From Spirochaetales bacterium (GTDB lineage Bacteria > Spirochaetota > Spirochaetia > Sphaerochaetales > Sphaerochaetaceae), in NCBI GenBank assembly GCA_017478205.1, contig JAFVDZ010000049.1, positions 1-47,669 of the forward strand: a stretch of 47,669 nt of DNA, written 5' to 3'. How positions within the stretch are numbered: position 1 is the first letter of the stretch; each line of letters starts with the position of its first letter. Below, in pieces: positions 1-47,669 of this stretch. The position numbers and the translations under genes were made by a program. Under the pieces are notes generated by a model that searched no databases, had not been told where the DNA came from, and was given only the letters and a program-made list of their open reading frames with translations.

Positions 1-1509
1 AAGACTTATAACTATAGAGCATCTACACTCTGGTGCTATGGTGAGATCTGGAGCCCTAGTATTGTATCTGCAATGAAGATTGCAGATATAAACAGACTCC
101 TTATCTCTTCATATGATGCAATAAACAGAAAAAGTATCTCTCAGAGCCCATTCATGATGAATGAGCTATCAAAGAAGATAGGGGTACTCCCTACAATGGA
201 TGAGTGCAGCAAGCTCATTAGCCAATATGCGCAAAACGAGATCAGCTTCGATAGCCTGTCATCAAGTCTTGTTTCCTTAGTAAGAAATGCAAGTGAAGAT
301 TCAACATTGGTCTATACGATCAACATCGACCAACTCTGCCAGGGAGCAAGCTATAATAGGGAAGATGATCAGCGTTTAGGTTCCCTTATCATTTCCCTTC
401 TAAGTGAGACTATCGCACGTGGCGGTACTTGCTCACTTATGAAAGAAATAGAATTTGAGAAGAACGGATATCTTGATAGTGGATGGTATGGCCGTGATGT
501 CCACGCAGGTGGCCTTAAGTGTTTCCACGACCTTTTTGTAAATAATGAAAGCTATCGCTATATGCTTCTGAGGACATTAGCTCTGCTTGAACTTAACCAG
601 AACAGCAAGAAGGACAAGGTCTTGAAAAAGAGTGTGCAGACACTCCTTGCAGGCCTTCCTTCGGGCACTCTTTTCCTCTGCGATAGCTATGCATCATGCC
701 TAAGGCTCAGTGAACACAGAGCCTTCTATAGAAACCTGTTAGAAGCAGAAGAGATGCTCAGAAGCCAGGATATAGTTCCTTATAGCTATGACCTTGATGA
801 TGATGGCTACGATGAAGAATTCTGCTATGGTAGAGTGAATTCTGCTGTCTTGACATGTCGTGGTGCGTCTGTATATGAATTCAATCTCCTCGAAAGAGGA
901 ATAAATATAATGGATACTGTCTCACCATGGGTAAAGTCCCCAGAGCCTTCACGAAAGGAAAAGAGCTTCAGGACTGTACTTGATTTCGATGGAGTCGAAT
1001 ATGACCTTGGTGACTGTGTATTCTTTGTCGAGTGCATTGGAAAGAACAGAAACGAATTCAATTTCGTTTTGGATGATGATAGGTTCCCTTTCACTATCTC
1101 AAAGCACTACAAGCTTACGAATCAGAACCTGTACCTTTCTGTTGTAATTACCAATAGGAGTGGAAAGAATGTCAAGGTCGTGGCAAATGAAGATGTTTTC
1201 TTCACATTGCCATCCTCCTCTGCCTTCTCCTACGATTCCAACAGAGAGCTTCTTGTCGGAAGTGGGCTCAACAATGTAAAGTATGTCAGATTCAAGGATG
1301 AGGCAAAGGAGCTCATGCTCTCTTTCCTCAGCTCTGAGAGCTTTGATTTCAATGAAGAGATCAGGAGTCAGAGCGAGGTCACCTCACTTGGAAGCGAGCT
1401 CTTCTATCTGTATACTAAGGCTAGAATGAGCTTCAAGCTGGATATAGCCCCCTCCCTTGCAGAGAGCTATAGCATTACAACTAAGATAACAAGTACCAAG
1501 GAGAAATAA
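1..1509 (+). CDS. GH57-type glycoside hydrolase / 4-alpha-glucanotransferase-like protein (5' end outside window)
   Basis: The reading frame is open from base 1, so the ATG at 73 is probably internal and the true start lies upstream. The first 24 codons contain a G-E-I-W-S-P stretch (E at bases 43-45) resembling the GH57 nucleophile region (E-R-V-W-E-P in characterised glucanotransferases). The C-terminal half, from about base 780, matches the GH57-associated DUF1926 beta-sandwich pattern: an acidic D-D-D-G-Y-D-E-E run, then Y-E-F-N-L-L and N-I-M-D-T. Family members act on alpha-1,4-glucans (amylase or glucanotransferase), usually in the cytoplasm. The expected D-D-G-E-K-F-G acid/base region is poorly conserved here (Y-T-I-N-I-D-Q), so activity is uncertain and it may be divergent or inactive. 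Its TAA overlaps the prfB ATG (TAATG), suggesting coupling. Family assignment is by remembered motif alignment. Confidence 0.62.
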   Translation, partial: KTYNYRASTLWCYGEIWSPSIVSAMKIADINRLLISSYDAINRKSISQSPFMMNELSKKIGVLPTMDECSKLISQYAQNEISFDSLSSSLVSLVRNASEDSTLVYTINIDQLCQGASYNREDDQRLGSLIISLLSETIARGGTCSLMKEIEFEKNGYLDSGWYGRDVHAGGLKCFHDLFVNNESYRYMLLRTLALLELNQNSKKDKVLKKSVQTLLAGLPSGTLFLCDSYASCLRLSEHRAFYRNLLEAEEMLRSQDIVPYSYDLDDDGYDEEFCYGRVNSAVLTCRGASVYEFNLLERGINIMDTVSPWVKSPEPSRKEKSFRTVLDFDGVEYDLGDCVFFVECIGKNRNEFNFVLDDDRFPFTISKHYKLTNQNLYLSVVITNRSGKNVKVVANEDVFFTLPSSSAFSYDSNRELLVGSGLNNVKYVRFKDEAKELMLSFLSSESFDFNEEIRSQSEVTSLGSELFYLYTKARMSFKLDIAPSLAESYSITTKITSTKEK

Positions 1510-2612
1510 TGTTTATTGAGAACAAGGCCCTTTTCGATGAAGTAAAGGAAGCAGTTACCAATATATGGAAGCGTCTTGAGGCATCCGATATGGAGAAGAG
1601 AATCAAGGAGCTCGAAGTAAAGACACAGGAAAGTGATTTCTGGAATGATAATAAGGCAGCAGAGAAGACTTTTGCTGAGCTGAATAGACTCAAGGAGGGT
1701 TACTACCCTTGGCAGGAGCTATATAAGGAAGTTCTGGACACAGAAGAGCTTATGGACATGTACTCAAGTGAGGATGATATGGAGCTTCAGAAGGAAATGG
1801 AGGCTCAGATTTCAGCTCTCGATGAGAAGTATCGTCCACTTAAACTGAAGACACTGCTTGATGGAAAGTTCGACAAGAACAATATGTTCCTTACGATCCA
1901 CGCAGGTGCCGGTGGCACTGAAGCTTGTGACTGGGCAAGCATGCTACTTAGAATGTATCTAAGATGGTGTGAAAGACATAAGTTCAAGGCCGATGTCATC
2001 GACATTTTGGAAGATGAAGGTGGAATCAAGAGTGCAACAGTAAAGGTAACTGGTGCCTACGCCTTTGGTTATCTCAAGGGAGAGGCTGGCGTACACCGTC
2101 TTGTCAGAATCTCACCATTCGATGCTGCAAAGAGAAGGCATACCTCCTTTACCAGTGTATATGCATCTCCTGAAATCGATGATGATATTGAAATCGAACT
2201 GAAGCCTGAAGATTATCGCCTTGATACATACCGAGCAGGTGGTGCTGGTGGTCAGCATGTAAACAAGACAGACTCCGCTGTAAGAATCACACACTATGCA
2301 ACTGGCATCGTTGTACAGTGTCAGAATGAAAGAAGCCAGCTCATGAACAAGGATGTTGCCTTCAAGATGCTTCGCTCCAAGCTCTACGAATACTACAAGA
2401 AGAAGCAGGAAGAGGAGCACCAGAAGGATGCTATCGCAAAGAGCGATATTGCCTGGGGTAGCCAGATCAGGAGCTATGTATTCCAGCCATATACTCTTGT
2501 AAAGGACAATAGAACAAAGGTAGAAGCCGGCAATATCAACGCAGTAATGGATGGTGATATCGATGCATTCATCGAAGCCTATCTGAACTGGTCCAAGGAG
2601 CAGGAGCAGTGA
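1509..2612 (+). CDS. prfB: Peptide chain release factor 2
   Basis: RF2 recognises UGA and UAA stop codons and triggers peptide release on the ribosome. The 367-residue protein matches family length (E. coli 365). It carries the RF2 anticodon-like tripeptide S-P-F (I-S-P-F-D-A) and the catalytic G-G-Q in A-G-G-A-G-G-Q-H-V-N-K-T. The N-terminus (M-F-I-E-N-K...) reads through to S-D-F-W-N-D-N without interruption, so the programmed +1 frameshift that autoregulates prfB in many bacteria is absent. The ATG overlaps the upstream stop codon, and the end overlaps the GTG of the next gene, so it is translated within an operon. Confidence 0.97.
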   Translation: MFIENKALFDEVKEAVTNIWKRLEASDMEKRIKELEVKTQESDFWNDNKAAEKTFAELNRLKEGYYPWQELYKEVLDTEELMDMYSSEDDMELQKEMEAQISALDEKYRPLKLKTLLDGKFDKNNMFLTIHAGAGGTEACDWASMLLRMYLRWCERHKFKADVIDILEDEGGIKSATVKVTGAYAFGYLKGEAGVHRLVRISPFDAAKRRHTSFTSVYASPEIDDDIEIELKPEDYRLDTYRAGGAGGQHVNKTDSAVRITHYATGIVVQCQNERSQLMNKDVAFKMLRSKLYEYYKKKQEEEHQKDAIAKSDIAWGSQIRSYVFQPYTLVKDNRTKVEAGNINAVMDGDIDAFIEAYLNWSKEQEQ

Positions 2613-3835
2613 GGAGATATCTCCCATTGCTACTAATTCTTTTTGTTATTTTCCCTCTCTCAGCTTCGCGCCTGAGAGTAGGGCTATACACTGATGTCCC
2701 TAATTTTCTTTCAGGCTATGTAGACGATGTGTATGCACTTTCTTTCTCAAGACGAGTCTCATCTTTCCTGCTCGATAAAGTAAATTACGACAGGGAGAAG
2801 AGAGCTTATGAAAATAAGATAGATAGAGAAAGGCATCAAGCAGCCTTGAATGGAAGAGAATATAAGGTAAATGATAACTTCACTTATACAGACTGGTATA
2901 AAGATGAGGTTGAGTTCGTTTCACTTTCACACGATGAAAGGTATGATGAACTTGTAAAGAAGGGCAATCTCAGTACACTTGAGTATCTTACAATCCGGAA
3001 TTCTCTAGATCTTATAATCTACTTTTCTGTCGAAGGCGATAATATGATCCTGTCAAAGGATATGTATATCTATATTTATGGAACATGCATAGAAAAACCA
3101 CAGGAGTTACTACTCAGAAGAGATCCTTATTCCGCAATCGATGATGATATTGCTTTCATAATAGGAAACCTTTTTCCAGACCTTGGAATCGTAGATCTCT
3201 CGAAATTGCCAAAGCCATACATCATCAAGAAAGCAAGTGAGAGTCTTTTCTATCTCCACGATAGATTGATCTTGCCTAGTGGTGAAAATGACATTCTGAT
3301 CATGTCCCATGAAAAGGAAGAAAAGAGTCTGCGCCTTAATGTTCTTGCTAGTAAGGTTGTCGTCATAGATGAGGAGTTTTCTGATGTGAAGCGAAGTCCT
3401 TTGACAATTACATCAGTTCCTTATCTTGCAGATATTGAATTCTTGGACCAGAAGGGAACTTCTCCTTTGCACCTAGAAAAGGCTCCAAGCCCTGCAATAT
3501 TCACTGTTTCAAGTCCTGGATTCAAGAAATCTGTTGTCCAGATCGATGGTGAAAGTGGGCTGTATACAAGCCATCTGAGGCCTGAGTGGAGTGGAAACGA
3601 AGGTGAAGTCAAAAAAGCAAAGAAGAAGATGTACTCTTCGATAAGGAATACACTACTTTTCTTTGGTCTCAATTCTCTAGTCAGGGCAAGCTCTGCAATC
3701 TGGCCTGACAGGAGAGCTGAATTGCAACCTTTCTATGGAATTACTATGGGTCTCAGTGTAATGGGCGTTCTGTCTATAATACACAATGGCTATAACTACT
3801 ACTCGACAGCAAAGGATACATACTTGCAGGAGTAG
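2609..3835 (+). CDS. Secreted/periplasmic protein of unknown function
   Basis: A 408-residue protein with a clear N-terminal signal peptide (M-R-R-Y-L-P-L-L-L-I-L-F-V-I-F-P-L-S-A). The GTG start overlaps the prfB stop (GTGA), implying coupled translation. Most of the protein is a soluble charged domain. The stretch around residues 240-310 (short beta strands, then P-S-P-A-I-F-T-V-S-S-P-G-F-K-K) resembles surface PEGA-like beta modules, but this is weak. The last ~60 residues contain two hydrophobic segments that could anchor the C-terminus in a membrane. I do not recognise the family. Its position between prfB and ftsY suggests an envelope role; nothing more specific is supported. Confidence 0.8.
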   Translation: MRRYLPLLLILFVIFPLSASRLRVGLYTDVPNFLSGYVDDVYALSFSRRVSSFLLDKVNYDREKRAYENKIDRERHQAALNGREYKVNDNFTYTDWYKDEVEFVSLSHDERYDELVKKGNLSTLEYLTIRNSLDLIIYFSVEGDNMILSKDMYIYIYGTCIEKPQELLLRRDPYSAIDDDIAFIIGNLFPDLGIVDLSKLPKPYIIKKASESLFYLHDRLILPSGENDILIMSHEKEEKSLRLNVLASKVVVIDEEFSDVKRSPLTITSVPYLADIEFLDQKGTSPLHLEKAPSPAIFTVSSPGFKKSVVQIDGESGLYTSHLRPEWSGNEGEVKKAKKKMYSSIRNTLLFFGLNSLVRASSAIWPDRRAELQPFYGITMGLSVMGVLSIIHNGYNYYSTAKDTYLQE

Positions 3836-3856
3836 TGATAAAAAGGGAGGAATTAA

Positions 3857-4732
3857 ATGGCATTTTTCAAAGCGTTTACAAATAAAATCAAGGATCTCTT
3901 TTCTTCAAGGAAGATTGATGAATCATTCTTTGAAGAGCTTGAGGATACTCTGATCGAGGGAGACCTCGGAGCAAGGCTCACAGATGAGATCGTAACTAGA
4001 CTTAGACAGGAAGCTAAGGCAGAGAGGATCAAGACAATTGAAGAACTTCAGTTGATGATGAAGTCATATCTTTCAGAGTACGTGAAGACATACGATGAAA
4101 AGATAAAGAAAGGGGAACTCTCTGTTCACTTGATATTGGGTGTCAACGGTGTTGGCAAGACTACATCTATTGCCAAGATGGCACAGTATTATACAGATCA
4201 GGGTGTGAAGGTAATGCTTGCAGCAGCAGATACTTTCCGCGCTGCAGCTGTCGACCAGCTTGATATACACGCAGAGAGACTTGGGATCAGGATTGTAAAG
4301 CAGAATACAGGCTCAGATCCAGGAGCTGTAATCTTCGATGCCATAACATCTGCCCAGGCTAAGGGTGATGAACTTATATTGGCCGATACTGCAGGTAGAA
4401 TGCATAACAAGGAAAACCTGATGAAGGAGCTTCAGAAGATCGACAAGGTCATTGCCGGTAGGGGTGTAAAGAGCGAGAACTACAAGAAGTTCATCGTCAT
4501 CGATGCAACTACAGGCCAGAATGGACTTTCTCAGGCCCTGCTATTTAACCAGGCTGTCAAACTTGATGGTGTAATTTTGACAAAGTATGATTCAGCTGCA
4601 AAGGGTGGCGCACTTGTCCAGATCGGCCAGCAGCTTGGCTTGCCAATTGCCTTTGTTGGAACTGGTGAAAGCTATAAGGATATCCATCCATTTGACAAGG
4701 ATGAATTTCTCAACGCTCTTGTAGGACTTTGA
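3857..4732 (+). CDS. ftsY: Signal recognition particle receptor FtsY
   Basis: FtsY is the membrane-associated GTPase that docks SRP-ribosome complexes at the Sec translocon. The 291-residue protein is a compact NG-domain form lacking the long acidic A domain of E. coli. Visible GTPase motifs are G-V-N-G-V-G-K-T-T (P-loop), D-T-F-R-A-A-A-V-D-Q-L, D-T-A-G-R-M, T-K-Y-D-S-A-A-K-G-G, and the C-terminal F-V-G-T-G-E. A very strong Shine-Dalgarno (AGGGAGGA) lies about 6 bases before the ATG, in contrast to the coupled starts on either side. The downstream gene begins only 4 bases after the stop. Confidence 0.97.
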   Translation: MAFFKAFTNKIKDLFSSRKIDESFFEELEDTLIEGDLGARLTDEIVTRLRQEAKAERIKTIEELQLMMKSYLSEYVKTYDEKIKKGELSVHLILGVNGVGKTTSIAKMAQYYTDQGVKVMLAAADTFRAAAVDQLDIHAERLGIRIVKQNTGSDPGAVIFDAITSAQAKGDELILADTAGRMHNKENLMKELQKIDKVIAGRGVKSENYKKFIVIDATTGQNGLSQALLFNQAVKLDGVILTKYDSAAKGGALVQIGQQLGLPIAFVGTGESYKDIHPFDKDEFLNALVGL

Positions 4733-4736
4733 TCTG

Positions 4737-5690
4737 ATGCGCTATCTTCTCCTTCTTATCTTCCTTTTCTCTTCAATGAGCCTTCCTGCCGCTATATTCA
4801 GAAGCAACATAGTGGGGCAGAAGCTTGAAGAGCTTTCTGCTATTCCTCCATCAGGCTGGTATCTTGAAGAGGAAGAAGGCGTTGAAAGACTCTTTGAAGA
4901 TGGAGAGATTGTAAGCGAAAGAAGGTTTACAGATGATAGCGAAAGTATAACAACAAGTGCAGGTACAAGGACTATCACCTACAAGGGTGGTAGAAGAGAT
5001 AGCGAAAAGAAGGAAGATGGTACTCTAGTAAGATATATCTATTCTGAGGAAGGTTTTCTCAAGAGAGCAATAATTAGCCGCGATGGAGAAGCCGAGGAGG
5101 TCCTTGAATATAGCTATTCTGCTGCATCAGGGCTTTCATCTGTGAAATCGACAAGCCTTTCACGAAGCTATTACTCCAGAAGTTCCCTTACTTATGTGGA
5201 TGATGGTGATAGCGTTCGTGTAAGCTTCCTTCCTGGTGGACAATTCATAAGGGAAGTGTACAAGGGAGAAGGAAAGGTTGAGGATTCTCTGAGTGAAACG
5301 AAAGTTGAGGAAAATGGAAATATAACTGTCAAAGAAAACCTTGGATCCTACATCCTCTCAACTACATATTCTCCTACAGGCTTGGTGCTCTCTGAAGAAA
5401 CATTTGATGGAGAGATTTCAGTTTCCAAGCTGGAGTATATCTATAGTGAAGATGAAACATTGGTTTCCTCTGTCAGAAATGAAGGTGATACTGAAACGAT
5501 AAGGTATTACAGTGAAAGCGGTGTGCTGACAAAGGAAGATAAGTTCACTTCTGGTCTTATAGACGTTTCACGAAGTTATCAAAGTGATGGTAGAATAATA
5601 GAAACAATCTACAAGGGAGGCAGAGCCTACTCTGAGGTATTGCTCGACAAGGACGGTCTCAGGGTGCTGGATCTTAAGATGCTGAGATGA
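4737..5690 (+). CDS. Secreted beta-rich repeat protein (YD/MORN-like) linked to an ABC exporter
   Basis: A 317-residue protein with a signal peptide (M-R-Y-L-L-L-L-I-F-L-F-S-S-M-S-L-P-A-A). The rest is built of loosely repeated ~20-25 residue units with alternating strands and recurring Y-I-Y-S-E-E/D, Y-Y-S-E-S-G and D-G motifs (for example around residues 95-105, 235-245 and 258-265), like RHS/YD or MORN-type repeats. No lipobox cysteine is visible. It starts 4 bases after ftsY, and its TGA overlaps the ATG of the first ABC permease, so it is co-translated with the transporter. It may be a periplasmic partner or cargo of that transporter; this is inference from position. Confidence 0.75.
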   Translation: MRYLLLLIFLFSSMSLPAAIFRSNIVGQKLEELSAIPPSGWYLEEEEGVERLFEDGEIVSERRFTDDSESITTSAGTRTITYKGGRRDSEKKEDGTLVRYIYSEEGFLKRAIISRDGEAEEVLEYSYSAASGLSSVKSTSLSRSYYSRSSLTYVDDGDSVRVSFLPGGQFIREVYKGEGKVEDSLSETKVEENGNITVKENLGSYILSTTYSPTGLVLSEETFDGEISVSKLEYIYSEDETLVSSVRNEGDTETIRYYSESGVLTKEDKFTSGLIDVSRSYQSDGRIIETIYKGGRAYSEVLLDKDGLRVLDLKMLR

Positions 5691-6790
5691 TTGGACTTCT
5701 CTTTTCCCGCTACCTTATATCTCATGAGCCAAGGCATAGAAGCAGGAATATAAGAATCCTGCTAGGACTTGTATTCTCGACCCTTGTGCTATCAACTGTA
5801 CTCTCTGTCATGGATTACATGCAGGAGGGAAGGTTCGATGAACTGAAGAGCATTCGCTCCTTTCCTGTTGTAATTGACGGTGGAGAGGAGATGTACGATG
5901 AACTTATCAAAAAGTATTCAGATAGAGCGATTGTCTTCAGATACAGAACAGGAGAAGGATTACTCAGAACAGATGGAAACACACTTCCTGTCCTTATAAG
6001 GTATATCGATGATGGTTATGCAGGTTCGATGAATCTAGTTGGCAAGCTTGAAGATGGAGTTTTGCTTCCTTTTTCCATTTTCAGAGCACTTGGTAGCAGT
6101 TATGAAATTAATCTTTCTCGTCTTGAGAGTGGAAACAGAGTCAGAAATACAATCAGAGAAAGATCTTTCAATGTAGATGGCCTTTATAGGACAGCACTTT
6201 CTGATTCCTTTGACTCTTCGATGCTCTTCATGAATTATGATTCTGCTCCTTCTGAAGCACTTTATCATCTTGCATTCATTCCATTGACGATCGATGAAGA
6301 TGAACTATATGAAGAATTGAAAGATAAGAATATAGGTAATGTCATCTTCTGGAAGGATGCTGAGGAAAGTCTCTATGGTGCGATGCTCCTTGAAAAGATT
6401 GTTATGCTCATATTGCTTTCATCTCTCTTTTTAATCGTTCTTGTTGAGATACACAACGATGCCAATCTATTTGCACAGAGTAGAAAGAGAGAGCTCGGTG
6501 CTCTCTATCTAATGGGTGTAGAGAGAAGATATATCCTTTCTATCTTCACACTTTTAGCTTCATGCCTTGCTCTGTTTGGAAGCCTTGTTGGTCTTGTCCT
6601 CTCCTATGTAGTTCTTAAGTTGATTCCTCTGTTTTCATCTGCCTTCTATGGGGATGCTTTATTGTTGGATACAGCAAGCCTTGCTGTTATGATTACTCTT
6701 GTAGTTCTTCTTTCTGCTTTATTGTATTTCAATTCCTTTAGAAGAGTGCTAGTTAATTCTGCTGTAGATGCAGCTATCCGGGAGGTCTAG
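5687..6790 (+). CDS. FtsX/LolC-family ABC transporter permease
   Basis: A 367-residue membrane protein with the FtsX/MacB layout: one N-terminal transmembrane helix (about residues 24-44), a ~200-residue extracytoplasmic domain, and three C-terminal helices (about residues 236-255, 290-315 and 335-355). The C-terminal R-K-R-E-L-G-A-L-Y-L-M-G-V segment is the usual cytoplasmic coupling motif of this family. Members work as mechanotransmitters in lipoprotein release or export rather than classic substrate channels. The ATG overlaps the upstream stop (ATGA), and the ATPase follows at once. With the second permease at 7463 it probably forms a heterodimer like LolC-LolE. Confidence 0.88.
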   Translation: MIGLLFSRYLISHEPRHRSRNIRILLGLVFSTLVLSTVLSVMDYMQEGRFDELKSIRSFPVVIDGGEEMYDELIKKYSDRAIVFRYRTGEGLLRTDGNTLPVLIRYIDDGYAGSMNLVGKLEDGVLLPFSIFRALGSSYEINLSRLESGNRVRNTIRERSFNVDGLYRTALSDSFDSSMLFMNYDSAPSEALYHLAFIPLTIDEDELYEELKDKNIGNVIFWKDAEESLYGAMLLEKIVMLILLSSLFLIVLVEIHNDANLFAQSRKRELGALYLMGVERRYILSIFTLLASCLALFGSLVGLVLSYVVLKLIPLFSSAFYGDALLLDTASLAVMITLVVLLSALLYFNSFRRVLVNSAVDAAIREV

Positions 6791-6791
6791 A

Positions 6792-7466
6792 ATGGGTGAA
6801 ATCTTTCGTCTTGAGGGTGTTTCCAAGAGCTTTAAAAGTGGCTCTGAAAGCCTGCAGATTCTCAATAACATAAACCTTAGCCTTCCTGAAGGAGTCACAT
6901 TGGCTATTCAGGGAAAGAGTGGCTCTGGAAAGAGCACACTCCTTTCCATAATGGCTCTGATCGAGAAGCCTACAAGTGGTAAAGTGATATATGGTGGGAA
7001 GGATACAACGTGCATGAATGAAGCAGAAATTGCTGCTCTTCATAGGAAAACTATGGCCTTTGTGTTTCAAAACAGTCTTCTGCTTGAAGATTTCACAGCA
7101 CTTGAGAATGTAGCCCTCCCTTTGATGAACAACCACATCTCAAAGAAAGAAAGCTATGATATGGCAAGGGAAATCTTAGCTCGCGTAGGTCTTGAAGATA
7201 GGATTAGCCACAGGAGCACTGAACTCAGTGGTGGAGAAAGACAGCGTGTTGCACTTGCACGCGCACTTGTAACAAAGCCAGCTGTCCTCTTTGCAGATGA
7301 ACCTACTGGTGCACTTGATGAAGAGAGTGCAAAATTGGTCGAAGATCTGATCCTCAATACAGTTACTGAAAACAAACTCTCTCTAGTACTTGTCACACAT
7401 AACAGTGCCTTTGCAGCCCGCTGTGAAAAGGTCCTCACTCTTTCTTTCAAGGAGCTTCATGAATGA
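6792..7466 (+). CDS. ABC transporter ATPase, LolD/MacB type
   Basis: The nucleotide-binding subunit that powers the two flanking FtsX-type permeases. Motifs: Walker A G-K-S-G-S-G-K-S-T, Q-loop F-V-F-Q-N-S, signature L-S-G-G-E-R-Q-R-V-A-L-A-R-A-L, Walker B V-L-F-A-D-E-P-T-G-A-L-D, and the H-loop T-H-N. I place the start at 6792 because GGAGGT (6781-6786) sits just upstream and the protein then begins M-G-E-I-F-R-L-E-G-V-S-K-S-F; an in-frame ATG at 6768 lacks such support. The 224-residue length is normal for LolD. The stop overlaps the ATG of the second permease. Confidence 0.95.
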   Translation: MGEIFRLEGVSKSFKSGSESLQILNNINLSLPEGVTLAIQGKSGSGKSTLLSIMALIEKPTSGKVIYGGKDTTCMNEAEIAALHRKTMAFVFQNSLLLEDFTALENVALPLMNNHISKKESYDMAREILARVGLEDRISHRSTELSGGERQRVALARALVTKPAVLFADEPTGALDEESAKLVEDLILNTVTENKLSLVLVTHNSAFAARCEKVLTLSFKELHE

Positions 7467-8590
7467 ATGAAGCATTGAGACTATATGTTGAAAGAAAGAT
7501 AGGAAAGGGCCAGAAGATATCCTGGTGCCTGAAAAGCTATCTTTCTTGTCTGCTTGTACTGCTCGTTTCAGCAGCTCTTGCATTCACACTTGTATTTGTC
7601 TCTTCGATGACAAAGGCTATAGACAGTACACTTCAGAGTCTAGGTAGTGGAAGCATTGCTGTCTATGACACTCTCCCTGATGTAGAGATAGAGGGGAGTG
7701 TAAAGAAAACAGAGAGAGCAGGAGGTCTTCTCTATTCGAAGGATAAAAGTCAGATAGTCTACATAAAGGGCACAGAAGAAGATTACTTCACTCCTGATAT
7801 CTCTTCATTTATCAAGCTTGAAAGTGTCGAGAACAATACAGGCCTTAAAGGAATAAGGATAAGCAGGATAATGGCATCGCGGCTTGGTGCTCACTTGGGT
7901 GATAAACTTACAGTCATGCTATATGATACAGCACTTGGCAGAGTGAGACCTGTGCTTGTCTTTCTGGAGGGCACATATTCTTCTGGCTACAATGAGTTCG
8001 ATTCGAATCTTGCATATACATCAATCGATGTAACTGATGGTCAGATTGTGTATGAGATAAGGTGCGAGGATGTTGATAAAACTCTTTCCAAGTTGCTCTT
8101 GGAAGGTGCAGATGCTGTGAGTTACAAGAGCCTCTATAGGTCGATATATAACAACCTTGCAACTTCGAAGGATCTACTTCTTGTCATAACCATACTGGTT
8201 GCATTCCTTGCAGGCTTCTTTTCCATTTCAGTTTCCTATGAATATATCGAGAGAGATAGAAGGGATATAGGGGGACTATTGATGCTCGGATTCGAGAAAA
8301 GAAGCATCATAGCATCATACCGATATATCACACTAATCAGCGTAGGAATTTCTGCTCTTGTTGGAGAAGTAGTTGGAATATTGCTTTCTTTCCTTGTCTC
8401 TCCAATTCTTTCAAGCCTCGATATAACTCGCTATCCGGTGCTGCAGAACTATGTCCTTTCATTTGAAATCGTTATTCCATTCAAGACACTGAGCCTCCTT
8501 TTCATTGCTTTGATCCTGTCATCATACCTCTCGCTGAGGTTTGCACTCACAAGGAGAGTTTTCTCTTCTCTCTCCTCTGCCTTGAGATAA
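7463..8590 (+). CDS. FtsX/LolE-family ABC transporter permease
   Basis: The second permease of the operon, 375 residues. An N-terminal helix (about residues 25-50) is followed by an extracytoplasmic domain and three C-terminal helices (about residues 232-255, 280-310 and 340-362), the same FtsX layout as the gene at 5687. The coupling-type motif is R-D-I-G-G-L-L-M-L-G-F after the second helix. The start overlaps the ATPase stop (ATGA). It is the last gene of the operon. The combination with one LolD-like ATPase and a secreted protein fits lipoprotein sorting or envelope-stress export; the cargo cannot be read from sequence. Confidence 0.88.
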   Translation: MNEALRLYVERKIGKGQKISWCLKSYLSCLLVLLVSAALAFTLVFVSSMTKAIDSTLQSLGSGSIAVYDTLPDVEIEGSVKKTERAGGLLYSKDKSQIVYIKGTEEDYFTPDISSFIKLESVENNTGLKGIRISRIMASRLGAHLGDKLTVMLYDTALGRVRPVLVFLEGTYSSGYNEFDSNLAYTSIDVTDGQIVYEIRCEDVDKTLSKLLLEGADAVSYKSLYRSIYNNLATSKDLLLVITILVAFLAGFFSISVSYEYIERDRRDIGGLLMLGFEKRSIIASYRYITLISVGISALVGEVVGILLSFLVSPILSSLDITRYPVLQNYVLSFEIVIPFKTLSLLFIALILSSYLSLRFALTRRVFSSLSSALR

Positions 8591-8610
8591 GGTGAAGTTG
8601 TAGGTATAAT
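8582..8610 (+). promoter_or_regulatory. Promoter of rnz (predicted leaderless)
   Basis: TTGAGA (8582-8587) and a perfect TATAAT (8605-8610) are spaced by 17 bp. The transcript would start near 8617-8618, exactly at the rnz GTG (8618). No Shine-Dalgarno lies between. The -35 overlaps the end of the upstream permease gene. Confidence 0.75.
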
Positions 8611-8617
8611 TAGCGAC

Positions 8618-9541
8618 GTGAATTTCGAAGTCTTCTCATTAGGTACAAGTGGCATGATGCCACTTCCAGGTCGTTTCCTCACCAGCGCTCTTGTAAGAAG
8701 AGAGGGTGAGCTATTCTTGTTCGACTGCGGAGAAGGAACTCAGGTTTCACTCAAGATGCTCAATTTGAAGTGGAAGCATATCAACAGGATCTTCATCTCT
8801 CATATGCATGCAGACCATGTTACAGGTCTTCCTGGTCTCTTGATGCTATCAAGTCAAGTCGAAAGGACTGAACCATTGTATATCTATGGGCCTGCAAGGC
8901 TTCAGGAGTATATCGAATCTTCGAGACGAATTCTGGATATGTACATCAACTACGAGATCAAGGTGATTCCTGTTGAGATCGGGACAATAGTAGAGAATGA
9001 TGAATACATCATTTCATGTTTTCCTCTCAAGCACACAAAGCAGTGCTATGGCTATTCGCTGAGTGAAAAGAGAAGGCCAGGTGAATTCTCTGTAGAGAAG
9101 GCGAAAGCCTTGAAGGTGCCGATGGGACCACTCTGGGGAAGACTTCAGAAGGGTGAGTGTGTAGAAAATAGTGATGGTGAAATAATTACACCTGATATGG
9201 TGCTTGGACCTATGAGGGAAGGGAGAAAGTTCTCATTCGTCACTGATACGATGTATTTCCCTGAGATTGCAGACTATGTCCACGATTCAGATATTCTCTT
9301 TTGTGAAGCGATGTTCGAAAAGGGACTTGAGGAAGATGCTAGGGAAAAGAAGCATATGACTAGCGAACAAGCTGCAATGGTCGCACGTGATAGCGGGTCT
9401 GAAAAACTTTGCTTGCAGCATTACTCGCCAAGGTATTCTGATAAAGAGTTGAAGCTTCTTTTGAAGGAAGCGAAGGAGATATTCCCAAACACAATCCTTA
9501 CAAAGGATAGGATGAGTTTTGTTATTCCTCTAAAGGATTAG
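8618..9541 (+). CDS. rnz: Ribonuclease Z (tRNA 3'-endonuclease)
   Basis: RNase Z removes 3' trailers from tRNA precursors, which matters here because the one tRNA gene in the window lacks an encoded CCA. The 307-residue protein is a short-form metallo-beta-lactamase-fold enzyme. Zinc motifs are S-H-M-H-A-D-H-V-T-G-L-P-G, L-K-H-T, F-V-T-D-T and L-Q-H-Y-S-P-R-Y, plus the H-M-T-S-E-Q-A-A segment typical of RNase Z. The start is GTG at 8618: the protein then begins at the usual fold start (N-F-E-V-F-S-L-G-T-S-G), and a promoter lies 7 bases upstream, so the mRNA is probably leaderless. Confidence 0.95.
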   Translation: MNFEVFSLGTSGMMPLPGRFLTSALVRREGELFLFDCGEGTQVSLKMLNLKWKHINRIFISHMHADHVTGLPGLLMLSSQVERTEPLYIYGPARLQEYIESSRRILDMYINYEIKVIPVEIGTIVENDEYIISCFPLKHTKQCYGYSLSEKRRPGEFSVEKAKALKVPMGPLWGRLQKGECVENSDGEIITPDMVLGPMREGRKFSFVTDTMYFPEIADYVHDSDILFCEAMFEKGLEEDAREKKHMTSEQAAMVARDSGSEKLCLQHYSPRYSDKELKLLLKEAKEIFPNTILTKDRMSFVIPLKD

Positions 9542-9549
9542 AAACAGTA

Positions 9550-9571
9550 GAAGGCCTCGTTTGAGGCCTTC
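9550..9571. terminator. Bidirectional hairpin between convergent genes
   Basis: Perfect 9-bp inverted repeat GAAGGCCTC / GAGGCCTTC with a 4-base GTTT loop, between the ends of rnz and the TPR gene. There is no long T-run on either side, so it may work as a weak bidirectional terminator or 3'-end stabiliser. Confidence 0.6.
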
Positions 9572-9578
9572 AGAATAA

Positions 9579-10616
9579 TCACTGGTGGTTCTTTATCCAC
9601 TCTTCATCGTCATCATTCAATTCGGTATTGGCTTCTTCGAGTTTTTCTTCTCTCTCTTCCTTTTTCTTTAGAGGTTCACTCTTGTCAGCTTCAAATGTGA
9701 CAAGCTTGCCACTTTTCTTAGGCATCTTTCCAATGATAAGGCTTAATGGATCGAGTTCTGCATCTGACATGAATGAAAGCTTCATATCATCACTTTCAAG
9801 TGCTCTGATGATCTCATCAATAAGCTCTTCACTTATTGTGGACTCTTCTGCAAGGTTGCACTCTTCCTTTGCTCTTCTTAGTATTTCGATCGCTTCCTTT
9901 ACATTGCCATAGTGCATCTTGACCTGTGCAAGGTGAAGGTATGGGTCTGCAAAGCTGTAGTCTCCATCGTCAAACAGCCTTGAAAGAAGAGTGGATGCTT
10001 TCTTCCATTCTCCTTTGAGGATGTGAGATACAGCTGTGTAATCAACAAGGACCGGTGATTTCATCAGCTTTTCATTTTTGGAGTAACTCTTTGCATATTC
10101 ATTGAAGGAGTCGATATCACCTTTCTCAAGTAGATATGTCGAGAGATTGATTAGCACATTTTGATCGATATAGCCTTCAGCTAGGACCTCTTTACAGAGA
10201 TCAATTGCTCTATCTAGATTTCCACTCTTCCAGTAGTACATGGAAAGGGAGACTCTTGCTATCTGATTAAGCTTCTTGTCCCTACTATTCTTTTTCAAGG
10301 CCTTTTCAAGAGCAAGCTTACCAAGATCAAGTTCTCCTCTCTGTATGAGCATTGAGCCACAAGCAACTAGGTATGTGGTAGGGAGTCCTAGTTTGATCGC
10401 CTTCTCATATTTCTTCTTTGCTTTTCTGAAGGCTTCTGGTGTTTTCTTCAGATACAATTTGTTTGCCTGAGTGTAAAGGATGACACTCAGTCTTGAGAGG
10501 ATTATCAAACAAAGTGAGATTGCCATCATGATGGCACGGATCTGAGGCACCTTGATGAAGAAGGATACTACAAATACTATTGCAAACAGCGCAGTCGATA
10601 TAATTCCAAAGTCCAA
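9579..10616 (-). CDS. TPR-repeat membrane protein
   Basis: A 345-residue protein with two N-terminal transmembrane helices (about residues 4-22 and 27-48) followed by a cytoplasmic or periplasmic solenoid of TPR-like helix pairs (about residues 60-260), for example A-F-R-K-A-K-K-K-Y-E-K-A-I-K-L-G and G-N-L-D-R-A-I-D-L-C-K-E-V-L. The C-terminal ~60 residues are low-complexity and highly charged (K/E runs, then D-D-D-E-E-W). The start is TTG with AGGAG about 10 bases upstream. TPR proteins are scaffolds; no partner gene adjoins it, so the function is unknown. Confidence 0.82.
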   Translation of the reverse strand: MDFGIISTALFAIVFVVSFFIKVPQIRAIMMAISLCLIILSRLSVILYTQANKLYLKKTPEAFRKAKKKYEKAIKLGLPTTYLVACGSMLIQRGELDLGKLALEKALKKNSRDKKLNQIARVSLSMYYWKSGNLDRAIDLCKEVLAEGYIDQNVLINLSTYLLEKGDIDSFNEYAKSYSKNEKLMKSPVLVDYTAVSHILKGEWKKASTLLSRLFDDGDYSFADPYLHLAQVKMHYGNVKEAIEILRRAKEECNLAEESTISEELIDEIIRALESDDMKLSFMSDAELDPLSLIIGKMPKKSGKLVTFEADKSEPLKKKEEREEKLEEANTELNDDDEEWIKNHQ

Positions 10617-10655
10617 GATAGTTTTCTCCTGTTGTGATTTTTGCTATATTTTCCA

Positions 10656-11201
10656 ATGATGAACGCAAAGAAGATTCTTGTCCACTGTTGCTGTGGCCCC
10701 TGCTCAACTGCTTCTATTGAACGTCTTCTGAATGAAGACTACCTTCCTGTACTCTTTTACTCGAATAGCAATATATATCCACAGGAAGAGTTCGATATAA
10801 GATGGGAGAACCTTGAGAAGGTTGCAAAGCACTATGGCCTTGAGGTAATAAGGGAAGAGAGGGACCATGCTGTTTGGCTTGAGAGAGTTAAGGGACATGA
10901 GGATGATAGAGAAGGTGGAGATAGGTGCTCACTATGTTTCAGATACAACCTTGAAAGAGCTTATGAGAAGGCAAGGGAACTTGGAATTGAACACTTCTGT
11001 ACAACTTTAACTGTCTCCAGATTCAAGAATAGTGGTAAAGTTTTCAAGGAGGGCGAGGACCTTGCGGGGTTTGAGAAGATAGACTTCAAGAAGAAGGATG
11101 GCTTTAATCGCTCCTGCATCCTATCAAAGGAGCTTGGACTCTATCGGCAGCAGTACTGTGGCTGTGAATTCAGCATTAGAGATGCAGTTCCCGATGATTG
11201 A
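10656..11201 (+). CDS. queH: Epoxyqueuosine reductase QueH
   Basis: QueH (DUF208) reduces epoxyqueuosine to queuosine in tRNA anticodons, replacing QueG in many bacteria. Visible cysteine motifs are H-C-C-C-G-P-C near the N-terminus, R-C-S-L-C-F-R-Y-N-L, and Q-Q-Y-C-G-C-E-F-S near the C-terminus, which bind an Fe-S cluster and metal in the family. The T-L-T-V-S-R-F-K-N segment is also characteristic. Start: ATG codons at 10656 and 10659 both lie just after a -10 box (TATATT, 10645-10650) and lack a Shine-Dalgarno; the protein proper begins M-N-A-K-K-I-L-V-H. A leaderless mRNA is likely. About 181 residues. Confidence 0.93.
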   Translation: MMNAKKILVHCCCGPCSTASIERLLNEDYLPVLFYSNSNIYPQEEFDIRWENLEKVAKHYGLEVIREERDHAVWLERVKGHEDDREGGDRCSLCFRYNLERAYEKARELGIEHFCTTLTVSRFKNSGKVFKEGEDLAGFEKIDFKKKDGFNRSCILSKELGLYRQQYCGCEFSIRDAVPDD

Positions 11202-11257
11202 CTTGCTTTCGGTTTTGACTTTTGTAGTTTAGAATAATATGAAGGAGGGCAAAGTAT

Positions 11258-11548
11258 ATGACATTGGATGAAAGTTATGATGATCTCATGAAGGTCTTTT
11301 CAGAAATAGAGAATGAGGATGATATGAAGGCCCTCTTTCAAGATATCTTTACAGAGGCAGAGATCAAGGACTTCACTATCCGCTGGAAGCTCATGAATGA
11401 CCTTATCGAAGGTAAGGCCCAGAGAAAGATTGCTTCCGATCTCAAGATCAGCCTCTGCAGGATTACTCGTGGATCCAAGATGCTAAAGAAGAAGGATGGC
11501 TATGTCAGCCGTCTTCTTCATGAGAGAATAGACGAAACTCATCGTTGA
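11258..11548 (+). CDS. TrpR-superfamily DNA-binding regulator
   Basis: A 96-residue all-helical protein. The region D-L-I-E-G-K-A-Q-R-K-I-A-S-D-L-K-I-S-L followed by C-R-I-T-R-G-S-K-M-L-K matches the helix-turn-helix of the TrpR/YerC superfamily; the I-T-R-G-S sequence is the TrpR recognition-helix signature rather than the YerC version. It has a strong AGGAGG site (11243-11248) 9 bases before the ATG. In classic TrpR, L-tryptophan is co-repressor and targets are trp/aro genes. No trp genes are here, though aroA is ~23 kb away. The ligand is therefore unproven. It is the last gene before the decayed islet. Confidence 0.8.
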   Translation: MTLDESYDDLMKVFSEIENEDDMKALFQDIFTEAEIKDFTIRWKLMNDLIEGKAQRKIASDLKISLCRITRGSKMLKKKDGYVSRLLHERIDETHR

Positions 11549-11557
11549 TTATCTTAA

Positions 11558-11713
11558 TGTGTAAAATATGATCTAAGCATCAACAAATACAAAGAAGTTG
11601 TTTATGAAAAGGTGGAATATCCGGCTCCAAAAGTTCTTATTAGCGAAATCAAGGATTTACAGAAAGAAATAGAATCTGATTTATCAGAACTAGAGAAAAT
11701 GCTGGGAGAATAA
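11558..11713 (+). pseudogene. 3' remnant of type I restriction methylase hsdM
   Basis: An open stretch ending in TAA at 11711 encodes about 51 residues (K-Y-D-L-S-I-N-K-Y-K-E-V-V-Y-E-K..., then a coiled-coil-like L-Q-K-E-I-E-S-D-L-S-E-L-E-K-M-L). This is the typical C-terminus of HsdM N6-adenine methyltransferases. A stop at 11555-11557 precedes it, and the catalytic domain (N-P-P-F/Y) is missing. It starts within 10 bases of the TrpR-like stop codon, so the left edge of the islet is about 11550. Family assignment is from remembered HsdM tails. Confidence 0.65.
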
Positions 11714-11747
11714 GTACGACAGACGTGAACTTATTTTAGGGGTAAAT

Positions 11748-12773
11748 ATGGAAAAAGAAGTTATTATAAACAACGAAAACGACTTAAAAGATAAAATCTA
11801 CATGATTCGTGGCGTTCAAGTCATGCTTGATAAGGATTTGGCTGAAATATATGGCTATTCTACAAAGGCCTTTAATCAGCAAGTAAAGAACAACATTGAA
11901 AAATTCGATGAAGAAGATTTGATGTTTCAATTAACCGAAGAAGAAACCAATAATTTGCGGTCAAATTTTTTGACCGCAAATATAAGCGTTATGTCACGAA
12001 GTCTTCCCTATGCTTTTACAGAACAGGGCGTTTACATGCTGATGACAGTACTAAAGGGTGAACTTGCCACAAAACAGAGCAAAGCTCTCGTACGTCTCTT
12101 TAAAAAAATGAAGGATTACGTTATAGAAAATCAGCAAGTTGTAAGTCAGCGTGATTTTTTACGACTTTCATTACAGACATCCGAAAATGCTCAGAATATA
12201 ATTGACTTCCGAAAACAGCTTGCAGAAATTGATGATAAAGTAGAAACAGTTGTAAGTAATCTAGGTGATATGATCAGAAAATCTGAACTGTCTCCTATTA
12301 TGTTAAATCTTGGAAAACCTGAAATTCCTGCAGGATGGCTTATTTTGAACGGTCAGCCTGTAGAAAGTGATATTGCTTACCAGCAGATTTATACACTGGC
12401 TAATAAAACTATTTATATAATAGATAACTATATTTCTCTGAAAACCCTGATTCTCTTTAAGAATGCAAAGCAGAATGTTGCAGTAACAATCTTCTCCGAT
12501 AACACAAATAACGGGCTTCATAAAGTTGAATATGATGATTTTTGCAAAGAATTTCCTGGTCTGAAAATTGACGTTAAAGAAGCAGGAAAGATTTTCCATG
12601 ATCGTTACATTATTCTTGATTACGGAACTCTTGACGAAAAAATCTACCACTGCGGTGCCAGCTCAAAAGATGGAGGTAGAAAAGTAACAACCATCACTCT
12701 TACAGATGATACTTCTGTTTATAGTGGTCTGATTGCACAATTGTTAAAGAATAAGCCGTTGGTTTTGAAATAG
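11748..12773 (+). CDS. ORF6N-domain protein with PLD-like C-terminus
   Basis: A 341-residue protein. Residues ~8-95 form an ORF6N DNA-binding domain (I-R-G-V-Q-V-M-L-D-K-D-L-A-E-I-Y-G, F-T-E-Q-G-V-Y-M-L). A coiled-coil linker follows (~125-185). The C-terminal third has a phospholipase-D-like pattern: I-Y-I-I-D-N-Y-I-S near residue 222 and H-D-R-Y-I-I-L-D followed by G-A-S-S-K-D-G-G. Such genes often sit inside type I restriction-modification loci, as here, between hsdM and hsdS remnants. AGGGG lies upstream of the ATG. Codon use is visibly more AT-rich than the neighbours, supporting transfer. It is intact, though its role (regulatory or abortive-infection-like) is unknown. Confidence 0.85.
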   Translation: MEKEVIINNENDLKDKIYMIRGVQVMLDKDLAEIYGYSTKAFNQQVKNNIEKFDEEDLMFQLTEEETNNLRSNFLTANISVMSRSLPYAFTEQGVYMLMTVLKGELATKQSKALVRLFKKMKDYVIENQQVVSQRDFLRLSLQTSENAQNIIDFRKQLAEIDDKVETVVSNLGDMIRKSELSPIMLNLGKPEIPAGWLILNGQPVESDIAYQQIYTLANKTIYIIDNYISLKTLILFKNAKQNVAVTIFSDNTNNGLHKVEYDDFCKEFPGLKIDVKEAGKIFHDRYIILDYGTLDEKIYHCGASSKDGGRKVTTITLTDDTSVYSGLIAQLLKNKPLVLK

Positions 12774-12785
12774 GGAGAGCAGAAA

Positions 12786-12890
12786 ATGAGCGAGTGGAAA
12801 ACGGTTAGACTTTCTGATATTTGTACATTGGAGAAAGGACAACAAATAGATACTACTCTTTTAGATAATTCTAAACCTTACCGGATGTGA
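12786..12890 (+). pseudogene. 5' remnant of type I restriction specificity subunit hsdS
   Basis: An ATG 12 bases after the ORF6N stop opens a 34-codon frame (M-S-E-W-K-T-V-R-L-S-D-I-C-T-L-E-K-G) ending at TGA 12888-12890. The start is the typical N-terminus of HsdS target-recognition domains, and the break occurs at ...N-S-K-P-Y-R-M, where intact proteins usually continue I-N-G-G. The remaining ~370 residues are gone, so the type I system is non-functional. Confidence 0.7.
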
Positions 12891-13254
12891 TAATTCGACC
12901 TTGTTTGCGATAACATTTATCCAGAGTCACGCTGTAAACGGGTTTAGAAAGACTGACGAGGGTAGAGTCGACCATTATTCATATCCTGCTCGTTCTATCA
13001 CTGAAGGAGTAGTGAATGCCATTGCTCACATAAATTACTTCATCAAAGAAATCCAGATAGAAATAAATATGTTCAAAGACAGGCTTGAAATCACAACCCC
13101 TAGAACTTTGCTGGAGGTGCATGCTTTGAAGAAGGAAAAGAATAGCTCTTCTGTCATTTTTCAGAAAGAAGATTCTTCGTGTATTGGTAGAGAAAGGATT
13201 CCTGATTGTAAGTGCCTCAGAATCAGGCGCAATGTATATATCGAACAAAGATAA
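12876..13254 (+). pseudogene. Fragment of AlbA_2/RecG-like (Schlafen-type) ATP-binding protein
   Basis: A frame ending at TAA 13252 encodes ...G-F-R-K-T-D-E-G-R-V, then Y-S-Y-P-A-R-S-I-T-E-G-V-V-N-A-I-A-H-I-N-Y and I-Q-I-E-I-N-M-F-K-D-R-L-E-I. This matches the HATPase_c_4 segment of AlbA_2 proteins (consensus P-x-x-A-x-R-E-A-x-V-N-A-I-A-H-R-D-Y), with the R-D changed to I-N. The N-terminal AlbA_2 domain is absent, and the sequence after ~13130 no longer resembles the family. It has no start signal and overlaps the hsdS remnant, so it is read as debris joined by deletion. Confidence 0.6.
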
Positions 13255-13398
13255 GGTTTTTGCATTATAAGTGAAGCTATCTGCCAAGATTTTAAAAAAA
13301 ATATGACCTTCCTGTGATGAATAAGTCTCTATTTTTTGTTTACAATCTTTTGAAACAAATCCTTACTTTGAGAGTATGTTAATTTGGTGGCAAATTAA
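13255..13398. other. Intergenic, right flank of the decayed islet
   Basis: AT-rich 144-bp spacer. A TTGAAA (13350-13355) and TATGTT (13375-13380) pair with 19-bp spacing is a weak promoter candidate for the acyltransferase-like gene. No repeat marking an insertion boundary was found. Confidence 0.4.
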
Positions 13399-14679
13399 AT
13401 GAAATACAATATCGACTCATATAGACTCTATCATGATGAGAAACACTTCTCATTCTCTTTGCAGGTCAAGGTCACAATGAAAGACCCTGTCGACCCTGTA
13501 ATCCTTTATTCAGCAGTGAATAAAGCAATAAATCGCTATCCATACTACTCTGTGAAGGTTTCGCTTGATGAGGAAGGTGGCTATGTTCTTTCTCCAAACA
13601 GCTCGCCAATCCTGGTTTTCCCAATGGAAAAGAAGATAAGGAGACTGGGAAGTAAGGAAATTGGTTACCACCTTGCATTTGTCGAGTATGAAGGAAGAGA
13701 TATCTACTTCAATATAAGTCACTCTCTCTGTGGAGGAAAGGGTGCCTTTCCTTGGGTAATGACCAATGTATTCCAGTATGTCAGAGAGCGATATAATGTA
13801 GAGCCCGATGCTCCTGGTATCAGGAAGCCAGAGGATCCTTTGCTTGAAAATGAAGTTTGTGAGCCAACTCTTGATATGCTGTCAAAAGAGGAACCAAACT
13901 ACACATACGCAACAAGAAATCCTTTCATAATGATAAAGGACTACTTTGCTGCACTGTTCATTCCTTTTCTCAGAAAACCTAATTACTACCTGTTTACTTT
14001 CCCTCAAGAAGAGCTTGTCTCCTATGCAAAGAAAAATGGGCATAGTGTAGCATCTCTTTTTATTGCACTGATGGGAAAGACGATGGACAAGGTCCTGCCT
14101 GAGAAAGTCGAAATAATAGGGGGCGAAATTGCTCACAACCCAACAGCTGATATTGGGATTCCAAATTGCCACTCCGATCTTCTCTCACGCGCCTATGTCG
14201 AGTACAGCAGAGAAGAGATCAGAAGGGATATGGCAGAGCTTGGTCCGATGACAAAGGGTGAGATCAGGAAACAGATTCATCCAAGTGTAAGCTCTTCATA
14301 CCTTAGAAATACTTTCACTGCGCTTGATAGGTTAGATCAGGTTAAGGGTTACAGAAACAAGATAGAATTCTACAAGGAGAATAATCCTTACACAAACAAG
14401 GATGTAAGGCATGGTACATATATAGTCAACTATACAGGCTGGATGCATTGGGGTGAAGTTACAGATTATGTAGAATCTTATGGCTGTATTGTCGAAGGCC
14501 ATTTGCTTTTGGAAATCACATCCATGGAAGGAAAGATCTTCGTTTCATTCATGCAGCTTCTTGATAAGACGAAATATATTGAATCTTTCAAGAAGGTCCT
14601 CACAGAGCAAGGACTGACATACTCTGTAGAGGGACCTTATAGAAAGCATATTTCGAAACATGAGCTACCTAAAATGTAA
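13399..14679 (+). CDS. Condensation/acyltransferase-superfamily protein
   Basis: A 426-residue soluble protein of the CoA-dependent acyltransferase fold (condensation, PapA, WES and alcohol O-acetyltransferase families). The key segment is I-S-H-S-L-C-G-G-K-G at about residue 112: it keeps the catalytic second histidine of H-H-x-x-x-D-G, but the structural D is G. The N-terminal Y-S-A-V-N-K-A-I-N-R-Y-P-Y-Y also fits the fold. It stands alone, with no peptide-synthetase modules nearby, so the acyl donor and acceptor are unknown. GGTGG (13386-13390) is the likely ribosome-binding site. The stop codon lies in the loop of a hairpin at 14663-14694. Confidence 0.72.
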   Translation: MKYNIDSYRLYHDEKHFSFSLQVKVTMKDPVDPVILYSAVNKAINRYPYYSVKVSLDEEGGYVLSPNSSPILVFPMEKKIRRLGSKEIGYHLAFVEYEGRDIYFNISHSLCGGKGAFPWVMTNVFQYVRERYNVEPDAPGIRKPEDPLLENEVCEPTLDMLSKEEPNYTYATRNPFIMIKDYFAALFIPFLRKPNYYLFTFPQEELVSYAKKNGHSVASLFIALMGKTMDKVLPEKVEIIGGEIAHNPTADIGIPNCHSDLLSRAYVEYSREEIRRDMAELGPMTKGEIRKQIHPSVSSSYLRNTFTALDRLDQVKGYRNKIEFYKENNPYTNKDVRHGTYIVNYTGWMHWGEVTDYVESYGCIVEGHLLLEITSMEGKIFVSFMQLLDKTKYIESFKKVLTEQGLTYSVEGPYRKHISKHELPKM

Positions 14680-14694
14680 TGCTTTCAGGTAGCT
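14663..14694 (+). terminator. Hairpin overlapping the stop codon of the acyltransferase-like gene
   Basis: AGCTACCT (14663-14670) and AGGTAGCT (14687-14694) form an 8-bp stem. The TAA stop (14677-14679) is in the loop. Only a short T-rich tail (TTGATT) follows. Confidence 0.5.
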
Positions 14695-14731
14695 TTGATT
14701 CGATTCAGATCATGATTTGTGGCTAAACTTT

Positions 14732-14947
14732 TTATTTTGGCTCGATATTCCATCCTGCCGGGATACTGCTTTGTGAATCAATTTCCCAGAACTTTGCTCC
14801 CTCATCATAGAATCTAGTCGTCTTACTTGCTGGTACATCGATAGTGACAGATGACGCCAAAGTGACATTTTCTTCTTCATCACCGATCGAGTATTTCAGC
14901 TTGCTGTAATTTGACTCGAGATTTAAAGCTTGAATTTTGGCTTGCAT
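14732..14947 (-). CDS. Small hypothetical ORF, possibly a gene remnant
   Basis: A 71-codon frame (M-Q-A-K-I-Q-A-L-N-L-E...E-P-K) with beta-rich composition (V-T-L-A-S-S-V-T-I-D-V, then D-E-G-A-K-F-W-E-I-D). No signal peptide, Shine-Dalgarno or promoter is visible. The sequence looks like the C-terminal part of a larger extracytoplasmic protein, and a stop lies 6 codons upstream of the ATG. It may be a relic or a real small protein. No homologue recognised. Confidence 0.3.
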   Translation of the reverse strand: MQAKIQALNLESNYSKLKYSIGDEEENVTLASSVTIDVPASKTTRFYDEGAKFWEIDSQSSIPAGWNIEPK

Positions 14948-14984
14948 TTTATCAGAACCAAAGGACTATGAAAGTATTACTGAA

Positions 14985-15026
14985 AAATAGAAAAGGTCAG
15001 GAACTGATTGTATCAATTTCTGACCT
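14985..15026 (-). terminator. Rho-independent terminator of tRNA-Leu
   Basis: Reading the minus strand away from the tRNA, AGGTCAG and CTGACCT pair (15020-15026 with 14994-15000). The stem continues inward through a nearly perfect TTGAT/ATCAG segment, then a TTTTCTATTTTTC tail follows. This is a strong intrinsic terminator 7 bases past the tRNA 3' end. Confidence 0.85.
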
Positions 15027-15032
15027 GATCTA

Positions 15033-15116
15033 TAGCGGCAGTCGGGATCGAACCGACATGGCATTGCTGCCGGCAGATTTTGAGTCTACTGCGTCTACCA
15101 ATTTCGCCATGCCGCC
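15033..15116 (-). tRNA. tRNA-Leu (anticodon CAA)
   Basis: An 84-base class II tRNA reading UUG. Acceptor arms GGCGGCA / TGCCGCT with discriminator A; D-arm GCG...GGTAGA...CGC; anticodon loop CTCAAAA with CAA at 15080-15082; long variable arm GGCA-GCAA-TGCC; T-arm GTCGG-TTCGATC-CCGAC. The 3' CCA is not encoded, so CCA must be added after processing by RNase Z (rnz is at 8618). Confidence 0.95.
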
Positions 15117-15126
15117 AAACACTGAA

Positions 15127-15155
15127 AAAATATCAGATTTATAAAGTGTTGTAAA
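15127..15155 (-). promoter_or_regulatory. Promoter of tRNA-Leu
   Basis: On the minus strand TTTACA (15155-15150) and TATTTT (15132-15127) are spaced by exactly 17 bp, 10 bases before the mature 5' end at 15116. Confidence 0.65.
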
Positions 15156-15168
15156 GCAAAATCCTTTA

Positions 15169-15198
15169 TTGAAAGAAACCGCCTATTATTGTTACATT
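15169..15198 (+). promoter_or_regulatory. Candidate promoter of the patatin gene
   Basis: TTGAAA (15169-15174) and TACATT (15193-15198) with 18-bp spacing, ending 7 bases before the ATG at 15206. No Shine-Dalgarno is seen, so this is a weaker member of the leaderless group. Confidence 0.4.
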
Positions 15199-15205
15199 TA
15201 TAGCT

Positions 15206-17200
15206 ATGAAAAAATTCCTCTCTTTCCTTGCAATAATGATTCTTATGGCAACTGCAGTTCTGCCTGCAGCTGATGATATTTCACCAGATGATATTCGTAT
15301 GGCAGATGTGCCTATCTACTATGGGGAGGAAAACTTTAGAGCAAGGATCCTAGAAAGAACTGAAGGGAAGAGAGACCCAATAGGACTTGTTCTCACAGGA
15401 GGATCTGCAAGAGCATTCGCACACCTGGGTGTTCTGAAATACCTTGAAGAGATTGGTGTTGAGCCAGATTTCATCATCACAAATTCAATGGGGTCCATTA
15501 TCGGCATGCTCTATGCAGCAGGTCTTTCACCAGACCAGATCATGAATGTTGTGAACTCAGGAGAACTGTCAACCTTCTTCAAGGTTTCAATTCCAAAGGA
15601 TGGTGGTCTAATTGAAGCATCTGGCTTCAAGGGCCTGATAGAAGCAGTTGTTGGCTCTGATTTACAGATAGAGGACCTTCCTATCCCTTGTATGGTAATT
15701 AGCCAGGATATGGTCACAAAGAGAGAGATCAGAATAAGCGAAGGCAAATTTGCAGATATCATGATTGCTTCCTTTGCAATTCCTGCATATTTCCCACCTA
15801 AGGAGTATAGAGGACACCTTCTAATCGATGGTGGAACGATAAACTTAGCTCCAATTTCTGTTGCCTATGACTATTCAGATACTGTAATTGTTTCAACTTC
15901 CTTCTACGATAACCCAGATCTCAACCTGAAGAACATGTTTACGATAATCAACGTTGGGTATGATATCGGTAAGAGAAGAAGAGCAGCTGAAGACATTAGA
16001 CACTTCGGTGACAAGATGATCTGGATAAGATGCAGCGTTGAGAATTTCTCCTTCATGGACTTCGAAGCTGCTGGTGAGATGATGGAGATCGGCTATGAGG
16101 ATGCCAAGAAGGAGAGTGAAAGACTTTCACAGCTCTATAAGGGAGGAATCAACCCGAGCACTGTAGAACGAAGGAGTAAGCTCACTGAAGTAATCCGCAA
16201 GGCATCAAGGAACCTCTATTTCTTCAATCGAATTGAAACAAGCGAGCCGTTCTCGACCTGGTCACTTGGAATGGCATCATTCCAGGATAACAAGCTGCCA
16301 TTCTATTTGAATGACAACATGACCTTTGGCCTAGACTATATCTTCCGTTATTCTCTCCTTGAATCAGGAGTAAAGCTTGGCTTTGAAACAGATACTACAA
16401 ACCTCGATGACAGATATGGTGCACTCTTGGGTTCTGGTTACCTATATGTCTATCCATTCTCCAATATGCGCTTATCTGTCTATGGCTCTGCAAGATATTC
16501 AAATCAGGGAGGAACATTGTTCCTTAGACAGGGATATGATTTCAAGTTCCTGAATAAGCCTAATGTATCCTTCGAATTTAATGAGGCATTCGAGACAAGC
16601 TATAACTCCTCTAAGAGTGTTGACAACTTTGAAGGCTTCCTTTTCCTTTCCCAGTTTGCAGGTCATAGAAAGATCAGGATGCTGGATTTCCAGTTGAATC
16701 TTGGCTATATCGGCTTGAAGGACTTCAATAATGATTATGGCTATAAGAGTTTTATCCAATTCTCTGCCAACACAAGGCTGTACCTTGAGTCTGAAGAACG
16801 CTTCTATCTGGATTTCGGCCTAAAGAACAGATATGCACTTGATGACACTGATATGATGCCTCTTTTCAAGGCTGATGGCTTTATAACAGGCGACAAGGAG
16901 ATGTCCAATGGGCTAATTGAACTTTCTGGAAGGAAGTCGCTCACAATCGTTCCTGTCAGCCTAGGTTACGATATGCCATTTACACCAACTACTGGTGAAT
17001 TCCTTATCTTCGAAGACCTAGAGGTTTCTCTCTTCTCTGACTTCCTGATCTATAAGGATATCAAAACCTCTATTGGTGTAGAATTCCAGGTTACTCCATC
17101 CCTTATCGGACTTCAGAGAGTTCCAATGACACTGCGTATCGGATATGACGCACTCTCTGATGGCTTCTTCTCAAGCTTGAGATTTACAGTAACAAAGTAA
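15206..17200 (+). CDS. Patatin-like phospholipase with outer-membrane barrel domain (PlpD/type Vd-like)
   Basis: A 664-residue protein with a signal peptide (M-K-K-F-L-S-F-L-A-I-M-I-L-M-A-T-A-V-L-P-A-A). The patatin domain (residues ~58-270) carries G-G-S-A-R-A-F-A-H-L-G (oxyanion region), the nucleophile Ser94 in T-N-S-M-G and Asp208 in D-G-G. The first glycine of G-x-S-x-G is threonine. The C-terminal ~300 residues are amphipathic strands rich in Y/F (for example Y-L-Y-V-Y-P-F-S-N-M-R-L-S-V-Y), ending in F-F-S-S-L-R-F-T-V-T-K, as in BamA-superfamily barrels. The predicted role is phospholipid hydrolysis at or through the outer membrane. The gene is probably monocistronic. Confidence 0.9.
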   Translation: MKKFLSFLAIMILMATAVLPAADDISPDDIRMADVPIYYGEENFRARILERTEGKRDPIGLVLTGGSARAFAHLGVLKYLEEIGVEPDFIITNSMGSIIGMLYAAGLSPDQIMNVVNSGELSTFFKVSIPKDGGLIEASGFKGLIEAVVGSDLQIEDLPIPCMVISQDMVTKREIRISEGKFADIMIASFAIPAYFPPKEYRGHLLIDGGTINLAPISVAYDYSDTVIVSTSFYDNPDLNLKNMFTIINVGYDIGKRRRAAEDIRHFGDKMIWIRCSVENFSFMDFEAAGEMMEIGYEDAKKESERLSQLYKGGINPSTVERRSKLTEVIRKASRNLYFFNRIETSEPFSTWSLGMASFQDNKLPFYLNDNMTFGLDYIFRYSLLESGVKLGFETDTTNLDDRYGALLGSGYLYVYPFSNMRLSVYGSARYSNQGGTLFLRQGYDFKFLNKPNVSFEFNEAFETSYNSSKSVDNFEGFLFLSQFAGHRKIRMLDFQLNLGYIGLKDFNNDYGYKSFIQFSANTRLYLESEERFYLDFGLKNRYALDDTDMMPLFKADGFITGDKEMSNGLIELSGRKSLTIVPVSLGYDMPFTPTTGEFLIFEDLEVSLFSDFLIYKDIKTSIGVEFQVTPSLIGLQRVPMTLRIGYDALSDGFFSSLRFTVTK

Positions 17201-17207
17201 AAGTGAT

Positions 17208-17229
17208 AGGGCTTCTGAAAATGGAGCCC
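17208..17229 (+). terminator. Possible terminator of the patatin gene
   Basis: GGGCTTC (17209-17215) pairs with GGAGCCC (17223-17229) with one G-U pair and a 7-base loop. The downstream T content is modest (ATTGTATTCCTT). Confidence 0.4.
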
Positions 17230-17280
17230 ATTGTATTCCTTACTTCAAGTTAGTAATCTGTAGTTTTTTGCGTTATGAGG

Positions 17281-18726
17281 TCATTCTTTAAATAAATCTT
17301 CCATTGTGATGGTATTTATGAAATCTCCGGAATATTCGTTATAGGTAAGCCCGTAAGTAGTAATCAACGTTCCGTGAACAACAGATTTTTTGGGAATGAG
17401 TGAGCTCAAAAGAGACTGACGCTTGATCAGAGTCTCATGATATTCCTTTCCAATAGAAAATTCTTCGCTGTAGAATTTTATTTCGCACATGTTCACGACA
17501 TTATCATTGCGAGAAATTATCAGATCTATTTGTGCTCCGCTTTCTCCAGATTCATCAGCTCGTTTAGACCAGGCAGACTGTGTGGTAATAACTCCGCTGA
17601 TTCCTAAAGCACTTTTAATTTGTTTTATATGATTGAAGCAGACATTTTCGAAAGCAAAACCTCTCCAGCTGCTAATTTGGCTTGAAGTAACACTTGGCTG
17701 CCAGAATGCAGAATCCAGAGACTCTTTATCTTTTACAAACTTAAGATAGAATCTACAGAATGGATCGACGAGTTTATAATGAGTCTCTCGTTTACCAAGA
17801 GAGAAAGGTATATATTCAATAACAAAGTCGCTGGCAATGAGAGCTTTCAGATGCTTTGAAATATGTCCACTATCTGTGAGTTTTAGCTTCTCAACAATTT
17901 CTTTGCGTGTATATCCGGCATTTACCTGACTTAAAAAGTTTACAATTGATTTCATTATTTCAGGATTGGTGAAACCAGAATCAAAGAGTCTGTCATACTC
18001 ATCCTTGAGTCTTGCTTTTGACATAAAAAGAAGCTTGTCAACATTCTGTGCAAGACTTAAACTGCGTTCAAAATACCCGAGATAATATGGTATACCTCCG
18101 AAAATCATATAGCTTTGAACAATGTCATAGTTTGAAATAACAATATTATTTGATTTGAAAAATTCTCTACATTCTGCAAGGGTAAAAGGGTTAAGTTTAA
18201 GTTCGTGAGTAACCCTATTATACAGTCCGCCATGATTATTGATCAGTTTGTCTAGAATCCATGAATTTGCGCTACCACAAACTACTACCATAACGTTTGA
18301 GCGGTGACATGCCCAAGTATTCCAAAAGCCTTCGAATGCAGTAACAAAGCCAGAGGCAGGTGTATCGAGCCATGGTAGTTCATCAAGAAAAACAATTTGT
18401 CGGTTTCCATTATCTTTTGACTGTAAAAACTGTTCGAGCATAAAAAAGGCTTCTAGCCACGATCTTGGTCTATGAGATTTGGGCATTCCCTGAAGCTGGA
18501 GTGAAAAATAAAAATGTTCAAGCTGTTTTTTCAGGCTGCTACCTTCAGAAGAGCCTTCTTCAATAGGTGACAAACCTGCATGACGGAAGGTAATTCTGTC
18601 CTTGAATGTTTCATCAACAAGGTACGTTTTTCCGACACGGCGTCGACCATAAATAGCAACCAGTTCAGCTTTGCCAGAGTTATAAATATTGTTAAGTTCT
18701 CGTATTTCTTCTTTTCTACCGACCAT
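17281..18726 (-). CDS. AAA/archaeal-type ATPase with DUF234 nuclease-like C-terminus
   Basis: A 481-residue P-loop ATPase of the family often annotated 'ATPase, AAA / DUF234'. The N-terminus reads V-G-R-K-E-E-I, followed by Walker A Y-G-R-R-R-V-G-K-T and Walker B I-V-F-L-D-E-L-P-W-L-D. A winged-helix region lies at ~280-320 (Y-T-R-K-E-I-V-E-K-L-K-L-T). The DUF234 C-terminus has a PD-(D/E)xK-like pattern: G-A-Q-I-D-L-I-I then C-E-I-K-F-Y. These genes are frequent in laterally transferred regions, and this one is noticeably more AT-rich than its neighbours. Function is unknown. The promoter ends 6 bases before the ATG, so the mRNA is predicted leaderless. Confidence 0.85.
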   Translation of the reverse strand: MVGRKEEIRELNNIYNSGKAELVAIYGRRRVGKTYLVDETFKDRITFRHAGLSPIEEGSSEGSSLKKQLEHFYFSLQLQGMPKSHRPRSWLEAFFMLEQFLQSKDNGNRQIVFLDELPWLDTPASGFVTAFEGFWNTWACHRSNVMVVVCGSANSWILDKLINNHGGLYNRVTHELKLNPFTLAECREFFKSNNIVISNYDIVQSYMIFGGIPYYLGYFERSLSLAQNVDKLLFMSKARLKDEYDRLFDSGFTNPEIMKSIVNFLSQVNAGYTRKEIVEKLKLTDSGHISKHLKALIASDFVIEYIPFSLGKRETHYKLVDPFCRFYLKFVKDKESLDSAFWQPSVTSSQISSWRGFAFENVCFNHIKQIKSALGISGVITTQSAWSKRADESGESGAQIDLIISRNDNVVNMCEIKFYSEEFSIGKEYHETLIKRQSLLSSLIPKKSVVHGTLITTYGLTYNEYSGDFINTITMEDLFKE

Positions 18727-18732
18727 GAAAAC

Positions 18733-18761
18733 ATTTTAACCTTACTTTAAAGGTCTGTAAA
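18733..18761 (-). promoter_or_regulatory. Promoter of the DUF234 ATPase (predicted leaderless)
   Basis: On the minus strand TTTACA (18761-18756), 17 bp, TAAAAT (18738-18733), then 6 bases to the ATG at 18726. Confidence 0.65.
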
Positions 18762-18898
18762 GTGCTAAAAACTAGTGTTCACCGACCGATAGAATAACAT
18801 ATTGCAAGTAAAACTCTGATGTTAAAAGATTCCATTTGTTTTTATACCCCTTACTATTGATGCCTTTAAACGATGTAAATGTATTCACTAAACAAAAA

Positions 18899-18924
18899 GA
18901 AGAGCACCCCACGAGGTGCTCTTC
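18899..18924 (-). terminator. Terminator of the Na/Pi symporter gene
   Basis: A perfect 10-bp inverted repeat GAAGAGCACC / GGTGCTCTTC with a 6-base loop. On the minus strand it is followed directly by TTTTTG. It lies 17 bases beyond the stop codon at 18941. Confidence 0.85.
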
Positions 18925-18940
18925 ATGCCTATTTTCTATT

Positions 18941-20710
18941 TTAGAGAGAATACTCAGATTTGAATTCATTGAAGTAAGTTTCGAACTTGAAAAGGTGTTC
19001 TTTCTTGATCTGGTTAGTGTACTCGTGTACATTGCCAGCACCTTCACTTTCAAGTTCAAGCATGGCTTCTGCAATGTTTGAACAGTGGTCAGAAACTCTT
19101 TCGAAGTTAGTAAGAAGGTCATTGAACACATAGCCCTTGCTTATATTGCATTCACCTCTCTGAAGTCTTGCAATGTGTCTTACCTTTACTTCTTCGATTA
19201 GTCCATCGATTACTTCTTCAAGTGGTTCTACGCGATGAGCAAGGTCAGAGCTATCTTCAACGAATGCCTTGATTGTGAGCGATGTGATTGCGTTGATTGC
19301 CTTGATGATCACATTGATATCATGCTGGCCTTCAGGAGTGAGGATGAAATCCTTTTCCTTCATCTCCCTTGCGTTCTCTGCAATATTGAGTGCGTGATCT
19401 GAAATTCTTTCAAAGTCAGTCAGGGAGTGCAGATATTTGCTGACATTTCTTGACTGAGTCTTTGGCATATCTCTGCCTGTGAGTTTCATCAGGTATGTGC
19501 CGATTCTATCTTCATACTTGTCAATTACGGTTTCGAGCCTTGCAACCTCATCATAACCTTCGTCTGTGAACTTCTTGCTCATCAGATCCGTTGCCAGGAG
19601 GATGCTCTGTTCAGTCTTTTCACCCATTGAATTGATTGCAAGTCTTGTCTGCTCAACAGCGAGAGCTGGATATTTGACGAATCTTTCTTCGAGTCTGTTG
19701 ACATCCTCAAGATCCTTATCTGCCTCTCCGTTATCCTTGACAAGCTTGACAACCAGCTTTTCAAGTAGGCCGATGAAAGGAAGTAGCACAACAACAATAA
19801 TTACACGGTAAACAGTGTTTGCAAGGGCAATCCTTACGCTTGTCATCGTCAAACCCGTGAATGAAAAGTGCAGGATTGAATTAGGTATGTAGAAAAGAAG
19901 ACTTACTACAACTGCACCTAGCGTATCGATTACGAGGTATGATAGGGCAGTACGTTTTCCTGCTGTACTTGCACCAAGCGCTGAAAGGAGAACAGGTACT
20001 GATGCACCGATACCGATACCCATTATGATAGGGAATGCAATTTCAAAGTTGATAGCTCCAGTGCTTGTGAGTGCCTGAAGAATACCGATGGCAGCAGAAG
20101 CACTCTGGATGACAGTTGTGAAGAGAAGACCGATGAGGACGCCGATGATTGGATTTGAGAAGCTTGTGAGAGCCTTTATGAATGCGGGACTGCTTCTTAG
20201 ATCACTTACTGAACCACTCATACTCTTCATACCGAACATCAATACTGCAAAGCCAAGCATGATGTCTCCAAGGAAGTGATCCTTTCGTCTCTTTTTGAAC
20301 ATTCTGAAGTAGATACCGATTATGGCAATTACAGCAGAAAGGGTTTCAGTTGAAAGCAGCCCCAAAAGGCCACTGCCATTACCAGAAGATAGGTCTGAAA
20401 GGGAAATGATCCAACCGGTTACACTGGTACCTATGATTGCACCCATGATGATTCCAATTGCTTGGGTAAGGTTCATCATCCCCGAGTTTACAAAGCCAAC
20501 TACCATTACAGAAGTTGCAGAGGAGGACTGGATAACAGCTGTTACACCAGCTCCTAGCAATATGCCTTTCAGAGGAGTTCCTGATAGCTTGTAAAGAATT
20601 ATTTCAAGCTTGTTGCCTGCAATACGCTTGAGTCCATCTCCCATCAGCGTCATACCGAATAGAAATAACGCAACACCACCAAGTAATTGGATTATGTCTG
20701 CAATATTCAT
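18941..20710 (-). CDS. Na/Pi cotransporter family protein with PhoU-like domain
   Basis: A 589-residue inner-membrane protein. The N-terminal ~320 residues have 8-9 transmembrane helices with the duplicated NptA/PNaS motif: G-V-T-A-V-I-Q-S-S-S-A-T-S in the first repeat and L-L-F-T-T-V-I-Q-S-A-S-A-A in the second; the Q-S-S/Q-S-A residues bind Na+ and phosphate in the family. The C-terminal ~230 residues form two PhoU-like helical bundles (D-F-E-R-I-S-D-H-A-L-N-I-A-E, N-F-E-R-V-S-D-H-C-S-N-I-A-E). The role is probably sodium-coupled phosphate movement with cytoplasmic regulation. No pst/pho genes adjoin it. A G-rich site (GGGGTGG) lies upstream of the ATG. Confidence 0.93.
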   Translation of the reverse strand: MNIADIIQLLGGVALFLFGMTLMGDGLKRIAGNKLEIILYKLSGTPLKGILLGAGVTAVIQSSSATSVMVVGFVNSGMMNLTQAIGIIMGAIIGTSVTGWIISLSDLSSGNGSGLLGLLSTETLSAVIAIIGIYFRMFKKRRKDHFLGDIMLGFAVLMFGMKSMSGSVSDLRSSPAFIKALTSFSNPIIGVLIGLLFTTVIQSASAAIGILQALTSTGAINFEIAFPIIMGIGIGASVPVLLSALGASTAGKRTALSYLVIDTLGAVVVSLLFYIPNSILHFSFTGLTMTSVRIALANTVYRVIIVVVLLPFIGLLEKLVVKLVKDNGEADKDLEDVNRLEERFVKYPALAVEQTRLAINSMGEKTEQSILLATDLMSKKFTDEGYDEVARLETVIDKYEDRIGTYLMKLTGRDMPKTQSRNVSKYLHSLTDFERISDHALNIAENAREMKEKDFILTPEGQHDINVIIKAINAITSLTIKAFVEDSSDLAHRVEPLEEVIDGLIEEVKVRHIARLQRGECNISKGYVFNDLLTNFERVSDHCSNIAEAMLELESEGAGNVHEYTNQIKKEHLFKFETYFNEFKSEYSL

Positions 20711-20804
20711 TGAAATTCCACCCCATTTCAGATAGATATTTACTCTAATTGTACAGATAAAGGAGTTTTTTTTAAAGGATTTAGATACTTGATAAGGATA
20801 TATC

Positions 20805-21509
20805 TTAGCTTCTTTGTGCTCGAATTACACCAAGAAGGTGAGATAGTGCACCATAACTTGTTGCTACATTATGGCTGACCTTGCTCTTGTCTGGTATGTT
20901 GATACCAATTGAGTATCCAGCAAACACGAACATTGGGTAGTCATTCACACCGTTTCCTACAACAGCGATTTCCTCTCTAGTGATATCAAGTAGCTCTGTC
21001 AATTTCTCAAGCCCCTTGTACTTGTTGATCCCCTTTGGTGTTATATCGAAGCAATCGATATGGCGATAGATATCGACATATTCAAGCAAATCTCTATTTT
21101 CGTCCAAAATCTCCTGAATGACATCGAAATCCTCAATTTTCGAAGGGAAGGGTGTAAGGCCTATTCTATTTGGCTGAAACCAGATCTTTGGTAACTTCTC
21201 TGATATTTCCCTTCTGAATATATCGATTGCTTCCTTTGCTTCCTTTTTATAGTCGAGCATATAGAAGAAGGCAGGGGGAACATCTACTCCAAATTCGATC
21301 ACTCCACCATTTTCTCCAATGAGTATTGGGTCTTTGATTTCAGCCTGTCTCATGAAACCACAGAGATAGAAAGCAGGCTTTCCTGAAACAACTGCTACAC
21401 GCACTCCTTCATCTTCTATCTGCCCAAGTAGGGCAAGATCTGTGTGTGTAATTCCTTTTCCTATTTTGGCGAGTGTATCATCGAGGTCGAATGCTGCAAG
21501 CTTGATCAT
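20805..21509 (-). CDS. HAD-superfamily (Cof/SPP-type) phosphatase
   Basis: A 234-residue cytoplasmic phosphatase. HAD motif I is D-L-D-D-T-L (residues 8-13), motif II V-V-S-G-K-P, motif III lysine in G-I-N-K-Y-K-G-L, and motif IV G-N-G-V-N-D-Y-P-M-F. The C2-type cap lies between motifs II and III, as in HAD-IIB sugar phosphatases. The substrate cannot be told from sequence. It is divergent from the outer-membrane gene at 21652. A perfect -10 box ends 7 bases before the ATG, so a leaderless transcript is predicted. Confidence 0.87.
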   Translation of the reverse strand: MIKLAAFDLDDTLAKIGKGITHTDLALLGQIEDEGVRVAVVSGKPAFYLCGFMRQAEIKDPILIGENGGVIEFGVDVPPAFFYMLDYKKEAKEAIDIFRREISEKLPKIWFQPNRIGLTPFPSKIEDFDVIQEILDENRDLLEYVDIYRHIDCFDITPKGINKYKGLEKLTELLDITREEIAVVGNGVNDYPMFVFAGYSIGINIPDKSKVSHNVATSYGALSHLLGVIRAQRS

Positions 21510-21516
21510 GCATGCA

Positions 21517-21522
21517 ATTATA
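21517..21522 (-). promoter_or_regulatory. -10 box of the HAD phosphatase gene
   Basis: A perfect TATAAT on the minus strand, 7 bases before the ATG at 21509. No clear -35 is seen at the matching distance, and no Shine-Dalgarno lies between. Confidence 0.6.
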
Positions 21523-21584
21523 ACTCTAGATAGACAAAAATACGAAATATTTGTTTTTGTTACCTTTTGTTTCTTTGATTGTTT

Positions 21585-21599
21585 TTACAATGATTGTAA
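21585..21599. promoter_or_regulatory. 7-1-7 palindrome resembling a Fur/PerR-family operator
   Basis: TTACAAT-G-ATTGTAA is a perfect 7-1-7 inverted repeat. The spacing and AT-rich core match Fur-family boxes (PerR consensus TTATAATnATTATAA). It overlaps the -35 of the outer-membrane gene promoter, so it is placed to repress. No Fur-family gene is in the window, so the regulator is inferred. Confidence 0.6.
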
Positions 21600-21622
21600 T
21601 AGTTACCTGTAAATTATATAGT
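21594..21622 (+). promoter_or_regulatory. Promoter of the predicted outer-membrane protein gene
   Basis: TTGTAA (21594-21599), 17 bp, TATAGT (21617-21622). The -35 forms the right arm of the 7-1-7 palindrome. The leader would be about 23 bases, with GAGGGAT before the ATG. Confidence 0.55.
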
Positions 21623-21651
21623 TTCTGTGGTAATTTTACTGACGAGGGATT

Positions 21652-22779
21652 ATGAATAGACGTATTCGTAGAACAATATTAGTAGTCTTGATGATTGTTT
21701 TATCATTGTCATCAATTTGTGCACTGGATCTTGGCAGCTCTGTCGGGGCTGTAGGTTTTGATGGCGAATTCGGATATGGTCTAGTCCCTTGCTATGCTGA
21801 ATACAACTTCTGGATCAAGGGAGTCCCTCAGCTGATCAAAGGTAACACTACCTCCATCTCATTCCATTTCAAGAGTGGTTATGCCGAGAGAGAGGATTAC
21901 AAAACTGATGTAGATTATGGCACTATAACTGGATACATGAATGCAAGATTCACACAGGGGTTCAAACATAACAAGTACAATGGTAGTGACCTTTATAGAC
22001 TCTGGGCACAGTATGCAGTAAGAATGGAACAGGCAATGCCTTGTATAAGCGATACTGTCGATGGTAACTATACAGCGTTTGAAAACCTCAGAGGTAAATC
22101 CTCCGATTACACAAAGGGTGATATCGATCTGTTGGACAACATGAAGGAAATGGCAAACGTCTTTTCCTTCGGTGTCGATTTCCCTTGGACCATTGATAGA
22201 ATTGCCGGTACTGAGAACTTCGATTTCGGTGCAAGATTCGATTACTCACCAAAACTCGTCAACGATGCCTTCTCATCAATCTTCGAAGTTCCGATCGACT
22301 ACACTGAGTTCTACGTATATATGAATCGATATCATACTATCTATGAAAAGGTTCAGAAGAAGAATCCAAACCTCAATAAGCTCACATACATGCTTGGCAA
22401 TAACATGAGCTTCAGAATTCTTGGTGGCGATTTCATCCCAAAGTTTGCTGGTGGTACTACATATAAGTATCGAATTGCTGATAGCTACAGCTTGTCTATT
22501 ATCGGTCCTCACATTAAGTCGAACCAGACCTATATGTATTTCAGAGTAGGCCTCGATTCCAGCTTCGGCTGTGGCTCAATGACAAACAATTGGAATGAAA
22601 AGGTTGGCTGGGAGTTCGATTCAAATCTGTTTGTTCTGCTTCACTTCAGAGTTTTCAACATCTTCCATGCTCAGCTCTATTGTGAGCACGAGTTCTACTA
22701 CACAAACAACAATAACGTATCGAGATTCCTGAAAGACACTTGGGGTTCTCCTTCCTTCTCTTTCTATATCTCTCTGTGA
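21652..22779 (+). CDS. Predicted outer-membrane beta-barrel protein
   Basis: A 375-residue protein with a signal peptide (R-R-T-I-L-V-V-L-M-I-V-L-S-L-S-S-I-C-A). The mature part is rich in alternating aromatic strands (F-G-Y-G-L-V-P-C-Y-A-E-Y-N-F-W, Y-M-Y-F-R-V-G-L-D-S-S-F-G, A-Q-L-Y-C-E-H-E-F-Y-Y) and ends S-F-S-F-Y-I-S-L, with an aromatic penultimate pattern fitting a barrel. No specific family recognised. A Fur-like box overlaps its promoter, hinting at metal- or peroxide-responsive expression (inference). Its TGA overlaps the trmO ATG (TGATG), giving an odd coupling of an envelope gene to a tRNA-modification gene. Confidence 0.78.
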   Translation: MNRRIRRTILVVLMIVLSLSSICALDLGSSVGAVGFDGEFGYGLVPCYAEYNFWIKGVPQLIKGNTTSISFHFKSGYAEREDYKTDVDYGTITGYMNARFTQGFKHNKYNGSDLYRLWAQYAVRMEQAMPCISDTVDGNYTAFENLRGKSSDYTKGDIDLLDNMKEMANVFSFGVDFPWTIDRIAGTENFDFGARFDYSPKLVNDAFSSIFEVPIDYTEFYVYMNRYHTIYEKVQKKNPNLNKLTYMLGNNMSFRILGGDFIPKFAGGTTYKYRIADSYSLSIIGPHIKSNQTYMYFRVGLDSSFGCGSMTNNWNEKVGWEFDSNLFVLLHFRVFNIFHAQLYCEHEFYYTNNNNVSRFLKDTWGSPSFSFYISL

Positions 22780-23447
22780 TGAAGATAATCGCTCACATCC
22801 ATACTGATTTCGATTCGAAATTTGGAATTCCCCGACAAAGTGGCCTTGTGGAGGCCCTGCGCGGGGAAATTGTTTTTGAAAAGGAATATCGAAATCTTGA
22901 AGCTTTCAGAGGGATAGAGGAGTTTTCTCACCTCTGGCTCATCTGGCAGTTTTCATTAGCTGTCAGAACAACCTGGTCTCCAACAGTGAGACCACCTAGA
23001 CTAGGAGGAGAGGAAAGAGTGGGTGTCTTTGCATCTCGCTCTCCATTTCGCCCTAATCCAATTGGACTTTCATCTGTCAAGCTATTGTCTCTTGATATCA
23101 GGAAGGACGTAGGTCCTGTGCTAGTTGTAAGTGGTGCAGATATGATGGATGGCACACCTATCTATGACATCAAGCCATATATTGCATATGCAGATAGCCA
23201 CCCAGATGCAACTGGTGGCTTTACTGACAAAGTAAAGGCACGCTCTCTTGAGGTTGTATTTCCTGAGAAACTCAAGGAAAGAGTTCCTGAAGAAAAGCTT
23301 GATGCACTGATCGGCGTGCTTTCTCAAGATCCAAGACCTAGATATCAGGATGATAGTGAAAGAATCTATGGTATGAGCTTTGCCAATCTTGATGTTAAAT
23401 TCAGGTGTGAAGGTGAAAGACTATTTGTACTCGATATCGTATCCTAG
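22779..23447 (+). CDS. trmO: tRNA (N6-threonylcarbamoyladenosine37-N6)-methyltransferase TrmO
   Basis: TrmO (TsaA/UPF0066) methylates t6A37 in tRNA-Thr using SAM. The 222-residue protein shows the family motifs K-F-G-I-P-R-Q-S-G, W-S-P-T-V-R-P-P-R-L-G-G, then V-G-V-F-A-S-R-S-P-F-R-P-N-P-I-G-L-S and the C-terminal Q-D-P-R-P-R-Y. I start at 22779 because M-K-I-I-A-H-I-H-T-D-F matches the family N-terminus; an upstream in-frame ATG at 22740 would add residues from within the previous gene. The end overlaps the convergent small gene by 4 bases. Confidence 0.95.
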   Translation: MKIIAHIHTDFDSKFGIPRQSGLVEALRGEIVFEKEYRNLEAFRGIEEFSHLWLIWQFSLAVRTTWSPTVRPPRLGGEERVGVFASRSPFRPNPIGLSSVKLLSLDIRKDVGPVLVVSGADMMDGTPIYDIKPYIAYADSHPDATGGFTDKVKARSLEVVFPEKLKERVPEEKLDALIGVLSQDPRPRYQDDSERIYGMSFANLDVKFRCEGERLFVLDIVS

Positions 23448-23731
23448 AACTCTTCATGACCACAGGCAGCAATATCATCTCTTGTCTTCAGATAGCTTTC
23501 AAGAATCGCTATAGCTCTGAATTTTCCAACCTTGTTGATCCTTATATAGCATCTGCCGTTCTCTTCTCTTTTCCTAACTAGTTGAAGTGCAGAAAGCTCT
23601 TCGATATCACCACTAGTATTTTCAATTGTTGATATTTCCTTCTCGCCTTCAAAAAGTTTGGCAAGAAGAGAAAGATTGTTTTCATCTCCTAGGGCCCTAA
23701 AGAGCCGTGAGTCTTCTTTGAAATTATGCAT
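23444..23731 (-). CDS. Small winged-helix-like protein
   Basis: A 95-residue protein. I choose ATG 23731 because AGGAGAG lies about 11 bases upstream; longer frames would run into the divergent pectinesterase gene. The pattern R-L-F-R-A-L-G-D-E-N-N-L-S-L-L-A-K-L then D-I-E-E-L-S-A-L-Q-L-V-R-K-R-E-E-N-G-R-C-Y resembles an ArsR-type winged helix with wing, but a clear recognition helix is not obvious. It could regulate the adjacent divergent gene. Moderate confidence that it is a gene, low confidence in the fold. Confidence 0.6.
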   Translation of the reverse strand: MHNFKEDSRLFRALGDENNLSLLAKLFEGEKEISTIENTSGDIEELSALQLVRKREENGRCYIRINKVGKFRAIAILESYLKTRDDIAACGHEEF

Positions 23732-23791
23732 TGTTTCTACTCTCCTATATTGCAAGTTGTTCAAAAAAAGTGTAGTTCTGTTTCTTGAATT

Positions 23792-24565
23792 ATGATTTCC
23801 TCTTTGATTGAAAGTAATAAAAGAATCTACCTCGCTGATGGAGTATATCGCGAGAAACTCGATATAGTCGAGGATAATGTAACACTTGAAGGTACTGCCA
23901 CAATTGTATTCTCTGACCATCATGGCACAGAGCGCGATGGATTTTTCTTTTCAACTCGTCACAGTGCAACTGTGACAGTGAGGGGAAAGAACTTCAAGGC
24001 AAAGGGAATTACATTCAAAAATGATTTCGATTATATGACTGTTGCTTCCTACAGCAAGAAGCATCCTGAAGCTAGAGTGGGAACTCAAGCTGTTGCTTTG
24101 ATGCTTGAAGAGGGAAGTGACAACGCTACCTTTGAAGATTGCTCTTTCATCGGCTATCAGGACACATTATATGTCGATAGGGGGAAGTCATATTTCAAGC
24201 ACTGCCATATTGAAGGCAACGTCGACTTCATCTTCGGTGCAGGAAATGCCATCTTCGAAGATTGTGATATCGTCATAACAGATGGCTTTGGAGAGTTCTT
24301 TGTTGCAGCTCCTAGCACCTATATTGGCACTCCTGGATTCAGGTTCATAAACTGTAGGTTCTCATCCCCTTTGAAGAGAAAGTACTACCTAGCTCGTCCT
24401 TGGCATCCAAGTGGCGATACTTCAAGATGTGGGGAAGCAAGCTTCGAAGGCTGCCTCTTTGATGAATATCTTGAAAAGGAAGCCTTCACTAGTATGGATT
24501 CAAGGACGATCGACGGGGTAATTAGAACTTGGATGCCTGAAGAGAGCCGTTTTTCTATCAGATAA
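23792..24565 (+). CDS. Pectin methylesterase (CE8), no signal peptide
   Basis: Removes methyl esters from (oligo)galacturonate. The 257-residue beta-helix protein has the CE8 motifs: Q-A-V-A-L, G-Y-Q-D-T-L-Y (catalytic D), D-F-I-F-G (second catalytic D) and L-A-R-P-W (R and W of the usual L-G-R-P-W, G to A). The N-terminus starts straight at the family's first strands (I-Y-L-A-D-G-V-Y-R-E-K-L), with no secretion signal, so it would act in the cytoplasm on imported oligomers. Other pectin genes are not in the window. The 3' end overlaps the convergent endonuclease gene by 8 bases. Confidence 0.92.
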   Translation: MISSLIESNKRIYLADGVYREKLDIVEDNVTLEGTATIVFSDHHGTERDGFFFSTRHSATVTVRGKNFKAKGITFKNDFDYMTVASYSKKHPEARVGTQAVALMLEEGSDNATFEDCSFIGYQDTLYVDRGKSYFKHCHIEGNVDFIFGAGNAIFEDCDIVITDGFGEFFVAAPSTYIGTPGFRFINCRFSSPLKRKYYLARPWHPSGDTSRCGEASFEGCLFDEYLEKEAFTSMDSRTIDGVIRTWMPEESRFSIR

Positions 24566-25553
24566 GGCCATATTCCTTAGCTAATGCAGAAACTCCAAGC
24601 TCCTTGAAAACTTCTTTCTTCAAGGTATAGAAGAGCATGTCAAAGACTGTCTTCAGATTCTTGACAGTTGAATTTTCACTATAGCTTGAGTTTTCAAGAG
24701 TCAGAGTACCATTAGCTGAGCCACTGTACTTTCTGAATGACCATTTGCTCTTGTCAAGATTGCTTTCAAGAAGTTCTTCAACATCATCGGGAAGAGCAGG
24801 GAAGAAGTCGATTCCTGTGAACTCTTCTACTTCATCTACTGTGACTGCATAGAAGTCGACACTGTTGGCGCCCTTTTCATTTGGAAGAATGAATCCGATT
24901 GCCTTTATATCATCATCGTTATAATCGAGGATGACTTTGTAGTAGTAGTTTGGAACTGCAACCCTGTTCTTTCCAATTGTCTTATATGGGCCATCTGAGA
25001 GGACAGGGCCTGTGGCAATATATATGTTTCCATTCTCGACTGCCATCTGGCGCACGACAGATTCAAGATCTGCCCAGATGCCTCTATTGAACTGTCCTGC
25101 CTGTGGTGACATGTTGGACATGTAGAAGGTATCATCCATCGCCTCTGCTGACCACTTGAAATCTGCAGCAGGAGCAAGGTGCCCTCTATCATAGCCTGAG
25201 CCTTTGTAGTCTTCGAGAGTGGCAGAGCCTGTCCAGATCGCCTTGTCTGGTCGGAAGTTGTCGACTCTGTCAAAGGTTCCGGCAACCTCTTCTCTTGTGA
25301 GCTCATATGCAACCCAGGAGGGTTGTTCATACTCTTCGTTGTAGCTGAGTGTATATCCAGTATGCATTACGATCTGCTCACCATCGATAGGCTTTGGCAG
25401 TTCGAGCCCTTGGATTGTTCCAACACTCTTAAGTTTCATCTCCTCTTCAGTTGGTGTGATGAGGCAGAGCACTACGAATGTTATTGCAAGCAGTATCAAC
25501 AGAGTGAGAATCTTGGCCGGGATATTTTTCTTACTCTTTCGTCTTCTTGCCAT
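24558..25553 (-). CDS. DNA/RNA non-specific endonuclease, membrane-anchored or secreted
   Basis: A 331-residue beta-beta-alpha-metal nuclease (NucA/Serratia type). The catalytic motif is Y-D-R-G-H-L-A-P-A-A-D-F; F-N-R-G-I-W and the metal-binding N region (S-N-M-S-P-Q) follow. A basic start (M-A-R-R-R-K-S-K-K) and one hydrophobic helix (I-L-T-L-L-I-L-L-A-I-T-F-V-V-L) place it outside the cytoplasm, anchored or cleaved. I start at 25553, with GGGAG upstream; a start 10 codons earlier lies in the CPBP gene end. Likely roles are nucleic-acid scavenging, feeding the purine salvage genes, or defence. Co-transcribed with the CPBP gene. Confidence 0.92.
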   Translation of the reverse strand: MARRRKSKKNIPAKILTLLILLAITFVVLCLITPTEEEMKLKSVGTIQGLELPKPIDGEQIVMHTGYTLSYNEEYEQPSWVAYELTREEVAGTFDRVDNFRPDKAIWTGSATLEDYKGSGYDRGHLAPAADFKWSAEAMDDTFYMSNMSPQAGQFNRGIWADLESVVRQMAVENGNIYIATGPVLSDGPYKTIGKNRVAVPNYYYKVILDYNDDDIKAIGFILPNEKGANSVDFYAVTVDEVEEFTGIDFFPALPDDVEELLESNLDKSKWSFRKYSGSANGTLTLENSSYSENSTVKNLKTVFDMLFYTLKKEVFKELGVSALAKEYGLI

Positions 25554-25575
25554 TTTAGTCTCACTCCCTTGGTTC

Positions 25576-26412
25576 TTATTCAAACTTAAAACTCCTTTTT
25601 TTTGCCCAGGTTACAGCAATGATCAACAAAATGAACACAATTGATAGAAGCATGACATCTACAATTGGGTTTTCCATATTATCAAGCATTATGAGGGGAT
25701 GAGTCGGTAGACTGCTGCCCTTATAATTGATTATCAAAGCAGAAAAAAGATTGATCGCAGCGTGAAATGCCACTGAAGCTTCGAATCCTTTTAGGTAGAT
25801 CGCAAGGATCATGGTAAGAAAGCCAAAGAGGAAGTAGTAAAGGTAGAGGATGTGGATATCCTTTGTCAGATTCACTTCGTTGTTAAAAAGGTGAGGAAGA
25901 AGAAAGAGCAATCCTGAGAGAGATGAAACAAGAAGTGCCTTTATAACTCCACCTTCAAGGCCATTCTTGTAGCAAAGTCTTGCAAGGAGGACTCTGAATA
26001 TAAGCTCCTCACAAAAGCATTGTAGCGGGGTGATGATAATGATAAGGGAAAAGAAGACAATCCTTTCGATATCGAATCTCGGATCGAAAGTAAATGAAAT
26101 ATGTGTAAGCGAAAGAAGCCCTGTTAGAAGTATTGGGACTAGGGCAACAGAAAAAGAAAGGAAGAAGAGACGGAAAGAAAAATTCTCTCTATCTGTTGAG
26201 AGCTTGAAGATAGAAAAGCCAAGAAGCAAATGTGAGGAAACTGCAAGAGCGATGAAACAAAGAAGATGTGGAATATTGAGTGTCACATATCTTGCTATTG
26301 GATTATCAGAGTAAGGAAAGAGAAGAATGGTAAGGCACAGGCCCAGAACTAGAAAAGAGAAAAGCGAAATGGAAATAAGTGCAAGTATTCTGGAGGTACT
26401 ATATTCTCTCAT
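25576..26412 (-). CDS. CPBP-family intramembrane metalloprotease
   Basis: A 278-residue polytopic membrane protein with about 7-8 helices. The CPBP/ABI motif 1 is E-E-L-I-F-R (E-E-x-x-x-R), and the histidine of motif 2/3 appears in A-S-V-A-F-H-A-A-I-N. The family includes type II CAAX-prenyl-protease-like and bacteriocin-immunity proteins; the bacterial substrate is usually unknown. It is first in a two-gene unit with the endonuclease. A -10 box ends 7 bases before the ATG and no ribosome-binding site is seen. Confidence 0.88.
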   Translation of the reverse strand: MREYSTSRILALISISLFSFLVLGLCLTILLFPYSDNPIARYVTLNIPHLLCFIALAVSSHLLLGFSIFKLSTDRENFSFRLFFLSFSVALVPILLTGLLSLTHISFTFDPRFDIERIVFFSLIIIITPLQCFCEELIFRVLLARLCYKNGLEGGVIKALLVSSLSGLLFLLPHLFNNEVNLTKDIHILYLYYFLFGFLTMILAIYLKGFEASVAFHAAINLFSALIINYKGSSLPTHPLIMLDNMENPIVDVMLLSIVFILLIIAVTWAKKRSFKFE

Positions 26413-26419
26413 GGATACA

Positions 26420-26425
26420 ATAATA
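26420..26425 (-). promoter_or_regulatory. -10 box of the CPBP gene (predicted leaderless)
   Basis: TATTAT on the minus strand, 7 bases before the ATG at 26412. A weak -35 (CTTACC) lies 17 bp upstream. Confidence 0.45.
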
Positions 26426-26525
26426 ACATTTTATGTGTGATAGGTAAGCTGTGTAGGTTGAATCTTTTCACCTTGATGATGAAAAAAGATAGCTTAGGGC
26501 ACTCTATTTTGCTTTTCATTTGCGT

Positions 26526-26531
26526 TATACT
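26526..26531 (+). promoter_or_regulatory. -10 box of addB (predicted leaderless)
   Basis: TATACT, 8 bases before the addB ATG at 26540. No Shine-Dalgarno lies between. The -35 is poorly defined. Confidence 0.45.
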
Positions 26532-26539
26532 TTCTTCAT

Positions 26540-29056
26540 ATGAAGCTGAGAGACGAAATATTCAGATTGTTGAAAGAGGATGTGTGTACTCTTGTGTTCC
26601 CAACAGAGAACAGCGCAAGGTACTACCTTAGTGAATATGTTAGAGAAAAGAAGGTGAGCATTCCATCATCACGTGCAATTGCATATGATGATTTTGCCAA
26701 ATTATTTGCACCACGCCATGATAATTTGAAGCCTGCAAACAAGTATCATAGGCTTTCATTCATCTCATCGATGCTTGAAAGTGGCAATAGTGGTCTCACA
26801 TATCTTTACTCTGACGCTCTCTCATCTTACTCTCAGCGTTTCGTCCCATTCCTTTCCAAGATTCTTCCATCTCTTGAGGAAAACAGTGTAGAAAGTAGGA
26901 TTGTAAATGATAAACTTTTCAGAGATCTTCAGATATTGAAATCACGATATTCCGATTTCCTTTCCTCCCATTCCCTCTTTGAGCCTGGCTGGGAGAAGCA
27001 CTCTGTCAAAAACAACAAGGACACTGTAATTGATCATGTGCTTGTTGGTTTCGATGCTGAAATCCTAATGCAGAGGTTGCTTGAGGAACTTGAGGATAGA
27101 AAAGGGATAAGGATTTTAAGTAATCCAGGAAATGCTGACATCGAATATGAAAAGTTCGATAGCGAGGAAGCAGAGCTTGAGATGCTCTTTTCTCGTCTCT
27201 CAGCGCTAAAACGTGAAGGTACTGCATATCAGGATATAATCCTCTCAACTCCAGAAGTTGAAAGACTTGCTCATATCCTTGAGAGAAAGAGCCTCGAATA
27301 TGACATTCCTCTTGTATTCATGAAGAGCTTGAAAATTAGTGAGACAGTTCCAGGGCGCTTCCTTTTCTCGATCAAACGCTGCTTTGATGAAAAACTATCA
27401 TTCCACTCTCTTGAGAACCTGTTGCTCAACACATCATTTCCATACCTTGATATGGAGAGAAACCGAAGTCTCATAAGTTTCATGATCGATATGAATGTCG
27501 AACGGGGTTGTGTAAGCTACAAAAAGAATGATGAGCTATTTAGAAAGTTATCGAAAGCACATAGTCCTCTTCTAGATTTCTACAAGACACTGAAGGGTTC
27601 AATCATCTCAATTTGCACTTCTGATAACGGACAAGCTCTCATCACATCACTCCATGCACTTTCTTCTCTCCTTTTTGGGAAAGAAGAGTTCAAGGCATCA
27701 AGGGATGAAGATGTGGATGTGTACTCATTCATATTGAATGAACTTTCTCAGCTTGGCCGTGTAATAAAGGAGTCGGGGCTGAAGGTTTCAAATCTGTTTG
27801 CAACCTTCATGAAGGAAGCTGAAAACATCGTCTATGTGAGCCAGAAGAAGGAAGAAGGAATCCCTGTCTACTCCTATGGTCAGGACTATCTCATGGACAG
27901 TAAGTATCACTTCATATTTGCAATTAACGATAGTAGCTACAGAAGGGAAGAGAAGGCTCTTTCTTTCCTTGATGACCATGAGATAGAAAACAGGAAAAGC
28001 TATGCTGTAACTGATGCTCTTATTTCATATTACGAGAGTATCAGCGAAAATGTCTTCATCACAGGCTCCGATGTGACAAACGATGGACCTGCTGAGACAC
28101 CGACATATTTTGTCCTCAAAGATAGAGTCAAGAAGGCATTTGCAAGTGAAAAGATTGTTGGAGGAGGGCTTGAGAGAAGCCTCTGCATTGCAAACAGGAC
28201 AGGACTTGGTGCATCAGGGTGCGATATAGCATCAGATGATGGAAATGGGTATAGGAAGATCGATATTTCTGGCTACCATTTCTCATACTCTGCTATCAGC
28301 AGGTATGCAAAGTGCCCATACAGAGCCTTCCTTGAATATGAGCTTGTTCCTGACAATAGTGATGATGAAGAGTATCTTGATGTCTTCGAGCCATCAAAGC
28401 AGGATGATGCCAAGATTGGTTCATTTCTCCATATTGTGATCCAAACATTCATGGAAAAGCATTTTAACAACTTGCTAAGTGCAGAGAACATTGAAACTTA
28501 CAACCAGGAAATCGAGGAAATCCTGGATGAAAAGTTGGAAAATGAATACTCTTTCGATGAGTATACAAAGCGAAGCATAAAGGGAAAGTACCTATCTGCA
28601 TTGCAAGGTGCAGTACAGTTCCTGCTTATTCCAAAGAAGGCTAGGTCAATTGCAGTTGGCCCATTCAGGCCAAAGGCAAATGAACTCAAGCTTTCAGATG
28701 ATACATTCTCTGGATTTGTCGATACTGTGATTGAGGATGCTGAAGGACGTGTATATCTCATCGATTACAAGAAAGGAAAAGCACCTGCTACGTATCAATT
28801 AATCCTCTATTCCATGCTCTATGAGAAGAATAATATCGACGATGTGGAAGATGCTGTCTTCTATTCAATGAGCGACTCTGAATACAAGGGGTTCGATGAT
28901 GAAAAGTGGGAAGAGCAAAAGGCACAGCTCGACCTCGATTACTCCAAGACAAGGGAAGGTTATCTAGAAGGCATCTGGAAGGCAACTCCAGGAAAGGAAA
29001 ATTGCTCCTACTGCAAAGAAAGGAGTATATGCAGAAGGAGATATAACCTGAGATGA
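26540..29056 (+). CDS. addB: AddB-like subunit of the AddAB helicase-nuclease
   Basis: An 838-residue subunit of the double-strand-break resection enzyme. The C-terminal third is a RecB-type nuclease: Y-S-A-I-S-R-Y-A-K-C-P-Y-R-A-F, then G-S-F-L-H-I-V-I, V-D-T-V-I-E, and Y-L-I-D-Y-K-K-G-K (D-Y-K catalytic motif). The cysteine in Y-A-K-C-P and the C-S-Y-C-K-E-R-S-I-C cluster at the C-terminus fit the AddB Fe-S cluster. The N-terminus lacks a good Walker A, so it is an inactivated helicase, as expected for short AddB forms. The stop overlaps the addA ATG. It is first in its transcript with a -10 box 8 bases upstream. Confidence 0.85.
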   Translation: MKLRDEIFRLLKEDVCTLVFPTENSARYYLSEYVREKKVSIPSSRAIAYDDFAKLFAPRHDNLKPANKYHRLSFISSMLESGNSGLTYLYSDALSSYSQRFVPFLSKILPSLEENSVESRIVNDKLFRDLQILKSRYSDFLSSHSLFEPGWEKHSVKNNKDTVIDHVLVGFDAEILMQRLLEELEDRKGIRILSNPGNADIEYEKFDSEEAELEMLFSRLSALKREGTAYQDIILSTPEVERLAHILERKSLEYDIPLVFMKSLKISETVPGRFLFSIKRCFDEKLSFHSLENLLLNTSFPYLDMERNRSLISFMIDMNVERGCVSYKKNDELFRKLSKAHSPLLDFYKTLKGSIISICTSDNGQALITSLHALSSLLFGKEEFKASRDEDVDVYSFILNELSQLGRVIKESGLKVSNLFATFMKEAENIVYVSQKKEEGIPVYSYGQDYLMDSKYHFIFAINDSSYRREEKALSFLDDHEIENRKSYAVTDALISYYESISENVFITGSDVTNDGPAETPTYFVLKDRVKKAFASEKIVGGGLERSLCIANRTGLGASGCDIASDDGNGYRKIDISGYHFSYSAISRYAKCPYRAFLEYELVPDNSDDEEYLDVFEPSKQDDAKIGSFLHIVIQTFMEKHFNNLLSAENIETYNQEIEEILDEKLENEYSFDEYTKRSIKGKYLSALQGAVQFLLIPKKARSIAVGPFRPKANELKLSDDTFSGFVDTVIEDAEGRVYLIDYKKGKAPATYQLILYSMLYEKNNIDDVEDAVFYSMSDSEYKGFDDEKWEEQKAQLDLDYSKTREGYLEGIWKATPGKENCSYCKERSICRRRYNLR

Positions 29057-32000
29057 AGGACGAATTTAGAAAAATAATGGCATCAGAAGGCTTTTTGGCC
29101 AACGATGAACAGCTTGCTGTCATAGATACAAGCTTAAATAGTGTAGTATCTGCGGGCGCCGGTGCCGGAAAGACTGCTGTTCTTTCCTGGAGATTCTTGC
29201 GCCTCGTGCTTGAAGAGAATGTAAAGCCAGAGGAGATATTGACGCTGACATTCACAAAGAAGGCAGCTGCTGAGATGAGAGAGAGAATCTACAAACGTCT
29301 TATCAAGGCATCTGAAAGTGTCGATATGGATAGTTTTTCAAGAGCAACCATATCCACTTTGGACAGCTTCTGTGCCCAGATAGCAAGAAGTGATGCTCTC
29401 TCATATGGCTTTTCGAGAGATATCGGGAACCTCGATGATGGTAAAGCAAAAGAAATAGCTGAGCGTCTTGCATATGACTTTCTCCAAAATAAGGATAATG
29501 AAGAGGAAGTAAAGCTCATATCCTCTCTCTTCATGCCAAATGAGGTCATGGACAAATTCTTCTTGAAAATTGCATCCAGAGTGACGATAACTGGCGATTA
29601 CACAGCATCCAAGATCTCAGAGCGATTCTATGATGTAGTTGTTGCAACTTACAAAAAGCAAAGGGAAATTCTCTCTTCAGCCTTTTCATCTCTTTCAGAA
29701 CTTCATCTTACTAAAAGTCTTTCTGAGCAGTTAAAATATTTGGAAGACTGTCTCCAAAATGAAAGTTTTCAAGAAAAAGATTACTTCAGGATGAGAGGTA
29801 AGACGGATGAAGATATCAAGAAGATAATAAAAGAAATAATCAACCCAATACTGAAGGATAATGGGCACTTCAGATTGCAGGATTATGTCAAGAAGAACGA
29901 TAGAAATCCAGGATTATTACAGATAGCAGTCGAGAAATATGCCAAGATGATAAATGAAGAGAAGCGCATCCTCGGTCTTCTTTCCTTTAGCGATGTTTCT
30001 GCACTTGCAGTTGCAATCTTGAGAGATAACCTTGAGATGAGAAGAATCTTCCGTCGCCGCTATCGCTTCATAATGATCGATGAGTTCCAGGACAACAACT
30101 CACTCCAGAGGGACCTCTTGTTCCTGCTTTCTGAAAGGGATGGTGTCAAGAGTGAAAGCGGAAGAGTCCCAACTGTTGAAGAGTTGGATGAAAAGAAACT
30201 CTTCTTCGTCGGTGACGAAAAGCAATCCATCTACCGTTTCAGAGGTGCAGATGTATCTGTCTTCAGAGCACTGCAGACAGATATAGCCAAAAATGGAAGA
30301 AAGCTTTCACTTTCTGTGAATTACAGAAGTCAGAGCCCATTGATCGACCACTTCAATCAAGTATTTGAAAAGGTGCTTGAAAATGGTGGTGAAAGCTTTG
30401 CAGCTCAATTTGAAAGTATAAAGGCTGGAAAGAAATCAGATGGTACGAAATCCAAGATCATATTTGCATCATACAACAAAGATGAAATAGAAAAGGATGA
30501 TGAAGACCTCTACGATGGCGATATGCTCGAAGCAGAAGCTATTGGTAACTATTGCCAGAGAATACTTGAAACAGATGAATTCCTAGTTGATGGCAGGAGA
30601 CCATTGCCACATGAGGTTGCAATACTCTTTCGCTCAGCATCGAATCAGATGAATATCGAGAAGGCACTAAGAAAACGCAATATCCCATACCAGCTGACTG
30701 AGACAAGATCCCTGATGCTCGATGCTGTTGCAGGAGATTTCTACTCATTCTTGCAGTCTCTCATCTACCCAGATGATAGAAGAAGCTATGTTGCACTTCT
30801 AAAGACCCCATTCTGCGGGCTTTGTGATGAATCGATCTTCAACCTCATATTGGACGGAAAGAGTGTGCTTGATGTAGATAGAGAGCGCTATGAAGCCTTC
30901 TCTCTCTTTTTTGAGAATGTGAAGGAGGAGGCCTTCCGCCTCACACTTCCATCTCTTCTTGAGAAACTCTATATCGAAGGTGGCTACTATGGTTATCTTT
31001 CCTCTCTCAAGGATAGAAGCACATTCATAGAGCACTATGATTACCTGTTCTCATACGCACTTTCCTATGAAGAGGAAGGGCGTGGTCTTACTGACTTTGT
31101 CGCATTCTTGAGAGATGAACTTGGAGATAGCAGGAAGCTGCCTGATGCAAGCGTCCTCAAAAGGGAAGTAAGTGGAATTCAGATAATGACAGTCCACAAG
31201 TCAAAAGGCCTTGAGTTCCCAATAGTTATCTTCGCAGGTCTTGGAAAGCGTGGACACAATAGTGAGAATGAATATGTCTTCAACTATGATGATATGCTTG
31301 TTGCAACTGAAGACAAGCAACTTTTGAAAATTCTCAATGAAGATGAAAAGCAGAGAGAAGAAGCAGAAGCCAAGAGAGTCATGTATGTTGCATTTACCAG
31401 AGCAGAAGAGCACCTGATATCGATTGGTGGTTATAAAATAAACAAGGATGGTGAAATCAAATCTGAGAAGTTGTTCGATTGGTATGTTGAGGCCCTCGGT
31501 GCCAATCTTGATAATATGAGTGCCCTCATGGATGGAGTCGTACTTGAAGATGTGACTTCAACCCCATTCTTGAAGCCTAAGTGGACTGATAGAAAGTATC
31601 TTGAATATGACTTCTCGAATCAGGGAGAGTTTATAAACGAAAAGAGAAGAATCAGCGTATCAGATATCAAACGAAGTGAAGAAAAAGAGCTCGATAAGAA
31701 AGCACTTGGTTCCTTTGATACTGATGAAATTGTCAGAAGGGAACACATCGAGGCTGAATTTGGAACTCTCTGTCATCTCTGTCTTGAGAAACTCATCGGG
31801 AAAGGAAGCTATGATGAAGTTGAATGCACAATCCTTCCGGATGAGAAAGATAACGCTATATTGCTTTCACGTGCAAAGGCCTTCGCTGACTCTTTCAAAA
31901 AGAGTGAGCTCTATAGAAAGTATGTTGAAGGCAAAGAGACACTAGAGGAGCTCAGGTTCTATACAAATCTCGATATAGCGCCAGGCATGGCAGTTGAAGG

Positions 32001-32223
32001 AGTTATAGATCTCGTGGTCCTCGGAAAGGATTTCAATCTTGTTGTTGATTACAAGAGCGACTCATTCAAGGACCCTGAAGAGCACAAGATACAAATCCTG
32101 AGCTACATAAAGGTAGTCAAGGATCTGTATCCAGATAAGGAGTGCTATGGAACTCTCTATTACCTCAGAGAGGGAAAGACTGAAAGCTTCTGGAATCTTG
32201 ATGGTGAGGAAGTGGAGCTTTGA
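29053..32223 (+). CDS. addA: AddA helicase-nuclease (UvrD/RecB family)
   Basis: A 1056-residue helicase-nuclease. Walker A is S-A-G-A-G-A-G-K-T (residues ~33-41), motif Ia T-F-T-K-K-A-A-A-E-M, Walker B I-D-E-F-Q-D-N-N, motif III G-D-E-K-Q-S-I-Y-R-F-R-G-A-D, motif IV V-N-Y-R-S, motif V T-V-H-K-S-K-G-L-E-F and motif VI V-A-F-T-R-A. The C-terminal nuclease carries H-x-C-L (E-F-G-T-L-C-H-L-C-L) and V-D-Y-K-S-D. It works with AddB to process broken ends for RecA. The ATG overlaps the addB stop (ATGA). Its TGA lies in a hairpin shared with the convergent patB gene. Confidence 0.93.
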   Translation: MKDEFRKIMASEGFLANDEQLAVIDTSLNSVVSAGAGAGKTAVLSWRFLRLVLEENVKPEEILTLTFTKKAAAEMRERIYKRLIKASESVDMDSFSRATISTLDSFCAQIARSDALSYGFSRDIGNLDDGKAKEIAERLAYDFLQNKDNEEEVKLISSLFMPNEVMDKFFLKIASRVTITGDYTASKISERFYDVVVATYKKQREILSSAFSSLSELHLTKSLSEQLKYLEDCLQNESFQEKDYFRMRGKTDEDIKKIIKEIINPILKDNGHFRLQDYVKKNDRNPGLLQIAVEKYAKMINEEKRILGLLSFSDVSALAVAILRDNLEMRRIFRRRYRFIMIDEFQDNNSLQRDLLFLLSERDGVKSESGRVPTVEELDEKKLFFVGDEKQSIYRFRGADVSVFRALQTDIAKNGRKLSLSVNYRSQSPLIDHFNQVFEKVLENGGESFAAQFESIKAGKKSDGTKSKIIFASYNKDEIEKDDEDLYDGDMLEAEAIGNYCQRILETDEFLVDGRRPLPHEVAILFRSASNQMNIEKALRKRNIPYQLTETRSLMLDAVAGDFYSFLQSLIYPDDRRSYVALLKTPFCGLCDESIFNLILDGKSVLDVDRERYEAFSLFFENVKEEAFRLTLPSLLEKLYIEGGYYGYLSSLKDRSTFIEHYDYLFSYALSYEEEGRGLTDFVAFLRDELGDSRKLPDASVLKREVSGIQIMTVHKSKGLEFPIVIFAGLGKRGHNSENEYVFNYDDMLVATEDKQLLKILNEDEKQREEAEAKRVMYVAFTRAEEHLISIGGYKINKDGEIKSEKLFDWYVEALGANLDNMSALMDGVVLEDVTSTPFLKPKWTDRKYLEYDFSNQGEFINEKRRISVSDIKRSEEKELDKKALGSFDTDEIVRREHIEAEFGTLCHLCLEKLIGKGSYDEVECTILPDEKDNAILLSRAKAFADSFKKSELYRKYVEGKETLEELRFYTNLDIAPGMAVEGVIDLVVLGKDFNLVVDYKSDSFKDPEEHKIQILSYIKVVKDLYPDKECYGTLYYLREGKTESFWNLDGEEVEL

Positions 32224-32234
32224 ATCAAAGCTCC
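32214..32234. terminator. Palindromic hairpin containing both convergent stop codons
   Basis: GGAGCTTTGA-A-TCAAAGCTCC is a perfect 10-bp inverted repeat around a 1-base centre. The addA stop (32221-32223) and the patB stop (32225-32227) form its core. Folded with a 5-base loop it gives an 8-bp stem on either RNA. Confidence 0.6.
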
Positions 32235-33439
32235 CTTACTGCTTTCTTCATCCTATCAAGTGCCACTTTGACCATTTCACGGCTTGTTCCGTAATTAAGA
32301 CGCACAAATGATGAGTACTTTTTTCCAAACCAGGAGCCATCATTCATGCAAATTCCAGCACGCATGCCAAAGAAGTGTGCAAGCAGGTTATTGTCCCCAT
32401 CGTAGAGCTCTGGGTTTTTGTCTCTATCTTTCCTGACCTTATCAAGGATGCTTGAACAGTCAAGGAAGGCGACAAATGATGCATTTGCATTGACAAGTTT
32501 TATTTCAGGAATCTCGCACTCAAGATAACTTCGTATGAAAGCTGCATTGCCACTAAGATACTCACAGAGCTCTCTGTTTTCTTCATCTGAGTCTGTGTAT
32601 GCAGCTTCTGCTATCTCTCCGATGAAGAAGCCTGGGGAGTCAAGATAGAGCTTCTGCTGCTCTCTTTTAAATGCAGAGAGCATATCTCTATCTGAGAAGA
32701 TTGCCATTGCAAAGTGCTCTCCTGCGATATTGAATGTCTTCGATGGAGCCATGAAGGTGATACTCTTTGTCCCTGTCTTCTCAGATAACTTTCCAAGCGG
32801 GGTATGAGTGTTTCCTGGGTGTACAAGATCTGCATGGATCTCATCAGAAAAGACTAGCTGTCCTCTTTCTTTTGCAAGTGTGAGTATGAATTCAATCTCC
32901 TCTTGTGAAAATACAAGCCCAGATGGGTTATGAGGAGAGCAGAGCAAGATAAGCTTTGCATCCCTTGATTCTCTCTCATATCTCTCTTTGTCAAAGTAGA
33001 AAAGGCCATCCTTGTATCCAAGGTCATACTCGATTACTCTTCTTTCATTTTTTCTTGTCATATCGAAAAAGGGTGCATAGGTTGGATACATAATAAGTAC
33101 ACCATCGCCCTTCTTCGTGAAGGTCTGCAAAGCAAGAGCAAGGCCATGCAATAGCCCCTGAGAGTATGTGACACTATTCTTGTCTACAGCCCAATTGTGT
33201 TTACGAAAAACAAATGAGATGAAGTCATTAGTGAGGTTTGGGTGTTCTGCATAACCTGCAACACCAAAGTTTGCTGACTTCATCATCGCATTGTGAATTG
33301 CCTTGGAGGTGACGAGATCCATATCTGCAACCCAGTAAGGAAGAGCATTCTCATTTCCGCAGATTGCTTTTATAGCTGCCTTGCTCCACTTTATGGAGGA
33401 TGTATTCGATCTGTCTACAGCTTTATCAAAGTCGTACAT
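32225..33439 (-). CDS. patB: PLP-dependent C-S lyase / aminotransferase, MalY/PatB family
   Basis: A 404-residue fold-type I PLP enzyme. P-Y-W-V-A-D-M-D near the N-terminus and C-S-P-H-N-P-S-G are MalY/PatB hallmarks; the PLP lysine is in A-P-S-K-T-F-N-I-A-G, and R-L-N-Y-G-T-S-R binds the carboxylate. Members cleave cystathionine or cysteine (beta-lyase), some giving H2S. I choose ATG 33439 because AAGGTGG (33446-33452) sits ahead; a GTG at 33448 would put that site inside the gene. It is the last gene of the aroA operon and starts just after the ung stop. Confidence 0.9.
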   Translation of the reverse strand: MYDFDKAVDRSNTSSIKWSKAAIKAICGNENALPYWVADMDLVTSKAIHNAMMKSANFGVAGYAEHPNLTNDFISFVFRKHNWAVDKNSVTYSQGLLHGLALALQTFTKKGDGVLIMYPTYAPFFDMTRKNERRVIEYDLGYKDGLFYFDKERYERESRDAKLILLCSPHNPSGLVFSQEEIEFILTLAKERGQLVFSDEIHADLVHPGNTHTPLGKLSEKTGTKSITFMAPSKTFNIAGEHFAMAIFSDRDMLSAFKREQQKLYLDSPGFFIGEIAEAAYTDSDEENRELCEYLSGNAAFIRSYLECEIPEIKLVNANASFVAFLDCSSILDKVRKDRDKNPELYDGDNNLLAHFFGMRAGICMNDGSWFGKKYSSFVRLNYGTSREMVKVALDRMKKAVREL

Positions 33440-33441
33440 TT

Positions 33442-34104
33442 TTACCACCTTATCATTTCTTCACCATTGCGATACAGAAATTCATTTGCAAGTGCAAAGT
33501 GATTATTTCCAAAGAATCCTCTGTAGGCTGATAGGGGACTTGGGTGTGCTGATTCCAAGATCAGATGATGGGGATCTGTGATATAGATTCTCTTGCTTCT
33601 TGCATAGCTTCCCCACAGGAGGAATACTCTTGGCTTTGAGTCGGATCCCAGTGCCTTTATGCATGTGTCAGTGAATCTTTCCCAGCCTGAATCCTTGTGT
33701 GAGTTAGCTTGATGTGAGCGAACAGTAAGAGTGCTGTTTAGAAGTAGAACTCCCTGTCGTGCCCACCTTGTCAGATCTGAAGACCAGAACTCTTCTCTGA
33801 GGACATCTTCAGAAAGGATTTCCTTGTGGATGTTGACAAGTGAAGGAGGCTCTTCGATACCCTCTCTCACAGAGAAGGAAAGGCCCATGGCCTGACCTTC
33901 CTCGTGGTATGGGTCCTGACCTACGATTACAACCTTTGTCTGTGAAAATGGACAGAGAGAAAAGGCTGTGAATATCTCATTCATAGGAGGATATATAGTC
34001 CTTTCACTGTATTCCTTTTTCAGGAACTGTCTCAGTGCAAGGTAGTAATCCTTCTGCTGCTCTTGGTCAAATAGAGCCTGCCAATCATTGTTGATTCTGA
34101 TCAT
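33442..34104 (-). CDS. ung: Uracil-DNA glycosylase (family 1)
   Basis: Removes uracil from DNA to start base-excision repair. The 220-residue protein has the catalytic V-G-Q-D-P-Y-H (water-activating D), L-L-L-N-S-T-L-T-V and the H-P-S-P-L-S-A-Y-R-G-F-F-G loop with its catalytic histidine. Length is typical. The ATG overlaps the stop of the upstream unknown gene (ATGA), so it is translationally coupled. Confidence 0.97.
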   Translation of the reverse strand: MIRINNDWQALFDQEQQKDYYLALRQFLKKEYSERTIYPPMNEIFTAFSLCPFSQTKVVIVGQDPYHEEGQAMGLSFSVREGIEEPPSLVNIHKEILSEDVLREEFWSSDLTRWARQGVLLLNSTLTVRSHQANSHKDSGWERFTDTCIKALGSDSKPRVFLLWGSYARSKRIYITDPHHLILESAHPSPLSAYRGFFGNNHFALANEFLYRNGEEMIRW

Positions 34105-34487
34105 CTATCAAATAGCCTCGTAAGAAAATTATTTGGCGGAAGTTTTATCTCCTCTTTCATTATATCACGCTTAATCTTCTCAGGGCTTTTAGGTGATGAT
34201 GCATAGCTGAGCGCAAGGCAGCACTTGTCATAAAGCAGCTTCTCGATCTCCCTAAGTGCCTTTTTGGAAGGTGATATTGCAGCAATATAGCCAATGGATG
34301 AGTTGTCTCGTGCCATAAGGAGAGACAGGAGCTTTTCTGTGACAGCAAGAGATGTATCCTCAAAGAGGAGTATGAGGTCTGTTGTGTCATCTTCTATTTC
34401 GAAGGAGCTTTCATTTTCTACCATTATGTTGGTAACAAACTCTTCGAACTTTTCTTCACCATTAAGAATCAGGAACGCGTATTTCAT
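34101..34487 (-). CDS. Small cytoplasmic protein of unknown function
   Basis: A 128-residue protein with alternating strands and helices (M-K-Y-A-F-L-I-L-N-G-E-E, D-L-I-L-L-F-E-D, S-S-I-G-Y-I-A-A-I-S) and a basic C-terminus. No signal peptide or known motif. It is embedded between aroA and ung with ATGA overlaps on both sides, so it is a genuine co-translated gene. Family not recognised. Confidence 0.75.
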   Translation of the reverse strand: MKYAFLILNGEEKFEEFVTNIMVENESSFEIEDDTTDLILLFEDTSLAVTEKLLSLLMARDNSSIGYIAAISPSKKALREIEKLLYDKCCLALSYASSPKSPEKIKRDIMKEEIKLPPNNFLTRLFDR

Positions 34488-35749
34488 CTTTTCACCTTCA
34501 GAGAATCAAAGAGAGAGAAGAAAGTTGGGAACGTGACATCACATGCACTCTCGTCATCGATTGTGATCGGCTCTGTTGTAATGAGCGAGCAGATAGCCAT
34601 TGCCATTATTATCCTATGGTCCTTGAAACCCTTTACAACTCCACCATGCAGCGTGGATGGGAAGATGTCAAGGCCATCCTCTCTTTCCTTTATGTTTAGG
34701 CCCAGGGATGAAAGATTTTCCCTCATGCATGCAATTCTGTCTGTTTCCTTTATTCTTGCCTGGGATACATTGATAATGTGAACGCTTTCAGATGCAGCTG
34801 CTGCAGCAACAGAGAGAATTGGAAGTGCATCAGGCATGCTATTCAGGTCAAAGGTGCCACCTTTGAGTCTCTCAGGTCCTGTGACTGTTACAGAGTAGCC
34901 ATCCCACGATATTTCACAGCCCATCTGGGACAGAATATCGAGAATGTGCTTGTCTCCCTGAATATCATCTCTATCAAGGCCATTTACTGTAACGCTGCTT
35001 TTACTTATCGCTGCACATACAAAGAAGAATGATGCAGAGGAGAAGTCACCAGGGACCAGTGTATCAAAGCTCTTATACTTCTGGCCTCCCTTGATTTCCA
35101 CATGCTGTAAATCATCACTGATTCTGTATTCGATGTTCTGTTTATCAAGCCAACCAAGTGTCATCCTAACATATGGTTTTTCATAGAGAATTGGGCAGTC
35201 TACAACAGAGTCATTTTTTGCAAGAGGCAAGGAAAGGAGGAGGGATGAAAGATATTGGCTTGTCCTACATTCGATACTTGTCTTTCCTCCGATAAGACTA
35301 CCTGTGATCTTGACAGGTGGGCACTCGCCATCAAGCTCTGCAGTGACTCCTAGATCTCTATAGGCATTTACAAGAGGAAGGATAGGGCGATTATTAAGCT
35401 GTTCATCACCTGTCAGTATTACTTCCTTAGCCCCTGAAGCTGCCAGGAGGCCGTAGATAAGGTAGGTTGTAGTACCACTGTTCTGGGTGTCTATTGTGAA
35501 GCTTTTTCCCTTTACATCGACTCTTGTCGAATCGACAGTCATGTAGCTTCTATCATCTGAAAACTCAATTTTAGCTCCAAGAAGACAGCATGCGTTGATA
35601 CAGGCAGCTGTATCTGAGGACTCTAGAGGATTGTCTATTCGACAAATGCCATTTGAAAAGGTTGCAATCAAAATTGCTCTTATCGTCTGGCTCTTTGAAG
35701 AGGGGATTGTTATCTTACCATTGATGGGTGCTTTCTCAAGTGTGATCAT
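34484..35749 (-). CDS. aroA: 3-phosphoshikimate 1-carboxyvinyltransferase (EPSP synthase)
   Basis: Sixth step of the shikimate pathway: shikimate-3-phosphate plus PEP gives EPSP. The 421-residue protein shows S-K-S-Q-T-I-R-A near the N-terminus (K-S-x-x-x-R substrate site), N-S-G-T-T-T-Y-L, C-R-T-S-Q-Y-L-S-S-L-L, D-A-L-P-I-L, R-I-K-E-T-D-R-I and D-H-R-I-I-M-A-M. It is the first gene of the aroA-unknown-ung-patB unit. A TATCAT box ends 8 bases before the ATG with TTTACT 18 bp further up and no Shine-Dalgarno. The TrpR-like regulator at 11258 is a conceivable controller, but no operator was identified. Confidence 0.95.
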   Translation of the reverse strand: MITLEKAPINGKITIPSSKSQTIRAILIATFSNGICRIDNPLESSDTAACINACCLLGAKIEFSDDRSYMTVDSTRVDVKGKSFTIDTQNSGTTTYLIYGLLAASGAKEVILTGDEQLNNRPILPLVNAYRDLGVTAELDGECPPVKITGSLIGGKTSIECRTSQYLSSLLLSLPLAKNDSVVDCPILYEKPYVRMTLGWLDKQNIEYRISDDLQHVEIKGGQKYKSFDTLVPGDFSSASFFFVCAAISKSSVTVNGLDRDDIQGDKHILDILSQMGCEISWDGYSVTVTGPERLKGGTFDLNSMPDALPILSVAAAAASESVHIINVSQARIKETDRIACMRENLSSLGLNIKEREDGLDIFPSTLHGGVVKGFKDHRIIMAMAICSLITTEPITIDDESACDVTFPTFFSLFDSLKVKR

Positions 35750-35757
35750 GGTAGTAA

Positions 35758-35787
35758 ATGATAATCAACAAAACAAACTAGAGTAAA
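35758..35787 (-). promoter_or_regulatory. Candidate promoter of the aroA operon (predicted leaderless)
   Basis: On the minus strand TTTACT (35787-35782), 18 bp, TATCAT (35763-35758), then 8 bases to the ATG at 35749. Confidence 0.45.
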
Positions 35788-35795
35788 GATTTGAA

Positions 35796-36842
35796 CTATT
35801 CTAACAGAAGGTTTTCATCCTTTCTGTCAATTCCGTTCCTTATCTCAAGCTTGGATCCAAAGTTTCTTCCCTGGTCGAAGACCCTTGTGTTCTGCCTTAT
35901 ACTTGAGCTTCCGAAGGCCACTCTTGTGTTGGTAAATACAAGTTTCATGGCAAGGTTCTTGTTTTCATTCGTAATCTTCACAATCTCAGTTGTTGTTTCC
36001 TTGTTCTCGATCTTTCTGTATCTTTCCTCGATCGATGAGAGAACACCAAGATAGAAGCTAGTAGTACCGAGCTGTCCCTTATATAGGTATGGATTTATCT
36101 TCCTTTCCTCTCTGAGTTTTTTGTCGATCGTCCTTTCAAGTGTGTCCCAAAGATAGAGAGCGATTTGTATATCGCTTCTCTTTCCATAGCATCTGAGACC
36201 ATCGAATTCATCTAGATGGACTGTAATTACAAACACACCTGAAATAAGGGAAACAATCCTGGCAAGTATCTTGTACTTCCTTGCAATTCTAGATGAAGTG
36301 ATGAAATCAGCTTCCCAGATTCTTTCATCATCATAACGCTCACTCTCAAGATGATACTTTATCGACATCTCCTGTGCCTTCTTGAGCGCAGCTTGTGCTT
36401 CTTTTTCAAATGGAGACAGCGAAAGTGCCTTCAATTTCTTTACTTTGGATAGCAGGCTTTCTCTTTCTTTTATATCAATGTGTGCCTTTTCAAAGCCTTC
36501 TTCTGCTCCCAAAGCCCTGCATACAGAGCGAAATAGTTCATCATGCTCTGTCTTATTCGACTCATAGTAGCAGATAGCATGTGCAGCTTCATGAAGCGCA
36601 ACTGAAAGAATGAGGCTGTAATCGAGGGAAAGAATATCCTCTGAAAGAACAATCAGACAGTTTGAGGTAATAAACACACCAAGCTTGTTCTTTTCAAGCG
36701 GTGCAAAGAAGATATCTGAGTATATGTAACTTGATCTATCACATTTGTAGTAATTGTTGATTCTATTGTCTATATCTCTTTTCAGTAATTCACGCTTTTC
36801 TATAGCGCTCTGACTGTATAACCTTATTATTCGTTCGTCCAT
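35796..36842 (-). CDS. SprT-like zinc-binding protein fused to DUF2786
   Basis: A 348-residue protein. The N-terminal part has a SprT/gluzincin H-E-A-A-H motif (residues 84-88) in L-S-V-A-L-H-E-A-A-H-A-I. Residues ~130-180 match DUF2786 (K-K-L-K-A-L-S-L-S-P-F-E-K-E-A-Q-A-A-L-K-K-A-Q-E-M). The rest may include the DUF7168-like region often following DUF2786; the tail is charged and unassigned. SprT-like proteins handle DNA-protein crosslinks in eukaryotes (SPRTN), but bacterial members are poorly studied. It is transcribed divergently from rimO-uvrD. A perfect TTGACA lies upstream (36878-36873), though the -10 is weak. Confidence 0.75.
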   Translation of the reverse strand: MDERIIRLYSQSAIEKRELLKRDIDNRINNYYKCDRSSYIYSDIFFAPLEKNKLGVFITSNCLIVLSEDILSLDYSLILSVALHEAAHAICYYESNKTEHDELFRSVCRALGAEEGFEKAHIDIKERESLLSKVKKLKALSLSPFEKEAQAALKKAQEMSIKYHLESERYDDERIWEADFITSSRIARKYKILARIVSLISGVFVITVHLDEFDGLRCYGKRSDIQIALYLWDTLERTIDKKLREERKINPYLYKGQLGTTSFYLGVLSSIEERYRKIENKETTTEIVKITNENKNLAMKLVFTNTRVAFGSSSIRQNTRVFDQGRNFGSKLEIRNGIDRKDENLLLE

Positions 36843-36884
36843 ATGTCAAAGATTTCTACTTTTGTTATCTTGTGTCAATTTACC

Positions 36885-36913
36885 TTGTTCAGAAGGTCAC
36901 TTTGGTTTATATT
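36885..36913 (+). promoter_or_regulatory. Promoter of rimO-uvrD (predicted leaderless)
   Basis: TTGTTC (36885-36890), 17 bp, TATATT (36908-36913), then 6 bases to GTG at 36920. No Shine-Dalgarno. This placement also decides the start codon. Confidence 0.6.
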
Positions 36914-36919
36914 TCCTTT

Positions 36920-38260
36920 GTGAAAAAGATATATATAGAGAGTCTTGGCTGTGCCAAGAACCAGGTTGACAGCGAAATATTGTTATCATATGCAGATGAT
37001 GAAGGCTTTGAGCGAACACAGGTCCCTCAGGATGCCGATATCATCGTAGTGAACACCTGTGGCTTCATAGAATCAGCAAAGACTGAATCGATAAACACAT
37101 TCTTTTCATTCAGAAGTGCATTTCCAGAGAAGAAGATAATTTTTGCAGGCTGCCTTGCTCAGCGCTATTGGGGCATCCTCGATCTTGATGAGGCTGATGC
37201 TATATTTGGAAATCATGATCTTGGTGCTTTTCCAAAGGTGTTGAAGGCCATCGAGAAGGGAAACAAACAGATAGTACTTGCGCCTGAATATCCAGACCCT
37301 GATTCAGAAAGGGATGAAAGGAAGTATAACCTTTCATTTCCTCGCTCTGCCTTCCTGAAGATTTCAGAAGGCTGTAATCACCGCTGTAACTATTGTGCAA
37401 TCCCTATAATCCGAGGAGGGCTTAGAAGTAGGCCATTTGATGCTGTAATGAATGAAGCGAGGAGACTTGTCAAAAGCGGAATCTACGAGATAAACATAAT
37501 CGCTCAGGACCTCGGTGCATATGGAACTGATTGGGGAGAGGGTGAAAGATTCTGTGATCTCATAGAATCTCTTTCCAAGATCGAAGGCGCTTTCGTTCTC
37601 AGAATGCTCTATATCCACCCTGATACATTCCCTGAGAAGCTCATCGATATCGTCAAGGCATCTAATGGAAAGATCCTCCCTTACTTCGATATCCCATTCC
37701 AGCATGCAGACCATAAGGTCCTGCTTGGAATGAAGAGAACAGGCTCAAGAGAGATATATGTAGACCTGATAAAGAAGATCAGGGCTTCTCTTCCTGATGC
37801 TGTAATTCGTTCAACACTTATGCTCGGCTTTCCAGGAGAAGGAAGAGAGGAGTTTGAGGAGCTTTTAAGGTTTGTAAAGGAAGCCCAGCTTGACTGGATG
37901 GGTTCCTTCCTCTATTCAAGGGAAGAAGATACTCCTGCATACCTCATGAGAAACCAGAAGGAACACAACAAGGCCCATAAGATTGCAGCTAAATGGCAGG
38001 AGGAGCTTGAGGCTGTACAAAGTGAAATTACTTCAAGACGACTTTTATCTTTTGTAGGCAAGAAATATCTTGCACTTGTCGAAGAGAATATCGAAGGAGA
38101 AGATCTTTCGATTGCCAGAATCTACTCACAGGCTCCCGAAGTTGATGGCGCTACTGTTATAATGGGAAGCGATATGAAGCCAGGTGATGTAGTCGAGGTC
38201 GGAATCAGGAGTGTTCGAGGCCTCGATCTTGAAGCGATAAAGATAAGGAATGTCCTGTGA
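36920..38260 (+). CDS. rimO: Ribosomal protein S12 methylthiotransferase RimO
   Basis: A radical-SAM enzyme that adds a methylthio group to the conserved Asp of S12. The 446-residue protein has the N-terminal MTTase domain (I-E-S-L-G-C-A-K-N-Q-V-D-S-E, V-N-T-C-G-F-I, A-G-C-L-A-Q-R-Y: three Fe-S cysteines), the radical-SAM C-x3-C-x2-C (C-N-H-R-C-N-Y-C), and a C-terminal TRAM domain. The D-S-E and G-F-I signatures favour RimO over MiaB. I start at GTG 36920, giving M-K-K-I-Y-I-E-S-L-G-C as in the family; an in-frame GTG at 36872 lies upstream of the promoter. The stop overlaps the uvrD GTG. Confidence 0.94.
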   Translation: MKKIYIESLGCAKNQVDSEILLSYADDEGFERTQVPQDADIIVVNTCGFIESAKTESINTFFSFRSAFPEKKIIFAGCLAQRYWGILDLDEADAIFGNHDLGAFPKVLKAIEKGNKQIVLAPEYPDPDSERDERKYNLSFPRSAFLKISEGCNHRCNYCAIPIIRGGLRSRPFDAVMNEARRLVKSGIYEINIIAQDLGAYGTDWGEGERFCDLIESLSKIEGAFVLRMLYIHPDTFPEKLIDIVKASNGKILPYFDIPFQHADHKVLLGMKRTGSREIYVDLIKKIRASLPDAVIRSTLMLGFPGEGREEFEELLRFVKEAQLDWMGSFLYSREEDTPAYLMRNQKEHNKAHKIAAKWQEELEAVQSEITSRRLLSFVGKKYLALVEENIEGEDLSIARIYSQAPEVDGATVIMGSDMKPGDVVEVGIRSVRGLDLEAIKIRNVL

Positions 38261-40632
38261 ATGATATCTTGTCAACTCTTAACCAACCTCAGATAGAAGC
38301 AGTAACTGACTTCGAGAATCCTCTCCTCGTGCTTGCAGGGGCCGGCTCGGGAAAGACTCGAGTGATAACATCGAAGGTTGCCTATGCAATAAAAGAGAGA
38401 GGCTACAGGCCATACTCTATCCTTGCAGTTACTTTTACAAACAAGGCCGCTAAGGAGATGAGGGAAAGAGTAGAAGGGATGTGTGGAGACACCAAAGGGC
38501 TTGAAATGAGGACATTCCACTCATTTGGTGCATATCTTTTGAGAAGATATGGAGAGAGGTTAGGTCTTCCTGCCTCTTTCAATATCTATGATGATGAAGA
38601 CTCACTATCATTGCTTCAAAGTATATATCCAAACGCAAAGAAGACTGAATTGAGACCATATGCAAAGTTCATTTCAAAGGCAAAGGATAAGGGCCATGAT
38701 GTCGATTATCCAGACTTTGGATATGAAGAGAGCAAGTGCCCAGATTTCAGAACTCGCTATAGAGCATATGAAAGGAAACTTGAAGAGGTGGGCTGTGTAG
38801 ACTTTGCAGATCTCATCGTCAAGACAAATAGGCTTCTTGTCGAAAATCCCGATGTAAGAGAGCAATTACAGAGACGTTTCCGCCTCATTTTAGTCGATGA
38901 GTATCAGGACTCGAATGGAAGCCAATTCAATCTGCTGTCAAATCTGGTGGGACCAAATACTCAGATAGTGGTAGTTGGTGATGATGACCAGTCTATCTAC
39001 CGCTTCCGCGGAGCTGAAATTGAAAATATTCTCTCCTTCCCGAAAAACTATCCAGGAACGAGAGTTATAAAGCTTGAAGAGAACTACCGTTCAACTCCAT
39101 CTATATTGAAGATTGCCTCTGCAGTCATAAAGAATAATAAGGGACGACATGAGAAGACTATCTTTACTCGTCAACCTGATGGAATGAAGCCAGAGCTCTT
39201 TGGCTGTCTTGACTCAAAGGATGAGGCTTTGAGGGTTGCATCTGTAATAAATAGGGATAAGGATTATAACAACACCTGTATCCTTTACAGGACCAATGCA
39301 CAATCTAGTGAGTTTGAAACGATCTTTGCGGGGTTGAAGATTCCATATCAGGTAATTGGTGCACTTCGCTTCTACGATAGAGAGGAAGTCAAGGATATGC
39401 TTGCACTTATCTCTTTCATCTTGAACCCTCGCGATGTCATTGCCTTTAGAAGGATGATAAACAAGCCAACTCGTGGTATCGGTGCTCAGTCACAGGATAA
39501 GATCATAGCTCTATCAGACCATCTTATGGATGCAATGGAGGAAGCTATCGAGACAAATGTTGTCTCAGGAAAGGCAAGGGCAGGAGTTGAGAGCTTCCTT
39601 TCATATTGCAAGGAAGCAAATGAGCTTATCGATAAGGGAATAGAGCAAGTAGAATTTGCAAACTTCCTTTTAAAGAGATTCGGTATAGAGGAGTATTACT
39701 CAGCTGAAAGTGACAAGCAGATAAAAAGGACAAGACTTGAAAACCTTTCTGCTTTCGTCAACTCGATGAGTGATGTTTCTCCAGGTAGAGAAGGGCTAAC
39801 AAACTATCTAGAGAGAATAACACTGGATAACACAGTCCTTGGAAATGAGGACCCAAGAGATAAGGAAGGTGTTAAGCTCATGACTATCCACACTGTAAAG
39901 GGTCTTGAGTTTGAGCGTGTCTTTGTAACAGGCCTTGAAGAGGCCTTGATGCCAGGCATCGATCCTGTGGATGAGGATTTGGAAGAAGAAAGACGCCTTT
40001 TCTATGTTGCAGTCACTCGAGCAAGGCGTGAACTCTACATGACATATTCAAGAAGTAGACAGACTTTTGGCCAGTGGAATCATCAAACTCCATCAAGATT
40101 CTTGAGAGAGATCCCGAAAGAGTATTATGAGGGCACTCTTGATAAGTCGGATCTTGGAAGCTATACAAACCGTTTTTCCTTTGAACCTAGAGTTAAGAAC
40201 CAAGGGTTTTCGAACCGTTTTGTTGAAAATAAGCCATCATGGGCAAAAGGTATTTCGCTTCCTCCAACAAAGAAGAGCGTGAAGCTGATAAAGAGTGTAG
40301 ATTTCAAGGTTGGTGATAGGGTCGTTGAGCCTGAAAAGAAAGAGCATGGCGTAATTGAATCTGTCAACGTTACTGCAATTGGCACGAAAATTACAGTCAA
40401 GTATGACAGTGGAAAGGTCTCTACATATAACGCAGCCTTTGCTCGACTTCAAATGGAAGAAAAAGAAATCGTGTGGAATGTTGGTGACAGGATCAGTGTA
40501 GATGGTGTGGGCTCTGGAAAGGTAATAGAGGTCAGAAAGTTTAATAATGGTACTGCATCCCTCCGTGTTTCCTTTGATAGGGGAGGCATGGGCCTTTACA
40601 AGGCCTCCGCGGCGAGTGTTCATAAACTCTGA
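38257..40632 (+). CDS. UvrD/PcrA-type DNA helicase
   Basis: A 791-residue 3'-5' superfamily 1 helicase for repair and replication-fork maintenance. Motifs: A-G-A-G-S-G-K-T-R-V (Walker A), T-F-T-N-K-A-A-K-E-M, V-D-E-Y-Q-D-S-N (Walker B), G-D-D-D-Q-S-I-Y-R-F-R-G-A-E, L-E-E-N-Y-R-S-T, T-I-H-T-V-K-G-L-E-F and V-A-V-T-R-A-R. The C-terminal ~110 residues hold two tandem Tudor/SH3-like modules: V-G-D-R-V-V-E-P...G-V-I-E-S and V-G-D-R-I-S-V-D...G-K-V-I-E-V. PcrA usually has one, used for RNA polymerase binding. GTG start, coupled to rimO. Confidence 0.93.
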   Translation: MNDILSTLNQPQIEAVTDFENPLLVLAGAGSGKTRVITSKVAYAIKERGYRPYSILAVTFTNKAAKEMRERVEGMCGDTKGLEMRTFHSFGAYLLRRYGERLGLPASFNIYDDEDSLSLLQSIYPNAKKTELRPYAKFISKAKDKGHDVDYPDFGYEESKCPDFRTRYRAYERKLEEVGCVDFADLIVKTNRLLVENPDVREQLQRRFRLILVDEYQDSNGSQFNLLSNLVGPNTQIVVVGDDDQSIYRFRGAEIENILSFPKNYPGTRVIKLEENYRSTPSILKIASAVIKNNKGRHEKTIFTRQPDGMKPELFGCLDSKDEALRVASVINRDKDYNNTCILYRTNAQSSEFETIFAGLKIPYQVIGALRFYDREEVKDMLALISFILNPRDVIAFRRMINKPTRGIGAQSQDKIIALSDHLMDAMEEAIETNVVSGKARAGVESFLSYCKEANELIDKGIEQVEFANFLLKRFGIEEYYSAESDKQIKRTRLENLSAFVNSMSDVSPGREGLTNYLERITLDNTVLGNEDPRDKEGVKLMTIHTVKGLEFERVFVTGLEEALMPGIDPVDEDLEEERRLFYVAVTRARRELYMTYSRSRQTFGQWNHQTPSRFLREIPKEYYEGTLDKSDLGSYTNRFSFEPRVKNQGFSNRFVENKPSWAKGISLPPTKKSVKLIKSVDFKVGDRVVEPEKKEHGVIESVNVTAIGTKITVKYDSGKVSTYNAAFARLQMEEKEIVWNVGDRISVDGVGSGKVIEVRKFNNGTASLRVSFDRGGMGLYKASAASVHKL

Positions 40633-40692
40633 AATCTAGATAATTTAGGTATAGACAAAAAGTTAACCATCGTGTAATGTTCATAATGCTAT

Positions 40693-40702
40693 GTCCTAGG
40701 AC
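40693..40702. repeat. 10-bp palindrome downstream of uvrD/pcrA
   Basis: GTCCTAGGAC is a perfect palindrome, flanked by CTAT and GTAG that nearly extend it. It could be part of a uvrD 3' end signal or a protein site. There is no T-run. Confidence 0.35.
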
Positions 40703-40740
40703 GTAGTGTGTTGTTTTGTGTCCTTGTTCCTATTTGGAAA

Positions 40741-40903
40741 TTTAGCTCAATGGTCCAAGCCTAAAGGGGCCTTTGAATTAGGTCGAAAAAGAAGAGCATG
40801 GTCGAGGATCTGTGAAGAAGGATGCCCTGATGTTCACTTGGCTGTGAAGCCCTTGCCCAACACCCTTTCCCCTGGGAGTGAATTGAGGATATGGTATCTT
40901 TTT
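40741..40903 (+). ncRNA. Candidate structured RNA (6S-like rod?) upstream of rplM
   Basis: This ~160-base part of a 332-base gap has no credible ORF but shows ordered pairing. CTCAAT (40746-40751) pairs with ATTGAG (40882-40887), TCC (40754-40756) with GGA (40875-40877), and AGGGG (40765-40769) with CCCCT (40869-40873). Inside are GTGAA/TTCAC (40812-40816 / 40833-40837) and a GGCT-GTGA-AGCC tetraloop hairpin (40840-40851). A short GATA-TATC hairpin and TTTTT (40899-40903) could end the transcript. The long rod with end-to-end pairing resembles 6S RNA, but conserved 6S sequence was not confirmed. SRP, RNase P and tmRNA signatures were not seen. Confidence 0.35.
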
Positions 40904-40964
40904 CATGGAAGGTGAGCCTTGACTCAGATATCAAGCGACAAGAAATCAAACACAAGGATTTAGT

Positions 40965-41393
40965 ATGAAGACTATTTTCGTAAAGCAGCAGTCAATGGAG
41001 AAGAAATGGTATCTCATTGACGCAGAAGGAAAGAATCTTGGTCGTGTTGCTGTTGCAGCCGCTAGAATTCTCAGAGGCAAGAACAAGCCAGAGTATGTTC
41101 CTCACCAGGACATGGGTGATTACGTAATCATCATCAACGCTGCAAAGGCTAGCGTTTCTGGTAACAAGATGACCGATAAGAAGTACTATCGCCACTCAAT
41201 GTTCCCAGGTGGACTCACAACAGAGTCTTATGGTGAACTCATCGAGAGAAAGCCTACTTTCCCTATGGAACATGCAATCAAGGGTATGCTTCCACACGGA
41301 GCTCTTGGTAGAACCCTTTTTACTCACCTCCACGTCTATGCAGGCGCAGAGCATCTTCAGATGGCACAGAAGCCTATTGTCGTAGAACTTTAA
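40965..41393 (+). CDS. rplM: 50S ribosomal protein L13
   Basis: A large-subunit assembly protein of 142 residues, typical length. Recognisable segments are W-Y-L-I-D-A-E-G-K-N-L-G-R-V-A, L-R-G-K-N-K-P-E-Y-V-P-H-Q-D-M-G-D-Y-V, K-K-Y-Y-R-H-S, M-L-P-H-G-A-L-G-R and L-H-V-Y-A-G-A-E-H. AAGGA precedes the ATG. It forms the standard rplM-rpsI pair. Confidence 0.98.
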   Translation: MKTIFVKQQSMEKKWYLIDAEGKNLGRVAVAAARILRGKNKPEYVPHQDMGDYVIIINAAKASVSGNKMTDKKYYRHSMFPGGLTTESYGELIERKPTFPMEHAIKGMLPHGALGRTLFTHLHVYAGAEHLQMAQKPIVVEL

Positions 41394-41404
41394 GGAGATA
41401 AGAA

Positions 41405-41824
41405 ATGGCTAAGAAAGAGACAAAGAAAGAAGTTGTAAATCTCGGACATGGTGTAGGTCGCAGAAAGACCGCTTCCGCCAGAGTTTATCTCAGAGAGGGC
41501 AATGGTAAGATCACAGTCAACGGTAAGGATGTTGCTGCATACTTCGTTGACGAGCTCAATGTTTTCGCTGTCAAGCAGCCACTCGTTGTAACTGAGACTG
41601 CTGACAAGTATGACGTAGTTATCACAGTTGTTGGTGGCGGTATCAAGGGTCAGGCTGAAGCTTGTCGCCATGGTGTTGCTAGAGCACTCTGCAACTACGA
41701 GGACGAGACATACAGAGCAGCACTTCATCAGGCTGGCTTCATGACAAGAGACCCAAGAATGGTTGAAAGAAAGAAGTACGGCAGACGCGGTGCAAGAAGA
41801 AGATTCCAGTTCAGCAAGAGATAA
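41405..41824 (+). CDS. rpsI: 30S ribosomal protein S9
   Basis: A 139-residue small-subunit protein contacting P-site tRNA through its C-terminal tail. Motifs: G-R-R-K-T-A-S-A-R-V, G-G-G-I-K-G-Q-A-E-A-C-R-H-G-V-A-R-A-L, and the basic tail R-R-G-A-R-R-R-F-Q-F-S-K-R. A short Lys/Glu-rich N-terminal extension precedes the core. AAGGAG overlaps the rplM stop codon, 7 bases before the ATG. A terminator follows. Confidence 0.98.
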   Translation: MAKKETKKEVVNLGHGVGRRKTASARVYLREGNGKITVNGKDVAAYFVDELNVFAVKQPLVVTETADKYDVVITVVGGGIKGQAEACRHGVARALCNYEDETYRAALHQAGFMTRDPRMVERKKYGRRGARRRFQFSKR

Positions 41825-41860
41825 CATCTCTTTTTGGATTTTTGGAAATCTCTTTACGAA

Positions 41861-41886
41861 GACCATCCAGTTTGGGTGGTCTTTTT
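41861..41886 (+). terminator. Intrinsic terminator of rplM-rpsI
   Basis: GACCATCC (41861-41868) pairs with GGGTGGTC (41874-41881) with one T-G pair and a 5-base loop, followed by TTTTTC. It is a classic terminator 37 bases after the rpsI stop. Confidence 0.9.
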
Positions 41887-41899
41887 CGTTTCACTTATA

Positions 41900-41905
41900 T
41901 ATATT
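41900..41905 (+). promoter_or_regulatory. -10 box of recX (predicted leaderless)
   Basis: TATATT, 8 bases before the ATG at 41914. The region between is T/C only, with no Shine-Dalgarno. The -35 would overlap the rpsI terminator and is unclear. Confidence 0.4.
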
Positions 41906-41913
41906 TTTTCCAT

Positions 41914-42318
41914 ATGAAGGCATTCGAAGCAGCACTCAATTATCTAAAGCGTAGGGAACATACCGAGAAGGAACTATATACAAAGCTATCAGCAAAGGGC
42001 TTTTCAAAGGATGATATAAAAGAAGCACTGGAAAGGCTCAAGAGCTTGAATTATCAAAGTGATAAGCGCTTTGCTGAAAGCTACATAAGATCACGACTAT
42101 CAAGAAATCCAGAAGGTAGAAGCGTGCTCCAGATGAGGCTCCTTTCAAAGGGTATCTCTTCATCACTTGCAAAGGAAGTGCTAGATGAATACTTTGTGCG
42201 TCATGGAGATGAGATAGAGGAAATCTACTCTGAGTATAGCAGGAAGCTAGAAGAGAGAAAGGGTGAAGAAAAGGCCAAGAGAACTTTGATAAGAAAGGGA
42301 ATAAGAAAGACAGACTAA
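41914..42318 (+). CDS. recX: Regulatory protein RecX
   Basis: A 134-residue all-helical protein that modulates RecA filaments. It has tandem three-helix repeats: A-L-N-Y-L-K-R-R-E-H-T-E-K-E-L-Y-T-K-L at the start, R-F-A-E-S-Y-I-R-S-R-L in the middle, and L-L-S-K-G-I-S-S-S-L-A-K-E-V-L in the second half. The G-x-S/D-x-x-x-I/L pattern (G-F-S-K-D-D-I) is typical. I start at 41914 because upstream in-frame codons run through the rpsI terminator. recA itself is not in the window; recX stands alone, convergent with ade. Confidence 0.85.
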   Translation: MKAFEAALNYLKRREHTEKELYTKLSAKGFSKDDIKEALERLKSLNYQSDKRFAESYIRSRLSRNPEGRSVLQMRLLSKGISSSLAKEVLDEYFVRHGDEIEEIYSEYSRKLEERKGEEKAKRTLIRKGIRKTD

Positions 42319-42324
42319 AAAAGA

Positions 42325-42349
42325 TGGGCGCCACCAAAGTGGACGCCCA
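42325..42349 (-). terminator. Terminator of ade (shared 3' region with recX)
   Basis: TGGGCGCCAC and GTGG-A-CGCCCA form a 10-bp stem with one bulged A and a CAAA loop. On the minus strand it is followed by TCTTTTTT, so it terminates ade. On the plus strand it could stabilise the recX 3' end. Confidence 0.8.
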
Positions 42350-42367
42350 AAGGAGAAAAACGTTTCT

Positions 42368-44110
42368 TTAGTCAATTTCAAGTGGCTCTAACTTGAATTT
42401 ACTTACATTGAAAAGTCCAAGGTCTGTAACCTTGACTTCCGGAATTACAGGAAGTGCCATGAAACAGAGTGTCATGAATGGGTCGATATCTGTCTTGTCA
42501 GATATTTCCTTGACTGCAATCTCATGAAGCTCATCGAGCTTTTCCTTCACGTAATCCAGAGGCTTATCTGTCATGAGGCCTGCAATCTCATGCTGGAGAG
42601 AGCCAAGTAGCTTGCCATCCTTTACTACTGTGATACCACCACCAAGCTTTACAAGCTCCTGAACAGCGAGAAGCATCTCTTCGTTCGAAGATCCAACTAC
42701 AATTATGTTGTGTGAGTCATGAGCAACTGAGGTTGCAACTGCACCTCTCTTCATGCCGTAGCCTCTTATGAGAGCAAGACCGACATTTCCAGTTCCATGG
42801 TGGCGTTCAATAACAGCAACCTTGAGAAGATCGACATTCTCATCATGGATGAAATCGCCCTCACTATCTCTCTTGATGTATGCATCCTCTTCCTTTGTTA
42901 CAACTCCACCAGGAAGAATCCTGATAACTCTGACATGGTCACTCTTTAAATGGAGCTTGAAGATGTCCTTATCAAGTTTCTTTACATTCATCATGCCTGC
43001 AACCTTTACAAGAGGGGCATGTGGTGTCTTTTTAAGTATCTTGCCATTCTCTGCAACCAGGTTGCCTTTGATGTAGACAGCTAGTGGATCTAGTTTGGTA
43101 AGGGAATCTGTGAGGAAGCAATCCGCTCTCAAGCCTGGTGCGATAGCACCTCTATCTTCGAGCTTGTAGCAGGTTGCTGCATTCAAAGATGCCATGCTTA
43201 TTGCATAAAGAGGGTCAAGACCATGTTCGATTGCCAACTTGATACCATTGCTGACATGGCCAAGAGTTGTGATTGTCTGTGGCTGGCAGTCGTCAGTACA
43301 GAAGAGGATTCTATTTGAGTTCTCTTTTGTTACAGCTGGAAGCAATCCAAGAACATTCTTGCAAGCTGTTCCCTCTCTGAGCATTACATAGACGCCTCTT
43401 CTGACTCTTTCATGGAGGTCTTCAGGAGTCTCGCACTCATGGTCTGTTGTGATTCTTGCTGCAGTATAGGCATCGAGTGCGTTTCCAACGATTCCTGGGC
43501 TGTGGCCATCTATGTTCTTTCCTCTCTTGTATGCAGTCTCGAGTTTATCGAGAACCTTCTGATCGTTGAAGAAGAGACCTGGATAGTTCATCATCTCACC
43601 AAGACCAAGGATGCGCTCATCATCGATGATTTTCTCTATATCCTCTGCAAGCAATACTGCACCAGCATTCTCGAAATCTGTTGCAGGTACACAGGAAGGG
43701 AACATAAAGAAAATGGATAGGGGAGCATTCCTTGCAGAGGATAGCATATAGCGCATGCCATCTAGGCCTGCTACATTGCAGATTTCATGAGGATCTGCAA
43801 CTACAGTTGTCGTGCCTCTTGGAACAACTGCATCGGAAAACTCTGATGGTGAAAGGTGACTGGATTCGATATGGCAGTGTGCGTCGATAAATCCTGGAAC
43901 GAGGTATTTTCCATCACAATCTACATACTTTTCTGCCTTGATTACATCATTTCCACCGCAAGAACAGAAGTATCCGTCCTTGATGAAAACATCTCCTTTG
44001 AATACTTCCTTATTGTATACGTCAACAATTTGGACATTCTGTAGACACAAATCTGCTTTTTTTCTTCCCATATTCACGTCTACAAGAGTTTTCGTCAGTT
44101 CCTTATTCAT
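42368..44110 (-). CDS. ade: Adenine deaminase
   Basis: Converts adenine to hypoxanthine and ammonia for purine salvage. The 580-residue amidohydrolase is the standard bacterial Ade length. Motifs: F-I-D-A-H-C-H-I-E-S-S-H-L-S-P (metal histidines), R-G-T-T-T-V-V-A-D-P-H-E-I-C-N-V, G-H-S-P-G, D-H-E-C and F-C-T-D-D-C-Q-P. The C-terminal domain has S-V-A-H-D-S-H-N-I-I-V-V-G. GGGAGG lies 5 bases before the ATG. It is divergent from the purine permease azgA, and the two share a symmetric promoter region. Confidence 0.97.
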   Translation of the reverse strand: MNKELTKTLVDVNMGRKKADLCLQNVQIVDVYNKEVFKGDVFIKDGYFCSCGGNDVIKAEKYVDCDGKYLVPGFIDAHCHIESSHLSPSEFSDAVVPRGTTTVVADPHEICNVAGLDGMRYMLSSARNAPLSIFFMFPSCVPATDFENAGAVLLAEDIEKIIDDERILGLGEMMNYPGLFFNDQKVLDKLETAYKRGKNIDGHSPGIVGNALDAYTAARITTDHECETPEDLHERVRRGVYVMLREGTACKNVLGLLPAVTKENSNRILFCTDDCQPQTITTLGHVSNGIKLAIEHGLDPLYAISMASLNAATCYKLEDRGAIAPGLRADCFLTDSLTKLDPLAVYIKGNLVAENGKILKKTPHAPLVKVAGMMNVKKLDKDIFKLHLKSDHVRVIRILPGGVVTKEEDAYIKRDSEGDFIHDENVDLLKVAVIERHHGTGNVGLALIRGYGMKRGAVATSVAHDSHNIIVVGSSNEEMLLAVQELVKLGGGITVVKDGKLLGSLQHEIAGLMTDKPLDYVKEKLDELHEIAVKEISDKTDIDPFMTLCFMALPVIPEVKVTDLGLFNVSKFKLEPLEID

Positions 44111-44142
44111 GATATCCTCCCTATATGAAAAAAAATTGTTAT

Positions 44143-44193
44143 CAGTTAAATTTTATTGTTGCAATTTGTTGCGAGTCAATTAAAATTTAACTG
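44143..44193. promoter_or_regulatory. Divergent ade/azgA promoter with 13-bp inverted repeat
   Basis: CAGTTAAATTTTA (44143-44155) and TAAAATTTAACTG (44181-44193) form a perfect 13-bp inverted repeat 25 bases apart. Each arm contains a TAAAAT -10. For ade, TTGACT (44179-44174), 18 bp, TAAAAT (44155-44150). For azgA, TTGCAA (44159-44164), 16 bp, TAAAAT (44181-44186). The two promoters therefore overlap back to back, and a dimeric regulator on the repeat could control both purine genes together. Confidence 0.65.
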
Positions 44194-44228
44194 TTAGAAC
44201 AATTCTTACAAATAATAAGGAGTGGTGT

Positions 44229-45527
44229 ATGGAAAAGTTTTTCAAACTGAAAGAAAGACAGACCAACGTCAAGACCGAGATTATGGCCGGTATCACGACC
44301 TTCTTGGCTATGGCCTACATTCTTGCTGTAAACCCAGGTATCCTTTCTGCTGCAGGAATGGATTTTGGTTCAGTCTTTACAGCAACCGCGCTTGCATCTG
44401 CAGTAGCTACTTTGGTAATGGCATTCTATGCTAACTTGCCATTTGCTCTAGCTCCAGGTATGGGACTCAACGCTTTCCTTGCCTACACAGTTGTACTCGG
44501 AATGGGTTACGATTGGACTTTTGCTCTTACTGCAGTCTTCCTTGAAGGTATCATCTTCATCGCTTTGACAATCTTCAATGTAAGAGAAGCTGTTGTAAAC
44601 AGTATTCCTGATGCACTGAAAAAAGCAATCAGCGTAGGTATTGGCTTCTTCATTGCCTTCATTGGTATGCAGAATGCTGGCATCATCGTTGATGGCGCAA
44701 CACTTGTAGATCTCGGTGCTATCTGTACACCAGGACCAGCTATGGTTGCAATCATTGGCCTCATCATTACTATTGTTCTCCTTTGTATGAATGTTAAGGG
44801 TGCTGTACTTCTTGGTATCGCTCTCACAACAATCATCGGTATTCCTTTTGGAGTAACACAGTATAATGGCGGTTCTTTCTTGCCTCCATCACTTGCACCA
44901 ACAATTGGTAAGTGTTTTGCTTTTGGCGAAATTGCTGCTCACCCACTCGATTTCATCGTAGTAATGTTCTCCTTCCTCTTTGTCGATATGTTCGATACAG
45001 TAGGTACACTCATCGGATGTGCTCAGAAGTCTAACCTCATCCAGAAAGATGGAACAATTACAAATTGTAAGGAAGCTCTCTTTGCAGACGCAATCGGAAC
45101 AACCTTCGGTGCTGTCGTTGGTACATCTACTGTTACAACATTCGTCGAATCCTCAACAGGCGTTGCAGAGGGTGGTAGATCCGGTCTTACAGCTTTGACT
45201 GTAGCAGTTCTCTTCCTCCTCTCTCTCTTCCTCAGCCCACTCTTCTTGGCTATCCCATCCGCAGCAACCGCTCCAGCTCTCATTCTGGTAGGTTTCTACA
45301 TGATGGAACCAGTAAATGGTGTCGATTGGAAGGATCCATCAGAAGGCATTCCAGCATTCCTGTGTATCGCATTCATGGCATTCGCTTACTCAATCAGTAC
45401 CGGTATCATGATGGGTGTTATCTCTTACGTTATTGTCAAGCTCGCTAAGAGAGAATATAACAAGATCACACCTACAACTATCGTCCTCTTCGTTGTCTTC
45501 CTTATCTATCTCATCTTGAAGCACTAA
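44229..45527 (+). CDS. Adenine/guanine/hypoxanthine permease, AzgA-type NCS2
   Basis: A 432-residue inner-membrane proton:purine symporter. The N-terminus F-K-L-K-E-R-Q-T-N-V-K-T-E-I-M-A-G-I-T-T matches the AzgA (COG2252) branch. A-M-A-Y-I-L-A-V-N-P and A-P-G-M-G-L-N-A-F are family motifs, and F-V-D-M-F-D-T-V-G-T and G-T-S-T-V-T-T-F-V-E-S-S-T-G-V lie in the transport core. About 12-13 helices. AAGGAG (44217-44222) precedes the ATG. Divergent from ade: import of adenine followed by deamination is a clear functional pair. Confidence 0.95.
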   Translation: MEKFFKLKERQTNVKTEIMAGITTFLAMAYILAVNPGILSAAGMDFGSVFTATALASAVATLVMAFYANLPFALAPGMGLNAFLAYTVVLGMGYDWTFALTAVFLEGIIFIALTIFNVREAVVNSIPDALKKAISVGIGFFIAFIGMQNAGIIVDGATLVDLGAICTPGPAMVAIIGLIITIVLLCMNVKGAVLLGIALTTIIGIPFGVTQYNGGSFLPPSLAPTIGKCFAFGEIAAHPLDFIVVMFSFLFVDMFDTVGTLIGCAQKSNLIQKDGTITNCKEALFADAIGTTFGAVVGTSTVTTFVESSTGVAEGGRSGLTALTVAVLFLLSLFLSPLFLAIPSAATAPALILVGFYMMEPVNGVDWKDPSEGIPAFLCIAFMAFAYSISTGIMMGVISYVIVKLAKREYNKITPTTIVLFVVFLIYLILKH

Positions 45528-45550
45528 GGTCGATTATCACTAGAATAAAT

Positions 45551-45578
45551 TGGCAGTCTGACACTTCTCAGACTGCCA
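45551..45578 (+). terminator. Hairpin terminator of azgA
   Basis: TGGCAGTCTG (45551-45560) and CAGACTGCCA (45569-45578) form a perfect 10-bp stem with an 8-base loop, followed by TTTCATATAT. It lies 24 bases after the azgA stop. Confidence 0.75.
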
Positions 45579-45612
45579 TTTCATATATATAATAAGTAGC
45601 AATGTTGTTTTA

Positions 45613-46971
<1,359 letters not shown>

Positions 46972-46995
46972 TATATTAATTTAGAGATCATTTCG

Positions 46996-47028
46996 AAGGG
47001 AGACAGGGTAAACTTGCCTCCCTTTTTC
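46996..47028 (+). terminator. Intrinsic terminator of eno
   Basis: AAGGGAG (46996-47002) pairs with CTCCCTT (47018-47024), with partial inner pairing across the 15-base loop, followed by TTTTTCC. Confidence 0.85.
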
Positions 47029-47280
47029 CTTTTCTGCACTTTTTTCTGCATTTCATCGTAAATTTGTGCTTAAATCGACACATTATTGTAAATCAGTTGT
47101 CAAAGTAGGGTATTGCGTTATCTGATTGCCAGGAAAATACAATTAGAAGAAGAAAAATAATAAAAGTTTTCAAAAATTGTGTATCTTATTTGTTCGATAA
47201 TTGTTTATGCATAGCAAATTTAGTAAAGGAAAAAATAAAAAAGTTAGTCACATGAAATTTGTGTTTTTTGTGTTTTTTCC
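47029..47280. other. AT-rich intergenic region before a strong promoter
   Basis: This 250-base stretch has no convincing ORF. It contains repeated A-tracts and T-tracts (for example 47155-47165, 47229-47242 and 47262-47280), which may act as UP-element or curved DNA for the promoter at 47281. No clear inverted repeat stands out. Confidence 0.4.
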
Positions 47281-47310
47281 TTGACATAAATGTGCAGGCA
47301 TTTTTATAAT
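47281..47310 (+). promoter_or_regulatory. Strong consensus promoter of the last gene
   Basis: A perfect TTGACA (47281-47286) and perfect TATAAT (47305-47310) with 18-bp spacing, preceded by T/A tracts. This is the best promoter in the window. The leader would be about 68 bases and includes a possible GGGG/CCCC pairing (47335-47338 with 47362-47365). Confidence 0.9.
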
Positions 47311-47384
47311 GCTTTCTAGATTAAATGGAAAAAAGGGGAAAAATGGCTCCTGTGAGTCAAACCCCGAATAAATTTGGAGGAATT

Positions 47385-47669
47385 ATGAGAAAGATTCTCA
47401 CAATTGCACTTGTAGCTCTCATGGCTGCATCTCTTTTTGCTGGTGTAACTACTAAGGGTTACGTACAGGGCGCTGCTCACTTCACAAAGGCAGATGGCGA
47501 GGACGCTATCCTTTTCAAGAACGATAGCGACAACAAGGCTCAGGTTTCCATCACTGATGAGAACAAGGTCTGGGGTACAACTCTCAACGCTCAGAAGCAG
47601 GTCTTCAAGACCAACACTTGGGTTGATGTAATGAAGCTCGCTAAGGTCGATTCTGACTTCGCTGCTAAG
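47385..47669 (+). CDS. Exported protein, 3' end outside window
   Basis: 95 codons run to the window edge without a stop. A signal peptide is clear (M-R-K-I-L-T-I-A-L-V-A-L-M-A-A-S-L-F-A, cleavage likely before G-V-T-T-K-G-Y). The following Y-V-Q-G-A-A-H-F pattern suggests an outer-membrane or periplasmic beta protein; the family cannot be told from this fragment. GGAGG lies 6 bases before this ATG. An in-frame ATG at 47343 would add 14 residues ahead of the signal peptide and is less likely. The consensus promoter and eno-like codon bias predict very high expression. Confidence 0.85.
   Translation, partial: MRKILTIALVALMAASLFAGVTTKGYVQGAAHFTKADGEDAILFKNDSDNKAQVSITDENKVWGTTLNAQKQVFKTNTWVDVMKLAKVDSDFAAK

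Follow-up and report, generated by a model that had tools for sequence, protein, structure and literature searches.

The uptake, salvage or breakdown of purines is governed by LacI-type PurR, Bacillus PurR and purine riboswitches, and the protein families and sites of the two PurR types differ from those of the candidate regulator that is described here. The reductive anaerobic urate pathway of E. coli involves XdhD, YgfK, SsnA, HyuA, YgeW, YqeA, YgeY and YgeX, and the available part of its description names no regulator (PMC12507026). The WYL regulators DriD, PafBC, SiwR, BrxR and CapW control the DNA-damage response or phage defence (PMC10693628), and DriD is described as binding a 20-bp pseudo-palindrome (PMC12340889). 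DriD acts as a homodimeric activator that is switched on by single-stranded DNA. The open-licence literature that was searched named no spirochaete regulator for a ygfK-type pathway, which is weak evidence of absence given its limited coverage, and yielded no WYL protein that controls purine catabolism through a direct repeat. The enzymes of the urate pathway and the WYL regulators are already known; the combination of a WYL protein, purine genes and a direct repeat is the new part, in that it was not found in the literature searched. In this study, we propose that positions 44143-44193 are probably a divergent promoter with an operator (44156-44172) of a purine-degradation regulon, of which a WYL protein is the likely regulator.

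The window, i.e., the whole 47.7-kb stretch of DNA that was analysed, comes from a gut spirochaete and carries the divergent genes ade and azgA, which are separated by a gap of 118 nt (Table 1). The gene names that were proposed in the first-pass annotation are upheld by the family matches, TIGR01178 for the deaminase and the solved adenine/guanine permeases AZG1 and AZG2 (best E 2.6e-68) for the permease. In all 16 genomes of the genus, ade lies beside a divergent azgA. G003 additionally has a second adenine deaminase-like gene (L017, G003:C6:2543-4270), which is 36% identical and has no azgA adjacent to it. A search of Rfam around the gap gave no match even at E up to 1, which agrees with the earlier remark that no purine riboswitch is visible and sets the leaders of this locus apart from those with purine riboswitches. 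The ade promoter (TTGACT-18-TAAAAT) scored 10/12 in the consensus scan, and its 18-nt spacer, CGCAACAAATTGCAACAA, corresponds to the operator. The azgA promoter (TTGCAA-16-TAAAAT) scored 9/12 and is weaker than that of ade; because three promoter-like sites were found in the region compared to the 1.6 that were expected, it should be considered only a consensus match.

Table 1. Position of the genes, promoter boxes and repeats in and around the ade/azgA gap
Feature	Position	Strand	Basis or description
ade, adenine deaminase	42368..44110	-	TIGR01178, 603.6 bits (cut-off 472.5)
Left arm of the 13-bp inverted repeat	44143..44155		CAGTTAAATTTTA; includes the ade -10; perfect pairing
ade -10 box TAAAAT	44150..44155	-	Consensus scan; kept in G005 and G003
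Operator TTGTTGC-N3-TTGTTGC	44156..44172	+	Direct repeat with a 10-bp period; TGTTGC-N5-GTTGC site family
Putative azgA -35 box TTGCAA (weak)	44159..44164	+	Consensus scan; inside the operator
ade -35 box TTGACT	44174..44179	-	Consensus scan; kept in G005 and G003
Right arm of the 13-bp inverted repeat	44181..44193		TAAAATTTAACTG; includes the putative azgA -10; perfect pairing
Putative azgA -10 box TAAAAT (weak)	44181..44186	+	Consensus scan
azgA-type adenine/guanine permease	44229..45527	+	PF00860; AZG1 chain 8irl, E 2.6e-68

The word TTGTTGC had been reported to occur twice between the two -10 regions, and it does so at 44156-44172, where the pair occupies the space between the -35 and the -10 of ade and also overlaps the weak promoter of azgA. 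This pair is the single GTTGC-N5-GTTGC on either strand of the window. The ade -35, the operator and the ade -10 are conserved across the three closest species (this genome, G005 and G003); G003 retains TTTTATTGTTGCA..TTGTTGC.AGTCAA, in which the -10 box of ade is followed by the tandem repeat and then by the -35 box. Among the 16 ade/azgA gaps of the genus, nine contain the tandem GTTGC-N5-GTTGC, which in six of them (G002, G007 and G012-G015) lies behind the azgA -10; two (G008 and G009) contain an inverted variant of it, and five (G001, G004, G006, G010 and G011) contain neither form. In the other genera, a site with at least 10 of 11 bases was found upstream of azgA in 6/29 loci. A distinct word, TTCTGTAC (mostly TTTTTCTGTAC), was seen by eye before the -10 in 13 of these 29 upstream regions (L355-L376), and it is possibly the site of another regulator or a -35 variant.

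Further analysis gave ten sites of the form TGTTGC-N5-GTTGC in this genome. The 16 genomes of the genus contain 98 such sites compared to eight for the reversed pattern that served as the control, and the 119 genomes of the family contain 649 compared to 64; in 149 other genomes of the phylum, there were 122 sites and 64 controls, both of which were summed by hand. A profile that was based on 122 sites reads TTGTTGC[A/G]NNTTGTTGCA, i.e., two copies of TTGTTGCA that are one helical turn apart and have no dyad. The GTTGC pairs in the ygfK loci have only the 5-bp spacing (53/60), while those at the promoter of the candidate regulator gene have a spacing of 5 or 6 bp (22/79 compared to 12/1580 random windows).

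The 98 sites of the genus were reduced to 92 by removing identical contexts, the flanks were fetched and the genes were assigned, with one member of each gene family behind the sites being checked against Pfam or NCBIfam. The first-pass annotation had suggested searching for the repeat upstream of other purine genes; the inverted repeat in its exact form was found only at this locus among the 16 genus genomes, whereas the tandem element was found before such genes, with 62 of the 92 sites preceding ygfK (16), arcC (13), ygeW (11), the regulator gene (9), ade/azgA (6), ygeY (4) or ygeX (3). Further sites lie at a xanthine dehydrogenase-type molybdopterin subunit (4), Xan_ur permeases (2) and Bmp nucleoside-binding proteins (2), and the remaining ones are before other or unassigned genes or within genes. 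Perfect sites at ygfK were present in all 16 genus genomes and in 53 of the 60 ygfK regions that were fetched from other genera. The same motif is therefore found above chance before functionally linked genes. Since the word is shared with many genes for the anaerobic breakdown of urate and purines in the relatives, it most likely serves as the docking site for a single, hitherto undescribed switch, and the repeat is best read as the operator of a purine-degradation regulon in one spirochaete family. Judging by the genes behind the sites, this regulon would comprise ygfK, ygeW, ygeY, ygeX, arcC and xdh, genes of purine transport, ade/azgA and also the gene of the regulator. Compared to the pathway described in E. 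coli (PMC12507026), the same YgfK, YgeW, YgeX, YgeY, carbamate kinase and molybdopterin dehydrogenase subunit are found behind the sites; in the genome studied here, however, they are spread across several contigs, a separate site accompanies each of them, and ade/azgA is an additional member of the set.

Genes outside of purine breakdown also carry the site: glutamine synthetase III (four sites: L096, L133, L144 and L155), the branched-chain amino acid carrier brnQ (two: L064 and L109) and a DUF1015 gene (two: L063 and L112), which is divergent from a small putative thiN gene. These sites hint at nitrogen control. A TetR-type regulator gene of G001 (L091, G001:C8) also has a perfect site upstream.

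The probable regulator of the operator is a family-specific HTH-WYL-WCX protein of 320 aa (G000:C46:77007-77966, outside the window), which would bind the repeat. It has an N-terminal helix-turn-helix (PF08279 HTH_11, 29.2 bits, cut-off 25) and a WCX extension (PF25583, 31.3 bits, cut-off 23.9; residues 241-314 are matched by the DriD chains). Residues 135-222 of the predicted model superimpose on the WYL Sm-like fold of CapW (9c5g; Z 11.8, rmsd 2.4, 82 residues); since Pfam gave no WYL match at E 0.001, the WYL domain is assigned by fold alone. The best Foldseek matches of the predicted fold were DriD, PafBC, BrxR and CapW, the match to DriD having an E of 2.7e-11 yet low TM-scores (0.23), and the model is poor towards its N-terminus, with a block pLDDT of 38-60 up to residue 140. 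According to this model, the candidate would share with DriD, PafBC, SiwR, BrxR and CapW a winged HTH, a helical bundle, the WYL Sm-like domain and the WCX, and it would differ from them in its head-to-tail repeat and its purine genes. One orthologue is present in each of the 16 genus genomes, and residues 1-44 are identical among the nine aligned sequences. The protein was found in 106 of the 119 family genomes and in none of the 149 other genomes of the phylum.

A site with at least 10 of 11 bases lies upstream of the regulator gene in 13/16 genus loci and in 12/15 loci of other genera. The same was observed for 49 of 79 named loci compared to 20 of 1580 random windows; these loci, which include Sphaerochaeta, Ornithospirochaeta and Sphaerochaetaceae or Spirochaetales bins, were 80 before L329 was dropped for having no upstream sequence, and their species overlap with those of the 16 and 15 loci above. 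At this promoter (L272-L351), TGGTGC or TGTTTC often takes the place of TGTTGC as the second half-site, and in some species a 6-bp spacing is found in place of the 5-bp one.

The position of the site relative to the promoter varies with the gene. In the ygfK sequences of other genera, it lies upstream of the -35, with 7-11 nt between its end and the box in 49/52 and 18-19 nt, one turn further, in the remaining 3/52; at ygeW, ygeY and xdh, it is also upstream of the -35. At arcC, it overlaps the -35 and the -10 is TG-extended, at ade and brnQ the spacer between the two boxes is taken up by it, and the site lies behind the -10 at the regulator gene, at ygeX and DUF1015, and at the azgA of several species. 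A pseudo-palindrome that overlaps the -35 at a fixed distance from the -10, as in DriD, is not what these sites look like; if the WYL protein binds them, it would do so at a direct repeat in varied positions. Judging from position only, a site in the spacer or behind the -10 fits repression and one upstream of the -35 (ygfK, ygeW, ygeY and xdh) more probably fits activation, although other interpretations are conceivable given how strong the -35 of ygfK is.

Binding by the WYL protein, its signal and the choice between repression and activation are what we infer from this arrangement. The WYL protein would sit between the -35 and the -10 of ade and on the putative -35 of azgA. As it would cover both the ade spacer and the azgA -35, the two promoters would probably be shut together, and a purine or nitrogen signal that alters the binding would open them; at ygfK, ygeW, ygeY and xdh, the protein upstream of the -35 would more probably activate. 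The suggestion that control is exerted at the DNA level, by one regulator for both divergent genes, is supported. That one bound protein represses ade and azgA simultaneously is the likeliest outcome, which we favour slightly. Several points count against the proposal as a whole: the tandem site is present in only 9/16 of the gaps in the genus and 6/29 of the azgA loci in other genera, a regulator that represses some genes of a pathway and activates others is not the simplest scheme, and characterised WYL regulators such as DriD are described as binding a pseudo-palindrome and not a direct repeat (PMC12340889).

It is less likely, but deserves attention, that the regulator activates ade/azgA by contacting RNA polymerase within the promoter. 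PafBC and SiwR are described as working in this way at the -26 region (PMC10693628), the DriD sites overlap the -35 (PMC12340889) and so do the arcC sites, which are combined with the TG-extended -10. However, the ade promoter has good boxes, TTGACT and TAAAAT, and in the six genus genomes mentioned above the site behind the azgA -10 is in the position of a repressor.

The site, the regulon, their conservation and the co-occurrence with the regulator are the results of computation. Outside the genus, a perfect ygfK site was present in 46 of 48 genomes with the regulator compared to 7 of 12 without it, in a non-random sample of 60 regions that comprised all 12 regulator-less genomes with ygfK and 48 others (Fisher P 0.0024 by genome and 2e-5 when comparing the regulator-less genera, with relatedness being ignored). 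The ygfK site was missing in three of the four genera in which the regulator was not found. Correspondingly, the five ygfK regions that lack both the site and the regulator all belong to genera g7, g12 and g13, and the gene was found in none of the examined genomes of these genera.

These observations also bear on the doubtful alternative that, with the operator and the regulon themselves being real, the repeat is bound by a different transcription factor and the WYL gene is only one of its targets. Seven genomes (G018, G033, G047, G065, G081, G102 and G110) hold the ygfK site without a match to the regulator, G030 has the regulator gene but the site nowhere in its genome, the ygfK of G024 lacks the site despite the presence of the gene, and the TetR-type gene of G001 carries a site as well. 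On the other hand, the seven genomes are incomplete bins (68-96% complete), six of which, i.e., all except G018, have genus mates that carry the regulator gene. Moreover, the ygfK regions that lack both are confined to the three genera named above, and the site at the WYL gene's own promoter is widespread. The WYL protein is the probable regulator.

The first-pass annotation had suggested that both genes could be switched through an inverted repeat, the arms of which flank the TTGTTGC pair. The 13-bp repeat is exact at 44143-44193, with 13 of 13 pairs and 25 nt between the arms, and TAAAAT is present within each arm. As was claimed, the TTGACT of ade lies between the arms; the TTGCAA of azgA does too, but it is the weak consensus match discussed above. 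When the 118-nt gap was shuffled 2000 times with its dinucleotides preserved, the longest perfect inverted repeat had 12 bp and none reached 13 bp, and hence the repeat exceeds what the composition of the gap would give. The window contains two more perfect inverted repeats (11953-11981 and 7439-7499), which are 12-13 bp long and have spacers of up to 60 nt. Matches to the arm sequence elsewhere in the window, allowing two mismatches, numbered four compared to the 2.2 that were expected.

It is very unlikely that both genes are switched by the inverted repeat itself, be it as the operator or by extrusion of a cruciform. In its favour are the perfect pairing that the shuffles did not reach and the sister G005 (Ade 93% identical), in which 12 pairs are kept and one G-C pair became A-T by a change on both sides. 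However, the exact form was found in only one of the 16 genus genomes, the studied one, and nowhere else in its own genome. In G003 (Ade 84% identical), it is gone, with the right arm altered, although the tandem repeat and the ade boxes persist. The lack of conservation in the related ade/azgA gaps, which the first-pass annotation had named as a refutation, speaks against the repeat as the regulatory element, and its arms coincide with two AT-rich -10 regions. For the proposed cruciform switching no support was found, and the 25-nt loop and the AT arms would make extrusion improbable. The inverted repeat is best seen as a local product of two facing AT-rich -10 regions that was kept between two sister species. 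Finally, it is hardly credible that the tandem repeat is no protein site at all but a feature of promoters or of base composition that is widespread in these genomes: it often overlaps or flanks the -35 and -10 boxes, but it lies upstream of, between and behind them on either strand, clusters at purine genes and is approximately tenfold commoner than the reversed pattern in the family and approximately twofold commoner outside it.

More tentatively, with somewhat less than even confidence, we suggest that in this family a WYL factor has moved from the control of DNA damage and defence to metabolism, where it would bind head-to-tail TTGTTGC, sense a purine or a nucleotide, repress its own gene and ade/azgA, and activate the reductive urate pathway family-wide. 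Urate-degrading gut anaerobes are relevant to gout (PMC12507026). With a 17-bp operator and one candidate protein, the control of the urate pathway becomes directly testable and, if the proposal is true, WYL regulators would reach beyond DNA damage and phage defence, onto a direct-repeat operator.
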